Shown here one piece after another: positions 1 through 64,000 of a stretch of 64,000 nt of DNA. How positions within the stretch are numbered: the first letter of the stretch is position 1; every line of letters starts with the position of its first letter. The position numbers and the translations under genes were made by a program. The stretch is from Verrucomicrobiia bacterium DG1235 (GTDB lineage: Bacteria > Verrucomicrobiota > Verrucomicrobiia > Opitutales > Opitutaceae): assembly GCA_000155695.1 (NCBI GenBank), contig DS990592.1:186001-250000 (forward strand), read 5' to 3'. The notes beneath the pieces were generated by a model. That model made no database searches. It was not told where the DNA came from and was given only the letters and a program-made list of their open reading frames with translations.

Positions 1-144
1 ATAAGCATAGTTGGATATTTCGTGACTTTGTTCAGCAGGAAGGGGGAGGCGCAAGGATAGCATCACTCGCTCAAAAGACAGAACGGCTCGCTCGCCCTTT
101 TCGATTGCTATCGAGGTTTGACAATACCTAAAAAACAGGTATAA
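1..144. other. leading intergenic stretch, no gene seen
   Basis: No convincing reading frame, RNA gene or repeat is visible before the SeqA-like gene. The stretch is the only upstream DNA of that gene in the window and presumably holds its promoter. No clear -35/-10 pair stands out. Confidence 0.4.
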
Positions 145-627
145 ATGGTCTGCATGAGTCCTAAGGTAGAAATGAGCGAAGCCTTGATGCGAGAGCTTGA
201 GGGACGAATGGACAGCGAGCATCCTACAATCGAATCGGTTATAGGAGGGCTTTTAGGAACGTCGGCGGGGGATTTGGTGGGTAATCCTTTGTATGCGTTT
301 TCTCATTCGAAGGATTTTCGAACCTGCGGGAACGACTCGGATCGCTACCTGGCGTTGTTGGCGAAGTTGCATGAGTTGCATGGACCGGAGTTTGGGGAGT
401 TTATCGCGGCTCAGACATTGAAGCGGCGCTATTTTGGGCAGTCGAAGGAGGAGATATGTGAAGCTTCTAGATACAACCAGGCACGAGAAATTCCTAACTC
501 TAAGTACTGGGCGATCATGAATATCGATACGCCGACGAAGCGTCGTTTTTTGAAGCGTCTCCTCGTTTATGTTGGGTATACGGATGTAATGGTAAAACAC
601 ATACAGGAGCTTATTTGTGGGCGGTAG
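145..627 (+). CDS. SeqA-like replication/hemimethylated-DNA binding protein
   Basis: The 160-residue product resembles SeqA, which in gammaproteobacteria binds hemimethylated GATC sites, sequesters the origin and restrains re-initiation. The N-terminus (about residues 7-40) has the KVEMSEALMREL...VIGGLLG pattern of the SeqA ribbon-helix-helix oligomerisation domain. The C-terminal 95 residues follow the SeqA DNA-binding domain nearly column by column: DRYLALLAKLHEL, KRRYF (SeqA RTRVYF), exactly 23 residues to YWAIMNIDT (SeqA YWVITNTNT), and a closing ICG (SeqA VCG). Of the E. coli base-contacting residues, the Asn150 equivalent is kept, Asn152 is Asp, and the Arg116/Arg118 positions appear as basic residues, allowing one gap. 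ATG at 145 follows an AGGT; ATG at 154 (MSPKVEM) matches the SeqA N-terminus better. No dam gene is visible here. Family assignment rests on remembered E. coli sequence; function in this phylum is inference. Confidence 0.72.
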   Translation: MVCMSPKVEMSEALMRELEGRMDSEHPTIESVIGGLLGTSAGDLVGNPLYAFSHSKDFRTCGNDSDRYLALLAKLHELHGPEFGEFIAAQTLKRRYFGQSKEEICEASRYNQAREIPNSKYWAIMNIDTPTKRRFLKRLLVYVGYTDVMVKHIQELICGR

Positions 628-687
628 TCGAACAGGTGATTGAGAATAGTGGAATAAAAGCGGTGTGAATTCGTTCTCTTCGATAAT

Positions 688-1455
688 ATGAGGGAGGAGC
701 GAAATCCAAGAGTCGGCGTTAGCTGTTGGGCGGCGAAAGCTAGGGTTTCAGTTGTGGTGGGCTTGATGTTTGTACGCTCAGCGAGCATTGCTGGTGAACT
801 GGTCGAGTTTTCAAGTGGAGAAATGCGGGCGCAATTAATTGAGCTTTATACATCGCAAGGTTGTTCCAGCTGTCCGTCGGCTGAACGAAAGCTTAGCGAA
901 TTGATCGATCATCCAGGGCTTTGGAGCGAAATGGTGCCTATCGTGTTTCATGTAGACTATTGGGATAGTCTCGGTTGGCGCGATCCGTTTGCGAGCGCTG
1001 AAAATACAAAACGCCAATATAAGCAGCGTGAAGAAGGTAACCTTGGTTCTGTATATACGCCAGCTTTCATAGTAGATGGTTCGGAATGGCGTGGCTATTT
1101 TAAGGGAGCTGATTGGCCAAGTCAAAAAGGGACTGCAGGTGTGCTGGAAGAACGGATACAAGACAGAGGTCTTGAGGTTGAATACGGTGAGGCGGCAAAG
1201 GGTGATCAACTAAATGTCGCTGTGGTGGGAGTTGGTCTCATGACTAGAATCAAACGAGGAGAGAACCGCAATAAGACGCTTAGGCAGGATTTCGTGTCGC
1301 TCTGGCATGAAAACTCATCTGGAGCCTGGACAGTGGAATTGCCAATGAAGGATGAACTAGGATTGGCGGAGCGCTATGCAGTCGTCGTTTGGGTGACTCG
1401 AAGTGGCAGCTTGAAGCCTGTTCAAGCGACAGGGGCATGGTGGGCTCCTGAGTGA
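688..1455 (+). CDS. DUF1223 family exported thioredoxin-like protein
   Basis: This 255-residue protein matches the DUF1223 family, thioredoxin-fold proteins of unknown substrate. The core runs from about residue 50 with LIELYTSQGCSSCPSAE, where the CSSC pair occupies the thioredoxin active-site position. It is followed by the family blocks VFHVDYWDSLGW, RQYKQ and VYTPAFIVDG. The first 35 residues contain a hydrophobic stretch (VSVVVGLMFVRSASIAG) that looks like a signal peptide, so it probably acts in the periplasm. A redox or disulfide role is suggested by fold only. The gene stands alone between the SeqA-like gene and a convergent MOSC gene, and base composition is slightly more AT-rich than the housekeeping genes downstream. 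Confidence 0.8.
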   Translation: MREERNPRVGVSCWAAKARVSVVVGLMFVRSASIAGELVEFSSGEMRAQLIELYTSQGCSSCPSAERKLSELIDHPGLWSEMVPIVFHVDYWDSLGWRDPFASAENTKRQYKQREEGNLGSVYTPAFIVDGSEWRGYFKGADWPSQKGTAGVLEERIQDRGLEVEYGEAAKGDQLNVAVVGVGLMTRIKRGENRNKTLRQDFVSLWHENSSGAWTVELPMKDELGLAERYAVVVWVTRSGSLKPVQATGAWWAPE

Positions 1456-1476
1456 TTTGGCACGCTATGGTTTGCG

Positions 1477-1665
1477 CTAAGACTCTGGTTCGACTTCGTA
1501 GACGGGTTCTCCTGTGTCTCCATCTGGCCAATACGCGGTAACGCGAATGGGGCGGCAACACACTTCGCAATCCATTACCAGTTCGACATTTTCGGAAGAG
1601 GGGGAGAGCTCCTCAATTGAAATTGTCTGCCAGCAATAGGGGCAGGTGATTTCGCCGGAGTTCAC
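1477..1665 (-). CDS. CPXCG motif cysteine-rich small protein
   Basis: A 62-residue protein with two cysteine pairs, CPYC near residue 8 and CEVC near residue 33, typical of the small CPXCG-motif cysteine-rich family (Cys_rich_CPXG), likely a one-zinc ribbon. The start is a GTG at 1665 whose last two bases are shared with the TGA stop of the upstream MOSC gene (GTGA overlap), which implies translational coupling. The acidic C-terminus (DGDTGEPVYEVEPES) is also usual for the family. The frame stays open far upstream, but there it is an Arg/Pro-rich antisense-type translation of the MOSC gene and is not part of this protein. Cellular role unknown. Confidence 0.75.
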   Translation of the reverse strand: MNSGEITCPYCWQTISIEELSPSSENVELVMDCEVCCRPIRVTAYWPDGDTGEPVYEVEPES

Positions 1666-2228
1666 AGTTTCCGGATCGAATCGGTGAGGGCGACTTCGCC
1701 CGCTTGGATGACTTGGCAGAGAACTCCTCGCAGGCGGTGTGGTTTGTTCTCCGGAAGGTTGATCCATTTGATCGATTCCTTGCCGTGACGTTCGTTCCAC
1801 TTGGAGCAAGCGGTGTTGAATACGTTTGAAACTTCGATGAAGGCTGTGCCGATTTGGAGGCGTTGCCCGACTGGCATGTTGGCTTCGGAGAAATCCATGT
1901 CGGCGATGATGTTGTCGCCGGGATAGGTCATGCCGTCGGGGTCGCGACGTATGAGCTGGAGAACGCGACTGCCGAGAATGCAGACTTGGATGCGAGGGTC
2001 GGGGTTTCCGTCTTCGGTGTAGATCCAGGTCTTTCGTATCCATCGATCTCCTACGACGCCTTGTTCTGGATCGAGCTGGAGCGACGAGACGAAATCGCGT
2101 TCTCCCTCGTCGGGACGCACGCAGAGGGTGAGGATGGGGGCGTCGTCCTTGGGAGCGGCGAGGACCCAATCTCGTCGGGCGTTGAGGAAGTCGAGGGTGG
2201 CGTGTTGGGATTTCGGGTGGTTTGACAT
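1662..2228 (-). CDS. MOSC domain protein
   Basis: The 188-residue product is a stand-alone MOSC (molybdenum cofactor sulfurase C-terminal) domain protein. Visible family features are GVVGDRW near residue 58, PGDNIIADMDFSEANMPVG near residue 103 and a Cys in NTACSKW near residue 138, the conserved cysteine that in characterised members handles sulfur or the Mo centre. Such proteins are predicted to bind molybdenum cofactor or carry out sulfur transfer; the substrate here is unknown. It overlaps the CPXCG gene by four bases, so the two probably form an operon. No signal peptide, so cytoplasmic. Confidence 0.8.
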   Translation of the reverse strand: MSNHPKSQHATLDFLNARRDWVLAAPKDDAPILTLCVRPDEGERDFVSSLQLDPEQGVVGDRWIRKTWIYTEDGNPDPRIQVCILGSRVLQLIRRDPDGMTYPGDNIIADMDFSEANMPVGQRLQIGTAFIEVSNVFNTACSKWNERHGKESIKWINLPENKPHRLRGVLCQVIQAGEVALTDSIRKL

Positions 2229-2363
2229 GATCGCAAAATATCGATCTCGGTTGATTGAGTTGCAACCTCGATTGCGTTTTCTTTGCGAGTCGTTTCAGAG
2301 CGGTTATTTGGGGTCGACTTTCTTGGCGGTCATTTGTAGACTTTCGAAGAGTTTGTTTTTGAA

Positions 2364-3110
2364 ATGCGGTTAGAAAAAAACGCTCTTTTGGGTGACTCCT
2401 ACTTCACATGGCGTGGAGTGAGCACTTCTCGTCTCGAATCCTTGTCGGACATCGTATTTGGATTTTCGATAACCTTGCTGGTGGTGTCGCTAGAAGTTCC
2501 GCATAGTTTTGACGAATTGACGCGGGCGTTTATGCAGCTGCCGGCGTTCGCGTTTTGTTTCTTCATTCTCGCTTTGTTCTGGTTCTATAACTACCAGTTT
2601 CACCGGCGTTTTGGGCTTCAGGACAATACAACAATTGTTCTGACGATCGTTCAGTTGTTTCTGGTCCTGTTTTATATTTATCCGCTGAAATTCTTTTTCA
2701 CTTGGATTTCCGAGACTTACATGAGTCCGGAAGTTCGTACGGTGGAGATGGCGATCGAGGAAGTACCAGCTATTTTGATTTTATATGGAAGTGGCTGGAC
2801 CGGAGTCTTTCTTCTTTTCGGTTTGCTCTACCGAAATGCCTACTCGAAGAGAGCGTTGTTGGAGCTTGATTCTACGGAAGCCGAAATAACCCGCTTGTGT
2901 GAAATTGGTTTTTTCTGCTCTTCGCTGGTTGGCTTATTGTCCGTTCTTATTGCGGTAGTTTCATTGCTCCTCTCCATTACGAGCCTATTCTCTGTAGCTG
3001 GGTTTGTATACCTGCTTTATGGCCCGATCAGCTGGTATACGGATCGAAGAGTGAAATTGCTTCAGCAAGCCGCCTCCCAATCGGATTACAATTTAGGAGA
3101 CGGTATTTAG
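2364..3110 (+). CDS. TMEM175/DUF1211 family potassium channel-like membrane protein
   Basis: This 248-residue membrane protein has the bacterial TMEM175 (DUF1211) signature in its first helix: RLESLSDIVFGFSITLLVV, near residues 23-41. Characterised relatives are tetrameric potassium-permeable channels in which the first helix carries an R...FSD motif; here the F of FSD is Leu. About six hydrophobic segments follow (e.g. AFCFFILALFWFYNY, IVLTIVQLFLVLFYIYPL, GVFLLFGLLY, LSVLIAVVSLLL), as expected for a single-repeat bacterial member. It ends six bases before the convergent lpd stop. Channel activity is inferred from the family. Confidence 0.75.
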   Translation: MRLEKNALLGDSYFTWRGVSTSRLESLSDIVFGFSITLLVVSLEVPHSFDELTRAFMQLPAFAFCFFILALFWFYNYQFHRRFGLQDNTTIVLTIVQLFLVLFYIYPLKFFFTWISETYMSPEVRTVEMAIEEVPAILILYGSGWTGVFLLFGLLYRNAYSKRALLELDSTEAEITRLCEIGFFCSSLVGLLSVLIAVVSLLLSITSLFSVAGFVYLLYGPISWYTDRRVKLLQQAASQSDYNLGDGI

Positions 3111-3116
3111 GACGCT

Positions 3117-4517
3117 CTAGAGCGAGTGGATAGCGGCGCCGTCGACGGCGAGGCCAGCTTCCTTGATCGCTTCGGAAATGGTCGGATGGGCGTGCACGGT
3201 GCGGCCGAGGTCTTCGGCGGAGCCGCCGTATTCCATGTGGGTGACGATTTCGGAGATCATTTCGCTGGCGCCTTTGGCAACGATCTGGCCGCCGAGGATT
3301 TTGTCGGTTTCGGCGCAGGCGATGATTTTAACCATGCCATCTGTGGCGTCGGAGGCGATAGCACGTCCGTTGGCTTGTAGTGGGAATTTACCTACTTTGA
3401 TAGCGATGCCTTTTTCCTTGGCTTGAGCTTCGGTGATGCCAACTCCGGCAACTTCGGGCTCGGTGTAGATGACGTTAGGGATGACGTCGTAGTTGACGTG
3501 TCCGGCTTTGCCGGCGAGCAGTTCGGCGATGGCGACGCCTTCCTCTTCGGCCTTGTGAGCCAGCATGGGGCCGCGAACGATGTCGCCAATGGCGTAGACG
3601 CCGGCCGCTGAGGTTTTGAAGTGATCGTCGATTTCGATGAAGCCACGTTTGTCTGGCGTTATGCCGACGGTATCGAGTCCGAGTTTGTCGGTGTAGGGCT
3701 TGCGGCCCACGGCGACGAGAATCTTGTCGGCAGGTACGGCGAGCTCTTTGCCTTTTCGCTCGGCAACGACGTTGAGCTTGCCGTCGATTTCCTTGGTGCC
3801 GGTGACCTTGGCGTCGGTGTAGATCTTAATGCCCTGTTTTTTGAAGCAGCGTTCTAAGAGTTTGGATACGTCTGTATCGCAGCCCGCAGCGATATTGGGG
3901 AGGAATTCGAGAACGGTTACCTTGGAGCCGTAGCGAGCCCAGACGGAGCCCAGTTCGAGGCCGATAGCGCCGGCGCCGATGACAACGAGGTTTTCCGGTA
4001 CGGAGTCGAAGGCGATGGCCTGGTCGGAAGAGACGACGGTTTCGCCATCCTGCGGTAGGAAAGGGAGATCGACCACGGCGGAGCCGGTGGCGAGGATGAT
4101 GTGCTTGGCGGAGAGGGCCTCCTTTTCGTCTACGGCGATTTTTCCGTCGCCGAGGAGGGTGCCATGTCCGTTGAAGCGAGTGATTCCGCGCTTTTTGACA
4201 AGCATGTCGACGCCGCCGGTGAGCTGGGTGACAACTTTATCCTTTTTGGCCATAACGGTCTCGAGGTTGAGTGAGACCTTGCCTTCGATTTCTACGCCGG
4301 ATGCGGCGGCTTGGTGGGCTGCGAAGTGGAATTGCTCGCTGGTGTGAAGGAGGGCTTTGGACGGGATGCAGCCGATGTTTAGGCAAGTGCCGCCGAGAGC
4401 GGCGCGTTTTTCTACGAGGGCGGTTTTGAGGCCGAGCTGGGCGCAGCGAATGGCGGCGACGTAGCCGCCGGGACCGCCGCCTATGATGGCGACATCGAAT
4501 GTGGATGAATCAGACAT
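3117..4517 (-). CDS. lpdA: dihydrolipoyl dehydrogenase (E3)
   Basis: This 466-residue flavoprotein reoxidises dihydrolipoamide in 2-oxoacid dehydrogenase complexes and the glycine cleavage system. The FAD-binding [10 protein letters not shown] lies near residue 12, the redox disulfide [16 protein letters not shown] near residues 42-57, the NAD-binding [17 protein letters not shown] near residue 182, the second FAD motif VYAIGDIV near residue 310, and the catalytic His-Glu pair in [13 protein letters not shown] near the C-terminus. Length is typical. It is the third gene of sucA-sucB-lpd, 79 bp after sucB. As gcvT and gcvH are also in this window, this E3 may serve both systems; that is inference. 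Confidence 0.97.
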
Positions 4518-4539
4518 GGAAAGTGTGTAGAGGTGTTTT

Positions 4540-4571
4540 GCCCACAGATTGCACAGATTTTCTCAGATGGG
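4540..4571. repeat. short tandem CACAGATT-type repeat between sucB and lpd
   Basis: The sucB-lpd gap contains three imperfect copies of a nine-base unit: CACAGATTG, CACAGATTT, TCTCAGATG, preceded by GCC. It is the only such run I see in the window. It looks like a small interspersed intergenic element; whether it recurs in the genome cannot be seen here. Confidence 0.4.
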
Positions 4572-4596
4572 TGGTGTGCGTGAAATGGTTGTTGTT

Positions 4597-5826
4597 TTAA
4601 ACTCCGAGGAGGAGGCGGGCGGGATCCTCGAGGGCTTGCTTGACCTTTACGAGGAAGGTGACGGCTTCCTTTCCGTCGACGATGCGATGGTCGTAGGAGA
4701 CAGCGAGGTACATCATCGGGCGGATCTCGACCTGTCCTTTAACGGCTACTGGGCGATCCTGGATGGTGTGCATGCCGAGGATGCCGCTTTGCGGGGCGTT
4801 GAGGATCGGGGTGGAAAGCATCGATCCGAAGATGCCGCCGTTTGTAATTGTGAATACGCCGCCTTGGAGATCGTCGATGGTGATCTTTCCGTCACGGGCC
4901 TTGCCGGCGTAGGCGATGATGGCCTGCTCGATTTCGGCGAGACTGAGCTGATCGCAATTGCGAACGACAGGAACCATAAGTCCTTTCGGAGTGGATACGG
5001 CTATGCCGATATCGTAGAAGTGGTTTTGCACGACATCTTGTCCGTCAATCTGAGCATTGATGCCGGGGACTTCTTTCAGGGCATTGACGACTGCTTTGAC
5101 GAAGAGGGACATGAAGCCAAGCTTGACGCCGTGCTTTTTGACAAAGGCGTCCTGATACTGTGCGCGCAGGGCTTTGATGGCGCTCATGTCCGCTTCGTTG
5201 AAGGTGGTGAGCATGGCGGCTTCCTGCTGGGCGGAGACGAGTCGCTCGGCGATTTTGGCGCGGAGCGGGGTCATGCGCTTGCGTGTCGTGCGTTCGCCTG
5301 AGGGGACGGGCTTGGAGGCTGGCTTGGCCGGGGCGGGTTCGGCTTTTTTCGGCTCTTCGGCTGACAGGCGGGAGACGGGAGAGGCTTTCAGCATGTCTCC
5401 TTTGGTGACGCGTCCGTCCTTGCCGGTGCCTGAAACGGTGGCTGGGTCGATCTTTTCTTCTTCGGCGATTCGGCGGACGGCCGGAGAAATGGCGTCAGAC
5501 TTCTGGGAGGGCTCGGCCTTCTCGGTCGCGGAGGGTTCTTCCTCTTTTTCTGTAGGCTCGGCGGGCGTTTCGCCTGCTTCTGGAGCGGCGGCGGTCTCGT
5601 CGATGGTGGCGATGACGGCGCCGATTTCGACCTCGTCGCCTTCGGCGGCGGAGAGGGTGATGACTCCGGCTTCTTCGGCGAGGCCTTCGGAGGTGATTTT
5701 GTCAGTCTCTAGTTCGTAGAGAATCTGGTCTTTTAGGACGTAGTCGCCGTCTTTCACGTTCCATGCGGCGATGATACCGGATGTGATGGATTCGCCGAGG
5801 GCGGGCACTTTTACTTCAGTTGCCAT
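4597..5826 (-). CDS. sucB: dihydrolipoyllysine succinyltransferase (E2 of 2-oxoglutarate dehydrogenase)
   Basis: The 409-residue product forms the core of the 2-oxoglutarate dehydrogenase complex and transfers succinyl groups to CoA. It has one lipoyl domain (about 1-75) with the lipoylated Lys in LETDKITSE, an acidic Ala/Pro/Glu-rich linker (about 80-110), and a peripheral subunit-binding domain (about 112-150, [15 protein letters not shown]...[12 protein letters not shown]). A second flexible linker leads to the catalytic domain (about 180-409), which ends with the active-site motif [29 protein letters not shown] marks the start of the catalytic domain. It lies 27 bp downstream of sucA. Substrate specificity follows from the gene order. 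Confidence 0.95.
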
Positions 5827-5853
5827 GCTGTATTGGAATAGTCGTTACGAAAA

Positions 5854-8592
5854 TTAAAGGGTGAAGGCGTCTTCGAGAAATTGCGCGAGTTCTTTCTTGT
5901 GAAGGGCTGCGACTCCGACGGCGGGACTGGCTGATTCGTCGCGGCCCGCGTAGATCGGCTTCTTTCCGAAGATGGTTTCGAGGCGTGGAGCGATAAAGGT
6001 GTAGGCGCCCATGTTCTGTGATTCTTCCTGGCACCAGATGATGCTTGTCGCTTTGCTGTATTTTTTCGCCAGTTCTTGAAGCTTGTCGGTGTGGAGCGGA
6101 TACAGCTGCTCGACGCGAATGATTGCTGCGCTCTTGTCTTTTAGTTCGTTTCGCTTGTTCAGCAGGTCGTAGTAGACTTTACCCGAGCAAAGGATGACGC
6201 GCTTTGTCTTGGAGACAGTCGCTTGGTCGTCATCGATGACTTCCTGGAAGGAGCCGGTCTCGAAGTCCTTCCATGGCGAGGCTGCGTCTTTCAGGCGTAA
6301 CATCGACTTGGGGGACATGATGACGAGCGGCTTGCGGAATTCGCGCATCATCTGGCGTCGCAGCACGTGGAAGTACTGGGCGGGAGTGGTCATGTTGCAG
6401 ACCTGAATGTTGTCTTCCGCGCAGGACTGAAGAAAGCGTTCGAGGCGGGCTGAGGAGTGCTCGGGGCCTTGTCCTTCGTAGCCGTGGGGGAGTAGCATCA
6501 CGATTCCGGATACGCGTCCCCACTTGGATTCGGAGGGCACGATGAATTGGTCGATGATGACTTGGGCTCCGTTGGCGAAGTCGCCGAACTGGGCTTCCCA
6601 GATGCAGAGCATGCGTGGGTAGTCGAGCGAGTAGCCGAAGTCGAAGCCGAGGACGGCGGCTTCGGAAAGCAGGGAGTTGTAGACGCAGAAGCGGGCCTGA
6701 TCCTTGTCGATGTTGAGCAGAGGAACGTAGCGTTCGTCGGTCTTGACGTCGTGGATAACGGCGTGTCGATGGGAGAAGGTGCCGCGCTCGGAGTCTTGTC
6801 CGGAGAGGCGTACGGGAGTGCCTTGGTGGAGAAGGGTGCCGAATGCGAGAGCTTCGCCGTATGCCCAGTCGATGGGTTCGTTGTTGTCGAACGCGGTTTT
6901 CCGGTTGTCGAGAAAGCGTTTGATTTTGCGGTTTGGCTTGATGTGGGGGGGGAGCCCGGTGAGGCCCTGTACCACTGTCTCCAAAACGTCCTTGCTGACG
7001 CTGGTATTTACGGGTTCGAAGGAATACTTCGGCTGGAAAATGGCGTTTGATCCGGCGAGGGCTTTCTTGACTTGGATTTGGGCTTCGGCCGATTTTTTTA
7101 CGCGCTCGAGGGAGTTGGCTAGCGAGTTTTCGTATTCGCTGCGGAGTTTTTCGATTTCTTCTTTGGAGAGGGTTCCGTCCTCGATGAGTCGATTGGTGAG
7201 GATCTCGCTGACTGGCGGGTGTTTGGAGATCTTGTCGTAGAGCTCGGGGTTGGTGAACATGGGCTCGTCCGCCTCGTTGTGCCCGTGTTTGCGGTAGCAA
7301 TACATGTCGATGACGACGTCGGCGTTGAACTTTTGACGGTATTCGATGGCGAGCATGGTCACGTAGACGACGGCGAGGGGGTCGTCGCCATTGACGTGGA
7401 AGATGGGGGCCTCGATCATTTTGGCCACGTCGGTGCAGTAGCGCGTGGAGCGGGCTTCCTTTGGCGTGGTGGTGAAGCCGATCTGGTTGTTTACGATGAT
7501 GTGGAGGGTGCCTCCGGTGCGGTAGCCCGGGAGCTGGGAGGAGTTCAAGACTTCGGTGACGATGCCTTGGCCTGCGAAAGCGGCGTCTCCGTGCACGAGG
7601 ACGGGGAGGACCTTGTCGCGATTGGTGTCGTTGAGGATGCGTTGGCGAGCGCGGGCTTTGCCTTCGACGACTGGGTTTACGGCCTCGAGGTGGGAAGGGT
7701 TTGAGGCGAGACGGATTTCGACGTAGTGGCCTTCCTTGGTTTCGATGACTTTCTCGTAGCCGAGGTGGTACTTAACGTCGCCGTCGCCGCCGACAGTGTC
7801 TGGTATATAGCTGTCGCCGAATTCCTCGAAGATGAACTCGTAGGATTTCTTGAGGGTGTTTGCCAGAACGTTGAGGCGACCTCGGTGTGCCATGCCCATG
7901 ACGACTTCCTTGATGCCGAGGCGTCCGCAGTGTTCGAGCACGTTGTCGAGGCAAGGGATGAGGGTCTCGCCGCCTTCGAGGGAGAAGCGTTTTTGTCCGC
8001 TGTAGCGGGTGTGGATGAAGCTTTCGAACGCTTCCGCGGCAAAGACTTTTCGCAGGATGCGAATCTTGATCTTGTCGGAGAAGTCGATGCTGCCTTGGAG
8101 GGGCTCGATTTTGGATTGGATCCAGCGGCGAGCCTCGGTGTTCTGCATATGGATGTATTCGTATCCGATGCTGGAGCAGTAGGTCTTGCGGAGGGCTTCG
8201 ATGAGATCGCGAAGCTTGAGTGGCTGACCGTCGAGAAAGTGGCCGGAGTCGAAGGTCGCTTCCAGGTCGGCGTCGCTTAGTCCGAATTCCCCGATTTCGA
8301 GGTTTGGATTCGAGGGCGTGAATTCGCTGAGCGGATTGATCTTCGCTTGGGTATGACCGAGGCTGCGGTAAGCGTAGATGAGGCTCGAGACGTTCATCTG
8401 CTTGGCGCCGCTGCTGGTGAGCTGAGCGGAGGAGCCTTTTGTGGCTTTTGAGGTGGGGGCTGATGCGAGGGCGAGCTCGAAGCCTTCGAAGAAAGCCTGC
8501 CATCTCTCGTCTACGGACGTGGAGTCAGTCTTCCACTTCTCGTAGTTGAGATCGATCAAGTCAGCGTTTGAACGCGTTGCGAATGTGACCAT
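5854..8592 (-). CDS. sucA: 2-oxoglutarate dehydrogenase E1 component
   Basis: This 912-residue thiamine-diphosphate enzyme decarboxylates 2-oxoglutarate in the TCA cycle. Diagnostic blocks are the N-terminal [14 protein letters not shown], the [14 protein letters not shown] region near residue 200, [12 protein letters not shown] and [10 protein letters not shown] (ThDP-binding half), and [17 protein letters not shown] in the pyrimidine-binding half. The length is close to the usual 900-950. It starts a minus-strand operon with sucB and lpd. The start at 8592 (MVTFATRSN) is supported by a short GGGA/AGGA upstream. sucCD are not in the window. Confidence 0.97.
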
Positions 8593-8654
8593 TCCTGAAA
8601 TTTCCCGTTGGTGTACTAGTTGGGGCGTTGTTTAAGAAGAAAGACGGTTAAGCT

Positions 8655-8686
8655 TCCTCCGAGGGCGAGTAAAGCAAAACGGAGGA
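8655..8686. promoter_or_regulatory. inverted repeat upstream of sucA
   Basis: Seven-base perfect arms TCCTCCG and CGGAGGA are separated by 18 bases, 63-94 bp upstream of the sucA start. It may be an operator or a leader hairpin of the operon; the sequence alone does not tell which. Confidence 0.25.
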
Positions 8687-8854
8687 TTTAATAGGGGTGA
8701 TTATTTATCGGAACGTCTAAGCATGAGCAATTTATGCTTTTTTCGATAAAGACATGCATATTTGCTTTTGTATTTCGGGGAGGAAACGGCCTTTCCCTTC
8801 ATCTTCAACTAGGAGCTTGCGGAGACGCGGGCCCGCGATTGACTGGTGGTTCAA

Positions 8855-9100
8855 ATGATTGAGTCGGAGATCAAGAAGTCACTGTTGCAGCTGCAGGGAG
8901 CGATTGCGGAAGCGGATGCTGGCAAGATCAAGGAAAGCATGTCGTTTATCGACAAGTCCTTGAAAACGCATCGTCGGGAACTCGACGCCCAACTGAAGCA
9001 CTACCTTAAGAACCGGAGTTACATGAAGGCTCTGGCCTACCTTGGCGGTGAGGATGATATCCCGGCGGGCCGGTGCGCGGGTAGAACCGATTTTTCCTAA
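8855..9100 (+). CDS. small helical hypothetical protein
   Basis: Read from ATG at 8855 (MIESEIKKSLLQLQG) this is an 81-residue, charged, mostly helical protein; an ATG three codons upstream is an alternative. Nothing identifies a family. Residues 1-60 are rich in Glu/Lys/Leu with heptad-like spacing, so a coiled coil or helical hairpin is likely, ending in KNRSYMKALAYLGGE and a Gly/Arg tail. It lies only three bases before the eIF1-like gene on the same strand, which suggests co-expression with a translation-related factor. No signal peptide or membrane segment. Confidence 0.5.
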   Translation: MIESEIKKSLLQLQGAIAEADAGKIKESMSFIDKSLKTHRRELDAQLKHYLKNRSYMKALAYLGGEDDIPAGRCAGRTDFS

Positions 9101-9103
9101 AAG

Positions 9104-9496
9104 ATGGGCAAGGGCAAGAAGCGTGTATCCACGGAAGGTGGACAAGGCTTGGGGGTGAATCCTTTTGGCGGTCTTGACTTGGGCAGTTTGCCGAGTGGAC
9201 CGGTTTCTCCCGTGTCGCAGCCGTCGAAAGAAGTGGAGACGGTGAAGAAGAGTCGCGGTCGACTCGACGTAAGACGCGAGAAGTCTGGCCGAGGCGGCAA
9301 GACGGTGAGCGTGGTTTCCGGCTGGAAAGGGATTTCCGCCGAGGAGAAGGCGGTATTGGCCAAGTCGATACAGAAACGCTGCGGCGTTGGCGGCGGCGTG
9401 AAGAATGGCAACATCGAAATCCAGGGCGACAAGCGCGAGGAGATTCGGGCGGCGCTTGAGGATGCGGGATTTCGCGTTGTGTTTGCGGGCGGCTAG
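9104..9496 (+). CDS. SUI1/eIF1-like translation initiation factor
   Basis: This 130-residue protein carries the SUI1 domain of eukaryotic/archaeal eIF1 and bacterial YciH in its C-terminal 85 residues. Visible features are the basic strand SRGRLDVRREKSGRGGKTVSVV, the helix AEEKAVLAKSIQKRCGVGGGVKNGNIEIQGD and the closing EEIRAALEDAGFRVVFAGG. The first 45 residues are a Gly/Ser/Pro-rich tail. In bacteria such proteins are thought to bind the small ribosomal subunit and influence start-codon fidelity, but their role is poorly defined. Its last four bases overlap the convergent metF gene. Confidence 0.85.
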   Translation: MGKGKKRVSTEGGQGLGVNPFGGLDLGSLPSGPVSPVSQPSKEVETVKKSRGRLDVRREKSGRGGKTVSVVSGWKGISAEEKAVLAKSIQKRCGVGGGVKNGNIEIQGDKREEIRAALEDAGFRVVFAGG

Positions 9497-10383
9497 GTTG
9501 TGGGCTCGGTGGAGCGAAATGCTGACATGAGCTCGGTGGCGATATCCGAGCGATTCAGCGCGTAGAGGTGCACACCGGGAAGGCCCTGCTCGACGAGATC
9601 CTGCAATTGTTCGGAGGCCCAGCGAACTCCGATTTGGCGGACGAGCTCGGCGTTGTCTCCGGCCGCGTTGAGATGAGTCTCGAGTTCCGAGGGAAGACTA
9701 GCGCCGCAGAGGCTGGCGATGCGTTTGATTTGCTTGATGGAGAGAACGGGCATGAGGCCCGGAATCACGGGAACTTCGATGCCTTGATCGGCAGCTTGAT
9801 CGAGGAAGCGGTATAGGTCGGCGTTGTCGAAGAAGAGCTGAGTGGTGATGAACGATGCTCCGGCGTCGACTTTGGTTTTCAGGTGGCGAAGGTCGGTAGC
9901 GAGGTCGGTGGCTTCTGGATGTTTTTCGGGATAGCCGGCGACGCCGATGGAGATGTCGGGATGGAGCTCTTTAATAAAGGAGACGAGGTCGGAGGCGTGG
10001 GCGAAGCCGTCCTTCGCGACGACGAAGGAATTGCTGTCCTTTGGGGGGTCTCCGCGCAGAGCCATGATGTTGCGGTAGCCGGCTTCGTAGAGTCCGTTGA
10101 TGGTTTCTGCCAGCTCGCCTCGGCTAGCTCCGACGCAGGTGAGGTGAGGCATGATGTTGAAGTCGTGCTCGTCGCGGAGGAGCTGGCAGGCTTTGGCCGA
10201 GCGATCTCGGGTGCTGCCGCCGGCTCCGTAGGTGACGGACACGAAGTCCGGCGAGTAGGGTGCGAGCTCTTCGGCAGATTCGACGAGCTCGTCGAGAGCT
10301 TCGTCGGACTTGGGCGGGAAGAACTCGACGGAGAGGAGCGGGCGGGATTCGGAAAATAGTTTGCTGATAGGTGTCTGGCTCAT
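9493..10383 (-). CDS. metF: methylenetetrahydrofolate reductase
   Basis: The 296-residue enzyme reduces 5,10-methylene-THF to 5-methyl-THF for methionine synthesis and uses FAD. Family blocks are SVEFFPPKSDEALDEL near residue 18 (with the catalytic Glu), PDFVSVTYGAGGSTRDRS near residue 45, MPHLTCVG near residue 78, NIMALRGDPP near residue 103 and FFDNADLYRFLD near residue 184. Length is typical of bacterial MetF. A perfect inverted repeat 28-55 bp upstream is a candidate operator. The gene is transcribed toward and overlaps the eIF1-like gene. Confidence 0.95.
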   Translation of the reverse strand: MSQTPISKLFSESRPLLSVEFFPPKSDEALDELVESAEELAPYSPDFVSVTYGAGGSTRDRSAKACQLLRDEHDFNIMPHLTCVGASRGELAETINGLYEAGYRNIMALRGDPPKDSNSFVVAKDGFAHASDLVSFIKELHPDISIGVAGYPEKHPEATDLATDLRHLKTKVDAGASFITTQLFFDNADLYRFLDQAADQGIEVPVIPGLMPVLSIKQIKRIASLCGASLPSELETHLNAAGDNAELVRQIGVRWASEQLQDLVEQGLPGVHLYALNRSDIATELMSAFRSTEPTT

Positions 10384-10410
10384 GCGAAAAGAGGTAGCGC
10401 GTTTAAATTT

Positions 10411-10438
10411 ATATCAACATATGTAGATTTGTTGATAT
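10411..10438. promoter_or_regulatory. inverted repeat upstream of metF (candidate operator)
   Basis: Perfect nine-base arms ATATCAACA and TGTTGATAT with a ten-base AT-rich spacer lie 28-55 bp upstream of the metF start codon. The arrangement resembles a dimeric regulator operator overlapping a promoter. It could equally fold in RNA, but there is no U-run and no SAM-riboswitch-like structure visible. A methionine- or SAH-responsive repressor would be a natural ligand of this site; that is inference. Confidence 0.5.
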
Positions 10439-10657
10439 GTGCAGGTCAACGTCCAAAGTTAATTTGTTATTTAGACAGGGGAAAGACTGATGGCCTTGTA
10501 GGGCGCGAATCAGCAAAGAGCTCATTTTAAGATACGCTCTTGGGGGCTACTGCGTTATGACTGTTTTTCGGGTTGATGAGGAAATGTGAATTGGGCGTTG
10601 AGGGGGTAAGGGCTTTTGGGTTTGCCAAGGTGGGAGTGGGCGCTTTGCGTGGTGGCC

Positions 10658-11176
10658 ATGTCGACACAGCAAGTTATTAGCTTCAACTACACGTTGCGTA
10701 ACAAGGCCGGCGAGGTCTTGGATCAATCGCCAGAGGGGCGTCCGCTTGAGTTTCTTTCTGGCGCTGGCCAGATTATCGAAGGGCTCGAGGAGAATCTGCT
10801 CACGATGGAGACTGGGGGAAGCGATGAGGTGATCGTTCGTCCGGAGAAGGGCTACGGATTTCGCGATGAGGCGCAGATAGATACGGTTTCGATTGCTCAG
10901 CTTCCAGTGGATGAAGTGAAGGTCGGCGACTATTTTCAGGCGGGTCAGGATCGTCATTCGCCCGTCGTTCGCGTGGTGAAAGTTGAAGGGGATCAAGTCA
11001 CGCTAGATGCGAATCATCCGCTCGCGGGCGAGGATCTGGTATTTTCGGTCGATCTAGTCGCCAAGCGTGACGCGACGGAAGAGGAGCTCGCTCATGGCCA
11101 TGCTCACAGCAGCGGCGGTTGCTGCGGTGGCAATGGCGGCGAAGGTGAAGGCGGCGGCTGCGGTTGCAGCCACTAA
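10658..11176 (+). CDS. slyD: SlyD-type FKBP peptidyl-prolyl isomerase
   Basis: The chosen ATG at 10658 (MSTQQVISFNYTL) gives 172 residues and aligns with SlyD N-termini; the frame is open 14 codons further upstream without homology. The protein combines an FKBP fold (FNYTLRNKAGEVLDQS, FLSGAGQIIEGLEENL, GYGFRDEAQ) with an inserted flap (about 70-125) giving chaperone activity. A metal-binding tail follows, HGHAHSSGGCC... ending GGGCGCSH. Such His/Cys tails bind nickel and zinc in E. coli SlyD. It probably acts in the cytoplasm as a folding helper and possible metal donor. A strong terminator follows. Confidence 0.9.
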   Translation: MSTQQVISFNYTLRNKAGEVLDQSPEGRPLEFLSGAGQIIEGLEENLLTMETGGSDEVIVRPEKGYGFRDEAQIDTVSIAQLPVDEVKVGDYFQAGQDRHSPVVRVVKVEGDQVTLDANHPLAGEDLVFSVDLVAKRDATEEELAHGHAHSSGGCCGGNGGEGEGGGCGCSH

Positions 11177-11219
11177 GTTCGCGTCGCTGGCGAGAGCCGT
11201 TACGAAGTTTCTTAATAAG

Positions 11220-11245
11220 AAGGACCGCTTTGAGCGGTCCTTTTT
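11220..11245 (+). terminator. rho-independent terminator after slyD
   Basis: A stem of AGGACCGCT and AGCGGTCCT with a three-base loop is followed by TTTTT. It ends slyD transcription and lies just before the stop of the convergent FKBP lipoprotein gene. Confidence 0.85.
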
Positions 11246-11253
11246 CGTATGGG

Positions 11254-11775
11254 TTATTGGAAGTCGAGGAGTTCGACGTCGAAGATCAGAACGGAATTTG
11301 GCGGGATGACTGGCGGGCTGCCGCGGAGTCCGTAGGCGATCTGAGCGGGGAGGATGAGCTTTCGCTTTTCTCCTTTTTTCATGTCGAGGAAGGCTTCGTC
11401 CCAGCCTTTGATGACGCGGCCCATGCCGACGGCGAACTGGAACGGCTGTCCGCGATCGACGGAGCTGTCGAAGACTTTTCCGTTGAGGAGAGTGCCGTGG
11501 TAGTGGGCGGTGACTTTTTGTCCTTTTTTCGGCTTTTCGCCTTCGCCTTCTTTTTCGACAATGTAGTGGAGTCCACTTTCGGTGGACTGGGCGGCGGGGT
11601 AGAGCTTGGCGATTTCTTCTATCTGGAATCTGTGCGATAGGGTGGGCTCTTGGGTTTCGAGGTAGCGCACGCGCTCTTCGAGATCTTTGATTTCGGCGTC
11701 TTTTTTTCCGCAGCCTGCGAGGAGCAAGGCGCTAGTGGCGACAGTGGCAAAAGTGAGTTTGGATATAATCTTCAT
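11254..11775 (-). CDS. FKBP-type peptidyl-prolyl isomerase lipoprotein
   Basis: This 173-residue protein starts with a lipoprotein signal peptide (MKIISKLTFATVATSALLLAGC, lipobox LAGC with Cys22). A short helical segment (EIKDLEERVRYLETQ) comes next and may dimerise it. The C-terminal FKBP domain (about 65-173) shows VTAHYHGTLLNGKVFDSS, FAVGMGRVIKGWDEAF and LILPAQIAYG...IPPNSVLIFDVELL. It resembles Mip/FkpA-type isomerases that assist folding of envelope proteins. It converges on slyD, with a terminator between them. Confidence 0.9.
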   Translation of the reverse strand: MKIISKLTFATVATSALLLAGCGKKDAEIKDLEERVRYLETQEPTLSHRFQIEEIAKLYPAAQSTESGLHYIVEKEGEGEKPKKGQKVTAHYHGTLLNGKVFDSSVDRGQPFQFAVGMGRVIKGWDEAFLDMKKGEKRKLILPAQIAYGLRGSPPVIPPNSVLIFDVELLDFQ

Positions 11776-11842
11776 TTGATCTTAGGGTTCTGAATCTTTG
11801 AATGGGGAGCGTATTCGAACTTTTCGGACGCGCTCAAGTACT

Positions 11843-12568
11843 ATGTCTGAATCTATTGCCAGCCAGGCTCATTTAGAGGTGTTGCCGCTTCGTCGGGCGG
11901 ATGTCGTTTTCAAGACGCATCCGCGCGCTCGGCGTTATTTGGCGAAAGTAGACAAGGAGGGCAGCATCGTGCTGACGGTGCCGCGGGCGGGGACGCAGCG
12001 GGATGCTCTGGCTTTCGCGAATACGCATCGAGAATGGTTGATTGCCGAGCGGGCGAAGGTTTTGGAGGAGTTGGCGAGGCCGGAGTCAAGGCGTGGCTTG
12101 CGGCCGGGGGATTCGATTTGGTATCGAGGCGTGGAGGAGTCGTTACGCATCGAGAAGGATTGGGGGCGTCCGGTTCTTTGTGTCGCGAACGAGCGCATCT
12201 TTATCGCGGATGAGGGGATGGATCTTTCGCGTCCTTTGAAGGAGCGGTTTCGCATGATAGCAAAGGCTGAGTTTCCTGAGGTCACGCATGAGCTTGCGGC
12301 TCGTTTTGGAGAGAAGGTGAAGAAGGTGGTCGTCAGGGACCAGAAGACGCGGTGGGGGTCATGCTCTAAGAGCGGAACTATTTCTTTGAATTGGCGGCTT
12401 GTCCTGGCGAGTAGGGAAACGCGGGACTACGTGATAATTCACGAGCTGATGCATATGAAGCGTTTCGATCATTCGCCCAAGTTTTGGGCTCTTGTAGAGT
12501 CCGCTTGTCCGGACTATCGATTGCATGAGGCTTGGCTTAGGGAGCGGCAGGACGCGTTGAACTGGTAG
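11843..12568 (+). CDS. YgjP/SprT-like zinc metallohydrolase (DUF45)
   Basis: From ATG at 11843 (MSESIASQ) the product is 241 residues; the frame extends 15 codons upstream without homology. It belongs to the YgjP-type M48-related family: RRYLAKVDKEGSIVLTVPRAGT at the N-terminus, VRDQKTRWGSCSKSGTISLNWRL near residue 170, and the zinc motif HELMHMKRFDHSPKFW near residue 202, in which HELMH is the HExxH site and the downstream His is the likely third ligand. Some YgjP genes accompany restriction systems, but none is seen here. Cytoplasmic; substrate unknown. Confidence 0.88.
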   Translation: MSESIASQAHLEVLPLRRADVVFKTHPRARRYLAKVDKEGSIVLTVPRAGTQRDALAFANTHREWLIAERAKVLEELARPESRRGLRPGDSIWYRGVEESLRIEKDWGRPVLCVANERIFIADEGMDLSRPLKERFRMIAKAEFPEVTHELAARFGEKVKKVVVRDQKTRWGSCSKSGTISLNWRLVLASRETRDYVIIHELMHMKRFDHSPKFWALVESACPDYRLHEAWLRERQDALNW

Positions 12569-12595
12569 TGCTCGGGGCCGTTTTTTCCAGATACG

Positions 12596-12645
12596 AAAAA
12601 GCTTCGTTGCCGGCGGAATTGTTCATTCGCCAACAAACGAAGCTA
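12596..12645 (-). terminator. terminator for the small gene at 12706-12942
   Basis: Arms AGCTTCGTT (12600-12608) and AACGAAGCT (12636-12644) enclose a further GCCGGCG/CGCCAAC partial stem. On the minus strand the hairpin is followed by a run of five T, which fits termination of the small minus-strand gene. Confidence 0.7.
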
Positions 12646-12705
12646 GTCGAGTGATGTCCCTATGTAGATGTATCTACTTAATTGATACAATGAAATTTTA
12701 TAGTC

Positions 12706-12942
12706 CTAGACGGCGCAGGCTTCGCAGTCCGAAGTAAACATCAAGTACTCGTCGAGGCTGACCATCGATTCCGATACGACTCGTGGCATGTAGTCTCCGC
12801 GAAGAAGTCGGTTTTTAGCGTGCAGGATGATGTCGAGAACTGGGTCCATGCTGATGTGCGCATAGCGAGGATCGTCCAGTTGCACCTTGATGTAGGTTTC
12901 TAGATCTCTCAGCGTCAGTTGCGTGTCGATACACAGTGTCAT
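12706..12942 (-). CDS. small hypothetical protein
   Basis: The ATG at 12942 (MTLCIDTQLTLRDLE) is preceded by a strong AAGGAG, so this start is preferred to one 19 codons upstream. The 78-residue product has no recognised domain. It is acidic, predicted alpha-helical, and ends in a Cys-containing tail DCEACAV, a possible CxxC metal or redox site. It is a monocistronic unit with its own terminator, with some 400 bases of non-coding DNA upstream. The tidy signals suggest a real expressed gene; function unknown. Confidence 0.6.
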   Translation of the reverse strand: MTLCIDTQLTLRDLETYIKVQLDDPRYAHISMDPVLDIILHAKNRLLRGDYMPRVVSESMVSLDEYLMFTSDCEACAV

Positions 12943-13340
12943 GGTTCTTCTCCTTTTCGTTAGTTGTGTGGGGGAAACTCGATTTGGTTTCGTTACCAAG
13001 AGTATCGTCTAACCTTCATCAATTGTTAAGTCATTAGACCGTGAAAGAAAAGCGAAGTTCGGTTTGTATCCAAAATTTAAAACTTTCCTTACATTGCTTT
13101 TACGAGCGCTAAGGGTAATCTGGATTCAGGACTGTCTGCTTGTTAAAAGTATGTGAAGGAACGAGGTTTTGGATAAGCAAGACCTTACGGGACGAGTGGG
13201 GCCTAGGCTCCTTTTAAGATGAGGTAGTTGATTTATTGAGACAGGGAGCTCGCCCGAGTGGACCGGTGTCCTTTCCTGAATTGCTTTGATCTCAGTTGTA
13301 ATTTCCAGAAGATCGCTTCGAGAACCGAAGGAAAAAACTA
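12943..13340. other. non-coding stretch of about 400 bases
   Basis: AT-richer DNA with no convincing frame on either strand. It must contain promoters of the divergent small gene (minus) and the AllA-like gene (plus). I see no tRNA, riboswitch or long inverted repeat in it. Confidence 0.4.
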
Positions 13341-13754
13341 ATGCCGAAAAAAATAGAGACGCTCACTGTTGATGCATTCATGCCTTTTGGGACGCTGCTT
13401 CAATTTACCGAGAAGAAGAACGACGGCTGGGAGATACGAGTCACCAGTGAGAGTGATGGCTGGCGTATCGCTCTGCTAGAGTTTGACCGAAGGAAGGCGG
13501 ATACGCTCGAGTATCACCCCCATTCGAAAGAGAGTTTTGAGCCTGTTTCGGGCGTGTCTTTACTAATCGTGGCGGATTTCGACACTCCGGATGACTATCG
13601 CGTATTTCTACTGGATCAGCCGATTTGTCTAAATGAGCAGGTGTGGCATCAGGTGATTTCGCTATCGGAGAAGACGATGGTGAAAATCACGGAGAATTTG
13701 GAAGTCGGTTGTGTCTACCATACGCTTGATCATCAGATCGAACCGTACCTGTAA
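13341..13754 (+). CDS. ureidoglycolate lyase (AllA)-like cupin protein
   Basis: The 137-residue protein resembles the AllA/ureidoglycolate lyase fold. Supporting blocks are AFMPFGTLLQF at the N-terminus, TLEYHPHSKESFEPVSGVSLLIVAD near residue 52 (family form: E-H-P...F.P..G) and LNEQVWHQVISL near residue 93 (family form: ..G.WHH). True AllA releases glyoxylate and urea from ureidoglycolate, but no allantoin genes are nearby, so substrate assignment is uncertain and a general cupin-like role is possible. It is an isolated gene. Confidence 0.6.
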   Translation: MPKKIETLTVDAFMPFGTLLQFTEKKNDGWEIRVTSESDGWRIALLEFDRRKADTLEYHPHSKESFEPVSGVSLLIVADFDTPDDYRVFLLDQPICLNEQVWHQVISLSEKTMVKITENLEVGCVYHTLDHQIEPYL

Positions 13755-13788
13755 GAAAGTCGGTCGTCGGCGTTTCGACTAAAGAAGG

Positions 13789-13808
13789 CCTCCGAAAATT
13801 TGGAGGCT
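13789..13808 (+). terminator. weak hairpin after the AllA-like gene
   Basis: A six-base stem GCCTCC/GGAGGC with loop GAAAATTT lies 35 bases after the stop codon. There is no U-run, so it is a weak terminator candidate. Confidence 0.3.
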
Positions 13809-13962
13809 AGTATTGTCTACTGGGTTGCGCGGGGCATATGAGAGAATGAATTGAAGTCGATTACGTGAGCTTATAGATTTGGATTTAAGCTGGATGCTGG
13901 GCTAATTGCTCCGTTTGGTGGGCCTGCCTAATTTCAACTAAAACGCCTAACCACGTATTGCC

Positions 13963-15291
13963 ATGGACGCGTTCGTCCTCTCGCGTATTCAGTTCGCGGC
14001 TAACATCACGTTTCACATCCTCTTTCCGTCGATCACGATCGGTCTCGGGTGGCTACTGCTTTACTTTAAGTTCCGCTATCAGCGGAGCGAAGATGGAAAG
14101 TGGATGGAGCTGTATTCTCTGTTTACCAAGATCTTTGCCTTGAGCTTCAGCTTAGGCGTGGTGAGCGGAGTGACGATGTCGTTTCAGTTCGGCACGAATT
14201 GGCCTGGCTACATGAATACGGTGGGCAATATCGCGGGACCGTTGCTGGCCTACGAGGTGCTGACGGCTTTCTTTTTGGAAGCGAGCATGCTGGGCGTAAT
14301 GCTTTTTGGGTTCCGGAGGGTGAAGCCTTGGGTACACAATCTGGCGACCTTTCTTGTGGCTTCCGGTACGACCTTATCCGCTTTTTGGATACTGGCCTTG
14401 AATAGCTGGATGCATACGCCGAGTGGATACGAGATGATCAACGGGGTGGCGCATGCGACGAGCTGGTGGGATATCGTTTTCAACGCTTCGATGCCATATC
14501 GGTTTGTGCATGCCTTGATAGCGTCCGGCTTGACGGTCGCGTTTCTGGGGACGGGACTCATGGCTTATCGGCATTTGCGTGGCAATGCGGGTCCGGCGAC
14601 GGAAGCGGGGTTGAGGTCTTGTCTGGTGCTGGCGGCGGTGTTGGCTCCCATGCAGTTGGTGGTGGGAGATCTCCATGGAACGAATACGCGAGAGCATCAG
14701 CCCGCCAAGCTGGCGGCGATGGAGGCTTTGTGGGAAGGAGGCGAAGGGGTGCCGCTGACCTTGTTCGGCTTGCCGGACGAGGAGGCTCGCGAGAACCATT
14801 TTGAAATAGGAGTGCCGCGGCTAGGTAGCTTGATCATCACGCGGGACCCGAATGGATACGTGCAGGGACTCGATGAGTTCGAGGGTGAGCATCCGCCAGT
14901 GGCTCCGGTCTTTTGGGCGTTTCGAATCATGGTGGGCGTGGGCACGCTTATGATATTGGCGGGACTGTATGGGGCTTGGCTCGTGGCGCGGCGGCGGAAT
15001 TTTCCGCGGTTGTTTCTGCAGCTGCTGCTGGGAATGACCTTTGCTGGCTGGATCGCAACGGTGGCTGGCTGGTACGTGACGGAGATTGGACGGCAGCCAT
15101 GGCTGGTGACTGGAGTGCTGAGGGCGAAGGATGCGGTGGCGGATGTGGCTCCGGAGAATGTAGGCCTGACTTTGATCGGCTACTTGGCGACTTACGCGTT
15201 TCTGCTGGTCGCTTATGTGGCGGCTGTGTTCTACCTGACTCGTAGCGCGAAGCAGTTGGACGATGTTAACCGAAAGCCAAATCCGCTATGA
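13963..15291 (+). CDS. cydA: cytochrome bd-type quinol oxidase subunit I
   Basis: The 442-residue integral membrane protein oxidises quinol and carries the hemes of a bd-type oxidase. Visible ligands are the His in NITFHILFPSITIG (heme d site), the His in RFVHALIASGL (heme b558) and the Met in FWAFRIMVGVG. The quinol-site block REHQPAKLAAMEALWE is present. The following Q-loop is short, giving a protein about 80 residues shorter than E. coli CydA; this is the short-Q-loop (cyanide-insensitive-type) form. It overlaps cydB by four bases (ATGA). Confidence 0.95.
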   Translation: MDAFVLSRIQFAANITFHILFPSITIGLGWLLLYFKFRYQRSEDGKWMELYSLFTKIFALSFSLGVVSGVTMSFQFGTNWPGYMNTVGNIAGPLLAYEVLTAFFLEASMLGVMLFGFRRVKPWVHNLATFLVASGTTLSAFWILALNSWMHTPSGYEMINGVAHATSWWDIVFNASMPYRFVHALIASGLTVAFLGTGLMAYRHLRGNAGPATEAGLRSCLVLAAVLAPMQLVVGDLHGTNTREHQPAKLAAMEALWEGGEGVPLTLFGLPDEEARENHFEIGVPRLGSLIITRDPNGYVQGLDEFEGEHPPVAPVFWAFRIMVGVGTLMILAGLYGAWLVARRRNFPRLFLQLLLGMTFAGWIATVAGWYVTEIGRQPWLVTGVLRAKDAVADVAPENVGLTLIGYLATYAFLLVAYVAAVFYLTRSAKQLDDVNRKPNPL

Positions 15292-16298
15292 ACGATATGA
15301 TGCAGGAGGGGATTTGGCTGCCCTATACGTTCGCTTTTCTGATTGGGTTTTCGATGCTGCTCTATGCGGTACTCGATGGCTACGATCTCGGGGTGGGACT
15401 GCTTTCGCGGTTCGTACAACGCCCTGATCGGGATCGGATGGTGGGATCGATCGGTCCGTTTTGGGACGCGAACGAAACTTGGCTGGTGCTTGGCGTTGGT
15501 TTGTTGCTTGTGGCTTTTCCAGCGGCTCACGGTTTGGTGCTGGGTGAACTTTATCTGCCGGTGGCCTTGATGCTGATTGGGCTGATCTTTCGCGGGGTGT
15601 CTTTTGATTTTCGCAAGAAGGTGTCGCCGGAGAAACAGGAGCGTTGGGACTTTTCGTTTTTCCTAGGCTCGCTGGTGGTGAGCTTAAGCCAAGGCTATAT
15701 GGTGGGCCGTTTCGTGGTCGGGTTTCAGCCTGGGTTTGTGAGCGAGCTCTACTCTATCTTCTTCGGGTTTCTGGTGGTGGCGGGCTACGGCTTGATGGGG
15801 GCGACTTGGTTGATCCTGAAGACGGAAGGGGAGTTGCAGCGATTCGCGGTGCGGTGGGCGCGGCGAGCGATTTGGGCGATGGTGGCGGGAGCGGTGCTCA
15901 GCAGCGTGACGGCGCCGTTTGTGAATACGCGGATTTACGACCGGATGTTCTCGTTTCCGGAGGCGAGCTTGTTGATCGCGATGCCTCTGGTCTCCATGTT
16001 GCTAACAGTCATCATGCATTTCTTGCTGGGAGCGTTGCCAATGCCGGGCGACCGTTTGGCGGCGATGCCGTTTGCGATATCGGTGTCGATCTTCGTGCTA
16101 GGATTCGTGGGCTTAGTGTACAGCTTTCACCCTTACATCGTGCCGGGTCGCTTGCTCATCGTGGAGGCAGCGGCGGCGCCGGAATCGCTCATGGTGATCT
16201 TGTTCGGCACCTTGGTGGTGTTTCCGTTTTTAATCGGTTATACGATTTTCGCGTACCGTGTTTTCCGGGGGAAGGCGACGGACCTGAGCTACGATTGA
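15288..16298 (+). CDS. cydB: cytochrome bd-type quinol oxidase subunit II
   Basis: The 336-residue partner of CydA has about eight membrane segments. Its N-terminal helix contains the family block LLYAVLDGYDLGVGLL, followed by GPFWDANETWLVL and LIFRGVSFDFRKK. Translation is coupled to cydA by an ATGA overlap. No cydX-like small frame and no cydDC follow; the next gene is convergent 26 bases away. The enzyme would support growth at low oxygen, complementing the aa3-type oxidase implied by ctaA/cyoE at 34.8-36.8 kb. Confidence 0.95.
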   Translation: MNDMMQEGIWLPYTFAFLIGFSMLLYAVLDGYDLGVGLLSRFVQRPDRDRMVGSIGPFWDANETWLVLGVGLLLVAFPAAHGLVLGELYLPVALMLIGLIFRGVSFDFRKKVSPEKQERWDFSFFLGSLVVSLSQGYMVGRFVVGFQPGFVSELYSIFFGFLVVAGYGLMGATWLILKTEGELQRFAVRWARRAIWAMVAGAVLSSVTAPFVNTRIYDRMFSFPEASLLIAMPLVSMLLTVIMHFLLGALPMPGDRLAAMPFAISVSIFVLGFVGLVYSFHPYIVPGRLLIVEAAAAPESLMVILFGTLVVFPFLIGYTIFAYRVFRGKATDLSYD

Positions 16299-16324
16299 GG
16301 GGCGGTCTTTCTGGAGTGCTGTAT

Positions 16325-17176
16325 TCAGTATCCGAAGACAGTGAAGAAGGCTGGGGCGTCTGGGACGTTTTCCAGCTCGAGTATCCAGACGACTTCGGCA
16401 GTATCTGAGAAGTCGAATCCGCCAGCGGAGATGGCGTGGTTGAGGTAGCGTCCGTCTTTACCGTTGTAGCGGTTTGCTATGGCTACGGCGGTTTTCCAAA
16501 TCTCGGTTAAGTGGGGATCCTTGATGCTCTTTGACCAGTCGATTCGGAGTTCGGTGTTGAAGCCGGAGGTTCCGTTGCCGGTGGCGTTGCCATCGGGGAT
16601 CTTGTGGTAGTCGGTCGCTGTCTTGACGAATTGAAGTTTTTGCGGATCGGCGGCGTCTTGGTTCCAGTTGCTGTGTTGAACCAGGTGGATACGGTGCTGG
16701 GTGTCGATGGCGGGGTGGGTTGCGTGGATTTTTCCCACGACGGCTGCGGTGAAGTCGGATTGGCCGCATTCTGCGATCCAGACGTCGCCTCCGGAAATGA
16801 GGGTTTCTGTGGTGAGTTTGTGGACTTCGCTTACGGCTTGGTCGAAGTTTGTATGGGCATCGGACCAATTCTTGTCGAAAGCCATGGTGAAGAGCTCGTT
16901 GGCAGGAACGTAGAGACCTTCTTGGATTCCGTAGGCACCGGCTACGGCGTGGTAGTTTAGGTCGGCGAAGTCTTCGTTTGCGACGATGGTGGCGAATGCG
17001 GCGATGGAGTGGATGTCATCGACGTCTGTCTTGCTGTCGAAATGGGCGAGTAGTAGGTCGTTTTTTTTATTGAAGCGTTTGAGAGACTCCTCTGCGGAGA
17101 GGGTTAGAGCAGAGAATGGAATTATGAATACGCACAGGCTTAGGAGGAATTTTTTGGGGTTGGCTGGCGCGGTCAT
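16325..17176 (-). CDS. exported nucleoside-hydrolase-like protein
   Basis: This 283-residue protein starts with a signal peptide (KKFLLSLCVFIIPFSALTLSAEE). Near residue 47 it has FDSKTDVDDIHSIAAFATI, which resembles the metal-binding Asp cluster at the N-terminus of nucleoside hydrolases (DTDxGxDD). TLISGGDVWIAECGQSDFTA and HLVQHSNWN fit a Rossmann-like layout. The rest is not typical, so enzyme activity is uncertain. It begins 15 bases after the parC stop on the same strand and may be read from that transcript. Predicted periplasmic or secreted. Confidence 0.5.
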   Translation of the reverse strand: MTAPANPKKFLLSLCVFIIPFSALTLSAEESLKRFNKKNDLLLAHFDSKTDVDDIHSIAAFATIVANEDFADLNYHAVAGAYGIQEGLYVPANELFTMAFDKNWSDAHTNFDQAVSEVHKLTTETLISGGDVWIAECGQSDFTAAVVGKIHATHPAIDTQHRIHLVQHSNWNQDAADPQKLQFVKTATDYHKIPDGNATGNGTSGFNTELRIDWSKSIKDPHLTEIWKTAVAIANRYNGKDGRYLNHAISAGGFDFSDTAEVVWILELENVPDAPAFFTVFGY

Positions 17177-17191
17177 AGTATTCTGGGGGTG

Positions 17192-19231
17192 TCAGAGTTC
17201 GGTATTGAAATGGCTGCGGACTTTGGCGACGGCGTATTTGGTAAGCATGTTGCCCTTGCTGGAGCGGCCTTTGACCATGAGCTCGCCGAGGTCGAAATCG
17301 AACTCCTTGACGCGGGCCGCGCAGGTGGGAGTGAGGCGGACTTTAATTGGGCGGGTGGAGCCGTCGGGGTTGGCTTTGAAGTAGTGGACCTTGGAGCCTT
17401 TGGTTCCCTTGGTGAGGTCGTAGACCTTGTCGCGGGTGACTGCGTTTACGATGAAGCGTTTGACGAAGGAGGCGCCACGGGCTCCGTCTCGGTAGACCAT
17501 GTCGTAGATGGTTTCTTCATCGCCTTTTTTCCAGACGGCGACGTGTTGAATGTCCTTGCCCATGAAAACCTTGTCGGCGACGCGGGAAACGCGGAAAGTG
17601 CCGTCGGATGAGAAGGCGATGACGTCGTCGAGCTGCGAGCATTCGCAGAGGAACTCGTCTTTCTTGAGGGAGAAGCCGATGAAGCCGTCCTCGCGATTGA
17701 CGAAGAGCTTTTCCGTGGGGAGAGCGACTTCGGCAGCTTTGATTGTCTCGAAACTTTCGATACGGGTGCGGCGTTCGCGTCCTTTGCCGTATTTCTCCTT
17801 GAGGTTTTCGAAGTAGGCGGTGGCGAATTTTGTGAGTGACTTGAGGTTCCGCTTGGTGGCGCGGATTTCTTTTTCGGTTTTCTTGATTTCGTCGTTTGCC
17901 TTGAAGGAGTTGTATTTGGAAATCCGTTTGATGCGAATCTCGGTGAGGCGGGCGACATCTTCGTCTGTGACTTCGCGTTTGAGGGTGGGTTTGAAGGGAT
18001 CGAGTCCTTTGTGGATTTCGGAGATGACGGCGTCCCAGGTTTCGCACTCTTCGATGCGGCGGTAGATGCGTTCCTCGATGAAGATGCGTTCGAGGGAGTC
18101 GAAGTGCCATTTTTCCTCGAGTTCGGCGAGCTTGATTTCCAGCTCGAGTTTGAGGAGTGCTTTGACGTTGTCGGCTGAACGGCGAAGCATTTCGCTGACG
18201 CCGATGAAGAGCGGTGTATCATCTTCGATGATACAGGCGTTAGGGGCGATAGAGACTTGGCAGTCTGTGAAGACATAGAGTGCGTCGATGGTGGCCTGCG
18301 CGTCTGAGCCCGGGGGGAGAGTGATTAGAATCTCGGCTTTTTCCGATGTGTTGTCCTCGATCTTCTTGATCTTGATCTTGCCTTTGGAATTGGCAGAGAG
18401 AATCGAGTCGATGAGAGAGCCGGTGGTGCAGCCGAAGGGAATTTCTCGGATGACGATCTGGTATTTGGATACGATGTCGAAAACGGCGCGTACGAGGACG
18501 CGGCCTCCGCGCAGGCCGTCGTTGTAGTTCGTGAAGTCGGCTACGCCGCCTGTTTCGAAATCTGGATACAGTTCGAATTCGTCGCCGTTTAGGTGGTAGA
18601 TGGCGGCGTCGATGATTTCGTTGAAGTTGTGGGGAAGGATCTTGCAGGCGAGGCCGACGGCGATGCCTTCTGCTCCTTCGGAGAGGAGGAGGGGGAATTT
18701 GACGGGGAGGTTGGTTGGCTCCTTGTTGCGGCCGTCGTAGGAGAGCTGCCACTTGGTGGTCTTGGGGTTGAAGACGACGTCGCGGGCGAAGGGGGAGAGG
18801 CGGGCTTCGATGTAGCGGGCTGCTGCTGCGCCGTCGCCGGTGAGGGTGTTGCCCCAGTTTCCTTGGGTGTCGATGAGGAGGTTGCGCTGGCCCATGCCGA
18901 CCATGGCGGAGTAGATGGAGGCGTCGCCGTGCGGGTGGTAGCGCATGGAGTGGCCGACGACGTTTGCGACCTTGTTGTAGCGGCCGTCGTCTAGCTCTTT
19001 GAGGGAGTGCATGATGCGGCGCTGCACGGGCTTGAGGCCGTCGAGCAGGGCGGGCACGGCGCGGTCTAGGATTACGTAGGAGGCGTACTCGAGGAACCAG
19101 TTTTGGTAGGAGTTGGCGAGGGGGGCCTTGGCGTTGCCTGATTTTTCCTCTGTTTCTGCGGGGACGAGTTCTGTGGAGGCGTCGTCTGGCTCGTTGTCGA
19201 AATCTAGGTGGTCTTGGGTGTCGTCTGACAT
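17192..19231 (-). CDS. parC: DNA topoisomerase IV/gyrase subunit A-type protein
   Basis: The 679-residue type II topoisomerase subunit cuts and rejoins DNA. The breakage domain begins NWFLEYASYVILDRAVPALLDGLKPVQRRI; YHPHGDASIY marks the quinolone-determining region, and the catalytic Tyr lies in AARYIEARLS near residue 138. A coiled-coil segment with EKEIRATKRNLKSL (about residue 450) precedes a C-terminal domain of only about 170 residues. That is short for a gyrase pinwheel and lacks a clear GyrA box, favouring ParC as in Bacteroidetes-type enzymes. It follows parE by 62 bp. The acidic N-terminal 35 residues are variable. Confidence 0.88.
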   Translation of the reverse strand: MSDDTQDHLDFDNEPDDASTELVPAETEEKSGNAKAPLANSYQNWFLEYASYVILDRAVPALLDGLKPVQRRIMHSLKELDDGRYNKVANVVGHSMRYHPHGDASIYSAMVGMGQRNLLIDTQGNWGNTLTGDGAAAARYIEARLSPFARDVVFNPKTTKWQLSYDGRNKEPTNLPVKFPLLLSEGAEGIAVGLACKILPHNFNEIIDAAIYHLNGDEFELYPDFETGGVADFTNYNDGLRGGRVLVRAVFDIVSKYQIVIREIPFGCTTGSLIDSILSANSKGKIKIKKIEDNTSEKAEILITLPPGSDAQATIDALYVFTDCQVSIAPNACIIEDDTPLFIGVSEMLRRSADNVKALLKLELEIKLAELEEKWHFDSLERIFIEERIYRRIEECETWDAVISEIHKGLDPFKPTLKREVTDEDVARLTEIRIKRISKYNSFKANDEIKKTEKEIRATKRNLKSLTKFATAYFENLKEKYGKGRERRTRIESFETIKAAEVALPTEKLFVNREDGFIGFSLKKDEFLCECSQLDDVIAFSSDGTFRVSRVADKVFMGKDIQHVAVWKKGDEETIYDMVYRDGARGASFVKRFIVNAVTRDKVYDLTKGTKGSKVHYFKANPDGSTRPIKVRLTPTCAARVKEFDFDLGELMVKGRSSKGNMLTKYAVAKVRSHFNTEL

Positions 19232-19266
19232 TCTGGGAGGGAACGGAAAAATTGGTGGGTGCGGCG

Positions 19267-19280
19267 TGGCGCGAGCGCCA
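19267..19280. repeat. short palindrome in the parE-parC gap
   Basis: TGGCGC and GCGCCA arms with a two-base centre, followed by AGCCCTACGGCTGT, lie in the 62-base gap. The GC-rich form is reminiscent of REP-like intergenic elements, but only one copy is present in the window. Confidence 0.3.
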
Positions 19281-19293
19281 GCCCTACGGCTGT

Positions 19294-21144
19294 TTAGCTG
19301 GCTTCTTCTTCGATGAGGTCTTTTTCGACCTGGAGGTTGCCGATGATGAACTCTTGGCGTTTCGGCGTGTTCTTGCCCATGTAGAACGAGAGGAGCTCGT
19401 CGATGTTGTGAAGGTGCGCCATGGTGACGTGTTCGAGCTTCATGTCGGGTCCGATGAAGGTAGCGAACTCGTCCGGGGAGGCTTCGCCGAGGCCTTTGAA
19501 GCGGGTGATTTCGGCGGCTTTGCCAAGGTTTTTAAGGGCGCGATCCTTTTCCTTCTGGTTGTAGCAGTAGATGGTTTTCTTCTTGTTGCGAACGCGGAAG
19601 AGGGGGGTCTGGAGGATGTAGAGGTGTCCTTGCCGGACGAGGTCGGGGAAGAACTGGAGGAAGAAGGTGAGCAGGAGCATGCGTATGTGCATGCCGTCGA
19701 CGTCGGCGTCGGTAGCGATGACGACTTTGTTGTAGCGCAGGGTGTCGAGTCCGTCTTCGATATCGAGGGCGGACTGGAGGCAGTTGAACTCGTCGTTTTG
19801 GTAGACGATCTTCTTGCTAAGACCGAAGGCGTTGAGCGGTTTTCCTTTTAGCGAAAAGACGGCTTGGGTGTTGACGTCGCGGGTCTTGGTGATGGAGCCG
19901 CCGGCGGAGTCGCCCTCGACGATGAAGAGGGTGGCGTCGTCCGCCTGCTTGTGTCGGCTGTTGAAGTGGGCGCGGCAGTCGCGGAGCTTCTTGTTGTGAA
20001 GGTTGACCTTTTTGGCCTTTTCGCGGGCCAGTTTGCGGATGCCTGAGAGCTCCTTGCGCTCCTTTTCCGAGGAGACGATCTTCTGCTGGATGGCTTTGGC
20101 TGTTTCCGGATAGCGGTGGAGGTGGTCGTCGAGCTCCTTCTTGATGAAGGAGTTTACGAAATTTCGGATGGAGGGGCCTTTGGGGGCTATGTTTTGGGAG
20201 CCGAGCTTGGTCTTGGTCTGGGACTCGAAGACGGGCTCCTGCACGCGTACTGAAATAGCGGATACGATGGAGGTGCGGACGTCGGCGGGGTCGTAGTTTT
20301 TGTTGAAGAACTCGCGGATGGTTTTGACGATGGCTTCGCGGAAGGCGGCTTGGTGGGTGCCTCCCATGGTGGTGTGCTGGCCGTTGACGAAGGAGAAGTA
20401 GTCCTCGCCGTAGTGGGTGCCGTGGGTGATGGCTACCTCGATGTCTTCGCCTTTTAGGTGGATGATCGGGTAGAGGATATCGCCGGAGAGGTTGTCCTGG
20501 AGGAGGTCCTTGAGGCCGTTTTCGGATTTGAAGGTTTCTCCGTTGAGGGAGAGGGTGAGTCCGGTGTTGAGGTAGGCGTAGTTCCAAAGCATGGCCTCGA
20601 CGAATTCGAGGCGGTACTTGAAGTTCTTGAAAATGGAGTGGTCGGGGACGAATTCGACGTAGGTGCCGTTTTTTTCGTCGGTCTTGACCTGACGGCTTTC
20701 TTTGGCGAGCTCGCCATGCTCGAAGGTGGCCTTCTTGGTTTTTCCCTCGCGGTAGGCGGAGGCGACAAAGGATTCGGAGAGGAAGTTGACGGCTTTGGTG
20801 CCGACTCCGTTGAGTCCGACGGACTTTTGGAAGGTTTCTGAGTCGTACTTGGCTCCGGTGTTGATGACGGAGACGCAATCGACGACTTTGCCGAGGGGGA
20901 TGCCGCGTCCGAAGTCGCGCACGGTGACGGTCTCGTCTTGTATCGTAATGTCGATGCGCTTGCCGTGTCCGGAGGTGTGCTCATCGATCGAGTTGTCGAT
21001 GATCTCTTTGATTAGGACGTAAATGCCGTCGTCTGGGGAGGAGCCGTCTCCCAGCTTGCCGATGTACATGCCCGGTCTGAGGCGGATGTGTTCACGGGGA
21101 CTGAGGGATTTGATGCTCGACTCGGTGTAGTTCGATTCTGCCAT
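19294..21144 (-). CDS. parE: DNA topoisomerase IV/gyrase subunit B-type ATPase
   Basis: The 616-residue GHKL ATPase subunit partners ParC. Features are [16 protein letters not shown] at the N-terminus, [10 protein letters not shown] (ATP/Mg site), [22 protein letters not shown] (lid), and the TOPRIM parts [12 protein letters not shown] near residue 408 and [12 protein letters not shown] near residue 475, ending with the KGLGE block. The length and absence of a GyrB-style insertion fit ParE. It lies upstream of parC in a probable operon. Names are by similarity; a separate gyrAB pair is expected elsewhere. Confidence 0.9.
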
Positions 21145-21237
21145 CGGGGCAGATAGGAACGGGAGGGAAAGGGGAGATCAAGCGAGAAAATGGAAGAGTG
21201 AAAAGTGAGAGGGGAAAAGTGAAACGGAGCGCGGGGG

Positions 21238-21765
21238 CTATCGCTTGAGGCGTTTCACCATGGGGATTTCGTAGTCTTCGTCTTCGTCGATGGAGCAACT
21301 GGAGCCGGCGTCGAACTGGAATCCCTGACTTAAGTAGAAGCCGACGGCGGAGCCTGTGGGGGTGGTGGAAACGAAGAGTTGTTCGGCTCCGGAGGCTTTG
21401 GCGGAGTCTTCGAGTTCGAAGTAGAGCGACTTGGCTATGCCGCTTAGGCGGTATTCAGCGCTTACATACATGGCGATGACTTGATCGACGCCGTCGCGGA
21501 TGCCGTGCTTGATCATGGCTATGCCGGTCATGTTTTCGCCGTCGAACGCTCCGAAGGCCTCGGCCCCGGCGTTCAGCTCGTTTTTCCACCAGCTAAGCAG
21601 TTTGGTCCAGAAGGCGGGATCGCTGGAGACTTCAACCGAATCGTCGTAGGCTTCGAGTTCATCGCCGGCGGGCCGATACATTTTTTCGACGCTTTCGGAG
21701 AGGTCAATCTGGTGGACCTTTTCGAGGTCCTTCGCAGAGAGTTTTCTGAATTCGATTTGGATCAT
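21238..21765 (-). CDS. GNAT family N-acetyltransferase
   Basis: The start at 21765 (MIQIEFRKLSAKDLEKV) fits GNAT N-termini; the frame continues 15 codons upstream without homology. The 175-residue product has the acetyl-CoA-binding block MYVSAEYRLSGIAKSLYFELED (R-x-x-G-x-A), then EQLFVSTTPTGSAVGFYLSQGFQ, the usual C-terminal strand and helix. Acceptor unknown. It is read toward parE with a 93-base purine-rich gap and is divergent from the HTH/MBL gene. Confidence 0.85.
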   Translation of the reverse strand: MIQIEFRKLSAKDLEKVHQIDLSESVEKMYRPAGDELEAYDDSVEVSSDPAFWTKLLSWWKNELNAGAEAFGAFDGENMTGIAMIKHGIRDGVDQVIAMYVSAEYRLSGIAKSLYFELEDSAKASGAEQLFVSTTPTGSAVGFYLSQGFQFDAGSSCSIDEDEDYEIPMVKRLKR

Positions 21766-21839
21766 GAGTGGAATTGGGGTGAAGAGAAGTGGGTTGGTAA
21801 GCGCTTGCAAGAAGATTAACCAAACGGTAACGCAGCCTA

Positions 21840-22688
21840 ATGATTCTCCCGGTAGAAGACGAATTCAGCGATATTTTGAGCAAGGCCCAGAAGGGGCAAG
21901 GGATCAGCACGGAGGTTTTGGCCGAGCGTTGCGGCGTGAGCGAGAGCAAGATCCGCGACGCGCGCAGGGGAGAGTTTGACGAGGCGGCCGCTAAAGCGAT
22001 CGCCAGTGAACTCGGGCTCAATGTGGAGGCGGTTTTGCGGATCGCGAAGGGCGATTGGCGGCCAGCGGATGTGGGAGAATTCGAGGGTTTCGCTTTGGTT
22101 TGCAGCGCGTTTTACGATTGGCAGGTGAATGCCTATGTGGCCTGGGATACTGATTCGGGGCGAGCGGTCGCTGTGGACGCCGGCACGGATGCGAAGCCGA
22201 TGATCGAGCTGCTGGAAGGAAAGGGTTTGGAGCTGGATGCGATTATTCTGACGCATGCGCATCGGGATCATTTCGAGGGTGTGGGAGCTTTGAGGAAGCG
22301 TTGGCCGGCGGCTCGCGTTTTTCTGAGTGGAAAGGAAGATGCGATCCCGTATGAGACGGAGGCGATAGAGGAGGGGTTTCGATTCGAGCTGGGCTTTCTA
22401 TCTATCGAGGGCTTTGATACGCCGGGACATACGGGGGGCGGGATGACGTTCTTAATCAGGGGCTTGTCCCGGCCGGTAGCGGTGGTGGGCGACGCTTTGT
22501 TCGCGGGGTCGATGGGCGGGGCGAACGTGTCCTACGAAGCGGGGCTGGAGTCGGTTCGGCGGATATTGTCGCTGAGCGAGGAAACGGTGTTAGCTCCCGG
22601 GCATGGGCCCCTGACGACCGTATTGGAGGAGCGGGCGATGAATTGTTTCGCTGCTTCATCCTTGCCTTGGAATTCGAGCGAAACCTAG
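21840..22688 (+). CDS. HTH-metallo-beta-lactamase fusion hydrolase
   Basis: The 282-residue protein joins two parts. Residues about 15-70 look like a Cro/CI-type helix-turn-helix (EVLAERCGVSESKIRDARRGEFDEAAAKAIASELGL, in pieces). Residues about 80-282 form a metallo-beta-lactamase fold with ILTHAHRDHFEGVGAL (THxHxDH), DTPGHTGGGMTF, VVGDALFAGSMGG and LAPGHGPLTT. The hydrolase part is like glyoxalase II-type or YcbL-type enzymes. It ends nine bases before gcvT, so co-transcription with the glycine cleavage genes is likely. The HTH could sense or merely be structural; no evidence decides. Confidence 0.75.
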   Translation: MILPVEDEFSDILSKAQKGQGISTEVLAERCGVSESKIRDARRGEFDEAAAKAIASELGLNVEAVLRIAKGDWRPADVGEFEGFALVCSAFYDWQVNAYVAWDTDSGRAVAVDAGTDAKPMIELLEGKGLELDAIILTHAHRDHFEGVGALRKRWPAARVFLSGKEDAIPYETEAIEEGFRFELGFLSIEGFDTPGHTGGGMTFLIRGLSRPVAVVGDALFAGSMGGANVSYEAGLESVRRILSLSEETVLAPGHGPLTTVLEERAMNCFAASSLPWNSSET

Positions 22689-22697
22689 ATTCTCGGC

Positions 22698-23801
22698 ATG
22701 TCAGACGCGAAGCGTACTCCTCTCTATGATTTCAATGTAGCCAATGGCGGGCGGATGGTCGATTTCGCCGGCTGGGAGATGCCGGTACAGTACGAGAGTA
22801 TCGTGGAAGAGCACAAGGCCACGCGGACAGCGGCCGGCTTGTTTGACGTGAGCCATATGGGCGAGGTGACGGTTAAGGGTCCTCAGTCGGAGGCGTTTCT
22901 GAACTACGTGCTGACCAACGACGTTTCGACGATGGACGACGGCAAGGCGCTCTACAGCCTTATGTGTCAGCCCGATGGGGGCGTGGTGGACGACCTGCTT
23001 GTCTACCGGATGGCGGAGGGCTCCTATCTGCTTTGTCTGAACGCGGCGAACGCGGTGAAAGATGTGGCTTGGCTAGAGAAGGAGGCTGCTAATTTCGAGG
23101 TGGAGCTAGTCGACGTATCCGAAAAGTACGGACTGGTTGCCCTGCAGGGTCCGAAGGCCTTCCCGATATTGAAAGGCCTGAGCTCGGTGGATCTTTCGGG
23201 GCTTGGCTACTATCGGTTCGTGCAAGGCGAGATCGCTGGGATCTCCTGCATTATCAGCCGCACCGGTTATACGGGCGAAGTGGGCGTGGAGCTTTTTGTG
23301 GCGGCGGAAAAAACCGCTGAGCTAGCGGAGGCCTTGTTTGACGCTGGCAAGGCGGATGGTCTGGTTCTAGCTGGCCTTGGGGCTCGCGATAGTTTGCGGC
23401 TTGAGGCTGGGTATTCACTTTACGGACACGAGATCGATGAGAAGATAGGACCGGTCGAGGCTGGTTTGATGTGGACCGTAAGTCTCAAGAAGCCGTGCGA
23501 TTTTATTGGTAAGGAGGCGATTCTCTCGAAAAAGCAGAGCGGTCCTGCGCAAAAGATCGTGTTTTTCAAGACAGGCGGGCGTCGTATCGCCCGTCCCGGA
23601 ACGGAGGTCGTATCCGGCGGCGCTGCTGTGGGGACGGTGGTTTCCGGGACCTTTTCGCCGATTTTGAACGAGGCAATTGGCTCGGCTTTGGTGGACGCCG
23701 CTGTCGCGAAGTCTGACGAGCTTGCGGTTGATCTCCGTGGCAAGGCGTTCCCGATCGAGCGGGCGCGGCCGCCCTTTCTGCCTTTGAATCCGCAGGCCTG
23801 A
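22698..23801 (+). CDS. gcvT: glycine cleavage system T protein (aminomethyltransferase)
   Basis: The 367-residue protein transfers the methylene group from aminomethyl-GcvH to tetrahydrofolate. Landmarks are TPLYDFNVANGGRMVDFAGWEMPVQY in pieces at the N-terminus, AGLFDVSHMGEV near residue 46, VALQGPKA near residue 146, ISRTGYTGEVGVELF near residue 188 and LGARDSLRLEAGYSLYGHEI near residue 224. Length is normal. Only nine bases separate it from the upstream hydrolase gene, so there is no room for a glycine riboswitch directly upstream. Confidence 0.96.
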   Translation: MSDAKRTPLYDFNVANGGRMVDFAGWEMPVQYESIVEEHKATRTAAGLFDVSHMGEVTVKGPQSEAFLNYVLTNDVSTMDDGKALYSLMCQPDGGVVDDLLVYRMAEGSYLLCLNAANAVKDVAWLEKEAANFEVELVDVSEKYGLVALQGPKAFPILKGLSSVDLSGLGYYRFVQGEIAGISCIISRTGYTGEVGVELFVAAEKTAELAEALFDAGKADGLVLAGLGARDSLRLEAGYSLYGHEIDEKIGPVEAGLMWTVSLKKPCDFIGKEAILSKKQSGPAQKIVFFKTGGRRIARPGTEVVSGGAAVGTVVSGTFSPILNEAIGSALVDAAVAKSDELAVDLRGKAFPIERARPPFLPLNPQA

Positions 23802-23897
23802 TTTATCGGATTTCGATCTTGTCCGTTGGTGGCAGGCGTCTGATTATGCGAAGCTCTTAACGATTTTCCTCTTATTTAATCTATACCTAGCATTTCT

Positions 23898-24281
23898 ATG
23901 AGCATCCCCGCTGACCTTAAATACACGAAAGACCACGAATGGCTGAAACTCCTCGATGGTGATGAGGCGTTAATGGGCATAACGGATTTTGCCCAGAACA
24001 GTCTTGGCGACATCACTTTTGTAGAGGTACCGGAAGTGGGAGACAGTTTCTCCGCGGGAGAGAGTTTCGGAGTTGTCGAATCTGTGAAGGCGGCCTCCGA
24101 CTTATACATGCCGGTGGATGCGGAGGTGATCGAAGTGAACGAGTCCTTGGAGGATTCGCCCGAGAGCGTGAATTCTTCGCCGTATGAGGCAGGATGGATC
24201 ATGAAGATCAAAATCGCCGATAGCGCATCTCTAGAGGAACTCCTCGACGCGAAGGCCTACGAGGAGATCGCGAAGGACTAG
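23898..24281 (+). CDS. gcvH: glycine cleavage system H protein
   Basis: The 127-residue lipoyl carrier shuttles the aminomethyl intermediate. It contains [10 protein letters not shown] at the N-terminus, [21 protein letters not shown], and the lipoylation site [17 protein letters not shown], with the modified Lys near residue 63. The C-terminus [15 protein letters not shown] is typical. It lies 96 bp after gcvT and is followed by a hairpin; gcvP is absent from this locus. Confidence 0.96.
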
Positions 24282-24311
24282 TTTCTCAGGTCGAACGAAT
24301 TTCTAAAACGA

Positions 24312-24337
24312 AGCCCGAGGCTGTTAGGCCTCGGGCT
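24312..24337 (+). terminator. hairpin terminator after gcvH
   Basis: A ten-base perfect GC-rich stem, AGCCCGAGGC with GCCTCGGGCT and a six-base loop, is followed by a weak T-rich stretch. It marks the end of the gcvTH unit. Confidence 0.7.
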
Positions 24338-24377
24338 AATTGTTGGTTGGACAAGGGCTACCTTTGTTTTTTTGCTG

Positions 24378-25127
24378 TTATTTATCTTTGAATACAAAAG
24401 CTTGGGATAGCTTAACTTTTACAGGGCGATTGTTTTTGGTGGGCGGTTGGAATCTCCACTGCGAGAGGGCGTCTTGCGTTGCGAGAAGCATGCCTAGATC
24501 CGGTTCGCCATCGGTTTCGCTAAGGGCGGGGATCCTTACCTGACCAGCTTCGTCGATGTAGAATGTGAAGACCGCGCGAGTGCCGTCGTGCTTTTGGATT
24601 ACGTCTTTAGGTATGCTAGGGCTTGGCTGGGCTATGGGGTAGGGTGCTGTATCCAATTCTTTGATATCTGATAGCTTGCTAGCTTCTGACCTAAAACCTG
24701 TTAGCTGATTTAAGCGAACGTTCAGCACGGATGTCGGTAGATCGAAGCTAACGACGCTGCCGCGGGATTCGAAGTGAATATTCAGGTGGTTAACGACTGA
24801 GCGGTTCTCGCCGTTGATGTAAGGTGGCGAAAAACGCCAGCTGTCGATCACTCTTTCTACTGATTCGGTGAATTCAGGGTGAGTAGACTCGATGACGATC
24901 CAATCGCGAAGTTCGCCATCGTGGTCGATATCCATCGCGATCTTTACGTCCCCCTCGAGATATCCGTCTGCAATGAGCGAGTTGGGGAAGTGCGGCATTT
25001 TTATGACTTCGATGTTCAAGTCGACGCCGTATTCGTGAAACTCGAATTTTTGGGGTCCCGCGTGCGCAAGGCTGATTGCAAGCCCGGACAGGATGCAGGC
25101 GCTTAATAGTGTTCTTACCAATTTCAT
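24378..25127 (-). CDS. exported TonB C-terminal-domain protein
   Basis: The 249-residue protein has a signal peptide (LVRTLLSACILSGLAISLAHA) and two regions that resemble TonB C-terminal domains. One is at about 35-125 (GDVKIAMDIDHDGELRDWIVIES, WRFSPPYINGE) and one at about 160-249 (RAVFTFYIDEAGQVRIPAL, LSQWRFQPPTKNNRPVKVKL). Unlike classical TonB it lacks a retained N-terminal anchor and Pro-rich spacer, so it is probably a soluble periplasmic protein rather than an energy transducer. It is a paralogue of the next minus-strand gene and they share gene order and strand. Confidence 0.75.
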   Translation of the reverse strand: MKLVRTLLSACILSGLAISLAHAGPQKFEFHEYGVDLNIEVIKMPHFPNSLIADGYLEGDVKIAMDIDHDGELRDWIVIESTHPEFTESVERVIDSWRFSPPYINGENRSVVNHLNIHFESRGSVVSFDLPTSVLNVRLNQLTGFRSEASKLSDIKELDTAPYPIAQPSPSIPKDVIQKHDGTRAVFTFYIDEAGQVRIPALSETDGEPDLGMLLATQDALSQWRFQPPTKNNRPVKVKLSQAFVFKDK

Positions 25128-25269
25128 TTTTTGTCCTCGTTTGAGATTGTTATGTGAAATGTAACTGGGCCCAATTTGTCTACGTCTGCGGGATTAAGGG
25201 CACTTCACGAAATGTAGTCTAAATCGACCTACAAGAGTGCCGATTTTTTCTGAATGTAAAATTTGGGCA

Positions 25270-25299
25270 TAAAAAAATCCCGTCGAAAGCGACGGGATT
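25270..25299 (-). terminator. terminator between the two TonB-domain genes
   Basis: A ten-base stem AATCCCGTCG/CGACGGGATT with loop AAAG has a run of A on its plus-strand left side, hence a U-run on the minus strand. It terminates the gene at 25339-26118, so the two paralogues are probably separate units. Confidence 0.85.
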
Positions 25300-25338
25300 A
25301 GAAACGGAAAAGATGTATTAGTTTTTAGAATACTCTTT

Positions 25339-26118
25339 TTACTCGAGAGATCCTACATAGCCCTTTTTCTTAAAACGAAAGGGCAGAGCTGTGCGCGCCA
25401 CTACGGGGACTCCATTGCGTCTAGGAGGTTCGAATTTCCACTGGAGCAGGGCCTCTTGGGCGATGATGAGCAGGCGTTCGTCCACTTCGTCGTCCGCTTC
25501 TCTGAGGGTGGGGATGCGAACATTTCCGTCGGTATCGATATAGAACTCGAAAACGGCGTTTACTAGATTTCGATCTTCGAGAAGCTCTACGTGGAAGGCT
25601 GGCTTTTCGATGTGGGTTGGAATGAGGATGCTGTCCAATTCCTTGGGTGTGTAGGTGCGGTACGCGTCTTCGTAGTCTGTGAATGTGCCTAGTTGGGTTT
25701 GTATGTTTTCGTATCCGGAAGTCTCGTACACGACGCCTGATCCGCGCTTGAATTTTACTTTCACGGTACTGACGATGGCGGCGGTTTCTCCTCCTAGTAG
25801 AGGAACGGAGTACTCCCAATCTGGGAGTACACGTTCGACAGCTTCCGCGAAATCGAGATGTGATGCTTCCAGCAGCAAGTAGTCTGCGAGCTCTCCGAAT
25901 TGGTTGACGTAGATAGCGAATATAGCGGTCCCTTCGTCGTAGCCTTTTCGCCTTAGGGTCATAGGAAAGATGGGATCCTTGCTTTCGTGAATGACGAAAA
26001 TGACCTGGGATTCGGAGTGGGCGCGATAGCGTCGTACCTCCTCGTCGGGAGCGGCGAGAGCATTTATGCCAAGTCCGAGGACCAGAGTTGTTATGACGAT
26101 TTTAAGCGTACGTTTCAT
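25339..26118 (-). CDS. exported TonB C-terminal-domain protein (paralogue)
   Basis: From ATG at 26118 (MKRTLKIVITTLVLGLGINALAA, signal peptide) the product is 259 residues; the frame runs 65 codons further upstream without protein-like content. As in its neighbour there are two TonB-like regions: GTAIFAIYVNQFGELADYLLLEAS with WEYSVPLLGGE, and NAVFEFYIDTDGNVRIPTL with LLQWKFEPPRRNGVPV. No membrane anchor or Pro-rich linker. It is divergent from the anti-sigma/sigma pair across a 187-base region with two inverted repeats, so shared regulation is plausible. Confidence 0.75.
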   Translation of the reverse strand: MKRTLKIVITTLVLGLGINALAAPDEEVRRYRAHSESQVIFVIHESKDPIFPMTLRRKGYDEGTAIFAIYVNQFGELADYLLLEASHLDFAEAVERVLPDWEYSVPLLGGETAAIVSTVKVKFKRGSGVVYETSGYENIQTQLGTFTDYEDAYRTYTPKELDSILIPTHIEKPAFHVELLEDRNLVNAVFEFYIDTDGNVRIPTLREADDEVDERLLIIAQEALLQWKFEPPRRNGVPVVARTALPFRFKKKGYVGSLE

Positions 26119-26171
26119 GTTTAAGAAAACTCGCGAGAGGATTGAGCGCGTCGCACGAGTAGAATCATGAA

Positions 26172-26230
26172 ACGGCTTACTCCTGAGCAAGCCGTATCCC
26201 TTCAATTGGCAATTATTTGAAGGGTTGCCA
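26172..26230. promoter_or_regulatory. divergent intergenic region with two inverted repeats
   Basis: Between the TonB-domain gene and the anti-sigma gene lie a hairpin with arms CGGCTT.CTC and GAG.AAGCCG (26173-26194), and a second inverted repeat TGGCAA/TTGCCA (26207-26212 and 26225-26230, spacer 12). One or both may be regulator sites or part of a sigma-factor-controlled promoter. Confidence 0.35.
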
Positions 26231-26305
26231 GTTATTCTTGCGTATGCGAAAGTGTCGAATGCCTGCGTTTCGGGCGTTCTCTCCCATTTTCTACCCAATA
26301 CGACG

Positions 26306-27064
26306 ATGTCCAAGGACCAATCTATCGATAAGCTGCTGAACCACTGGAAAGACGATTTTCAGGCGGACCCGTATCTTTCCTCTCGCGTGAGATCGGAAGC
26401 GGCTCGTAGGCAGACAATAGAAGGTAAGCGGGGCGACAGTGTAGCCATATGGATTGGGAACGCCTTTTCGCGCCCAGGACTTGCTGCCTGTTTTGCGGCG
26501 GTATTCATGCTCGTGGGCATGGGGGTTTCTCAACTCCTCAACCAAGGTGTCGTACGCGATAGCGACGAGCTTACGTTTAGCTATCGGCTTTCTATCGATC
26601 CTCTCTATCGCTTGCAGGCGATGGCGGGCGCGGATGAGTTTACGAATCGCTCAGTGGTCCCGGCGCGACATAAATCTCAGGAAGCTCCTGTTCTGTTGGC
26701 AGGTCTAGGCTGGCTGCAGGGTCAGCTCGATCTTTCGAAGCCGCAGTACGAGCGAGTCACTGCTCTTCATGGAGACTATGAGGTGGCGTTTGACGAGCTG
26801 TTTGCTCAGCTTCTCGAGAGCCATCGGGCTTACCGGGCTTTCGACAAGAAGAGAATGGATAGCGACGTGATCGACTATTTTCAGTTGTACGAGTTGCTGC
26901 AGACGCAGAAGCAACTGAGTGAAGAGTCGGCTCGTCTCACCGAGGAGCTTCTTGGCAAGGTAGAGCAAGTCATAGAACCGTCGCAACGCGATCGGTATCG
27001 CGAGTTGCTCGACAGCATTTACCCCAGTTTCTCTTTTCGAGAAAAAAAGACAACGGATGCGTAA
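26306..27064 (+). CDS. putative anti-sigma factor with Spy/CpxP-like sensor domain
   Basis: From ATG at 26306 (MSKDQSIDKLL) the protein has 252 residues; the frame is open 27 codons upstream. Residues 1-50 are a charged cytoplasmic segment, 56-78 a single membrane helix (RPGLAACFAAVFMLVGMGV). From about 130 on there is a helical periplasmic domain (LDLSKPQYERVTALHGDYEVAFDEL, then QRDRYRELLDSIYPSF) like the heavy-metal-resistance/Spy-CpxP family. No HxxxCxxC zinc anti-sigma motif is present. Its last eight bases overlap the ECF sigma gene. The topology and coupling suggest an anti-sigma regulator resembling CnrY/CnrX roles in one chain; this is inference. Confidence 0.6.
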   Translation: MSKDQSIDKLLNHWKDDFQADPYLSSRVRSEAARRQTIEGKRGDSVAIWIGNAFSRPGLAACFAAVFMLVGMGVSQLLNQGVVRDSDELTFSYRLSIDPLYRLQAMAGADEFTNRSVVPARHKSQEAPVLLAGLGWLQGQLDLSKPQYERVTALHGDYEVAFDELFAQLLESHRAYRAFDKKRMDSDVIDYFQLYELLQTQKQLSEESARLTEELLGKVEQVIEPSQRDRYRELLDSIYPSFSFREKKTTDA

Positions 27065-27728
27065 GATCGGGGCAAACGATCATGAGCTTATGCGTGGCTT
27101 GATTCGCGAGGATCCAGGTTCGCTTGAGAGCATCATCGAAAAGTGGGAACGCCCCCTTTACTCGTTTGCTTATCGCTACACTCAGAACGAGTTCGCGACG
27201 CGGGAGATTGTGCAGGAGACCTTTGTTCGTGTATTCACAAAGCGCGAACGGTACAATTTCGATTATCCCTTGTCGTCCTGGATCTTCACGATCGCCGCGA
27301 ACCTCTGTAAGAATAAGGCTCGGTGGCATAAGCGGCATCCGGAGGTTTCCTTAGAAGCTTCGCTAGGCAACGGCGGCGAAGAGGGGGAGCGAAGCATGAT
27401 GGACGTTATTTCTTCGGAAGGGGAATTGCCGGCGGAATCGATAGAGAAGCTAGAAGAGCTCGACATGCTGAAGCAGGCGGTGATGGGCTTACCCCACGAT
27501 CTGAGGACGGCGGTGTTGCTGCATCACTACGAAGACCTAAGCTATAAGGAGATCGCCGAGGTGGTCGGTTGTTCAGTGAGAGGGGTGGAAACCAGGCTCT
27601 ATAGGGCTCGTAAGCTTCTTCGCGTGCGTATAAGCCAAATAGCTGAGCGCGAAGAGGAGGCTCAAAAAAAAACGGCTCCGTTTAGTTCGGAAGCCGTTCA
27701 TCGAGTGTTTTCAAACGCGGTCTGCTAG
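27057..27728 (+). CDS. ECF-type RNA polymerase sigma factor
   Basis: The 223-residue protein has sigma region 2 (about 25-95: LYSFAYRYTQNEFATREIVQETFVRVF, then SSWIFTIAANLCKNKAR) and region 4 (about 140-195: LPHDLRTAVLLHHYEDLSYKEIAEVVG, then VRGVETRLYRARKLLR). It overlaps the putative anti-sigma gene upstream by eight bases, an order reversed from most sigma/anti-sigma pairs. The last 20 codons (from QKKTAPFS) coincide with a terminator that serves the convergent gene, so the tail is unlikely to be functional protein. Likely targets include its own promoter and perhaps the divergent TonB-domain gene. Confidence 0.9.
   Translation: MRKIGANDHELMRGLIREDPGSLESIIEKWERPLYSFAYRYTQNEFATREIVQETFVRVFTKRERYNFDYPLSSWIFTIAANLCKNKARWHKRHPEVSLEASLGNGGEEGERSMMDVISSEGELPAESIEKLEELDMLKQAVMGLPHDLRTAVLLHHYEDLSYKEIAEVVGCSVRGVETRLYRARKLLRVRISQIAEREEEAQKKTAPFSSEAVHRVFSNAVC
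27663..27697 (-). terminator. terminator of the unknown minus-strand gene, inside the sigma gene
   Basis: Arms AACGGCT and AGCCGTT, extended by CCG/CGG across one mismatch, form a hairpin. A run of A on the plus-strand left side becomes a U-run for minus-strand transcripts. It lies within the final codons of the sigma gene. Confidence 0.8.
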
Positions 27729-28358
27729 CTAGAAAAGCGGGCTGAATCCGAGCCGAACTTTCTTTCGGAGCACGATACATTCGGCTTCGATCTTTGTATT
27801 CGTGGAGAAAATACGCTTACGTAGACAATTCTCTCGGGCTCCTTCTTGGAGGAGCGATTCAATACTGGCCTCCTCGATAATCGAGCGCTCTCTTGCGGAA
27901 AGTTGTCCGTGGAAGGTGAAACGAAATTCGAGGCCGTGCGAATGGGGAGCGGCTTCGATTTTCAGTTCGTCCAGCTCGCGGCAGTAGCTGGCGATGAGGG
28001 TAAGGTCATCAGCAAATTCAACGAGTTTGAGCGAGGCTTGCTCGTCCAGGTTTTCTTTGACGCCGCTGGCTGTGATGCGATTTGTGAATCCGTAGGATAG
28101 GCCGATACTTGGAAGGCGTTCTGCGGCCCATGCTTTAAGAGCGTGCGGGCTCGAGAGGCTGGCGATGCGCGTGGCGTTGGCGTAGCGCTCATGTTCGTCG
28201 AGAAAGAGGTCCAGCGTTTCGTCGACGGTTGCAGGAGCTTCCGTTGCGAGTCGGTCGGAGAGTCCGCGAAGTACTCGGCCAAGCGGTATCGAGTCCAGTT
28301 TTGGAGTCGGACTGGTGAGAGAGGTGAAGCCTCCCGGTTTTGGAAAGTCTAGCATCAT
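27729..28358 (-). CDS. hypothetical protein
   Basis: I do not recognise this 209-residue protein. It has no signal peptide or membrane segment. A Pro/Thr-containing N-terminus (FPKPGGFTSLTSPTPKL) precedes a mostly helical body with many Glu, Arg and Leu, including LDLFLDEHERYANATRIASL and LSARERSIIEEASIESLL in separate blocks. It stops one base after the end of the convergent sigma gene and has its own terminator inside that gene. Codon use is like the neighbours. Either of two adjacent Met codons may be the start. Confidence 0.6.
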   Translation of the reverse strand: MMLDFPKPGGFTSLTSPTPKLDSIPLGRVLRGLSDRLATEAPATVDETLDLFLDEHERYANATRIASLSSPHALKAWAAERLPSIGLSYGFTNRITASGVKENLDEQASLKLVEFADDLTLIASYCRELDELKIEAAPHSHGLEFRFTFHGQLSARERSIIEEASIESLLQEGARENCLRKRIFSTNTKIEAECIVLRKKVRLGFSPLF

Positions 28359-28732
28359 AGAAGTGAACAGGTTGGAAATGTTGTGATTGAGGCTCTGACT
28401 GTCGCGGTGTATCCGATACCGAAGGACAGTTAGGGCGCATCAATCTTATCTTATAGTATCGACCAATTGCTAGAGGGGGAGCTGTGTTTCCCTATTAAAA
28501 AAAGTATAAAGAATCGCTGGTGAGGCGGGAGTTAGGTGTGGAATGCGAATCTCGAAGCGAAAAATCTCTGAGGGCGAATGAAAGCTACTCACGAGTCCTG
28601 CGGATAGCGCTTATGAGCATGGAGCTTACAGCCTAGGAGGCGCGTCGGGTTTATTCACGGAAGCACCCAGGGTTTTGCGGGAAGAATGAAAAATCGCCCG
28701 AAAGCGTAAATCGTTTCGCTATCTCTGGACGC
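28359..28732. other. non-coding stretch of about 370 bases
   Basis: No open frame of note and no RNA gene recognised. It contains the promoter side of the unknown minus-strand gene and lies just beyond the terminator of the receptor remnant. It may contain further decayed DNA from that remnant, but I cannot match it. Confidence 0.35.
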
Positions 28733-28764
28733 AAAGAGGCCGCAGCGCGAAACACTGCGGCCTC
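28733..28764 (-). terminator. terminator after the TonB-dependent receptor remnant
   Basis: Ten-base arms GAGGCCGCAG and CTGCGGCCTC with a nine-base loop are followed on the minus strand by TTTG. It sits 18 bases beyond the remnant's final TGA, showing that the original 3' end of the gene is preserved. Confidence 0.7.
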
Positions 28765-28781
28765 GTCGAATGAGTGGCTTG

Positions 28782-29465
28782 TCAGCGTAGATTCAGGGCT
28801 CTGGCGATATCGGCTATCGACCAGGCGGAAACGCCGGAGTCGTCGTGGATACCGTAGAATATGCCCAGTGGATACCGCGGGGAAGCTTCGAGGTCGATCG
28901 CTACGCCATCGTCTTCGTAGATAGCTTCCGCGTCCTTGAAGGTGAGGTTGGTATCAACGCTGAATCCAGTGAGCGCTTCGCTGTAGGCGCCGAGGCATTA
29001 CTGCCAAACCAGTTCGATACCCTTGATCTTGGTGGTCTCGCCGTTGATTGGACGTGTCAACTCGTACTCGACGCCGCTGATCGTAACGTCAGTATCCGCA
29101 TCGTAGATGAAGGAGTCGATGTTCTTGTAGAAGAAGTTAGCGGAGAAGAGACCGAGCTTATCGTTGTAGCGTTCGATCGAGAGATCGAAGTTGGTCGATT
29201 CGTATGGGTCCAGGTACGGGTTGCCGCTTGAGATTTCTTCTTCGATGATGTCACGCTGGCTAGACGCGGAAGAGTCGCTGAATTTCGGTCGGGCGATCGT
29301 GTTGGAAACTGGTGCGCGAACGATAGTGTTTTGATTTACGTCGTATCGAGTATTCAAGGACGCCATGATATCGCTGTAGCTGTCGGAAAATGATTGTGGG
29401 TTGAAGGACGCTTCTTCCTCTTCATCGAGTAGGCCGGCGAACAGTTTTCCAGCGTTGGGCTTCAT
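28782..29465 (-). pseudogene. TonB-dependent receptor fragment, interrupted
   Basis: Only a C-terminal barrel piece of a TonB-dependent outer membrane receptor remains. Strand blocks typical of these receptors are SYSDIMASLNTRYDVNQNTIVRAPVS, TIARPKFSD, SSGNPYLDPYESTNFDLSIERY, LGLFSANFFYKNIDSFIYD and TKIKGIELVWQ. There is no signal peptide, plug or TonB box. A TAA at 28998-29000 interrupts it directly after ELVWQ, yet the same frame continues for 71 codons (LGAYSEALTGFSVDTNLTF...) to a TGA at 28782 and a terminator. The last 25 codons (to IADIARALNLR) do not look like a receptor end, so a fusion or deletion is possible. Confidence 0.8.
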
Positions 29466-29736
29466 AGCTAGTACAAGTTTGTTTTTGATTGTCGGCGGTG
29501 CGCCGCAAACGGGATGCACATGAGCGCGGGCAAGCTCTGTCAACACGGATGGAAAGGTGTCACTGTCTTGTTTCGCAGCCGTTATGAGCCTGTGACTTTT
29601 AGCGTATTTGAAAGTCCGATCCCTAGGGGATTTGCCTTTACAAAAGGGGACTTATGGCTGTCTATCTGCAGCTTCCCCACACCTGTTTGTCTTTCTCGTA
29701 GAGAGCAGACGGTCCAAACGCATTATCCTCTAGAAT

Positions 29737-30555
29737 ATGGCAGACTCCCGATCTGAAAAGGCGAGCAACGACACCGCCTTGAGATTTTATCGCGACGTGC
29801 TCGGACTCGAGCGACTTCACTACGGAATTTGGAACGATGGCGACGAGCTGACGTTCGAGGCTTTGAAAGAGGCTCAGGAGCGGTACGAGAATTTTTTGCT
29901 CGATAGTATTCCTGTGGGGAGCGGAAAGGTGCTGGACGTCGGTTGCGGCACAGGAGAGATGTGCGTGAACCTGCAGAAGCGTGGCTACGACGTGGAAGGG
30001 CTTTCGCCCGATCGGAATCAGAAGCGCTATTTTGCGGAGAAGCTGATGGTGCCGTTCCACCATTCGAAATTCGAAGATTTCGAGCCTGAGGCGGGGAAGT
30101 ACGACTGCATTATCATGAGCGAGTCGTGTCAGTACATCCCGATGAAGCGGGTTTTCGAGAATGCGGCGGTGGCTTTGAAGTCAAGCGGGCATCTGATGGT
30201 GTGCGACTATTTCGTAGTCGATCACGGTGCGGGTATTCTCTCTAACAGCGGGCATGATCGTGAGTCCTTTCTCAAGTGCGCGGAGGATGCTGGGTACAAG
30301 GTGATAAAGCACCGTGACATCACGAAGGAAGCGGCGCGGACGCTTGATATGGGAAAGCAGATCGCGGATCGGATATTGATGGCAGTGGATATTTTCACGG
30401 AGCGTTTTCGCGAGAAGCATGGGGTTTGCTACAAGTTCGTGAAGTGGCTTTTCCGCAAGAAGATCGCGAAGATGGAGAACCAGTTGCCACTGCTTGATTC
30501 CAAGCGCTTCAGCGAGGTCAAGCGCTACGAGTTCTTCCTTTTTCAAAAGGCGTAG
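29737..30555 (+). CDS. class I SAM-dependent methyltransferase
   Basis: The 272-residue protein shows the Rossmann SAM-binding motif VLDVGCGTGEMCVNL near residue 66, followed by YDVEGLSPDRNQ, an acidic-loop region FEDFEPEAGKYDCIIMSESCQYI, and a post-motif strand HLMVCDYFVVDHG. The N-terminus (TALRFYRDVLGLERLHYGIW) resembles lipid or small-molecule methyltransferases, such as the sterol/tocopherol and cyclopropane-synthase-like groups, but the substrate cannot be named. It lies 42 bp before the DAHP synthase gene on the same strand. Confidence 0.85.
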   Translation: MADSRSEKASNDTALRFYRDVLGLERLHYGIWNDGDELTFEALKEAQERYENFLLDSIPVGSGKVLDVGCGTGEMCVNLQKRGYDVEGLSPDRNQKRYFAEKLMVPFHHSKFEDFEPEAGKYDCIIMSESCQYIPMKRVFENAAVALKSSGHLMVCDYFVVDHGAGILSNSGHDRESFLKCAEDAGYKVIKHRDITKEAARTLDMGKQIADRILMAVDIFTERFREKHGVCYKFVKWLFRKKIAKMENQLPLLDSKRFSEVKRYEFFLFQKA

Positions 30556-30597
30556 TTCGTATTTGAGATAAGCGAGGGGAGCTGTAGGGTTTCTGCC

Positions 30598-31629
30598 ATG
30601 ATAATCCCAAAGTCACCGAAGCTTACTGATGCTCAGTTAACGGAAATCCGCTCCATCGTGGGGGATTTCAATTGTTCGATCCAGGTGATCGAGGGGGCTG
30701 GGCAGAACGTGTATGCGATTGTTGGAGACGAGCGGCATGAGCTGATGATCAATCGTATCGAGGGGCTAGCCTATGTCGATCGGGTTGATACGATTCAGTC
30801 GCCGCATAAGCTACTGGACGTTCGGTCGGAGCTGAAGAATCATCGGGTGGTATTTGGTGGCGTAGAATTGGGCAAGGAGCTGCTTCTCATTGGCGGTCAT
30901 TGCACGGTGGATCCGAACGATGCGAATAAGTTTTTCGAGACGGCCGACGCTTTGAAGGAGGCAGGAGTGCACGCTTTGCGCGGTGGGGTGTGGAAGCCGC
31001 GAACGAATCCGTACTCTTATCAGGGCGACGTGAAGGCGCTGGATGTATTGATGGAAGCTTCTCAGCGAACGGGCTTGCCGGTGAACGCTGAGGTAATGGA
31101 CGAGGAGCAGCTCGACATCGCGCTCGATGCGGGAGTGCATATGCTGCAGATCGGCACGCGCAATGCGTTGAACTATTCCTTGCTGCGCCAGGTCGGGCAA
31201 AAGGTGGCCGGGCGGGACACGGTAGTGCTGCTTAAGCGGGGGCGACACATGGGGCCGGTCAACGAGTTCATTTCGGCGGCGGAGTACATAGTGAATTTTG
31301 GGAACCCAAACGTGGTGCTCTGTCCGCGCGGCACGTTGCCGGGTCTCGAGGGGTATCGGAACCAGCCTGACGAGAGCATTACGCCTTTGCTGAAGGAGAA
31401 GACTTGGGCGCCTGTGGTGGTCGATCCGTCTCATTCTGTTGGCAAGGCGATGTATGTGGAGTCTTGCAGTATGGCGGCGGTGGCTTACGGGGCGGACGGG
31501 CTTTGCATCGAGTCGCATTTGGATCCGGTGAGCGGTTTGGGCGACGATCCGAAGCAGGCGATTACGCCGGAGGCGTTCAAGAGCTTGGCGGAGAAGTGTC
31601 GGGCGATTTGGAAGTTGAAGCGCGGCTAG
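30598..31629 (+). CDS. aroF: 3-deoxy-7-phosphoheptulonate synthase (type I-beta)
   Basis: The 343-residue enzyme condenses phosphoenolpyruvate and erythrose 4-phosphate, the first shikimate step. An N-terminal ferredoxin-like domain (about 1-75) precedes the TIM barrel (about 90-340). The barrel has LLIGGHCTVD, the phosphate loop ALRGGVWKPRTNPYSYQG near residue 125, AEVMDEEQLD, QIGTRNALNYSLLRQVG, VLLKRG and VDPSHSVGK. These place it with DAHP/KDO8P synthases of the AroG-beta type; the N-terminal domain favours DAHP synthase. Several active-site neighbours differ from the usual text (VWKPRT for FKPRT). Confidence 0.88.
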   Translation: MIIPKSPKLTDAQLTEIRSIVGDFNCSIQVIEGAGQNVYAIVGDERHELMINRIEGLAYVDRVDTIQSPHKLLDVRSELKNHRVVFGGVELGKELLLIGGHCTVDPNDANKFFETADALKEAGVHALRGGVWKPRTNPYSYQGDVKALDVLMEASQRTGLPVNAEVMDEEQLDIALDAGVHMLQIGTRNALNYSLLRQVGQKVAGRDTVVLLKRGRHMGPVNEFISAAEYIVNFGNPNVVLCPRGTLPGLEGYRNQPDESITPLLKEKTWAPVVVDPSHSVGKAMYVESCSMAAVAYGADGLCIESHLDPVSGLGDDPKQAITPEAFKSLAEKCRAIWKLKRG

Positions 31630-31725
31630 TCGAGGATTCGGGGAAGTGTTTCGTTCCAGTGCCGATTGGGGGTGTTTCGAGTTCGGGCTTGTCGGGATTG
31701 CGGGGCTTCGGTCATGCTGCGCGGC

Positions 31726-32538
31726 ATGGAAGATTCGCTTGATGCGAGAATAGCGTTCGGAAAAGAGTTAGTAACGGAGCAGGTGGAGTATTTCGCGGCT
31801 CAGTTTGGCGATGTGGCGAGCGAGTGGAAGTTCGATGGATCGCGGGTGACGGAGGCGGATATTCATTTGTCTCACGTTTTTGCGGACGCGATAGGCGAGG
31901 CGTTTTCCGACGACCAGTTTTTTAGCGAGGAGTTGGACCATGGGGACAAGCCGATCCCGGTGAAGAAGGGCTTTGCTTGGTTGCTTGATCCTATTGACGG
32001 GACCAACAATTTCGCTCGCTCGATTCCGAACTGCTCGATCTCGCTCGCTTTGCTGAAAGATGGAGACCCAGTTTATGGATACGTCTACGATCATGGAACG
32101 CGGAAGCTGATTCATGGAGGAGAGAAGCAAGGCTTGTGGATTGGTGACCAGAAGGTGAAACGTTCTGAAACAGACATAACTGGGCATAGTCTTATCGCCA
32201 CGCAAACGTTGGCTGACGATGACGCGATTCGCGATGACGACGCGTTGAGAATGGCTTTCAAGCTTCGCGCCTTTGGAAGCAGCGCGATTCATATGGCGTA
32301 TGCTGCGCTAGGCTGGCTGGATGGTGTGATCGCTCACCGAGTGAAGGCGTGGGATATCGCGGGTGGGATGCCACTGCTAGCGGCTGTGGGAGGAAGTACC
32401 CGATTTTTCGATACGAAGGTTTTTCCGATGACTGAATTCTCGTCGAAAGCGGAAGGGTTTTCGCATATCGCTGGCGACGAGGCTCTGTGCGACGCGATTG
32501 AGAAGACAATCGGAAAGAAGACGCAGTTTCGCTGGTAG
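31726..32538 (+). CDS. inositol monophosphatase family protein
   Basis: From ATG at 31726 (MEDSLDARIAFGKEL) the protein is 270 residues; ATG at 31714 is also possible. The lithium-sensitive phosphatase motifs are present: FSEELDHG (metal-binding Glu), WLLDPIDGTNNFA near residue 88 and the C-terminal VKAWDIAGGMPLL. Members dephosphorylate inositol phosphate, fructose-1,6-bisphosphate, histidinol phosphate or PAP; the form here does not identify which. About 100 bases separate it from aroF, so the link may be positional. Confidence 0.85.
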   Translation: MEDSLDARIAFGKELVTEQVEYFAAQFGDVASEWKFDGSRVTEADIHLSHVFADAIGEAFSDDQFFSEELDHGDKPIPVKKGFAWLLDPIDGTNNFARSIPNCSISLALLKDGDPVYGYVYDHGTRKLIHGGEKQGLWIGDQKVKRSETDITGHSLIATQTLADDDAIRDDDALRMAFKLRAFGSSAIHMAYAALGWLDGVIAHRVKAWDIAGGMPLLAAVGGSTRFFDTKVFPMTEFSSKAEGFSHIAGDEALCDAIEKTIGKKTQFRW

Positions 32539-32562
32539 TTAGGAAATGCGGTCCGTTTCGGC

Positions 32563-34359
32563 TTAGAAGCTCCAGATCATGGGGATCAAGGTCACCGCGA
32601 TGACAAAGCAGATGGCGTTCAGCGGGGCGCCGACCTTGATAAAATCGGAGAAGCGGTAGCCACCCGCTCCGTAGACGTAGGTGTTGGTCTGGTAGCCGAT
32701 AGGGGTTGAGAAGCTGGCCGATGCGGCAATGGCGACGGTCATGAGGAAGGGCTTCATATCGACGCCGAGCGTTTGGGAGATGCCGATGGCGAGGGTTGCC
32801 ATCAGGACGGCTGCGGCGTTGTTGGAAAGGATCTCGGTGAGGATATTTGTCAAAACGTAGAGACAGGCGAGCATCACGTAGGGTCGAAGTTCTTCCGTGG
32901 TGAAGAAGGTAACGCCTGAGATGAGACGGTCCGCCATCCAGGTGGACGCTCCGGTTTCCGACATGGCCATGCCTAGGCTGAGCATCCCGAAGATGATGAA
33001 GATGATATTCCATTGGACGGCGGCGTAGCCGTCTTTGGGGCGAATGCAATTGGTGACGAAGAGGAAGACGACGGCGACGACGGCAGCGACTTCGATGCGG
33101 GCGAATCCTGTGGAGGCGCAGGCGACGACGCCAGCAATGGCTCCGAGGACGGCGAGACTTTTTCGCTTTTCGGTTTTCGAAGGAACGGCGCGGTTCTCCA
33201 TGAGGATGATATCTTCGCTGCCGCTCATGTTCTGGATGGCTTCTTCGGTGCCGAGCAAGAGTAGGGTGTCGCCGAATTCGAGCGTTAAGGTGCCGAGCTG
33301 GTCGCGCAGGTTCTTGCCGTTCCGATGGATGGCGAGGACTACAAGGCGGTAGCGCTGGCGGAAGTTGACCTCTTCGAGCGTCTTGCCGAGGATCTCGGAG
33401 TTGGGACCGAGGATGCCTTCGACGATGAGGCCTTCGTGAGCGTTGATGTGCTCGAGGCCGAGCTCGCGCTCGGCGGCGAGGTCGATGCCTTCGATGCTGC
33501 GGGCCTTGGCGAGTCCGGAAGCGCGACAGGCGAGGAAGAGGCGGTCACCTTCGAGAAGGGAAACTTCCTGCATGCGGCCTTGGAGGGAGACGCCGGAGCG
33601 GACGAGGTCGATGACGCGCATGCCGCTGGTGCGTTTGAATCCGGCTTCTTTGAGGGTTTTGCCGATGGCGTTTGATCCAGCGTTGATGAAGGCTTCGGTG
33701 ATGTATTCGCGGCGTTCCTCTTCGCTTAGTATGGACGTCAAGGTTTCGCGCCAGGGAAGTAGTTTGTTTCCGAATACGAGAATGTAGAACAATCCCGCGA
33801 GGAAAACTGGAATGCCTACGAATGCGAATTCGAACATGGTGAGCGGTTTCTCTCCGGCGCTTTCTGCGATACCGCTTACTATGATGTTGGTGCTCGTTCC
33901 GAGAAGCGTGCAGGTGCCGCCTAGAATGGAAGCGTAGGAAAGGGGGATGAGGACTTTGGATCCGGCGACGCCAATCTTGTTAGAAAGAGAAAGCACGATC
34001 GGGAGCATCACGACAACGACCGGGGTGTTGTTGATGAAGCCTGAGACGATGCCTGCTATGAGCATAATGACTAGCAGGAAGGGGCGATAGTTGAGGCGGC
34101 TGAGTCCTTGGAGGGATTGGCTCATCGTGGCGATGACGCCTGTCTTCTCTAGAGCCGCGCTGAGGATGAACATGGCTCCTACGGTGATTGGGGCGGGGTT
34201 TGCGAAAACGGAGAAAGCCTTTTCGGAGCTCAAGGTGCCGCTAGCTATCAGAATTGCAAATACCGAGAGGGCAGTGACGTCCGCCGGCAGCTTTTCCCAT
34301 ACGAAGCTAGCGAGAGCCAGTATGAGGATGGCGAATACGAATGCAATTTCCCAGGTCAT
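32563..34359 (-). CDS. SLC13-type permease with two RCK-C domains
   Basis: This 598-residue inner membrane protein has about eleven to twelve hydrophobic segments split by a soluble insert. The N-terminal half (PADVTALSVFAILIASG, GAMFILSAALEKTGV, INNTPVVVVMLPIV) and the C-terminal half (ILSNNAAAVLMATLAIGI, TPIGYQTNTYVYGAGGY) carry the inverted NT motifs of the divalent-anion:sodium symporter fold. The insert (about 205-385) holds two TrkA-C/RCK-C-like domains (LLEGDRLFLACRASGLAKA; LEFGDTLLLLGTEEAIQNM). Similar proteins move sulfate or C4-dicarboxylates; substrate not determinable. Confidence 0.88.
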   Translation of the reverse strand: MTWEIAFVFAILILALASFVWEKLPADVTALSVFAILIASGTLSSEKAFSVFANPAPITVGAMFILSAALEKTGVIATMSQSLQGLSRLNYRPFLLVIMLIAGIVSGFINNTPVVVVMLPIVLSLSNKIGVAGSKVLIPLSYASILGGTCTLLGTSTNIIVSGIAESAGEKPLTMFEFAFVGIPVFLAGLFYILVFGNKLLPWRETLTSILSEEERREYITEAFINAGSNAIGKTLKEAGFKRTSGMRVIDLVRSGVSLQGRMQEVSLLEGDRLFLACRASGLAKARSIEGIDLAAERELGLEHINAHEGLIVEGILGPNSEILGKTLEEVNFRQRYRLVVLAIHRNGKNLRDQLGTLTLEFGDTLLLLGTEEAIQNMSGSEDIILMENRAVPSKTEKRKSLAVLGAIAGVVACASTGFARIEVAAVVAVVFLFVTNCIRPKDGYAAVQWNIIFIIFGMLSLGMAMSETGASTWMADRLISGVTFFTTEELRPYVMLACLYVLTNILTEILSNNAAAVLMATLAIGISQTLGVDMKPFLMTVAIAASASFSTPIGYQTNTYVYGAGGYRFSDFIKVGAPLNAICFVIAVTLIPMIWSF

Positions 34360-34407
34360 CGGAAGAGTGGTAAGGTGGGATAGATTTAACTCGGCCTAAG
34401 CCTTTGG

Positions 34408-34872
34408 TCAAGCGGCAGGCGCTTGTTGGAACCAGACGTAGAGGAAGAAGTAGACGAGCACCCCAGTGACTGAAACGTAGAGCCAGATCGGGTAGGTGAT
34501 ACGGGCCCATTTCTTGTGAAGCTCGCGGCGGTCTTTGATGCCCAAGTAAGCGGTGCGGAGTACGAGGACGGGAATCGCCGCGGCTAGAATGATGTGAGTG
34601 ATCAGCATCGTGTAGTAGACGTAGCGTATGGCTCCGACGCCGTTGAATGGAGTGTGTACTCCCTGAACCGCGATCTTGTGGTAGACATAGCCAACCAGAA
34701 AGACTGCCGAGACGATCAGGGCTGCTCCCATGAAGAAACGATGCAATTCTTCTTTGCGGGATTTGATGGAAACGAGCCCTGCCACGATGAGGACTGTGGC
34801 GATCGCGTTAAGGGAGGCGTTGAGAGCTGGAATGTCGCTGACGTTCATGGACGTGGCTAGAAGAGTATCCAC
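34408..34872 (-). CDS. DUF420 membrane protein (cytochrome oxidase assembly context)
   Basis: A 154-residue protein with four or five membrane helices and the DUF420 pattern: LNASLNAIATVLIVAG, HRFFMGAALIVSAVFLVGYVYHK, YYTMLITHIILA and LHKKWARITYPIWLYVSVTGVLVY. Conserved His in HRFFM, YHKI, THI and LHKKW may bind heme or copper. In other bacteria DUF420 proteins (e.g. CtaM) help mature aa3 oxidases. It overlaps cyoE by 16 bases as the last gene of ctaA-cyoE-DUF420, matching that role. Confidence 0.88.
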   Translation of the reverse strand: MDTLLATSMNVSDIPALNASLNAIATVLIVAGLVSIKSRKEELHRFFMGAALIVSAVFLVGYVYHKIAVQGVHTPFNGVGAIRYVYYTMLITHIILAAAIPVLVLRTAYLGIKDRRELHKKWARITYPIWLYVSVTGVLVYFFLYVWFQQAPAA

Positions 34873-35792
34873 CTGTCAAATACCAGAGCGAAGAGCACTG
34901 CGGGCAGGTAGAGTATCGAGTTGAAGAAAAGTTTTCGGGCGGCGGCGTCTCTGTTGCTCGCGGTGGCGAAGCTAATGGAGCGGGCGAGTATCCAGATACC
35001 GAATGCAGCGGCTACGATTGGATAGAGCCAGCTGCAGAGTCCGAGGAAAATGGGCAGTACGCTGACGACGAGCAGGGCGATTGCGTTGATGACGGCCCAT
35101 GTCGAGGCTTTTCGTCCGCTAGGATCCACGACGGTGAGCATGGGAAATCCGGCGGATTCGTAGTCCTTACGGAAGGTCCACGCGATGGCCATGAAGTGGG
35201 GGATTTGCCAGAATGAAAGGATGCCGAATAGGATCCAGCCCAGGGGGGAAATCGAGCCTTCGGCTGCAGCCCAGCCGATGAGAGGAGGCAAGGCGCCGGG
35301 TAGGGCGCCGACTTCGGTTGCCCAGCGGGTCTTCAGTTTAAGCGGCGTATAGATGGCGATGTAGGTAAGGATGGTGCCGAATCCGAGGAGGCCAGCCAGC
35401 AGGTTGGCTCCGAAAGTAAGGGAGATGATGCCGACAATTGAAAGAGCGATGCCGAGCCAGAGAGCGTTGAAGGGAGTGACTTGACCGGCGGGCAGCGGGC
35501 GCTCGCGGGTACGCTTCATGAGAGCGTCGGTATCGCGCTCGATGTACTGGTTGAGCGTGGCGGCTCCAGCGGCGCAGAGGGCGGTGCCTCCGAGAAAGAA
35601 GACGAGCACGCCGACGTTTCGTTCCGGCAAGGCGGCGAGGTAGCCCACGAGGGCGGTGACCACGGATAGCAGGCTGAGGCGGGGCTTGGTCAGCTCGTAA
35701 TAGGCGGACCAAGCGATGGCTTTGGTTTCGGTACTCTCAGACAAAGTAGCGGAAGGAGTCATATCGACTCGTTTTGATGGTTCGAGACTCAC
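34857..35792 (-). CDS. cyoE: protoheme IX farnesyltransferase
   Basis: The 311-residue membrane enzyme farnesylates heme b to heme O. It has the UbiA-type motifs YIERDTDALMKRTRERPLPAG near residue 85, with the Asp pair binding Mg-diphosphate, and WQIPHFMAIAWTFRKDY near residue 190. A further seven to nine hydrophobic helices are visible. Starts at 35792 overlap the ctaA stop by four bases (ATGA), so expression is coupled to ctaA. Confidence 0.95.
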   Translation of the reverse strand: MSLEPSKRVDMTPSATLSESTETKAIAWSAYYELTKPRLSLLSVVTALVGYLAALPERNVGVLVFFLGGTALCAAGAATLNQYIERDTDALMKRTRERPLPAGQVTPFNALWLGIALSIVGIISLTFGANLLAGLLGFGTILTYIAIYTPLKLKTRWATEVGALPGALPPLIGWAAAEGSISPLGWILFGILSFWQIPHFMAIAWTFRKDYESAGFPMLTVVDPSGRKASTWAVINAIALLVVSVLPIFLGLCSWLYPIVAAAFGIWILARSISFATASNRDAAARKLFFNSILYLPAVLFALVFDRWILF

Positions 35793-36838
35793 GCTTTTGC
35801 TGTTTGCCCGAAGGGTGAGGACTTGCCCGCTGAATCGCTGCAGGGAGCGGTGGCGACTGGGGTGGCGTCGAGTTTAGGCTTGAGGCTTCTGTACGTCATT
35901 GACCAGCAAAGAGCTAAGGTGAAGGCTCCGTTGAGCATATGCAAGGTCGTGACGTGCTCGTTGCGAACTTTCCAAATGACGAGGGCGCCGAGCAGGGCTT
36001 GCAGGAAAAGCAGACCGAGGAGGCTGGCGGCGGACTTACCCAATGCTTTTCGGCTGGAGGGTTCCCGCCAGACGCGGATGCAGTAGGCGACGATGGCGAG
36101 CGTGACGACGACAGCGCCGACGCGGTGGGCAAAGTGAATGCCGATGGCGAAGTTGAAGACTGGGGGAATGAGAGTTTCGTGGGGTGTGAGCGGAAAAGTT
36201 GGTATGGCCAGGCCGGCATGGGCGTGTCGCATGATGGCCCCGACAATGAGCTGGAGAACGGTAGCTCCGCAGGCGAGGTAGCCAAAGGTCGCGAGCGATG
36301 AAGCAGGCGTGGAGGCGAAGCCCGCGTTTCGCTCGATCCATGAGCGGCTCGTTGAAATGACGAAGGCGACGAGAAGGCAGAGGAAGAGCTGCGCGAGAGT
36401 GGCGTGGGCGACGGCGAAGGTTTGGGCGTAGAGATTGTGGTCGATGTCGAGGTTGAGGGCGTCGAGCTTGACGCGCAGTCCGCCGAGCAGACCTTGCGTG
36501 ATGACGAGGACGACCAGCCAATTGCCCATTTTGCGAACGAGGGGGGCGGCTTTGGTGGCGTGGGCGAGAACGCAGAGCCCTATTGAGAGAAGTCCCATGA
36601 CCATGCCGAGAAGGCGGTGGGAGTGCTCGGCGGCCATGTCTTTGTCTTGCAGCCAGCCTTCAGGGTTGATGGAGCCGTTTGAAAGGGGCCAGTCCAGAAA
36701 GGCCATTCCGGCGCGGATGGTGGTGGTGAAGCCGCCAGCGTAGAGTAGGAAAGTGATCCAGACGAGCGAAGCCAGACCGAACCAGAACAGTGCGGGCTGG
36801 TATCGGGGTATGAAAGGCTTGTCGGCTTTTGCTGGCAT
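35789..36838 (-). CDS. ctaA: heme A synthase (COX15/CtaA)
   Basis: The 349-residue membrane protein oxidises heme O to heme A. Eight hydrophobic segments are visible. Heme-ligand His and neighbours appear in AEHSHRLLGMVMGLLS near residue 69, the paired AVAHATLAQLFLCLL near residue 148, and in the second half IHFAHRVGAVVVTLA and TTLHMLNGAFTLAL. The N-terminal block IRAGMAFLDWPLSNG is typical. It heads ctaA-cyoE-DUF420 and is divergent from SCO with a 33-base gap, a set that serves an aa3-type cytochrome c oxidase encoded outside the window. Confidence 0.94.
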   Translation of the reverse strand: MPAKADKPFIPRYQPALFWFGLASLVWITFLLYAGGFTTTIRAGMAFLDWPLSNGSINPEGWLQDKDMAAEHSHRLLGMVMGLLSIGLCVLAHATKAAPLVRKMGNWLVVLVITQGLLGGLRVKLDALNLDIDHNLYAQTFAVAHATLAQLFLCLLVAFVISTSRSWIERNAGFASTPASSLATFGYLACGATVLQLIVGAIMRHAHAGLAIPTFPLTPHETLIPPVFNFAIGIHFAHRVGAVVVTLAIVAYCIRVWREPSSRKALGKSAASLLGLLFLQALLGALVIWKVRNEHVTTLHMLNGAFTLALCWSMTYRSLKPKLDATPVATAPCSDSAGKSSPFGQTAKA

Positions 36839-36871
36839 CTTTTTGGCGGATCGTTTGTCTACCTAGGCGTT

Positions 36872-37807
36872 ATGACAAACGGACTCCTTCACCACTCGTT
36901 TTTTAGGATTAATCGGCTTACGAAAAGTACCCTTTTTCGAATGCTGCTGGTCGCGCTTGCCACGGCAGGGCTTCTGGGATGCGCTCAAAAAACCGAAAGT
37001 CAAGAAGATGAAAATGAGGAGGGTCACGCTCTATTAGGAGTGGTTCAGTCAGTGGACGCGGAGAATAACGCCATGACGGTGGCGCACGAGGAGATTCCTG
37101 ATTTCATGCCGCCGATGACGATGGTGTTTCGGGTAGGTCCTGGAGACGTGAAGGTAATCAAGGCGGGCGATCAGATTCGGGCCCGCATGGTGCGTGACGA
37201 GGATGGGGGATTTCGCCTGATAAAGATTTGGAAAATCGACGACCAAGCCGCCATGGAGATGCGGAAGGTCAACAAGCAGTTGGCGGCGAAACTCGAGGAG
37301 CTCGGGTCCGGCTATTACGTGGGGGAAGGCGAGGCGTTTCCCGAGTTCGCTTTGCTCGACCAGTACGGGGATACGATTACGCCGGCGCGCTACGAGGGAA
37401 AGCCCTTCATGCTGAATTTCATTTTCACCCGTTGTACCGATGGCGAGATGTGTCCGCTCTCTACTTCCAAGATGGCCAGCTTGCAGAAGATGGCGGCGGA
37501 GCGCGGCTTGGACGATCTCGAGTTCATATCCGTGACGCTTGATCCGAAGTACGATACGCCTGGCGTTTTGCGGACTTATGCCGATGCATACGGAATCGAT
37601 GGCGAGAATTTCCGCTTCGTAACAGGCGAGCGGGCGGCGGTGCGTCAGTTAATCAAGACCATGGCGCTAACGCACATCGAAACCGATGACGACATCATCC
37701 ATTCTTTGGCGACCGTGCTGGTGGGGCGGGATCGCAAGATCGTGATGCGGTCCGTGAAAAAAGCCTGGGACCCGAACGCGTTTTTGGAAGCGGCAGCTGA
37801 GCTTTGA
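36872..37807 (+). CDS. SCO-type copper chaperone fused to a CusF-like domain
   Basis: The 311-residue lipoprotein (signal peptide ending LLGC) has two parts. Residues about 50-125 resemble the CusF-like copper domain often preceding SCO (GVVQSVDAENNAMTVAHEEIPDFMPPMTMVFRV in blocks, with MPPMTM). Residues about 150-311 form the thioredoxin-fold SCO domain: PEFALLDQYGDTIT, FNFIFTRCTDGEMCPLSTSKM-type active site, VTLDPKYDTP and the His in DDDIIHSLATVLV. The cysteines are spaced C-x5-C, not the usual C-x3-C. It should load Cu into the CuA site of cytochrome oxidase. It sits next to ctaA/cyoE. Confidence 0.88.
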   Translation: MTNGLLHHSFFRINRLTKSTLFRMLLVALATAGLLGCAQKTESQEDENEEGHALLGVVQSVDAENNAMTVAHEEIPDFMPPMTMVFRVGPGDVKVIKAGDQIRARMVRDEDGGFRLIKIWKIDDQAAMEMRKVNKQLAAKLEELGSGYYVGEGEAFPEFALLDQYGDTITPARYEGKPFMLNFIFTRCTDGEMCPLSTSKMASLQKMAAERGLDDLEFISVTLDPKYDTPGVLRTYADAYGIDGENFRFVTGERAAVRQLIKTMALTHIETDDDIIHSLATVLVGRDRKIVMRSVKKAWDPNAFLEAAAEL

Positions 37808-37894
37808 TACCTGAGGCCAATTGTATAAATCAGGAAGCTAAGTGTGTCTACCTGTCTTGCCATCGTAGGCACCTACATTCTTTAATTGGACTTT

Positions 37895-40507
37895 ATGCGA
37901 ATCCTGAGGGTATTCATTTTTAGTAGCTCTATTCTTTGTTTGCCCTACTTGCATTGGGGACAAGTAGCCGGAGGCTTAATATTGCCTGAAGCGATTGGAC
38001 AACCCGATTATAAAATAACCAAGACGTTTTCGGAGGTGAAGCCTCGGCGCCCGTTGCAGATGTTGATGGCTCCTGGAGACGAACGTTACATCTTTGCGGT
38101 TGAACGACTTGGTTCGTTGTTGAGAATCGACCTTGCAAATCCGTCGGCATCGCAACGAATAATCGAGATTGAAGATATCGTATCCGACTTCACGGGAGAG
38201 AGAGGATTCCTTTCGGCCGCATTTCATCCTGAATTCCCCGCTAAGCCGTATCTGTATTTGTATTACACGGTTATCGATAGTACGCCACAGGGAGATGGTG
38301 GATATATGAGACTGTCTCGAGTGTCGATCGACCCTGTCGACATGCTTGTCGATATGACGACTGAAGTTATCTATATCCACCAATACGACCCGATCTCGGA
38401 ACATCAGGGAGGCACGATTTGTTTTGGTCCAAATGACGGTTATCTCTATTTGGGATTCGGAGATGGAGGCAAAGGAGTTGGCGCTCGAGAGAATACTCAG
38501 CAGATAGATCAAAATTTTTTCGGGGCGGTTATAAGAATAGATGTAGACGAAAAGCCAGAAAACCTAGTGCCGAATCCACATCCTGCGTCTTTCGGGAATT
38601 ATAAAATTCCGAGAGATAATCCGTTTGTGGGAGCAACGGATTTCAATGGTAAACCTGTGAATCCGAACTCAGTTAGAACTGAGTTTTGGGCAGTCGGTTT
38701 TCGAAATCCTTTCCGAATGCGTTTTGACCCAGATTCAGGAGACCTTTGGTTGGGTGATGTAGGATGGAGTACTTGGGAGGAACTGAATCGAGTTCAATCT
38801 GGAAAGAACTACGGATGGCCTTATTTCGAGGCTGATTCAGAGACTTCGCTACGAGATGATAAACCGCCAGGCTTCGTCTATGAGTCTCCTGTATGGGCGT
38901 ATGACCATACTGTTGGCAATGTAATTATAGTTGGGCGTAAGTACTACGGAGCTAAGTTTCCGGAACTTCACGGAAAGATGATGATGCTCGATTTTATTCG
39001 TGGAATATTATGGGCATTCGACCCGAATGAAGCGGAGAAGGGGCCTGTAGAGCTGGCGCGACATCGTATTGGATTAACGGATATAATGATCGACCCAAGG
39101 GACGGCGGAATTATATATTGCGGCCAGAATTCTCGCAATTTCGAGAAGTTGGAGCGAGCAGATGGCAGCGGTGGGCAGCCACCACTTAATTTGAGCGATA
39201 TTGGGGCCTTCGACACAGATCATTTTCCAGATTTGGTTCCTGTTTCAAAGGTTCTGCCTTATGACATTAATGTGCCATTTTGGTCAGATCATGCATTTAA
39301 AAATCGTTTCGTGGCACTTCCAGATGGTAAGACGATAGGCTATAGCGATGATGGGAAATGGGAGTTTCCAAAGGGTACGGTGTGGATTAAGCATTTCGAA
39401 ATAGAGAGCGTTAGAGGAGATCCTTCCAGTAAAAGGAATTTGGAGACACGTTTCCTAGTCAAGGTTGAAGGTGGTACCTATGGTTTGAGCTACAGATGGA
39501 ATGATGATCAATCTGATGCTGAACTTGTTTCGAAGGAAGGACTTGTTGAGACTTTTGCTATCCAGAACGAACACGGTGAGCAAGTGGAGCAAAAATGGCT
39601 ATTTCCTAGTGAAGCGAATTGCTTCGCTTGCCATACAAGCTATGGAGGGCACGCCCTAGCTTTTCATACAGCTCAATTGAACCGTGAAGGGCTTGGAGAA
39701 TGGGATGGACTGAATCAAATCGACGCGATGAACGAATATGGCTTTTTTGGAGAGGAAGCCGAAATTTCGTCAGTTCGACCGAGCATGGCGAAAGCGGATG
39801 ATGAGTCCGCTTCGTTAACACATCGTGTTCGTAGTTATTTGCAGGCAAATTGCGCTCAATGCCATCAGCCAGAGGGAGATGTACTTGCGAATTGGGATGG
39901 CAGACTTAGGACCTTGACTCGCGAGGCGGATCTCATTCATGGCGAGCCGGTTAGAGGAGGAGCGAACGAGGGCGATGCACTTGTAACTCCTGGATCTCCT
40001 GAGAATTCTGTTCTCTATCAAAGAATAAGCCAAGCCGAGGGTCGAATGCCACCTTTGGCGAGTTTTGAGTTAGATCAGGCCGCTATCGATCTCGTGAGGA
40101 GATGGATTATGGACGAGTCGGAACAGATTAAGAGTTATAATGCCTGGAAAGAACAGTATTTCGGTTTGGATGATCAGCTTGCTGATCGAGATTCGGATCC
40201 AGATTATGATGGGCTAGACAATTTTGATGAATTTGTACTTGGAACTGATCCGAAAGATGCGAGCAGCAATTGGAAATTGAATACATCAAGTGATGGTCAG
40301 TCGCTATTGTTACGCTATTTGAATCCAGCTAATCGAGCAACGATACTTGAAGAAAGCGAAGGAGATCTGAATAAATGGAATAGCGTGCAGCTCGTGGACG
40401 ATGATCTTGGGACTAAGTTTCCCGCTGAGGCGGAGGAGATCGAAGTAAGCCTTCCTCTCAATTCTGAATCTGAAAAGCTATATCGAGTTCGAGTTGTAGA
40501 GCCGTGA
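37895..40507 (+). CDS. PQQ-type sugar dehydrogenase/diheme cytochrome c fusion
   Basis: From ATG at 37895 the product is 870 residues with a signal peptide. Residues about 45-420 form a glucose/sorbosone dehydrogenase-type six-bladed propeller (RGFLSAAFHPEFP, EHQGGTICFGPNDGYLYLGFGDGG, FWAVGFRNPFRMRFDP, WEELNRVQSGKNYGWP). Residues about 430-760 match the SO2930/HNE_0200 diheme cytochrome family (DINVPFWSDHAFKNRF, CFACH at 576-580, CAQCH at 653-657). The C-terminus has a calcium-binding-like DRDSDPDYDGLDNFDEF. It likely oxidises a sugar in the periplasm and passes electrons to the hemes. The gene is clearly more AT-rich than its neighbours, a sign of transfer. Confidence 0.85.
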   Translation: MRILRVFIFSSSILCLPYLHWGQVAGGLILPEAIGQPDYKITKTFSEVKPRRPLQMLMAPGDERYIFAVERLGSLLRIDLANPSASQRIIEIEDIVSDFTGERGFLSAAFHPEFPAKPYLYLYYTVIDSTPQGDGGYMRLSRVSIDPVDMLVDMTTEVIYIHQYDPISEHQGGTICFGPNDGYLYLGFGDGGKGVGARENTQQIDQNFFGAVIRIDVDEKPENLVPNPHPASFGNYKIPRDNPFVGATDFNGKPVNPNSVRTEFWAVGFRNPFRMRFDPDSGDLWLGDVGWSTWEELNRVQSGKNYGWPYFEADSETSLRDDKPPGFVYESPVWAYDHTVGNVIIVGRKYYGAKFPELHGKMMMLDFIRGILWAFDPNEAEKGPVELARHRIGLTDIMIDPRDGGIIYCGQNSRNFEKLERADGSGGQPPLNLSDIGAFDTDHFPDLVPVSKVLPYDINVPFWSDHAFKNRFVALPDGKTIGYSDDGKWEFPKGTVWIKHFEIESVRGDPSSKRNLETRFLVKVEGGTYGLSYRWNDDQSDAELVSKEGLVETFAIQNEHGEQVEQKWLFPSEANCFACHTSYGGHALAFHTAQLNREGLGEWDGLNQIDAMNEYGFFGEEAEISSVRPSMAKADDESASLTHRVRSYLQANCAQCHQPEGDVLANWDGRLRTLTREADLIHGEPVRGGANEGDALVTPGSPENSVLYQRISQAEGRMPPLASFELDQAAIDLVRRWIMDESEQIKSYNAWKEQYFGLDDQLADRDSDPDYDGLDNFDEFVLGTDPKDASSNWKLNTSSDGQSLLLRYLNPANRATILEESEGDLNKWNSVQLVDDDLGTKFPAEAEEIEVSLPLNSESEKLYRVRVVEP

Positions 40508-40560
40508 GTATGTCAGTAAGGCGTCGCTAGCTTTTTGGTAAACGCCTCTTTACTCTTGGT

Positions 40561-40690
40561 GGCGAGGTTCGACGGGGTGTAGGTTGGCGGCGCGGATGTC
40601 GAGGGCGACTCCGACATCGGAGAGGAAGATGGCTTCGAGTAAGAATTGGGAGAAGATGCCAATATTTGTGGTTTCGACGGACCCGACTGG
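40561..40690 (-). pseudogene. remnant of a MacB-type permease C-terminus
   Basis: On the minus strand this segment reads SQFLLEAIFLS, DVGVALDI and RAANLHPV. The first and last blocks match the C-terminal end of the intact permease at 41759-43018 (SQFLLEAIFLSEVG and RAANLHPVDSL). About 46 residues of the intact protein, including the last membrane helices, are missing between them. DNA similarity is also visible, e.g. GGGTGTAGGTTGGC at both ends. It has no start and is flanked by unrelated sequence, so it is a decayed, internally deleted copy. Confidence 0.8.
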
Positions 40691-40768
40691 TGCGAAAGTA
40701 GTTCTGACGGGAATTTAAGACGCATAGGTAATGCCCTTTTGGGACAAGCGTAGAAGGAAGGTGGATAC

Positions 40769-40800
40769 GAAAAAACCAGACGAGCGACCTCGTCTGGTTT
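40769..40800 (-). terminator. terminator of the VPDSG-CTERM gene
   Basis: A twelve-base stem AAACCAGACGAG/CTCGTCTGGTTT with a four-base loop has six A on the plus-strand left side, giving a U-run for minus-strand transcripts. Confidence 0.9.
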
Positions 40801-40827
40801 AGAGTTATAGTGCGATCTGACTTTTGC

Positions 40828-41442
40828 TTATTTGCGACGCTTGAGAATGAAGAGTCCCGAGATCGCAATGCTTAAGAGGACGGCTGTGCTTCCGGCGTCG
40901 GGCACGCTCGAGGCGGATTTGCGAACGAGGAAGCTGCCTGTGACATCGTTTTCGGTAGATTTGGGACGATCCCAATCTAGTTCGGACGCGGGCCGAACGA
41001 ATCCTTGACTAGCAGTATGAGAGAACTGGCGGGCGTCGGCAAAAGTGAAACTTGAGCTATCGACATAGCCTATAGTGGATAAAGTGGGGCTTAGGTTAAG
41101 GGTTTCACCGAGAAGGGATACAAGCGTTTGCATCTGCGAGAATATCGCGGGGTCAAAGCCGGTCGGTGTGTATGGGGCGAGGGCAGGTCCGACGGCACTG
41201 TTGATAAGGCCGTCAAACTCAGCGGAAGTAGCGAAACGCCAGCCTTGCAAGCTTCCTCCCGGGAGGAGCAATGCTCCGACCGCATTGTACGAAAGGCCGT
41301 CGGTGAAGGACATGTCCAGCCAGTCTAGGCCGGTGTCGGTGTCCCTGGTGTAGTCTCCTCTGTCCACGAGAATTGCGTGAGCTTGGATGGCGCAAAGAGA
41401 TGCGCTTAGCATCGAGAAAATTTTTTTCTTGAGTTTGTTCAT
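40828..41442 (-). CDS. VPDSG-CTERM exosortase-sorted exported protein
   Basis: The 204-residue protein has a signal peptide (KKKIFSMLSASLCAIQAHA) and a C-terminal sorting signal. That signal is VPDAGSTAVLLSIAISGLF, then ILKRRK: the VPDSG-CTERM form (VPDxG, hydrophobic helix, basic end) recognised by a dedicated exosortase in Verrucomicrobia. The middle (DTDTGLDWLDMSFTDGLSYN, GWRFATSAEFDGLINSAVG) resembles small secreted PEP-CTERM-type proteins. It is therefore likely to be anchored on the cell surface or in extracellular matrix. No exosortase gene is in the window. Confidence 0.88.
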   Translation of the reverse strand: MNKLKKKIFSMLSASLCAIQAHAILVDRGDYTRDTDTGLDWLDMSFTDGLSYNAVGALLLPGGSLQGWRFATSAEFDGLINSAVGPALAPYTPTGFDPAIFSQMQTLVSLLGETLNLSPTLSTIGYVDSSSFTFADARQFSHTASQGFVRPASELDWDRPKSTENDVTGSFLVRKSASSVPDAGSTAVLLSIAISGLFILKRRK

Positions 41443-41758
41443 TATGCGTAGGGATGGAACGATGTGTGGGCCAATTAGGGGCGTTGACGCATCGAACTTA
41501 GTTATTTCTAGGAAACAGTCCTAGCAGGGTTTGGGCCGTATTTTTGGGTAAGCTACTAGTGTATCTCGTATGTAGCGAATGGCGAATCACTTACAAATCG
41601 CTAAAAATGACCGAGCTATTGGGGTATATCCGCTTTTGTGTAAGAAATTCCAACGGTTCTGTGCTCTAGGTAATTCGTAAGGTGCTGTCAGCGAGGAGTT
41701 AAGGACGAATGTTGTCCTGTCGGATTTCCTTACGAGCAGCCTAAGCCACCAGGTATTC
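41443..41758. other. non-coding stretch of about 320 bases
   Basis: AT-rich DNA upstream of the VPDSG gene and beyond the 3' end of the export operon. A weak AGGAC/GTCCT hairpin (41701-41717) is the only structure I see; no terminator with a U-run and no gene are evident. Confidence 0.35.
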
Positions 41759-43018
41759 TTATTCAGCGCGAAGCGAGTCGACCGGGTGTAGGTTGGCTGC
41801 TCGGAAAGCTGGGAGAAAGCCGAAGCCGATGCCGATGAATGAGCAAATGGCGACGGCGGCGCCGATCCAGAACCAGGGGATGATCATGGTCGCGTTGAAT
41901 TGGGTGGCGATGATGTTTCCGACTACGATGCCGATTGTGATGCCGATGGCCGCTCCGACTTCTGAGAGGAAGATCGCCTCGAGCAAAAACTGGGAGAGGA
42001 TGCTTTTCTTGCGGGCTCCGAGCGATTTTCTCACTCCGATCTCGCGAGTGCGTTCGGTGACAGAGACGAGCATGATGTTCATGATGCCGATGCCGGCGCA
42101 GACGAGGGCAATGCCGCTGATGAGGAGTCCGCCGATTCCTACGATGACGGCAATTTCGGCGAAAGCGGCTTGAAGGGCTTCATTGGAGGTTAGCTCGAAG
42201 TCGTTTTCATCTTCGGGCTGAAGTTCGCGGGCCATTCGCATGTTTCCGATGACGAGGTCCTCGACGTCTTCGATCTTGTCTACCGAGTCGGCTTGGATGG
42301 CTATTTCCATGCTGCGTCGCCGGTGCCAATTGTTCTGCACGAATTTCGAATGAGGAATCAGGGCGATGCCGTCCATCGATTGACCGAAGATTTCACCGCG
42401 TTCCGCCAGAACGCCGACGACGATGTATTTTTCGCCATCCATGTTTATCTGTTTCTCGATGGGATCCTCGTTGATGAAAAGCTCGTCGAGAATCTCTTGC
42501 CCTATGACGGTGACCGGCCGGTTGAACTCGATATCGGCGGGCGTGAGGTTTCGGCCATATTCGAGTTCGTACTTGTTGGTGATGAGAAAATTCTCGTTTG
42601 TACCGATGATGCGGATACGTGGCTGCGTTTTCTGATCTCGATAGGAGGCGCGTTCTCCAGAGTCGACCGCAGTCAGGGTAGTCGGGATGCCGAGGGCGTC
42701 CATTTCCCGTTTGAAGGTCTCGGCTTGTCGGGGGGAGATGGGCTGACGCTGCCGATTGCGGTTGCGCGGTCCATGGCCGAGTTGAATGCCGGGATCTTTG
42801 GTGATTTGCAGGACGTTCGCTCCGAAAACGTTTAGGCTGGTGTCGATGCTGTGGCGAACGGCGGAAAGCGCTGTCATGACTCCGACGACGGAGAATACGC
42901 CGATGGATACGCCGAGGATGGTCAGCGATGAACGCAGAAAGTTGGCGCCGAGTGAGGCGAAGGCCTGCTCGATCAAATCCGACAGGAGCATCGACTTGCG
43001 TTTCTTTTTCCTACTCAT
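41759..43018 (-). CDS. MacB-type ABC transporter permease (second)
   Basis: The 419-residue membrane protein has the MacB/FtsX layout. It has one N-terminal helix (AFASLGANFLRSSLTILGVSIGVFSVVGV), a large periplasmic MacB_PCD-type domain (about 60-280) and three C-terminal helices, with VTERTREIGVRKSLGARKKSILSQFLLEA between them and RAANLHPVDSLRAE at the end. It starts eight bases inside the end of the preceding permease gene. Two half-permeases plus one ATPase give a heterodimeric-type exporter. A partial copy of its 3' end lies at 40561-40690. Confidence 0.9.
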   Translation of the reverse strand: MSRKKKRKSMLLSDLIEQAFASLGANFLRSSLTILGVSIGVFSVVGVMTALSAVRHSIDTSLNVFGANVLQITKDPGIQLGHGPRNRNRQRQPISPRQAETFKREMDALGIPTTLTAVDSGERASYRDQKTQPRIRIIGTNENFLITNKYELEYGRNLTPADIEFNRPVTVIGQEILDELFINEDPIEKQINMDGEKYIVVGVLAERGEIFGQSMDGIALIPHSKFVQNNWHRRRSMEIAIQADSVDKIEDVEDLVIGNMRMARELQPEDENDFELTSNEALQAAFAEIAVIVGIGGLLISGIALVCAGIGIMNIMLVSVTERTREIGVRKSLGARKKSILSQFLLEAIFLSEVGAAIGITIGIVVGNIIATQFNATMIIPWFWIGAAVAICSFIGIGFGFLPAFRAANLHPVDSLRAE

Positions 43019-44294
43019 GGCGAAGGGCGTTTGCCGGCTCGAGACGCGAGGCCATGAGAGCTGGAACGAATCCTGAGAGGATTCCGGTCGTTACGGAGAG
43101 CGATACGGCGAGAATCATAAGGTTGATCGAGAAGCTCGCCGGGAAGTTGGGCGCGAAGTGGTCTAGAACCGCTTTGGAGAAAAAGGCCAAGAGGAGTCCT
43201 ACCAATCCGCCGAGCAGGCAAATCGATACAGCTTCCATTAGAAACTGGGTAAGGATGGAGCTGCGGCGGGCTCCAATGGCGCGTCGAGTGCCGATCTCTT
43301 TGGTACGCTCCTTTACGCTAACGAAAGTGATGTTCATGATGCCGATCGCGCCTACGAACAAGGCAAGTCCGGTGATCACGAATCCGGCGATCGCAATGCC
43401 CGCTTTAACAGGACCGATGGTATCTTCCACGGCGTCCGAGGCGTTTACTTCAAAATCGTTTTCCTCGTTCGGGAGGAGTCCGCGAACGCGCCGCATGGCT
43501 CCTATGATTTCGTCGCGAGCGGCTTCACGGTCAGTCTCCGGTTTTTTGACGACGCGGATAGACGTGCCGTTCCAACGGCGTCCGCCAACGAAGAATTTTC
43601 TAGCAGTGGGGAGCGGGATGATCGCTTGGTTGTCGAAGCTTTGCAGGCCGAGAAAAGCTCCTTGCTCTTCAAGCACTCCGATAACCGTAAACTGGATACG
43701 AGCGATTTTTACGCGTTTTCCGAGGATGCTTTCTTCTTCGTCGGGGAAGAGAGCCTTTACGACGCCTGAACCGAGGATGACTACGTTTTGACCGCTGGAG
43801 GCTTCGGTCGTGGTGAAGAATCGTCCTTCGGCGATATCGGCGGTATTGACGAATCCGAAGTCTGCGTTGGTCGCGGTGAACTGGATCCTGTCTGCCGAGC
43901 GGTCTTCGAAAGAGATGCCACGGTTGAAGGTCACGGTGGGGACTGCGAGAAGGAGGCCGGTGTTTGGCGTATCGGAAATGATATCGTTTAGGTCCTCTGC
44001 GTAGCGGGCTTCGAAGTTGGGTCGCCGAATGTAGGTGCGCCAATCATCGCCTACGTCTCGCCAAGGGAATTTTTCGATGTAGAAATGGTCGTCGCCCAGC
44101 ATGCTGAGACTGTTCTTAAACCCTGTGTCCAAACCGTTCATACCGACGCCGATAAGGATGACTGCCCAGACTCCAATGATGACGCCGAGAGCGGTGAGCA
44201 GGGAACGTACCTTGTGCTCGCCGAGCTGTTCGCCTGCTATGCGGGCGGACTCTTCGAGATCGTTGACGAGACGTCTAATACTTGAGCGTTTCAT
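43011..44294 (-). CDS. MacB-type ABC transporter permease (first)
   Basis: The 427-residue product is paralogous to the next permease. The N-terminal helix (VRSLLTALGVIIGVWAVILIGVGM) is followed by a periplasmic domain (about 60-300) and the FtsX-like C-terminal helices with VKERTKEIGTRRAIGARRSSILTQFLMEA and PALMASRLEPANALRHE. It follows the ATPase gene by 26 bp. With the ATPase, membrane fusion protein and TolC-family gene upstream, it belongs to a tripartite efflux or lipoprotein/peptide export system. Confidence 0.9.
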   Translation of the reverse strand: MKRSSIRRLVNDLEESARIAGEQLGEHKVRSLLTALGVIIGVWAVILIGVGMNGLDTGFKNSLSMLGDDHFYIEKFPWRDVGDDWRTYIRRPNFEARYAEDLNDIISDTPNTGLLLAVPTVTFNRGISFEDRSADRIQFTATNADFGFVNTADIAEGRFFTTTEASSGQNVVILGSGVVKALFPDEEESILGKRVKIARIQFTVIGVLEEQGAFLGLQSFDNQAIIPLPTARKFFVGGRRWNGTSIRVVKKPETDREAARDEIIGAMRRVRGLLPNEENDFEVNASDAVEDTIGPVKAGIAIAGFVITGLALFVGAIGIMNITFVSVKERTKEIGTRRAIGARRSSILTQFLMEAVSICLLGGLVGLLLAFFSKAVLDHFAPNFPASFSINLMILAVSLSVTTGILSGFVPALMASRLEPANALRHE

Positions 44295-44320
44295 GTGATT
44301 GGCCGCTGAGAAAGTGACCT

Positions 44321-45013
44321 CTAGTGTGGGATGGGCTCATCGCTTTCCACGATGCCGTCTCTGAGACGGACGAGTCGGCGGGCGTGTTGGGCGATGTCTT
44401 CCTCGTGAGTGACGAGGATGATGGTGTGGCCTTTTTCGTAGAGGCGCTCGAAGAGCTGCATGATTTCCTCGCCGGTTTTGGAGTCCAGATTGCCGGTTGG
44501 CTCATCGGCTAGGATAATGGAAGGCTCGGTGACGAGGGCTCTGGCGACGGCGACGCGCTGGCGTTGGCCGCCGGAAAGTTCGTTGGGGCGGTGTTCGACG
44601 CGGTCGCCGAGTCCTACTTGAGTGAGTGCGAGTCGGGCGCGCTCGGCGCGTATTTTCTTCGGGATTCCGGCATAGACGAGCGGTAGCTCGACGTTGCGCA
44701 GAATCGTGGCGCGGGGCAGGAGGTTGAAGGATTGGAAGACGAATCCGATGCGGCGGTTTCGGATATCCGCGAGCTCGTTGTCATCCATTTTTGCCACGTC
44801 CTCGCCGCTGAAGAAGTACTGACCTTCAGAGGGGGTGTCGAGGCAGCCCAGCATGTTCATGAGAGTAGACTTGCCGCTGCCCGACGGGCCCATGATGGCG
44901 ACGTAGTCGTTGGCGTAGATCTTGAGGTCAACGCCGTCGAGGGCGTGAACCTTGGCCTTGCCGAGGTCATAGATTTTTTTGACCCCTGTGATCTGGATTG
45001 TCGTTTCGCTCAC
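44321..45013 (-). CDS. ABC transporter ATPase (MacB/LolD type)
   Basis: The 230-residue ATPase has Walker [17 protein letters not shown] near residue 41, the Q-loop [14 protein letters not shown], signature [15 protein letters not shown], Walker [17 protein letters not shown] and the switch His in ILVTHEED. The LDxPSEGxY-type segment after Walker A places it in the MacB/LolD group that drives mechanotransmission rather than substrate passage. It overlaps the adaptor gene by four bases. Confidence 0.95.
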
Positions 45014-46341
45014 TGGGCCGGTTTCTTGGATTTATCGTTCTTTTTGTCTTCGGCGATTTTTACGGCTTTGCCGTTTTCGAGTTCGCGAGTGAGGACGCGG
45101 TATCCGCCGGTGACGATCTGCTGATCTTCATCCAGTCCGGATTGTATTTCGATTGAACGGTTGTCCGCTAGGCCGGTTTTTACGCGAACGAGCTCTACGG
45201 TGCCGTCGTCTTTGTAGACGAAGACGACGCGTTCGAGGCTGTCTTTTCTGCGAGTTGAGCTGCCGTTGCCAGGAGGCCCTCCTCGGTCGGATCTGTCTCC
45301 AGATTCGTTTTCGGCTTGTTCGTCTTTCGGCTTTTCGGATGCGTCGTCGGTTTCTCCAAGCTGTTTGGCAACCTCATCCTTAGAGCGGACAGTAACTGCT
45401 TGTAGTGGGATTTTTAGGACATCGGTAACGGTCTTTGTCTTGATATCCGCAGTGGCGGTCATGCCTGGCCGGATCTGTGCGCTGGGCTCGATGAGTCGAA
45501 CCTTGACCTGAAAGGTAGTGAGCTGGTCGCTGGAGTTGTTTCCGCCGGTAGCGGAGTTGGCGATTTCGGTGACTTCGCCTTTGAACTCTTGGTCGGGTAG
45601 AGCTTCGATTTCGATGGTGGCGGGATCGCCGATTTTCACTTGAACGATGTCCGATTCGGAAACGTCGACGCGTATTTCCATTTGAGAGAGGTCCGCGACG
45701 CGCATGATCTCGGTGCCTTCGAACTGACCGGTGCCGACGACGCGGTCGCCAAGCTCAGAGCTGAGGGATGTGATGGTACCGCTGATGGGTGCGAAGGTGG
45801 TGGCTTTCGCGAGGGAGTCGTTTGCTTCCTTAAGCTGCATTTCCTGTTGTTCGATGCGTGAGAGGGTGGCTTGGTAGGAGGCTTGGCTGATCTCGAGATT
45901 GGTTTCGCCTTCGTCGACTTGCTCCTGGGTGGCGAAGCCTTTTTCGAAGAGGTTATTGAGGCGTTTTAGGTCGAGCTCGGTTTGGAGCATGCGGGCCTTC
46001 GCTTCGGAGGCGTTTGACTTGTTGGCTCGGAGGGCGGCTTCCTGCTGGAGGACCTGGGCTTCGAGTCGGTCGGGATTTACGCTGACGAGGACGTCGCCCT
46101 TTTCGACGGTTTGCCCGTCTTTGACTCCGAGTTCGACGATCTCTCCGGCGACTTCGGAGGAGATGGTGACTTCGATCTCTGGGTAAACCTTTCCGGTCGC
46201 GGTGACGGTACTGGTGATGTCACCCCGCTCGGTTTTTCCAACGGTCACTTCCGTGATTTGTTCGCCTTTGTTGAGGCGGGAGAATCCGGCGAGGCCGATT
46301 CCGACGAGGACGATTGCGGAGATCCAGTATCGTTTTTTCAT
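45010..46341 (-). CDS. MacA/RND-type periplasmic adaptor protein
   Basis: The 443-residue protein is the membrane fusion protein of the export system. It has an N-terminal membrane anchor ([17 protein letters not shown]), and a lipoyl domain in two halves ([46 protein letters not shown]). Between them is a coiled-coil hairpin (about 95-180), and a beta-barrel and MP domain follow ([29 protein letters not shown]). An unusual acidic/charged insertion (about 345-375, [13 protein letters not shown]) lies near the C-terminus. It bridges the permeases and the TolC-like channel. Confidence 0.93.
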
Positions 46342-46380
46342 GAGAAATGGGTGAGTGAAAGTGTAATAGTTGTATGGATA

Positions 46381-47889
46381 CTAGTTATTGCTGATATCGG
46401 TGGCGTTCCATTCGATGCCGTGACGTTCGAGGAGCGTGCCTTCGACGCGCGAGAGGGAAATTTCCGATTCGATAGCTGAAAGCTTGGCGTCGAGTAGGCT
46501 GGCTTTGGCGACGTCTAAGTCGCGCTGGGCTTCGAGTAGGGTACGAAAGGTCGAGAGGCCTTCGTCGTATTTGCTGCGCTCTTGTTCGTAGGTGGCTTCT
46601 TGGAGGGCGACTACGAGCTCGGCGGCTGAAAGCTGTTGGCGGGAAGTGTCGAGGTCTCGCCAGGCGGAGCGGACGGAGCGGAGCAGATCTTGTCTGATTT
46701 CCGCGAGGCGCAGCTCGCCTTGCTCGATGCGGAACAAGGTTTGGCGGACGGAGGATTTGGCGGATCGGTTTCCCCACGGGAGGTTGAAGCTGAGGCTGAG
46801 TCCCCAGTCGTCGCCGCGACGGTCGAGTGCTTCGCTGAATGAGTCTTCGAAGCTATTTGGAGAAAGTCCGTTGTAGGAGCTGGAGAGGCTGACATCGACT
46901 TCGGGGCGTTCAGCGTTTTTGGCGAGGATGCGTTGTTGTTCCAGTTGCTCTAGGAGCTCTTCCTGGATGTCGGCATCGAAATTGCGCTCCAGAGCGTTTT
47001 CGAGAACGTTGGGGAATGCCTGTATCGTAGAATTGGATTCAGGCAGGGGCGCGACGGCGAGGCTCGGTTCGAGCTCAAGAGATTCGTCGAGAGAGCCCAT
47101 GCTGGCGAGCAGGGCATCGGTCGCTTCGCGGATGGCTTGCTCGGCGCGGATGATTTGCTCTTTTCTTTGGGCGAGGCTCGCTTCCGCCTGCAAGGTTTCG
47201 ATTCTGGTGGAGAGTCCGAGGCGTTCGCGTTCGTTGGCTTCTTCGAGAAGCTTTTCGGAGAGTTCCAGATTTGAGAGTCCGAGGTCTCTGCGTTCGTACG
47301 CGTCGGAGAGCCGCCAGTAGGCGACTTCGATCTCCTGCAGGAGATTTAGTACGGAGTTTCGCGTTTGGAGGTCTGCGACGCGAGATTGGGACTGAGCTTG
47401 GCGGAGGGGGGCGAGATTAACGTCGCGCCCGAAGTCGCGGAGAAGGGGTTGGGTGAATTCGAGGCCGATGGAGGCGCGTTCGCTGAGGGAGCCGCCTACA
47501 AGCTGGCCGAGGTCGGAGTTGAAGCTTGATCCGTCGCTCCGTGATTGACTGGCTCGCGCGGTGATTTGGCCGCCGGTGACGACGCGTTTGGTAACGCCAA
47601 GAGAGTAGGAGCGGGAGTCTGAGGTGGTTTGACGAGTGGCTCCGTCGGAGTCTTCCCAGTCGAGATCGCTTTGGCTTAGGTTCGCTCGGGAGAAGAGGGT
47701 GGGGTCGAAGGCTGCTTCTTCGGCGACGACGGCTTGTTCGGCGATCTTTGGATCCAAAGTTTGGATACGCAGACCGAGATTGCTAGCTAAAGCCTGATCG
47801 ATCGCTTCGCGAAGTGTGACGGTAGCCGGATGAAGGGAAGGGGCGACTGTGACGAGCAGAAGAGGCAGGACGAGTGATTTGAGTTTCAC
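46381..47889 (-). CDS. TolC family outer membrane efflux protein
   Basis: The 502-residue protein has a signal peptide (LKSLVLPLLLVTVAPSLHPATV). It has the two structural repeats of TolC-type trimeric channels, each with long amphipathic helices: LLQEIEVAYWRLSDAYERRDLGLSNLELSEKLL in the first and LLRSVRSAWRDLDTSRQQL...ERSKYDEGLSTFRTLLEAQRDL in the second. Beta-strand segments include ITARASQSRSDGSSF and VDVSLSSSYNGLSP. It is the first gene of the operon with macA, the ATPase and two permeases, 39 bp before macA. Confidence 0.92.
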   Translation of the reverse strand: MKLKSLVLPLLLVTVAPSLHPATVTLREAIDQALASNLGLRIQTLDPKIAEQAVVAEEAAFDPTLFSRANLSQSDLDWEDSDGATRQTTSDSRSYSLGVTKRVVTGGQITARASQSRSDGSSFNSDLGQLVGGSLSERASIGLEFTQPLLRDFGRDVNLAPLRQAQSQSRVADLQTRNSVLNLLQEIEVAYWRLSDAYERRDLGLSNLELSEKLLEEANERERLGLSTRIETLQAEASLAQRKEQIIRAEQAIREATDALLASMGSLDESLELEPSLAVAPLPESNSTIQAFPNVLENALERNFDADIQEELLEQLEQQRILAKNAERPEVDVSLSSSYNGLSPNSFEDSFSEALDRRGDDWGLSLSFNLPWGNRSAKSSVRQTLFRIEQGELRLAEIRQDLLRSVRSAWRDLDTSRQQLSAAELVVALQEATYEQERSKYDEGLSTFRTLLEAQRDLDVAKASLLDAKLSAIESEISLSRVEGTLLERHGIEWNATDISNN

Positions 47890-48145
47890 AAGGAAATGTA
47901 TGGAGGGTGAAAAGGGATGGGATAGTTCCCGAAAGAGCGAACGTCTACTATTACACGCAGATTGCTGGTTGGTTGCGGGAAAATCACTAGTAATTTATCG
48001 GTCAATGGAGGTAGGCGAAGTTTGTAGGGAGCAAGCGTTTTTTTATGTGAACAGTCAAATTTGTTCATGGAGCGGCTCGCTCTGGCGGATTGAGCCATGA
48101 TTGAAAGGAATCGGGAAATTGTATTCGGCGTTTGTTTGGGTAACA
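47890..48145. other. intergenic region upstream of the export operon
   Basis: About 256 bases between the TolC-type gene start and the alpha-glucuronidase terminator. No gene is seen; it presumably holds the promoter of the export operon. Nothing structured stands out before the terminator at 48146. Confidence 0.35.
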
Positions 48146-48178
48146 AAAAGCCGCTTCGTGGATTGCGAAGCGGCTTTT
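48146..48178 (-). terminator. terminator after the alpha-glucuronidase gene
   Basis: Thirteen-base arms AAAAGCCGCTTCG and CGAAGCGGCTTTT with a seven-base loop form a symmetric structure with A and T flanks. It can act in both directions but is placed to end the GH67 gene. Confidence 0.9.
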
Positions 48179-48191
48179 GAAGTTTTGGTTG

Positions 48192-50345
48192 CTACCATTG
48201 TTCGCCCGGATGGCCGGGGACATGGTAGAGCTCGAAGTTCTTGTAGTACTCAAGATCGTGCTCGGGGGGCGTTACGCCTGCGGGAATGGGTCGTTTAGAG
48301 AAGGTCTGGAAGTAGGCGAGGCAGGCGTCGCGGTAGAAGGCGGCGTCCTCGTGCTGGCGTTTGAGGAGGGCGGTGACGCGGGCGTGTCGCTGGGCGTCGA
48401 CTTGGCCTTCGAGGCTGGCCCATTGCTCGCGCATTTCGCCGACGGCATCGACGCCTTTCTGGTAGGCGAGGCAAATTTCGTTCCAGAGGGTTTGGCCGGA
48501 CTTGGTTTTGAAGTCCCAGTCGAGGTGGTGGAACCAGAGCAGGTACTTGTCTTCGATGGTCTCGGGGGAGCCCCATTTGGCGACGACCTCCGGAGCGTAT
48601 TGGCCGAGGGCGTCGGTGCCTGAAGCGGTGCGATCGAAGCCGATTCCGTCCTCGGATGCGCGGTGGTAGTAGATGGAGGTCCAGTCCGGACGGCCTTGGT
48701 CGTGCCATGGACCGGGGCCGTAGTGGTGGCCTGGGTACATGATGTGATGGAGGCCGAGTGGCATGGAGTAGTCGACGACGGTCTGGTGGGAGTCGAGGAG
48801 AATTTGATTGGTGGTGGAGACGACGCTTTCTTCGTTTCCGAAAGTCATGCGTGTCCACTCGTCGGCGATTTGCTCGGAGCTAAGCTGGTGATCCCATGCG
48901 AGGCGACCGAAGGCGTACCAGTTGGCAGCGCCCATTGGGTGGCCGGTCCAGTTGCGCTCGTTGCCCACGTTTGAGACGCCGGCAATGGCGGTGAGCTCGT
49001 GGCCGAAGACGCTGCCGTCTACGACTTTGGCGACTGTTGAGCCCGCTCCGCGAGCATAGGTGTCGGCCTCGAGGGTTTCTTTCCACATTGGGGCGAGGTA
49101 GGCGAGATGAACGTCGCCGCCGAGGTATTCTTGAGTAATCTGAAGCTCGAGTGTGTGAGGAGTTTCGGGAGTGGCCCCGAAGAGCGGGTGAAAGGGCTCG
49201 CGCGGCATGAAGTCGATGGCTCCGTTCTTTGTCTGTATCGAGACGTTGGGTTCGAATTTGCCGTCGAGATTCGTGAACTCGGTGTAGGCCTGCTTGTGGC
49301 GGTCCTCCTTGACTTCGAAATCGTAGACGAAAGCACGCCACATGACGAAGCCGCCGTGCGGAGCGAGGGCGCGAGCGAGGAGATTGGCGCCGTCGGCGTG
49401 GTCGCGGCCGTAGGCTTGCGGGCCGGGTTGGCCCTCTGAGTTGGCTTTGACGACGAAGCCGCCGAAGTCGGGCACGTAGGTGTAGATTTCGTCGATCTTG
49501 TCGGTCCACCATTTGATGACCGCGGGATCGAGCGGATCGGCTGTTTCGAGGCCGTCGATTTCTACGGGAGCGGAGAATCGAGCTGTAAGGTAGACGCGGA
49601 TACCGTAGGGACGGAAGGTGTCGGCGAGGGCGGCTACTTTTTCTAGAAACTGCGGTCGGAGCACGGTGGCATTGGCGTTTACGTTGGTGAGCACGGTGCC
49701 GTTGATGCCGATGGAGGCGCAGGCTCTGGCGTAGTCGTGGGTGTAGGGCTCGACGTAGTAGGGGAGGTCGAACCAGTTCCAGATGGAGGCTCCGGCCATG
49801 GTACGCTCGACGGTGCGAGTGAGGTTGTCCCAGTGGTTAAGCAGGCGATGGTCGATCTTGGGAGAGCTGGCGACATTGATGCCGTCGAGAGGCTGTTGGG
49901 TTTGTAGGTGTCTTAGAAACGCGAATACGCCGTAGAGCAGGCCTTGGTCTGTATTGGCTGCGATGACGATTTGATGTTTTCGCTTCTGGGGGACGCTGGT
50001 GAGGAGGTAACCTTCGTCGCCGAGAGCGGAGAGATCGAGGTCGAGCTTGGCGACTTCAGGGTTGCCTGCGGGGGTGCCCAGGAGAATGGATGGGCCTTTT
50101 TTCGAGCGATCGCTACCGAGCAGGCCATCGAGTCCGTTTTGAAGTTCGGCGAGGGCGAGGTTGAAGGTCGGGCTAGATTGCGAGCTGGAGATGGAGCCGA
50201 TTTGCTTTCGGTAGTCGGAAGCGATGGACGCATCCGAAACGGGTTCGTAGCGAAGCCAGAGTCTGTAGCCGTCTTCGGCGAGAGCCAGAGTGGCGACGAA
50301 CCCGAGTACGATTGAGAAGAGGATTTTGTGTAGCTGGTTTTTCAT
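48192..50345 (-). CDS. aguA: alpha-glucuronidase, glycoside hydrolase family 67
   Basis: From ATG at 50345 (MKNQLHKILFSIVLGFVATLALAED, signal peptide) the product has 717 residues; the frame is open a further 50 codons upstream. GH67 enzymes remove 4-O-methylglucuronic acid from the non-reducing end of aldouronic acids from glucuronoxylan. Diagnostic blocks are LLNHWDNLTRTVERTMAGASIW near residue 145, FVVKANSEGQPGPQAYGRDHADGAN near residue 300 (general acid Glu), QTKNGAIDFMPREPFHPLF and AYLAPMWKETLEAD. A signal peptide indicates periplasmic action. It follows the GH8 gene by 20 bp and the GPH symporter, forming a xylan-oligosaccharide locus. Confidence 0.95.
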   Translation of the reverse strand: MKNQLHKILFSIVLGFVATLALAEDGYRLWLRYEPVSDASIASDYRKQIGSISSSQSSPTFNLALAELQNGLDGLLGSDRSKKGPSILLGTPAGNPEVAKLDLDLSALGDEGYLLTSVPQKRKHQIVIAANTDQGLLYGVFAFLRHLQTQQPLDGINVASSPKIDHRLLNHWDNLTRTVERTMAGASIWNWFDLPYYVEPYTHDYARACASIGINGTVLTNVNANATVLRPQFLEKVAALADTFRPYGIRVYLTARFSAPVEIDGLETADPLDPAVIKWWTDKIDEIYTYVPDFGGFVVKANSEGQPGPQAYGRDHADGANLLARALAPHGGFVMWRAFVYDFEVKEDRHKQAYTEFTNLDGKFEPNVSIQTKNGAIDFMPREPFHPLFGATPETPHTLELQITQEYLGGDVHLAYLAPMWKETLEADTYARGAGSTVAKVVDGSVFGHELTAIAGVSNVGNERNWTGHPMGAANWYAFGRLAWDHQLSSEQIADEWTRMTFGNEESVVSTTNQILLDSHQTVVDYSMPLGLHHIMYPGHHYGPGPWHDQGRPDWTSIYYHRASEDGIGFDRTASGTDALGQYAPEVVAKWGSPETIEDKYLLWFHHLDWDFKTKSGQTLWNEICLAYQKGVDAVGEMREQWASLEGQVDAQRHARVTALLKRQHEDAAFYRDACLAYFQTFSKRPIPAGVTPPEHDLEYYKNFELYHVPGHPGEQW

Positions 50346-50364
50346 GACGGGGTTGAAAGAGAGC

Positions 50365-51582
50365 TCATTCGATGATTTTGAAGTGACCGCTGGTCTGCAG
50401 GAGGCCGAGCATGTGGATGACGCCGTCGTAGTAGCGCCAGTGGCCGGTGGGGACGGGCTGGTCCCAGAGGCGTTGGACGAAAGGTTCGGCGACATCCCTA
50501 TTGGCGGCGAGCCCTGCGGTGGCGGCCATGGCGTAGAGGCCCGGGGAGCTTTGGGTATCGAGGGGCGTGCCGTCGACTGCGAACTGGTTTGGTATGTCGG
50601 GCAGGTGTGAGCCGAGGAATTTTAGGATGCGATCGCTCTGCATGGTTTGCCACTGGGCGTCCTTGCCCCACCAGTCGTGGTCGAGGGCGACGTTTGGCAT
50701 GACGCGCCAGGCGTCGAATCGGAAGTCGGCGTGGGAGCCGATTTGGCGTTCGGTTTCCTTGTAGTAAGAGTAGTCCGGCATGAGCCCGGTTTCGGGGTGG
50801 GCCGCGGTTTTGAAGAACTCGCGGCTGACGTCTGCGGTTTTAGCCCAGTAGTCATTGTCGGAGTCGGCCCATTTTGCCCAGAGCTCATAGAAGGCAGGGA
50901 GGTGGTAGGAGGCGTCGGTGACGCCGTCCCAGTCGGTCCAGGGCACGAAGCGGACCATGTGGCGCTCGTAGTCGAAAATGGATACCATCTTCGGGTCGCT
51001 CGGCTGCTTGTGCAGCATCTCGCGCAGGATGTTGTTGGCTTCGGCTCTGTAGTTGAAGATGCCTTCGCCGTCGCCCCAGAGGTTGGAGGCGAAGAAGAGG
51101 GCCATGGCGAACCACTCTTCGCCGTCGGATGCGGAGCCGGGAGATATCTTTTCGCCGCTGGTGGCGTTTTGCCAATTGAAGTAGCCTTCGAAGGGTCCTT
51201 CGTGGAGGCGCATGTAGGTGTGCGACCATTTCCAGAGGCGGTCGAACTCGTCTTTTTTGTCGAGCTGGACGGCGATCATCATACCGTAGGACATGCCTTC
51301 GGAGCGGACGTCGTCGCTGCCTACGTCCCAAATGTAGGCCATGTCGTCGCCAACTGGGTAGTAGATGCGTTCCGATTCGTCGTCGCCGTAGAAGAGCTGT
51401 TGAAAGGCGTCTTCGACCTTAGCGTCTGTTTCCTGCTGGGACTTGCCGAGGTACTCGGCAAAGAGGTTGCGTTGATCGGTTTGCGGTTTGATTTGCGGTT
51501 CGGGCGCGCAGCTTGTCAGAAGGAGCATGCATGCAATCGCGCCGGCAAGTTTGGATTGGGATCTTAGATGGGTGAGAGGCAT
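50365..51582 (-). CDS. GH8 reducing-end xylose-releasing exo-oligoxylanase lipoprotein
   Basis: From ATG at 51582 (MPLTHLRSQ) this is a 405-residue lipoprotein with lipobox LLTSC near residue 22. The body is a GH8 (alpha/alpha)6 barrel: DVRSEGMSYGMMIAVQLDKKDEFD near residue 95, with the proposed acid Glu, then WKWSHTYM, GSASDGEEWFAMALFFAS near residue 150, and VPWTDWDGVTDASYHLPAFYELWAKW near residue 220. The pattern matches Rex-type enzymes that release xylose from the reducing end of xylooligosaccharides, rather than endoglucanases. It is one of three hemicellulose genes with GH67 and the GPH symporter. Confidence 0.9.
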   Translation of the reverse strand: MPLTHLRSQSKLAGAIACMLLLTSCAPEPQIKPQTDQRNLFAEYLGKSQQETDAKVEDAFQQLFYGDDESERIYYPVGDDMAYIWDVGSDDVRSEGMSYGMMIAVQLDKKDEFDRLWKWSHTYMRLHEGPFEGYFNWQNATSGEKISPGSASDGEEWFAMALFFASNLWGDGEGIFNYRAEANNILREMLHKQPSDPKMVSIFDYERHMVRFVPWTDWDGVTDASYHLPAFYELWAKWADSDNDYWAKTADVSREFFKTAAHPETGLMPDYSYYKETERQIGSHADFRFDAWRVMPNVALDHDWWGKDAQWQTMQSDRILKFLGSHLPDIPNQFAVDGTPLDTQSSPGLYAMAATAGLAANRDVAEPFVQRLWDQPVPTGHWRYYDGVIHMLGLLQTSGHFKIIE

Positions 51583-51595
51583 GGTGAGTTGTAGA

Positions 51596-51625
51596 AAAGG
51601 AGGCTCCGACGAATCGAGAGCCTCC
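51596..51625 (-). terminator. hairpin between the symporter and GH8 genes
   Basis: Arms GGAGGCTC and GAGCCTCC with an eleven-base loop are followed by TTTT on the minus strand. It lies between the GPH symporter stop and the GH8 start, so it may attenuate rather than fully separate the genes. Confidence 0.65.
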
Positions 51626-51664
51626 AATTGCGAAAACAGTTATGCAGATCTATGCTGAAGTCAG

Positions 51665-53155
51665 CTAAGCCTGCGATTCACGCTCTTTTCTGCGCGCGGC
51701 TAGTTCGTCTCCGATGCGATAATTCAGCTCCTTCGTTATCGGGTAGAATAGGAGGATGACGGCGGCGACTAGGATGAAGAGGGCTGGGTAGAGTGTAGCG
51801 GAGTGGCGAATACCCAAAATGGCATTTTCGGTGATTTCGGCAGTCGCGTCGTACCCGTAGAACTGCAGAATGATACCGCCGATGAAACCACCAACTCCAA
51901 GGCCGAACTTGAGGGCGAAGACAACGCCTGCGAAAATGAAGCCGGTTGCGCGACGTCCAGTCTTCCATTCGGAATAGTCGGCGGAATCGGCGATCATGGA
52001 CCAGAGTAGCGGAATGGTTGGCCCGTAGGCAGCTCCCCAGGTGAGTCCTTGGATGAACATCAAGTCGATATTGTCGGCTGCGATGAAGAGGAGCCAAACG
52101 GTTGAAAAGGATGTGAGAACGAGGCAGGTGATGAAGACTCCACGCTTGCCGAAGCGTTCTGAGAGAGGCTTGGAAAGGAGTACGCCAATCAGAGTGAGCG
52201 GCATTCCTGCCAAGTTGAATAGACCGTAGGCAACGTTTGGAACGTTTGATTTGTCTGTAGTGATGAGTAGCCCGAAGGTGTCCAAAACGCTTTGCCACCA
52301 CGAGAACACACCGTCCGCAGGCGTCACTAGATTCGCATTCAGGAGGAATCCGAACATGGCTTCGTGATCGACGTATTCGTTCATGAAGAAGGTGAGCGAG
52401 CCGCCTCTCACGACGAGCATGATAAAGATCATGAGAGTTGCGAAGAAGAGTATGCGCCAAGGCTTGTTGGCGAAAGCGTCCTTAACGTCTTGTCGGGCGG
52501 ATGCTTGTTGCTTGGGATCGGGCTGTACCCGTTCTTTCGCTGCGAGAAAGGCGAACAGGAAGAGGAAGATGGTGCTGACAGCGAAAATGCCGATGGTGAT
52601 GGACCATCCCTTCGCGTCGTCGCCTCCGCCCAGTTTCGCCACGAGCGGCCAGGTGAGGCCTTGGACGATGTACTGGGTGATCGTTACGGCTACGAATCGG
52701 TAGCTTGAGAGGCTGGTGCGTTCGTTGACGTCGCCGGTCATTACTCCGTTAAGGGCGCAGTAGGGGACGTTGTTGACCGTGTAGACTCCCATGAGAAGGA
52801 AGTACATGACGTAGGCGTAGATGAGTCGGCCTGTCGGTTCGAAATCCGGCGTTGTGAAGGTCATCCAAAAGATGCCGGCGAAGGGGATGGCGGACCAGAT
52901 GAGCCAAGGTCTGAAACGTCCCCACTTGTGCTTCGTTCGGTCGGCGATAATGCCCATCATAGGGTCTGTAAAGGCATCGAAGAACCTTCCGATCAGAAAC
53001 AGCGTGCCCGCGGCTGCAGGACTGATTCCCATAATGTTGGTAAAGAAAAAGAACTGGTAGGCCATCAGGACCTGGAACACGAAATTGGCTCCAGAATCTC
53101 CAAGGCTGTAGCCAATTTTTTCTCGAACGGAGAGTTTTTGGGTGAAGTGACTCAT
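51665..53155 (-). CDS. GPH-family sugar:cation symporter
   Basis: The 496-residue MFS transporter has twelve hydrophobic segments. It shows the glycoside-pentoside-hexuronide:cation features: VREKIGYSLGDSGANFVFQ at the N-terminus, FFDAFTDPMMGIIADRTKHKWGRFRPWL near residue 60 and NVPYCALNGVMTGDVNERTSLSSYR near residue 128. The cytoplasmic loop is Lys/Arg-rich and the second half begins near residue 230. It is upstream of GH8 and GH67, so imported xylosides or aldouronates are the expected substrates. The sequence does not show the cation. Confidence 0.9.
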   Translation of the reverse strand: MSHFTQKLSVREKIGYSLGDSGANFVFQVLMAYQFFFFTNIMGISPAAAGTLFLIGRFFDAFTDPMMGIIADRTKHKWGRFRPWLIWSAIPFAGIFWMTFTTPDFEPTGRLIYAYVMYFLLMGVYTVNNVPYCALNGVMTGDVNERTSLSSYRFVAVTITQYIVQGLTWPLVAKLGGGDDAKGWSITIGIFAVSTIFLFLFAFLAAKERVQPDPKQQASARQDVKDAFANKPWRILFFATLMIFIMLVVRGGSLTFFMNEYVDHEAMFGFLLNANLVTPADGVFSWWQSVLDTFGLLITTDKSNVPNVAYGLFNLAGMPLTLIGVLLSKPLSERFGKRGVFITCLVLTSFSTVWLLFIAADNIDLMFIQGLTWGAAYGPTIPLLWSMIADSADYSEWKTGRRATGFIFAGVVFALKFGLGVGGFIGGIILQFYGYDATAEITENAILGIRHSATLYPALFILVAAVILLFYPITKELNYRIGDELAARRKERESQA

Positions 53156-53501
53156 AAGTGGGGTTTTAGTTTGGGAGGGATCGGTTGTTTTTACTGAAGA
53201 AATTGAGCTGCTTTAGCCGAATCCGCCATATTTGCGACCTAAGGATAACTGGGGGATTTGAATGCGAATGTTTGAAACGGGACAATGAAGTCATTCGCTC
53301 TGATCGGAAGCAAAAACGATTAGACGTGTACTCGCCAGTCGTGGTCTTGCTATATGGCAAACAAGCGTTGTTCGTTTCGGCACGGGGCTTGCTCTGCGCC
53401 ATCTGCCCTGAGGGGTGGCATAATTTCCTATTTTGCCTTTGTATAGTTATCGAGAAAAGTCCTAGTAGGACACTTTCACAATCAACCTCTTTTGAACTGG
53501 A
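53156..53501. other. divergent promoter region between GPH symporter and glgP
   Basis: No supported gene; a 106-codon plus-strand frame across it is not credible. It must carry promoters in both directions. A perfect palindrome GTCCTA-G-TAGGAC (53459-53471) lies 31 bases before glgP and could be an operator. Confidence 0.35.
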
Positions 53502-55997
53502 ATGAGTACTGTTGGAAAAAAGAAACCGGCCGCTAAAAAGGCCGCCAAGAAATCTGCGGCTTCTGCCCCTACGGACATGAAGCAGGCGATTCTAGATCAC
53601 CTCAAATTTACCCTGGCTCACAACGCGTCCGCCGCGACGAAGCGTGACTGGTGGAATTGTATCTCTCTCGCTGTCCGCGATCGGATCGTGGACAATATGA
53701 TCCACACTCAGCAGACTCACTTCGAGTCGAACGCTCGTCGCTGCTACTACCTTTCGATGGAGTATTTGATGGGGCGGATGTTGGTGAACAACATGTACAG
53801 CGCCGGCGTCTACGACGAGGTTCGCGAGGCTGTCGAGGAGCTCGGCCTTGAATGGGAGTCGATCTATGGCGAGGAGCTGGACATGGGCTTGGGCAATGGA
53901 GGCCTCGGACGTCTTGCCGCCTGTTTCCTCGACTCGCTTGCTACGCTCGATTTGCCGGCGATTGGGTACGGCATCTATTACGAGTTTGGTCTTTTCAAGC
54001 AGGACTTTTTGAATGGCCACCAGATCGAGAAGCCTGACAGCTGGAAGAAGTACGGAACTCCTTGGGACATCGTCCGCCCGGAGTACACGCAGACTTTGAA
54101 GCTTTACGGACATGTGGAGACGCAGTTTGACGAAAAGGGCGATCCGCACGCTGTCTGGGTAAATACGAAGGCGATCCAAGGCGTGCCTTACGATATCCCG
54201 ATCGCTGGCTACGATACGCGAACGGTGAATTTCCTCCGACTTTGGTCGTCACGTTCCTCTGAAGAGTTCGATTTGGACGAGTTCAACAAGGGCGACTACG
54301 TGGAAGCGATTCGCGAAAAGGCGATTGGCGAAACCATTTCCAAGGTTCTGTATCCGAACGACAAGACAGAGAACGGCAAGGAACTGCGTCTCGTGCAGCA
54401 GTACTTCTTCGTCTCCTGTTCCTTGCACGATATCATTCGCCGCTATTTCAAGAACAACGAAGGCTGGGATGGCTTTGCCGACAAGGTCGCGATCCAGCTC
54501 AACGATACGCACCCAGCGATCGGTGTAGCCGAGCTGATGCGTATTCTTGTCGATGAGCAGAAGTTGTCATGGGACGAGGCTTGGGATATCAGCACCAAGA
54601 CTTTTGCCTACACGAATCATACCTTGCTGCCTGAGGCGCTTGAAAAGTGGAGCGTGCCGCTTTTCGAAAAGGTGCTGCCGCGTCACTTGCAGATCATATT
54701 CGAGATCAACCGTCGTCTCATGATTCTGGTCGAAGATCGTTGGCCCGGCGACAATTGGATGAAACGCGACCTTTCGCTGGTCGAAGAGGGGCATCCAAAG
54801 ATGATTCGCATGGCGCACCTCGCCGTGGTGGGAAGCCATACGGTAAATGGTGTCGCGGCGATTCACTCGGAGTTGCTCAAGTCTGTGCTCTTCCCGAGTT
54901 TCAACGCTTTGTATCCAAATAAGTTTACAAACAAGACGAATGGCATCACGCCGCGTCGCTGGCTGCTAGCGTGTAACCCAAAGCTTTCGAAGCTCATCGA
55001 CGATTCTGGCATTTCGAAGGATTGGCCTAAGAATCTCGATGCCTTGCACGGGCTCGAGAAATTGGCGGATGACAAGAAGTTTCAGGACTCGTATATGAAA
55101 ATCAAATACGAGAACAAGGTGTCGCTTGCAAAGACGATTAAGGAGCTTTGCGACGTGGAAGTGGATCCAAGCGCGCTCTTCGACGTGCAGATCAAACGCC
55201 TCCACGAGTACAAGCGTCAGCATCTCAACCTTTTGCACATCCTCACGCTCTACCGTCGATTGCTGCACAACCCCGATCTCGACATCGCTCCGCGCGTATT
55301 CGTTTTCGGCGCTAAGGCGGCTCCCGGCTATGCGTTGGCCAAGACCATCATCAAGGCTATCAATTCGGTGGGGAAGATCATCAATTCCGACGAGCGAATC
55401 AAAGGGAAGCTCAAGGTTGTCTTTTTGCCGAATTATCGCGTGTCGCTTGCGGCGGAGATCATTCCCGCGGCGGATCTTTCGGAGCAGATTTCCACGGCAG
55501 GTAAGGAAGCGTCTGGCACGGGCAACATGAAGCTCGCTCTCAATGGAGCGTTGACGATTGGCACGCTAGACGGAGCGAATATCGAGATCGGCGAAGAGGT
55601 GGGAGATGATAACATCTTTATCTTTGGCCTTACGGTTGACGAGGTGCAGGCGCTTGACGTGAAGGGTTACGACCCGTTCTCCTACTACCATTCGGACGAG
55701 GAGCTCAAGGCGGTGGTCGACTGGATCGGCTCCAGCTATTTCACGCCGGACGAGCCGCACGCCCTCGAGTCTCTCAAGGAGAGCATGCTTGGAGGTGGAG
55801 ATCCTTTCAAGGTATTGGCCGACTATCGAGCTTATGTGGATTGCCAGGATCGCGTGAGCGACGCGTTTCAGGACAAGAAGCTTTGGGCTCGTATGGCCAT
55901 CATGAATACGGCTCGAGTCGGCAAGTTCTCTACGGATCGCACGATTGGCGAGTACGCCTCGGAGATTTGGAATTTGCCTCCGGTAACGGTTAAGTAG
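53502..55997 (+). CDS. glgP: glycogen/maltodextrin phosphorylase
   Basis: The 831-residue PLP enzyme releases glucose 1-phosphate from alpha-glucans. Landmarks include [16 protein letters not shown] near residue 85, [20 protein letters not shown] near residue 130, [18 protein letters not shown] near residue 332, [16 protein letters not shown] near residue 565 and the PLP site [18 protein letters not shown] near residue 670, whose Lys binds the cofactor. The first 24 residues are an unusual Lys/Ala-rich tail ([17 protein letters not shown]), absent from most phosphorylases and perhaps a nucleic-acid or membrane tether. Its position next to the xylan locus may be coincidental. A terminator follows. 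Confidence 0.95.
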
Positions 55998-56023
55998 AGT
56001 CCGCCGTTGTTTTTACGCTTTTT

Positions 56024-56052
56024 GAGCCGCCCTTTTTCGGGGCGGCTTTTTA
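56024..56052 (+). terminator. rho-independent terminator after glgP
   Basis: Arms AGCCGCCC and GGGCGGCT with a seven-base loop and a TTTT tail lie 27 bases after the glgP stop. Confidence 0.85.
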
Positions 56053-56184
56053 GTATCCGCCTTCAGTGACGAGCCAATACGCCCCGAAAAGGAAGCTTGG
56101 CATGATTTGGGAACTGGCCATCGTTTCTAGACAGAGTCACCTAAGGCGAGCGATAAGCTGCCAAACTTGCCCCATTTTATCCGT

Positions 56185-57300
56185 ATGAATCAATCGACAC
56201 GTTTTTTCGCAGCCCTCAGTTGCATCTTGTTTCTCTTCTCCGGTCTGGTCCAGGCCCAAGATCGTCCCGTTATCGCTCAGGAATTGGACGGTTTTCTCAA
56301 GCCGACAGCGGCTGTGTTTAGCCCGGATGGGCGTTACTTGTTTGTTATCAACCACTCGCAAGGGGAGTCCGGTACGCGCCGAAGCGAGAGTTTTGTCAGC
56401 AAACTCTCCGTGAGCGCGTCGGGCGAAGTCTCGGCGAATGACATGCGTTTCATCAGCAGCCTGACGGCTCCGATCGATTTGGACTTTTCTCCGGTTCGTT
56501 TTGGAAACATTCCTCCCGGGGCGATTTTCTTGATAGTGGGGACTCCTCTTGTGCAGGACGAGGCCGGACGTTCGATGAGAGATCTTTCGCGCGTCATGAT
56601 CGGGCTCAAGATAGTTGATCCAAATACGGGGCGGCAGATCAAAACGATCGATCTAGGTCCAAACAGCCGAATTCGATTGAAGGACGAACTTTCTCTTCTG
56701 GCTCCCTCGAGCGTGTGTTTTGATACAGACGGCAATCTTTACATCGGCGAATCAGGAGTAGGCGGGCATATGTTTGACCGCAAGCAGCTTGGGCGTCCCG
56801 GAATTTGGCGTATCGAAGCGGAGGCTGTGGAAGACTTGATCGAGGACCGCGAGCCCAAGAAGGTAGCCCTCATTAGGACGACGAGTTTGCCGGCAGACAT
56901 GAGTTTCAGGGATAAGGAGAACATGCTCTATTTCGTAACGAACCATACTCAGGGGCGTCCGAGCGGTTCGGTTTTCCGCATCAGCGCGGGACAGTATCAG
57001 GGCATTTCTTCGATGCAGACGATTGTGCGGGATTTAAGCGCTTTGACAGGTATCCAGATTATGCCGAAAGGACGCGTGCTTTTGGCCGGAAATTCCGGCG
57101 AGCTCATGTTTCCGAAGGGAAAAAAGGATACGCGACCTTTGCGCTTCCGTCCGCGTCATGAATTTTCCTCGCCGGGTAAGATCGCTCTTCAGGAATTGAA
57201 GGACGGATCCATTATCATTGCGGTTCCTGAGCAAAGCAGCGAGCAAGGCGGTGGAAAGGGCCAGCGGGTGAGTATCATTAAATTGCCCTCAGAAGGGTAA
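56185..57300 (+). CDS. exported beta-propeller-like hypothetical protein
   Basis: From ATG at 56185 (MNQSTRFFAALSCILFLFSGLVQAQ, signal peptide) the product has 371 residues. Repeats like AAVFSPDGRYLFVINHS, SVCFDTDGNLYIGESGVGG and DKENMLYFVTNHTQG are typical of NHL/SMP-30-type propellers, and the six-bladed count is plausible but not certain. It is 26 bases before the M16 peptidase gene on the same strand, and both are exported, so they may act together. No catalytic motif seen. Confidence 0.65.
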   Translation: MNQSTRFFAALSCILFLFSGLVQAQDRPVIAQELDGFLKPTAAVFSPDGRYLFVINHSQGESGTRRSESFVSKLSVSASGEVSANDMRFISSLTAPIDLDFSPVRFGNIPPGAIFLIVGTPLVQDEAGRSMRDLSRVMIGLKIVDPNTGRQIKTIDLGPNSRIRLKDELSLLAPSSVCFDTDGNLYIGESGVGGHMFDRKQLGRPGIWRIEAEAVEDLIEDREPKKVALIRTTSLPADMSFRDKENMLYFVTNHTQGRPSGSVFRISAGQYQGISSMQTIVRDLSALTGIQIMPKGRVLLAGNSGELMFPKGKKDTRPLRFRPRHEFSSPGKIALQELKDGSIIIAVPEQSSEQGGGKGQRVSIIKLPSEG

Positions 57301-57326
57301 GCTAATCTAGAGGGGGGGAGGGAGCT

Positions 57327-60194
57327 GTGCAGAGAAGACTGAGTGTATTCATATTCCTGATTCTGCTTCCTTTTGCTCTGTCAGAGGGGAAACGGCAGAA
57401 GTGGCCGCACGAAAGTAGCGAGCTTCAGCCGGATGAGAGGATTGTTTGGGGAACTCTGGATAATGGGTTTCGCTACGCTCTGATGCCGCATGACACGAAA
57501 CCTGGGTTGGTAAGCATGCGTTTGCTCGTTGGGGTCGGTTCACTCGACGAGGCGGATGACGAGCGAGGGTTGTCGCACTTCATCGAGCATATGGCTTTTG
57601 AAGGTACGCGGAACTTCAAGCCAGGCGAGTTGATTGCTTTTTTTCAGCGTCTCGGCATGAGCTATGGTGTGGATGTGAATGCGTTCACCTACCACGACAA
57701 GACGGTGTATCATTTAGAGCTGCCTCAAAACGATGTGAGTCTTATTGAGCAGGGATTGCGGTTGTATCGAGATTATGCGGACGGCATTGTTTTCGATGCG
57801 GAGCGAGTCGAAAACGAGCGCGAGGTGATTCTGCGCGAGAAGCAGGCTCGTGATTCGCCAAGCTCTAAAATCTCGCAGGCTTCGTTTCGTTTCTCGTTCG
57901 ATGGCACCAAGCTCGCTGAGAGGAATCCGATAGGGCTCGAATGGGTCGTCAAGGAAACGTCGCTCGAGGATCTGAAGGCGTTTTACAAGAAGTGGTATCG
58001 GCCTGAGCTGATGACATTGGTGGTGGTGGGAGATATTGACCCGCCCGCATTTGAAGAGCAGGTCGAGGCGGCTTTTTCTTCGATTAAATCGACCAAGTCG
58101 AGGTTGCCAAAGCGCAAGATCGGTCGACTCACGCGTTCGAAGCCTTTTCGTACGGGACAGCTCGATGTGGAGGGAGTGGAGCGTTACACTTTGGAGGTGT
58201 CGCGTTCGTGGATGGATTCGAGCAAGTCCGACAGTTGGGAGAAGCGAGAAACCGATGCTGTGAGATCGTTTGCGACTTCTTTGTTCAATGAGCGGTGTCG
58301 AATATTAATTGACGGGATGAGCGATAATTTCGCCAATTACAATCGGGTTTACGGAATTCCGTACTGTCAATTGACTATCAGCTCCGGAGGGGAATTTTGG
58401 TGGGACGCGTTTGTATGGCTGGACCAACTACTAAGACAGGCTCTTGTGTATGGGTTTACCCAGGACGAACTCGATTACGTTCGCAAGACGTGGTTGCAGG
58501 CGAGCCGATCTTCGGCCTTACGCTACGAATCGGCGGAACCTCGGATGTTGATCGACGATTTTGTAGATAGTATTTCACAGGGGCGTGTGTACTTGTCTGC
58601 AGAAATTTTTACGCGGCGAATGAATGAGCTTATAAGTTCCTTAACTTTGGAGGATGTGAACGAAGCTTTCGCGGAGGTATGGGATTTGAAGAAAATGTCA
58701 TACTTCATGGCGGGCGACCTGTCGCAACCTTTGTCCGGAAAAGCCTTGAAGCGGCGTTTTCAGGAAGACCGGAAATACACGGTGTTGCCTTATATTCCGA
58801 AGCTGCCATCGAAATTTGAATACACGGAATTGGGCTCTCCTGGGCTGATCACCGAGTCGGGAGATTTGGAGGCGGTAGGAGCTCGGACCTATCGTTTCTC
58901 GAACAATGCGCGACTGACTTTTCTTCACACAGATAACGAGAAGGACACGGTGAGAGCACTCGTGCGTGTAGGCGGGGGCATGCTTGCGTTTACGGATACG
59001 AATCCCGGGACGCATGCGCTGGCTATGACCGCCTTGTTTCGAAGCGGCTTTGGCGGGCATGACATCGAAGATGTATATAAGGAACTGCGATCCAATGTTT
59101 CTTCGTTTGTATTCGGAGTTGAAGACCATGACGCGTTTACCTATCGGGCTCTGACGCAGACAGATGGGTTGGATGAGTTTCTTAAAATTGTATCCGAGTA
59201 CTTGTTGGACCCACGGATCGATGCGGATGCGTTTTCGCAAGCTCAGTCGAAATTAAAGCAAAGTAGAGAGCTAGAGCCCGATGGCATGAATGACGGCTAT
59301 CGGGACTTGTACCGAATGCTCTACCCCGAGCAGCCGCGTTTTCACGCTCCATCTCTTTCCGATATCGTGACAGTCGATCCGGATCGTATCCAGGATTGGG
59401 TGGAGGGACCGATGAGGGAGGGCTATCTCGAGGTGGCCGTGGTAGGCGATGTGGAAGAGGATGAGCTCGTGGAGCTCTTCGGCAAAACCATGGGAGCCTT
59501 GCCACTAAGGAGAGAGCCTAAAAACGATTTTGAATCGGCTCGCGGAATACATTTAGAAACCGAGAAAGGGAAGCGCACGATCGAGTATACGAATGGCATG
59601 GGTGACAATGCTGCCTCAGTCATTGTTTGGACAATTCAAGATAAGCTAACGATTCGACAAAGCGCGGCTCTTTATGTGCTTAGTTCTGTGTTTGAATCCC
59701 GGATACGAAAGAAGGTCCGAGAGGGTATGGGGGCGAGCTACTCTCCCTCTGTTCGCTATATTACTTTTCCCGCTTACGACACTTTGCGTCATGTGAGAGC
59801 GGATGTGGATTGCCTGAAGGGAGATGCGGATCGTCTGCTCGACGAAGTGCTTGAGATTTCTACGAATTTGGCCAGCGGTTCTATTTCGGAGGAGGAACTG
59901 CAGGCAGCTGTGGCTCCGCTTGAAGAAGGCCTGAAGCAGGCGTGGAAGGATAATTCGTATTTGCTCGAGAACGTGCTTTATGGGGTGCAGGAGTACCCGG
60001 CGATTGTAGATAACGCGATCAAGTACAAGGAAGGGCTGCTCTCGTCTATCACGGTTGATGAATTGAAGGAAGTCGCTCGTTTGTATTTGAAATCTGACGA
60101 CGCGTTGGCGGTGGCTATTGTTCCGTCTGATAAGGCGAAGCTTGCAGAGGCGCCCGATTGGGAAGTGGAGCAGCGAGCGGGTCTGGCAAAGTAA
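57327..60194 (+). CDS. exported M16-family metallopeptidase
   Basis: This 955-residue protein starts with GTG behind a strong purine-rich GGGGGAGGGAG, and has a signal peptide (RLSVFIFLILLPFALSEG). The inverted zinc motif HFIEH lies in LSHFIEHMAFEGTRNFKPG near residue 88, with the second Glu in VENEREVILREKQARDS near residue 164. A second, catalytically degenerate M16 half (from about residue 520) includes GDVEEDELVELFGKTMGALP and the closing R/Y block MGASYSPSVRY. It is a two-domain periplasmic zinc peptidase of the pitrilysin/PqqL group. It is cotranscribed with the propeller gene. Confidence 0.92.
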   Translation: MQRRLSVFIFLILLPFALSEGKRQKWPHESSELQPDERIVWGTLDNGFRYALMPHDTKPGLVSMRLLVGVGSLDEADDERGLSHFIEHMAFEGTRNFKPGELIAFFQRLGMSYGVDVNAFTYHDKTVYHLELPQNDVSLIEQGLRLYRDYADGIVFDAERVENEREVILREKQARDSPSSKISQASFRFSFDGTKLAERNPIGLEWVVKETSLEDLKAFYKKWYRPELMTLVVVGDIDPPAFEEQVEAAFSSIKSTKSRLPKRKIGRLTRSKPFRTGQLDVEGVERYTLEVSRSWMDSSKSDSWEKRETDAVRSFATSLFNERCRILIDGMSDNFANYNRVYGIPYCQLTISSGGEFWWDAFVWLDQLLRQALVYGFTQDELDYVRKTWLQASRSSALRYESAEPRMLIDDFVDSISQGRVYLSAEIFTRRMNELISSLTLEDVNEAFAEVWDLKKMSYFMAGDLSQPLSGKALKRRFQEDRKYTVLPYIPKLPSKFEYTELGSPGLITESGDLEAVGARTYRFSNNARLTFLHTDNEKDTVRALVRVGGGMLAFTDTNPGTHALAMTALFRSGFGGHDIEDVYKELRSNVSSFVFGVEDHDAFTYRALTQTDGLDEFLKIVSEYLLDPRIDADAFSQAQSKLKQSRELEPDGMNDGYRDLYRMLYPEQPRFHAPSLSDIVTVDPDRIQDWVEGPMREGYLEVAVVGDVEEDELVELFGKTMGALPLRREPKNDFESARGIHLETEKGKRTIEYTNGMGDNAASVIVWTIQDKLTIRQSAALYVLSSVFESRIRKKVREGMGASYSPSVRYITFPAYDTLRHVRADVDCLKGDADRLLDEVLEISTNLASGSISEEELQAAVAPLEEGLKQAWKDNSYLLENVLYGVQEYPAIVDNAIKYKEGLLSSITVDELKEVARLYLKSDDALAVAIVPSDKAKLAEAPDWEVEQRAGLAK

Positions 60195-60218
60195 AGGGAC
60201 CGACTTCCGCCGGTCCCT
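60195..60218 (+). terminator. hairpin between M16 and TolB-like genes
   Basis: Arms AGGGACCG and CGGTCCCT with an eight-base loop overlap the TAA of the M16 gene. There is no U-run, so it is a weak terminator candidate between convergent genes. Confidence 0.4.
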
Positions 60219-60250
60219 ATTGAGACGTTTCGGGAAGCGTTAGAGGCTTA

Positions 60251-61765
60251 TTAGTCTAGGAACTGCGTGTTGCTGACGAAGGCTATCTTGCTGCTGTCTG
60301 GCGACCAGCTGGGAACGTTGATGGTGCCTTGGCCGCCGTAGAGGTAAGCTATCGTCTTGGGAACGCCGCCGCTTGCTGGCATGAGGCGCAGGTATACCTT
60401 TTTATAGAAAGGATGATCGTTGGGATCGATATCTACGGGGAAGGAGATGTAGACCATCCACTTGCCGTCGGGGGAGAAGTGAGGGAACCAGTCGTTGTAG
60501 GCGTCGAAGGTGACCTGCTCCTGCTCGCTTCCGTCGGCTTTCATGCGCCAGATCTGCATGGTGCCGGTGCGGACGGAATTGAAGTAGACGTATTTGCCGT
60601 CGGGCGTGTATTCCGGTCCGTCGTCGAGAGTATTGTTATTTGTTAACGCGACTTCTTTTTTTGTTTCGATATCGATGGTCCAAATGTTCCACTGGTCGTT
60701 TCGTTGGCCGGTGAAGATGAGCTTTTTCGCGTCAGGCGTCCAGCCGTGCAGGAAGGAGTGGCCGTTTGCGGGGTCGGTGATCTGGCGAGGATTGTCCGAG
60801 CCGCTGACGGGAAGAGTATAGAGAGTGGAGGTGCGAGCATCTCCGAGGTGGTGGCTGATAGCCATTTGGCTGCCGTCGAAGGAGAGGACGTGGTCGTTGT
60901 TGTTCTGGTCGGCGAAACCGGTATTCAATTCGCTGATACTTCCGCTTGCGAGGTCGTAGTTGTAGAGCTTGCCCTCGGAGTTGTAGATGAGGGTTTTGCC
61001 ATCGATTGTCCAGTTGGGGGCTTGGATGGAGTTGGGGGCGTTGTGCAGGACTTTGCGGTGTCCGCTGTGTACGTCCATGATTTCGAGTCGGCTGCCGATG
61101 TAGTCGCGATAGGGCTGGAAGTCGGTTGCGGCTGGGATGACGACGCGGACGTTGCTGAAACGGGCGGTTTCCATGACCTCGGCGTTGTGCGAGCAAATGA
61201 AAAGCCCGACGTAAAGCTCGTCGTTCAGGTCGATTTCTTTGGAGACGGACTTGTAGGTTTCTCCGAAGCGGGCGGCGGAGAAGGTGAATAGGTCTCCTTC
61301 GCGCTGCAGTTCGATTTCGGTCGGGTGGTAGGAGTCGAGAACGACTTGATCGGTTTCGCCTCCTTTTTCCGTGCGGTACTGGAGCGAGCTAAGCGTGTCT
61401 CCATGTACGCAGGCGTCTGCGTAGGCCGAATCCGTATCGAGGGAATTGCGGGCCATGATGCCGATCTTCCGGTGGGGATCGACGCCCTCGCCGACGAACT
61501 CTACGGTGGCGCGAATGATAAAGTCGCCTTCCATTTGGTTGTAGGCGAATTGGAACTGGTCGCTGGTTGCCCACATGTTTATGCCCGAGCCCGAGAGGGT
61601 GTAGACTTGGTTTTCGGAATCGAAAGACGCGGATCCGGACAGGTCTGGATTTCCGACATCATGGTGATGGGCGAAGTCGCCGAGGCCCTCGTGATGGGCG
61701 CCGAAGGCGAGTTGTGTGATGGCGCCGATACACAGCGCTGCGCTAAGTTTGATTCTGTTGATCAT
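60251..61765 (-). CDS. exported TolB-like propeller with lectin-type domain
   Basis: The 504-residue protein has a signal peptide (LSAALCIGAITQLAFGA). Residues about 35-215 resemble a concanavalin-like/DUF1349 domain (DLSGSASFDSENQVYTLSGSG, FAYNQMEGDFIIRATVEF, RKIGIMARNSLD). Residues about 225-500 are WD40-like TolB repeats (IQAPNWTIDGKTLIYNSEGK, GPEYTPDGKYVYFNSVRTG, WFPHFSPDGKWMVYIS, VPSWSPDSSKIAFVS). Such proteins bind carbohydrate or interact with outer-membrane proteins; no enzymatic residue is evident. It is unlinked to a Tol-Pal cluster. Confidence 0.8.
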   Translation of the reverse strand: MINRIKLSAALCIGAITQLAFGAHHEGLGDFAHHHDVGNPDLSGSASFDSENQVYTLSGSGINMWATSDQFQFAYNQMEGDFIIRATVEFVGEGVDPHRKIGIMARNSLDTDSAYADACVHGDTLSSLQYRTEKGGETDQVVLDSYHPTEIELQREGDLFTFSAARFGETYKSVSKEIDLNDELYVGLFICSHNAEVMETARFSNVRVVIPAATDFQPYRDYIGSRLEIMDVHSGHRKVLHNAPNSIQAPNWTIDGKTLIYNSEGKLYNYDLASGSISELNTGFADQNNNDHVLSFDGSQMAISHHLGDARTSTLYTLPVSGSDNPRQITDPANGHSFLHGWTPDAKKLIFTGQRNDQWNIWTIDIETKKEVALTNNNTLDDGPEYTPDGKYVYFNSVRTGTMQIWRMKADGSEQEQVTFDAYNDWFPHFSPDGKWMVYISFPVDIDPNDHPFYKKVYLRLMPASGGVPKTIAYLYGGQGTINVPSWSPDSSKIAFVSNTQFLD

Positions 61766-61962
61766 AGGGCTTGGTTAGGGGCGGGTTGGGTAATCTAGGA
61801 GTGGGTATAAAACGAAAGAAGGGAGCTGAACCCACTCCTGTGGATACGCTTACAGATTAGCGAAATCTTAAGCTTATTCCTTTCGGGGAAAGAGCAAATA
61901 GGACGCTGCGATTGAGAGTTCCGAGTTGACTTCGATTATTAAGCAAAGAATAAACTTTGCTT

Positions 61963-62487
61963 ATGAAAATCGCGATTGTTAGTTCTAGTTTGAATCCGGG
62001 TAGCCGCAGTCGCCTTTTGGCGTTGCAGGCGAAAGCTCGTATAGAGGAGTCCGAAAATGTGGAAGTTGACTTGATTGATTTGCAGGAGCTTGAGTTGCCG
62101 CTTTGCGACGGAGGGGCGACTTATGGGGATCCTGCCGTGATTGAGTTGAGTAGCAGGATGGAGGCTGCCGACGCGTATGTGCTGGCGTCGCCGATTTACA
62201 ACTACGGCTTCAATGCGGCCTTGAAGAACGTGATCGAGTTCGCCGGCCGGAAAATGGAGAACAAGCTGGTTGGGTTTCTTTGCGCGGCAGGGGGGGCGAA
62301 TTCCTACATGGGAGCCATGTCTTTCGCCAATAGTTTGATGCTCGATTTTCGTACGATTGTATTGCCGCGATTCGTGTATGCGACGGGCGATGACTGGGAG
62401 GGCGATTCGCTGAAGCCATCGATCGCTGATCGGCTGAGTCAGTTTTCCGATGACCTGGTTTCGTTTGGGCGGAAGCTAGCAGGCTAG
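61963..62487 (+). CDS. NAD(P)H-dependent FMN reductase family protein
   Basis: From ATG at 61963 (MKIAIVSSSLNPGSRSRLLAL) the product has 174 residues with a flavodoxin-like fold. The FMN phosphate loop SSSLNPGSRS is at the N-terminus, then ADAYVLASPIYNYGFNAALKNVIEF near residue 68, and KLVGFLCAAGGANSYMGAMSF. It matches the NADPH-dependent FMN reductase/azoreductase family. It probably reduces flavins or quinones in the cytoplasm. It converges on the SAM hydrolase gene, with a four-base overlap. Confidence 0.88.
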   Translation: MKIAIVSSSLNPGSRSRLLALQAKARIEESENVEVDLIDLQELELPLCDGGATYGDPAVIELSSRMEAADAYVLASPIYNYGFNAALKNVIEFAGRKMENKLVGFLCAAGGANSYMGAMSFANSLMLDFRTIVLPRFVYATGDDWEGDSLKPSIADRLSQFSDDLVSFGRKLAG

Positions 62488-63260
62488 ACGCATTCGAAAT
62501 TTCGCTCTTCCTCGAGATTGAGTGAGATGCGTGCGCTGCCGAGGTTGACGGCGATTTCTAGAAAGTCTCCGGAGCCGTGGTAGGCGACCGGTTTGCCTTT
62601 GGCGACGTCGGAAAAGGATTTGGCGAAGGGGATGCGTTCTCCTCCTCCAAGTAGAACGGCCTCGGGATTTGGGCTGTTTCGGGTGATGCGAAGATTTGTG
62701 ATAGCGTTTCCAAAGGTGTCGAAATAGATGACGCTTCCCTTTGTGGGGAGCCCGATTAGTTCGGGAAACTCGATGCCCTCGTGGGCGAATTTCGGCAGTG
62801 CCATGCCGAACTCCCCGGGGTTATGTCCGGCGGCGAGCATGGCGGCGGCGGGCGCGAATATGTCTCGTCCGTGAAAGGTGTTGCTCGTGCGGATTTGCGG
62901 GTCGATGCGAAGGTTTTCGATTTCGTAGCAGCGACACATGCCCGGTTTGAGGAGATCGAGCAGTCCGTTGTCGGGGGCGACGAAGTGGTAGTCGCCATCG
63001 TAGTGGATGACGGGCTTGCGTTCCGAGCCGACGCCCGGATCGACTACGCAAAGGAAGATAGTGCCGCGCGGAAAGTCGCTATAGCATTGGGAGAGGATGA
63101 AGGCGGCGGAGCGGACATTGCCCGGCTCGACGTTGTGCGTGATGTCGATGGAGCGGGCTTGAGGGCAGATGCGTGCGATAACGGCTTTCATAGAGGCGAC
63201 ATACCAGTCGCTTTCGCCGAAATCCGTGAGGATAGCAATGAGGGGTGGATCGGGCAGCAT
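62484..63260 (-). CDS. SAM hydroxide adenosyltransferase (DUF62 family)
   Basis: The 258-residue enzyme has the motifs of the SAM-hydroxide/chlorinase family: IAILTDFGESDWYVASMKAVI at the N-terminus, DITHNVEPGNVRSAAFIL, FLCVVDPGVGSERKP, PDNGLLDLL and TFHGRDIFAPAAA. Members split S-adenosylmethionine into adenosine and methionine using water. No halogenase-type extra loop is evident. Cytoplasmic; function could be SAM homeostasis. It lies convergent with the FMN reductase and divergent from the RidA gene. Confidence 0.9.
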   Translation of the reverse strand: MLPDPPLIAILTDFGESDWYVASMKAVIARICPQARSIDITHNVEPGNVRSAAFILSQCYSDFPRGTIFLCVVDPGVGSERKPVIHYDGDYHFVAPDNGLLDLLKPGMCRCYEIENLRIDPQIRTSNTFHGRDIFAPAAAMLAAGHNPGEFGMALPKFAHEGIEFPELIGLPTKGSVIYFDTFGNAITNLRITRNSPNPEAVLLGGGERIPFAKSFSDVAKGKPVAYHGSGDFLEIAVNLGSARISLNLEEERNFECV

Positions 63261-63344
63261 GGGCTATGGGTATCGTCGCGTAGACGGTTGGGTTTAGCCT
63301 GGGGAAGGTTGGAGTTCTAAGCGTTTTATGCTAGAGGCACCCTC

Positions 63345-63797
63345 ATGAGAATCAAAGCGTTTTTTGCCTTACTCGTTCTAGTAGGTTTCACGTTGCCTGC
63401 CTTATCGTTCTCACAAGGCGACGAGGCTGAGTTTCGGGAGGCTCTTTATCTGTCGGACGTGGATCGTGACCAGAGAACGCCACAGGCGGTGCGGGTGGGT
63501 GGAGTGGTTTTCGTTTCGGCGATGTCTGGCCCTGGGGCGACCTTGCAGGAGCAGGCGCGCTCGATCTACATGAGGCTGCAGTCCGTGCTGGGCAACTATG
63601 GGATGAGCATGGCTGAGGTGGCGCAGGAGCGTATTTACATTCGCGCTGGCGAGAGCTACGCGGATGCGAGCGCGGCGCGTTTGGCGTTTTTTGGAGAGGA
63701 GAGCGCTCCGGCGAGCACGCTTGTGGAGGTGGCTGGGTTTTCCGACGTGGGGACTTTGATAGAGATTGAGATGATAGCGGTGGCGGGTCCAGAATAG
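63345..63797 (+). CDS. exported RidA/YjgF-family protein
   Basis: The 150-residue protein has a signal peptide (AFFALLVLVGFTLPALSFSQ) and a C-terminal RidA fold: TPQAVRVGGVVFVSAMSG, QARSIYMRLQSVLGNYGMSMAEVAQERIYI in two blocks, and PASTLVEVAGFSDVGTLIEIEMIAV. In deaminase-competent RidA the corresponding segment has an Arg (PARxTVEV); here it reads PASTLVEV without the Arg. So enamine/imine deaminase activity is doubtful and the exported location is unusual. It precedes an aminopeptidase gene by 66 bases. Confidence 0.82.
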   Translation: MRIKAFFALLVLVGFTLPALSFSQGDEAEFREALYLSDVDRDQRTPQAVRVGGVVFVSAMSGPGATLQEQARSIYMRLQSVLGNYGMSMAEVAQERIYIRAGESYADASAARLAFFGEESAPASTLVEVAGFSDVGTLIEIEMIAVAGPE

Positions 63798-63863
63798 GAA
63801 TCGTGACTCGGAGCTTCAGGCGCCTTGCTTTTTCGCGTTTGGGGGCAATTCTTTGGAGTAACT

Positions 63864-64000
63864 ATGAGTTACGAGCCTTCGAAGGAAATTTTGGAGAAAT
63901 ACGCGGATGTGATGATCAACTTCGCGTTGAACAGTGGGGAGGGAGTGAAGCCCGGCGAAGTGGTGCAATTGCGCGTGCCGGAAGTCGCGAAGCCCTTTCT
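63864..64000 (+). CDS. M29-type aminopeptidase, 5' end only
   Basis: The gene runs off the window after 45 codons. The start (MSYEPSKEILEKYADVMINF, then SGEGVKPGEVVQLRVPEVAKPF) matches the N-terminus of M29 (thermophilic) aminopeptidases, such as AmpS/PepS, where EKYADVLVNFAL and GxxVxL are typical. A GGAG lies nine bases before ATG at 63864. The metal ligands are not reached, so the assignment rests on the N-terminus only. Confidence 0.7.
   Translation, partial: MSYEPSKEILEKYADVMINFALNSGEGVKPGEVVQLRVPEVAKPF

Follow-up and report, generated by a model that had tools for sequence, protein, structure and literature searches.

Positions 26306–27064 of the window (the whole 64,000-nucleotide stretch that was analysed, from the marine Verrucomicrobiia bacterium DG1235) display an open reading frame of 252 amino acids, which comparison shows to be a fusion: a CnrY-like anti-sigma segment and its membrane helix are joined to a sensor of the CnrX/Spy fold. 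The sensor's own membrane anchor is lost, relative to the separate cnrY-like and cnrX-like genes of most relatives and of a paralogous locus in the same genome. The fusion is the unusual feature of the locus; the gene order is ordinary. With the adjoining ECF sigma gene and two genes for exported TonB-domain proteins, TonB1 and TonB2, it probably represents a self-contained CnrYXH-type circuit for cell-surface signalling in Pelagicoccus (Opitutales) that regulates itself, with TonB1 and TonB2 as its predicted main output. The sequences give good support to a self-regulated sigma circuit whose conserved targets are tandem-TonB proteins, and comparison shows that elements of exact spacing precede both the operon and the tandem TonB_C genes.

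The fused gene is on the forward strand with an ATG at 26306; the open reading frame list starts it at a TTG at 26225. It encodes a cytoplasmic segment (residues 1–56), a transmembrane segment (about 59–77) and a periplasmic helical sensor (about 126–241, nt 26681–27028). The ECF sigma gene (27057–27728, forward strand, 223 aa) follows it with an 8-base overlap at 27057–27064, as the original prediction had stated. TonB1 (25339–26118, reverse strand) is divergent from the fused gene. Its ATG at 26118 agrees with the signal peptide and with orthologues; the listed start is a TTG at 26313. A terminator-like hairpin with a T tract is found 3′ of TonB1 (25276–25299, reverse strand), thus TonB2 (24378–25127, reverse strand) is probably a separate unit. 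The TonB2 gene is outside the interval 25339–27728 that was described originally.

One transmembrane segment, at residues 59–77, was found in the window protein, and one apiece in five fused proteins tested. The same number was seen in each of two split Y proteins, two split X proteins, CnrY and CnrX. In CnrYXH-type systems CnrY and CnrX are distinct chains that each carry a membrane helix, an arrangement absent from the window protein. The fused protein matches two adjacent open reading frames in other genomes and at the second locus of its own genome. Full-length orthologues in one open reading frame are present in five of seven genomes of the same genus and in three other genera. A structure model of the anti-sigma part has two helices (residues 3–14 and 24–54) ahead of the transmembrane segment. 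In CnrY-like class II anti-sigma factors two helices wrap the sigma factor (PMC7406223). The program hhalign detected no sequence homology when the sensor and the anti-sigma segment were compared with CnrX and CnrY as single sequences; the window sigma factor is alignable with CnrH (probability 98.9). Two points were overlooked originally: the protein combines what elsewhere are two distinct genes, and the same genome holds a split paralogue of the whole circuit.

The sigma protein displays Sigma70 regions 2 and 4 only, the feature of ECF (group IV) factors. The Pfam matches Sigma70_r2 (3.3e-13) and r4_2 (3.2e-17) are both above cut-off, and NCBIfam sigma70-ECF (TIGR02937) gives 96.9 bits against a cut-off of 42.9; none of the other 24 NCBIfam matches listed (of 115) attains its own cut-off. 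The proposed sigma/anti-sigma pairing is supported. The order itself had been described as reversed and special, but anti-sigma, sensor, sigma is the order in 71 of 80 related loci and in cnrY-cnrX-cnrH of Cupriavidus metallidurans (NC_007972). The split Y-X-sigma form is present in the own-genome paralogue and in 63 of the 80 named loci (the weak locus L163 has sigma first), and in every one of the 20 loci read the sigma gene is 3′ of the anti-sigma and sensor parts. A tree of the sigma factors groups the fused loci as a single clade (95/87), and all 48 TonB-linked rows fall within one clade of 54 (99/97).

The locus shares with CnrYXH of pMOL28, i.e. CnrY anti-sigma, CnrX sensor and CnrH sigma, this gene order, a short membrane-bound anti-sigma, alignable sigma factors and, in the predicted model, a CnrX-like helical sensor fold. 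It differs in having anti-sigma and sensor in one chain with one transmembrane segment, and in its neighbours, which are tandem TonB_C proteins instead of the CnrCBA efflux pump. Surface signalling of the RseA/RseB-RpoE and FecIR types also combines a membrane anti-sigma with an autoregulated ECF sigma and an envelope or outer-membrane theme. The likeness extends to these features; however, Pfam detects no RseA or FecR domain in the anti-sigma protein, and a TonB-dependent receptor is not a conserved partner in the lists read.

In the pair of predicted exported proteins opposite the operon, the TonB domains are borne out by Pfam, as TonB_C (PF03544) matches two stretches in each protein (1.3e-10 / 4.6e-18; 42.0 and 65.9 bits, cut-off 24.6). 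A structure search with TonB1 gave TonB C-terminal domains as best matches, including complexes with FoxA, BtuB and TbpA, at probability 1.00 but with no match at E ≤ 0.001. Both proteins have an N-terminal hydrophobic stretch (positions 5–23 in TonB1, 3–21 in TonB2) followed by a signal-peptidase-like site (ALA-A and AHA-G, respectively), and probably have no membrane anchor. TonB energy transducers have an uncleaved N-terminal anchor, an ExbB/D contact and a Pro-rich spacer. The two proteins resemble them in the TonB_C domain and in their structural matches. They differ in having two domains in tandem, a signal-peptide-like N terminus, no proline-rich spacer (none was seen in TonB1 or TonB2), and several paralogues per genome in many genomes of the family.

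RseB and CpxP are periplasmic feedback regulators for RseA and CpxA. By analogy, the tandem TonB_C proteins may be sigma-induced feedback regulators which bind the sensor and switch the system off. This is possible but rather unlikely. It would fit with their predicted export, with the proximity of their genes to the sigma gene in all 20 loci read, and with a predicted promoter of the same sigma factor upstream of them. However, genomes in which nothing matched the sensor at the limit applied (G333, G268 and G128) also have tandem TonB_C proteins, extra copies away from the circuit carry the predicted promoter in several genomes, and six split loci with a strong sensor have no TonB gene nearby.

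The periplasmic domain had been likened to Spy, CpxP and CnrX, and its predicted model does have a fold of the CnrX/Spy type. CnrX chains are the top Foldseek candidates (Z up to 10.3, rmsd 2.3, 106 residues); Spy gives Z 8.2 and ZraP Z 7.5. The pLDDT is about 90–97 across residues 131–240. For helical bundles, common arrangements can reach a Z close to 10. Besides the fold, the sensors share with Spy/CpxP/ZraP-type proteins matches at E ≤ 1 to LTXXQ in 14 of 21 and to Metal_resist (PF13801) in 17 of 21; the relatives L047 and L043 exceed the LTXXQ and Metal_resist cut-offs, respectively. The sensor in the window differs from that group by its membrane tether and by sharing a chain with an anti-sigma segment. 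Its protein is below the curated Metal_resist cut-off (E 0.006, 17.2–18.6 bits, cut-off 29.2 bits), and so is the own-genome split sensor. Among the 14 scanned sensors with scores listed only L043 passes (30.6), the next being 28.2.

A CnrYXH-like response to heavy metals, with a sensor that binds a transition metal and TonB proteins that aid metal uptake or efflux, is improbable. CnrX is the closest solved fold, and the Metal_resist matches, with L043 above cut-off, point the same way. One histidine (H155) is invariant in 41 of 41 sensors, and most split sensors have further His, Cys and Met columns in common. However, H155 is the only invariant His column, and fused and split sensors taken jointly have no further conserved His or Met column. 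The metal site of CnrX (H42, H46, E63, H119 and M123) consists of two H-x3-H/M pairs plus a Glu, and the window sensor appears to be without these paired ligands. A metal signal by the CnrX mechanism is therefore disfavoured, and no efflux or metal genes were seen by eye among the open reading frames listed. Residue-by-residue transfer of the CnrX site was dropped, as the MAFFT modes split the anchor motifs, and column conservation was used instead.

Regulatory DNA had been expected, and finds support, in the region 26119–26305, between TonB1 and the fused gene, where two inverted repeats were described. Both are present, at 26169–26198 (14-nt arms) and 26204–26233 (9-nt arms). The conserved element is a third, CCCTTCA-N13-TGAAGGG (26198–26224), read in the sequence as CCCTTCA at 26198–26204 and TGAAGGG at 26218–26224. 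It appears to consist of two back-to-back −35 elements, with TGAAGGG-N16-MGTA pointing both ways. In six orthologues aligned by eye this pair is conserved and the outer hairpin is not. The hairpin 26169–26198 was rejected as an RNA element, as its arms are not retained in orthologues (by eye) and there is no Rfam match. The predicted promoter of the anti-sigma/sigma operon is TGAAGGG-N16-CGTA (26218–26244, forward strand, its 5′ end 88 nt before the ATG). That of TonB1 is TGAAGGG-N16-AGTA (26178–26204, reverse strand, 86 nt before the ATG). TonB2 has TGAAGTG-N16-CGTA (25181–25207, reverse strand, 80 nt before the ATG). The like predicted promoters before all three units support the shared regulon that was proposed. 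Three such sites occur in the 64 kb against 0.08 expected, and none of 100 shuffles attains three; the pattern was derived from the loci where it was scored, so the independent cases are the other genera and the split loci only.

The pattern with the same spacing is found in the split sister loci upstream of 24 of 32 TonB genes and 21 of 34 anti-sigma genes, where letter shuffles give 0.18 and 0.12 and the opposite strand 2 and 1, respectively. The remaining 8 TonB and 13 anti-sigma upstream regions give no match. The same is true of 4 of 11 TonB and 3 of 8 anti-sigma upstream regions in the fused set, where locus L134 displays the pattern at neither gene. The second promoter block is shown by comparison to differ between the two sigma clades, i.e. 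GTA in the fused and GGTGTT in the split clade (43 of 45 split-locus matches).

The elements could instead be operators of another regulator, or be conserved for some other reason, rather than promoters of this sigma factor. This is improbable. As is common for operators, the back-to-back pair forms a palindrome, and the promoter assignment is a prediction from sequence. But a single non-palindromic copy with −35/−10-like spacing is present before TonB2 and before the split-locus genes, and the second block varies with the sigma clade. In addition, the pattern is present in 0 of 24 upstream regions of sigma loci outside the clade, and sigma-70-type sites in 24300–28400 number 0 against 2.7 expected.

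A sensor profile run on 387 genomes of the phylum gave 30 loci. Fifteen of the 16 strongest have both TonB and sigma genes, and the sixteenth is cut by a contig end; in the 14 weaker loci no TonB gene (0/14) is within the 1.5-kb flanks. In the 80 named loci a divergent TonB gene is present in 8 of 8 fused loci, and 33 split loci are with and 30 without TonB. The TonB gene is upstream divergent, upstream on the same strand, downstream convergent or downstream on the same strand. Chance adjacency of an ordinary ECF sigma/anti-sigma pair and unrelated TonB-like genes, which adjacency in one genome alone would not rule out, is very improbable, since the adjacency is retained in these four arrangements, across many genera and mostly with the same promoter element.

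Nutrient sensing, also suggested originally, finds no support, as a receptor or transporter is not a conserved part of the locus. A phytase/TonB-dependent-receptor pair is next door in relatives (Pfam-tested in L032; similar pairs by eye in L033–L035). As a target the pair was rejected: it is not seen in L036–L039 and is decayed in the window.

A regulon extending beyond the circuit is suggestive only. The fused-type pattern gives 15 sites in the own genome and a reversed control gives 12, which does not justify claiming any further target. Of the 12 sites beyond the locus about eight are inside long open reading frames, and L060, L063 and L064 are 39–46 nt before one; in a comparison by eye with the G003 and G004 sites (loci for 30 of 40), none was matched by a site ahead of a similar gene. 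The split-type pattern gives 103 sites in 100 family genomes against 19 for the control. Forty regions, chosen as outside circuits, were examined. The site is at a tandem TonB_C gene in seven, with no sensor or sigma in those regions, and before an exported PQQ/BamB-type propeller gene in five. It precedes a TPR/PDZ protein in two, an apparent rho in two (label by eye) and apparent TonB-dependent receptors in three (by eye); one of these receptor sites, L286, is divergent from the anti-sigma gene of a circuit itself. Many of the remaining sites, inside open reading frames, are probably due to chance. Eight propeller homologues in the 100 genomes show an exact site in four (including G189), a one-mismatch site in two (by eye) and none in two; no homologue above the limit was found in four same-genus genomes searched, own included. 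In ten tandem-TonB loci away from the circuit the GGTGTT form is present only in L223, possibly the circuit gene of that genome set apart by a contig break, and a looser match in L217.

In the mechanism proposed, the cytoplasmic helices 3–14 and 24–54 would clamp the sigma factor at the membrane. The helical sensor would respond to a periplasmic event, i.e. an envelope protein that is unfolded or in the wrong place, or some other ligand, and not to Ni/Co via the CnrX site; envelope stress as the trigger is what we infer. The sigma factor would then be released, and the fusion would relay the signal inside one polypeptide in place of a CnrX–CnrY contact. Freed sigma would transcribe its own operon, giving feedback and amplification, and as main output the TonB1 and TonB2 genes. 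Once exported, the two proteins would work in the periplasm, where their likeliest activity is to bind the TonB boxes or plugs of TonB-dependent receptors when the envelope is in trouble; this role is a guess. A still more tentative proposal, which is unlikely as it stands, is an Opitutales envelope response in which sigma freed by the fused switch floods the periplasm with soluble tandem TonB decoys that would compete with TonB for outer-membrane receptors and halt import. No regulated periplasmic TonB decoy serving as uptake control was met in the literature searches. If true, the decoy would shut down TonB-dependent import under stress, a lineage-specific control of uptake.

The locus points to a single fusion event by which a membrane switch of two proteins came to be made of one, and the split paralogue in the same genome offers a natural control. 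Exported tandem TonB domains, a large family so far without explanation, are tied to a stress-type circuit, so that their function is open to experiment. In a phylum that has been little studied, one sigma factor can now be assigned an anti-sigma, a sensor, a predicted promoter sequence of exact spacing and a small list of conserved targets.

The window contains an anti-sigma-like gene (window positions 26306-27064, plus strand), an ECF sigma gene (27057-27728, plus strand) and two tandem TonB_C genes on the minus strand, TonB1 (25339-26118) and TonB2 (24378-25127). The 8-base overlap between the anti-sigma and sigma genes, part of the original prediction, is confirmed by these coordinates. 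The "reversed" gene order of the original prediction is not special: anti-sigma, sensor, sigma is the order in 71 of 80 named loci found with a sigma profile, L163 being an exception with sigma first, and it is also that of cnrY-cnrX-cnrH on Cupriavidus metallidurans pMOL28. The window order is therefore ordinary for such systems. A terminator-like hairpin with a T tract is embedded in the 3′-terminal coding sequence of the sigma gene (27676-27692, minus strand) and possibly serves the convergent gene at 27729-28358.

The anti-sigma protein is a fusion of two genes that are separate elsewhere. Among 57 genomes (own included), full-length relatives in one open reading frame are found in five of seven same-genus genomes (51%-71% identity) and, outside the genus, in G019, G015 and G039. 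In other genomes, and at a second locus in the own genome (G000:C6:3669954-3670697), the N-terminal and C-terminal halves match two neighbouring genes. The first of the split genes (~109 aa) encodes a cytoplasmic segment, a TM helix and then the motif SYxxxIDP; the second (~145 aa) encodes its own N-terminal TM, followed by a helical domain. Of these parts, the fused form retains the first TM and the motif, as SYRLSIDP, but not the second TM.

The 80 named loci comprise 8 fused, 63 split and 9 without a scored pair. In a sigma tree of 85 rows (L202 omitted as too short, six rows added beyond the 80), a starred branch (95/87) separates the 12 fused rows from all others, thus a single fusion event is enough; the sigma of split loci is a sister clade. 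The word Verrucomicrobia is absent from the accessible text of two CnrY/CnrH papers (PMC7406223, PMC8103513). Among the papers listed on Verrucomicrobia/Opitutus ECFs, Pelagicoccus sigma/TonB, tandem TonB or fused CnrY, none has a title or abstract opening that describes the present system, subscription papers being largely outside this scope; for that reason this sigma clade may already have been given an ECF group number.

The gene grouping, for which the original prediction suggested a search, recurs elsewhere. A tandem TonB gene lies within about 2.5 kb of the sigma gene in all 20 loci (8 fused, 12 split) chosen from matches to the anti-sigma protein, not to the TonB protein. A sensor profile matches in 44 of 387 phylum genomes; of 30 sensor loci listed, the 16 strongest include 15 with TonB and sigma genes and one that stops at a contig edge, and none of the 14 weaker has TonB inside 1.5-kb flanks. 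Among the named loci, several of which are from the same genomes as the sensor-profile loci, TonB is within 2.6 kb in 8/8 fused and 33/63 split loci. In all 33 the sensor scores strongly (1e-36 or better). The remaining 30 split loci have 23 weak and 7 strong sensors, including L167, a 34th split locus with TonB slightly past 2.6 kb. The TonB gene position varies, with four different arrangements around the circuit.

Alignment of the divergent intergenic regions (139-193 nt) of six Pelagicoccus loci displays two conserved block pairs. TGAAGGG-N16-(C/G)GTA is directed towards the anti-sigma gene in 6/6 and TGAAGGG-N16-(A/C)GTA towards TonB1 in 5/6 (L035 differs at the first base); TGAAGT(A/G)-N16-NGTA is found 5′ of TonB2 in all five loci with a TonB2 gene. 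The conserved inverted repeat of this region consists of the two predicted -35 blocks back to back. TGAAGKR-N16-MGTA occurs three times in the 64-kb window, always at circuit genes (0.08 expected; three reached in 0/100 shuffles), a count that is not independent since the pattern was derived from the same loci. An independent set is eight apparently fused loci outside Pelagicoccus: TGAA(G/C)NN-N16-NGTA is found on the anti-sigma side in five (L131, L133, L170, L222, L211), while four (L129, L130, L131, L222) have it on the TonB side and L134 shows it on neither side. The 24300-28400 region yielded no sigma-70-type site, versus 2.7 expected. A terminator-like hairpin with a T tract after TonB1 (25276-25299, minus strand) fits separate units for TonB1 and TonB2.

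Split loci display a related pattern, TGAAG-N18-NGT(A/T), 5′ of 24/32 TonB genes (letter-shuffle expectation 0.18; opposite strand 2) and 21/34 anti-sigma genes (expectation 0.12; opposite strand 1). It is present in 4/6 strong-sensor loci without TonB and in 0/24 other loci. The second block is GGTGTT in 43 of 45 split-locus matches. TGAAGKR-N14-GGTGTT has exactly two sites in the own genome, one 5′ of the TonB gene and one 5′ of the anti-sigma gene of the split paralogue; thus two circuit copies with different predicted -10 blocks share one genome. This second complete circuit (L046 8473-10715; G000:C6 3668473-3670715) consists of TonB, sigma, sensor and anti-sigma genes.

Across 100 family genomes there are 103 sites of the GGTGTT pattern versus 19 for the control. 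Among 40 regions examined outside circuits, the site lies at an additional tandem TonB gene in seven and, in five from five genomes in three genera, precedes the gene of a homologous exported PQQ/BamB-type propeller protein (L274, L283, L269, L297, L305; L274 was Pfam-tested). In the own genome no pattern sites exceed background apart from the two circuits. At L286 30-2900 (G374:C5) a split-type site is directed away from the circuit's anti-sigma gene, towards an apparent TonB-dependent receptor.

The sensor was predicted to resemble Spy/CpxP/CnrX. An AlphaFold2 model of the anti-sigma/sensor protein, built from 41 sequences, has a mean pLDDT of 83.3, and about 90-97 over residues 131-240. Among Foldseek matches realigned with VIA, CnrX chains rank top (Z 10.3, rmsd 2.3, 106/106 residues) and Spy next (Z about 8), although a common arrangement alone can bring helical bundles to Z of such size; the 11 best rows are nevertheless all CnrX, NccX or the STV protein. 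Pfam Metal_resist matches 17 and LTXXQ 14 of 21 sensor members (E ≤ 1). Among 14 sensors with scores, one passes each cut-off (L043 Metal_resist, L047 LTXXQ), and the window sensor is below both. Comparison with a single CnrX sequence by hhalign found no relation. One His, H155, is invariant (41/41), whereas nothing equivalent to the paired metal ligands of CnrX is shared by all sensors. Split sensors have extra columns of His, Cys and Met with no match in the window protein, therefore fused and split sensors might respond to different ligands. Two residues missing in the window protein could have a redox or metal role: a Cys in sensor helix three (29/41 rows) and a His where the split sensors' own TM ends (32/41).

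TonB1 and TonB2 each have two TonB_C stretches. The best structural matches to the TonB1 model (pLDDT 85.1; best E 2.1e-3) are C-terminal domains of TonB, several of them complexed with receptors. Export without a membrane anchor, as first proposed, is suggested by N termini that resemble signal peptides, with putative cleavage sites ALA-A or AHA-G, and by the absence of a proline-rich spacer; both proteins may therefore be soluble and periplasmic. The TonB protein family is larger than the circuit, with matches in 102/387 phylum genomes at 1e-12, many covering one domain only. L229 and L231, two family loci, show several TonB_C matches in succession. Near the window circuit, 28998-29546 (minus strand) encodes a TonB-dependent receptor barrel fragment (Pfam E 1.5e-18) without plug. 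The equivalent place in P. mobilis holds an intact 928-aa receptor and a beta-propeller phytase gene, with like pairs seen by eye in three further relatives; the fragment is probably a remnant of a decayed phytase/receptor operon.

Circuit architecture, TonB linkage and promoter conservation are established at the sequence level. From these we infer sigma sequestration, the inducing signal, the direction of control and any TonB protein function. The membrane-bound anti-sigma would withhold the sigma factor from RNA polymerase, and the helical sensor, covalently joined to it, would signal a periplasmic change. An envelope signal is favoured, mainly because the predicted targets are envelope proteins. 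The released sigma would turn on its own operon and the TonB genes. Output by receptor binding of the TonB proteins is considered somewhat more likely than feedback control of the sensor, since their family is also found where the circuit is absent.
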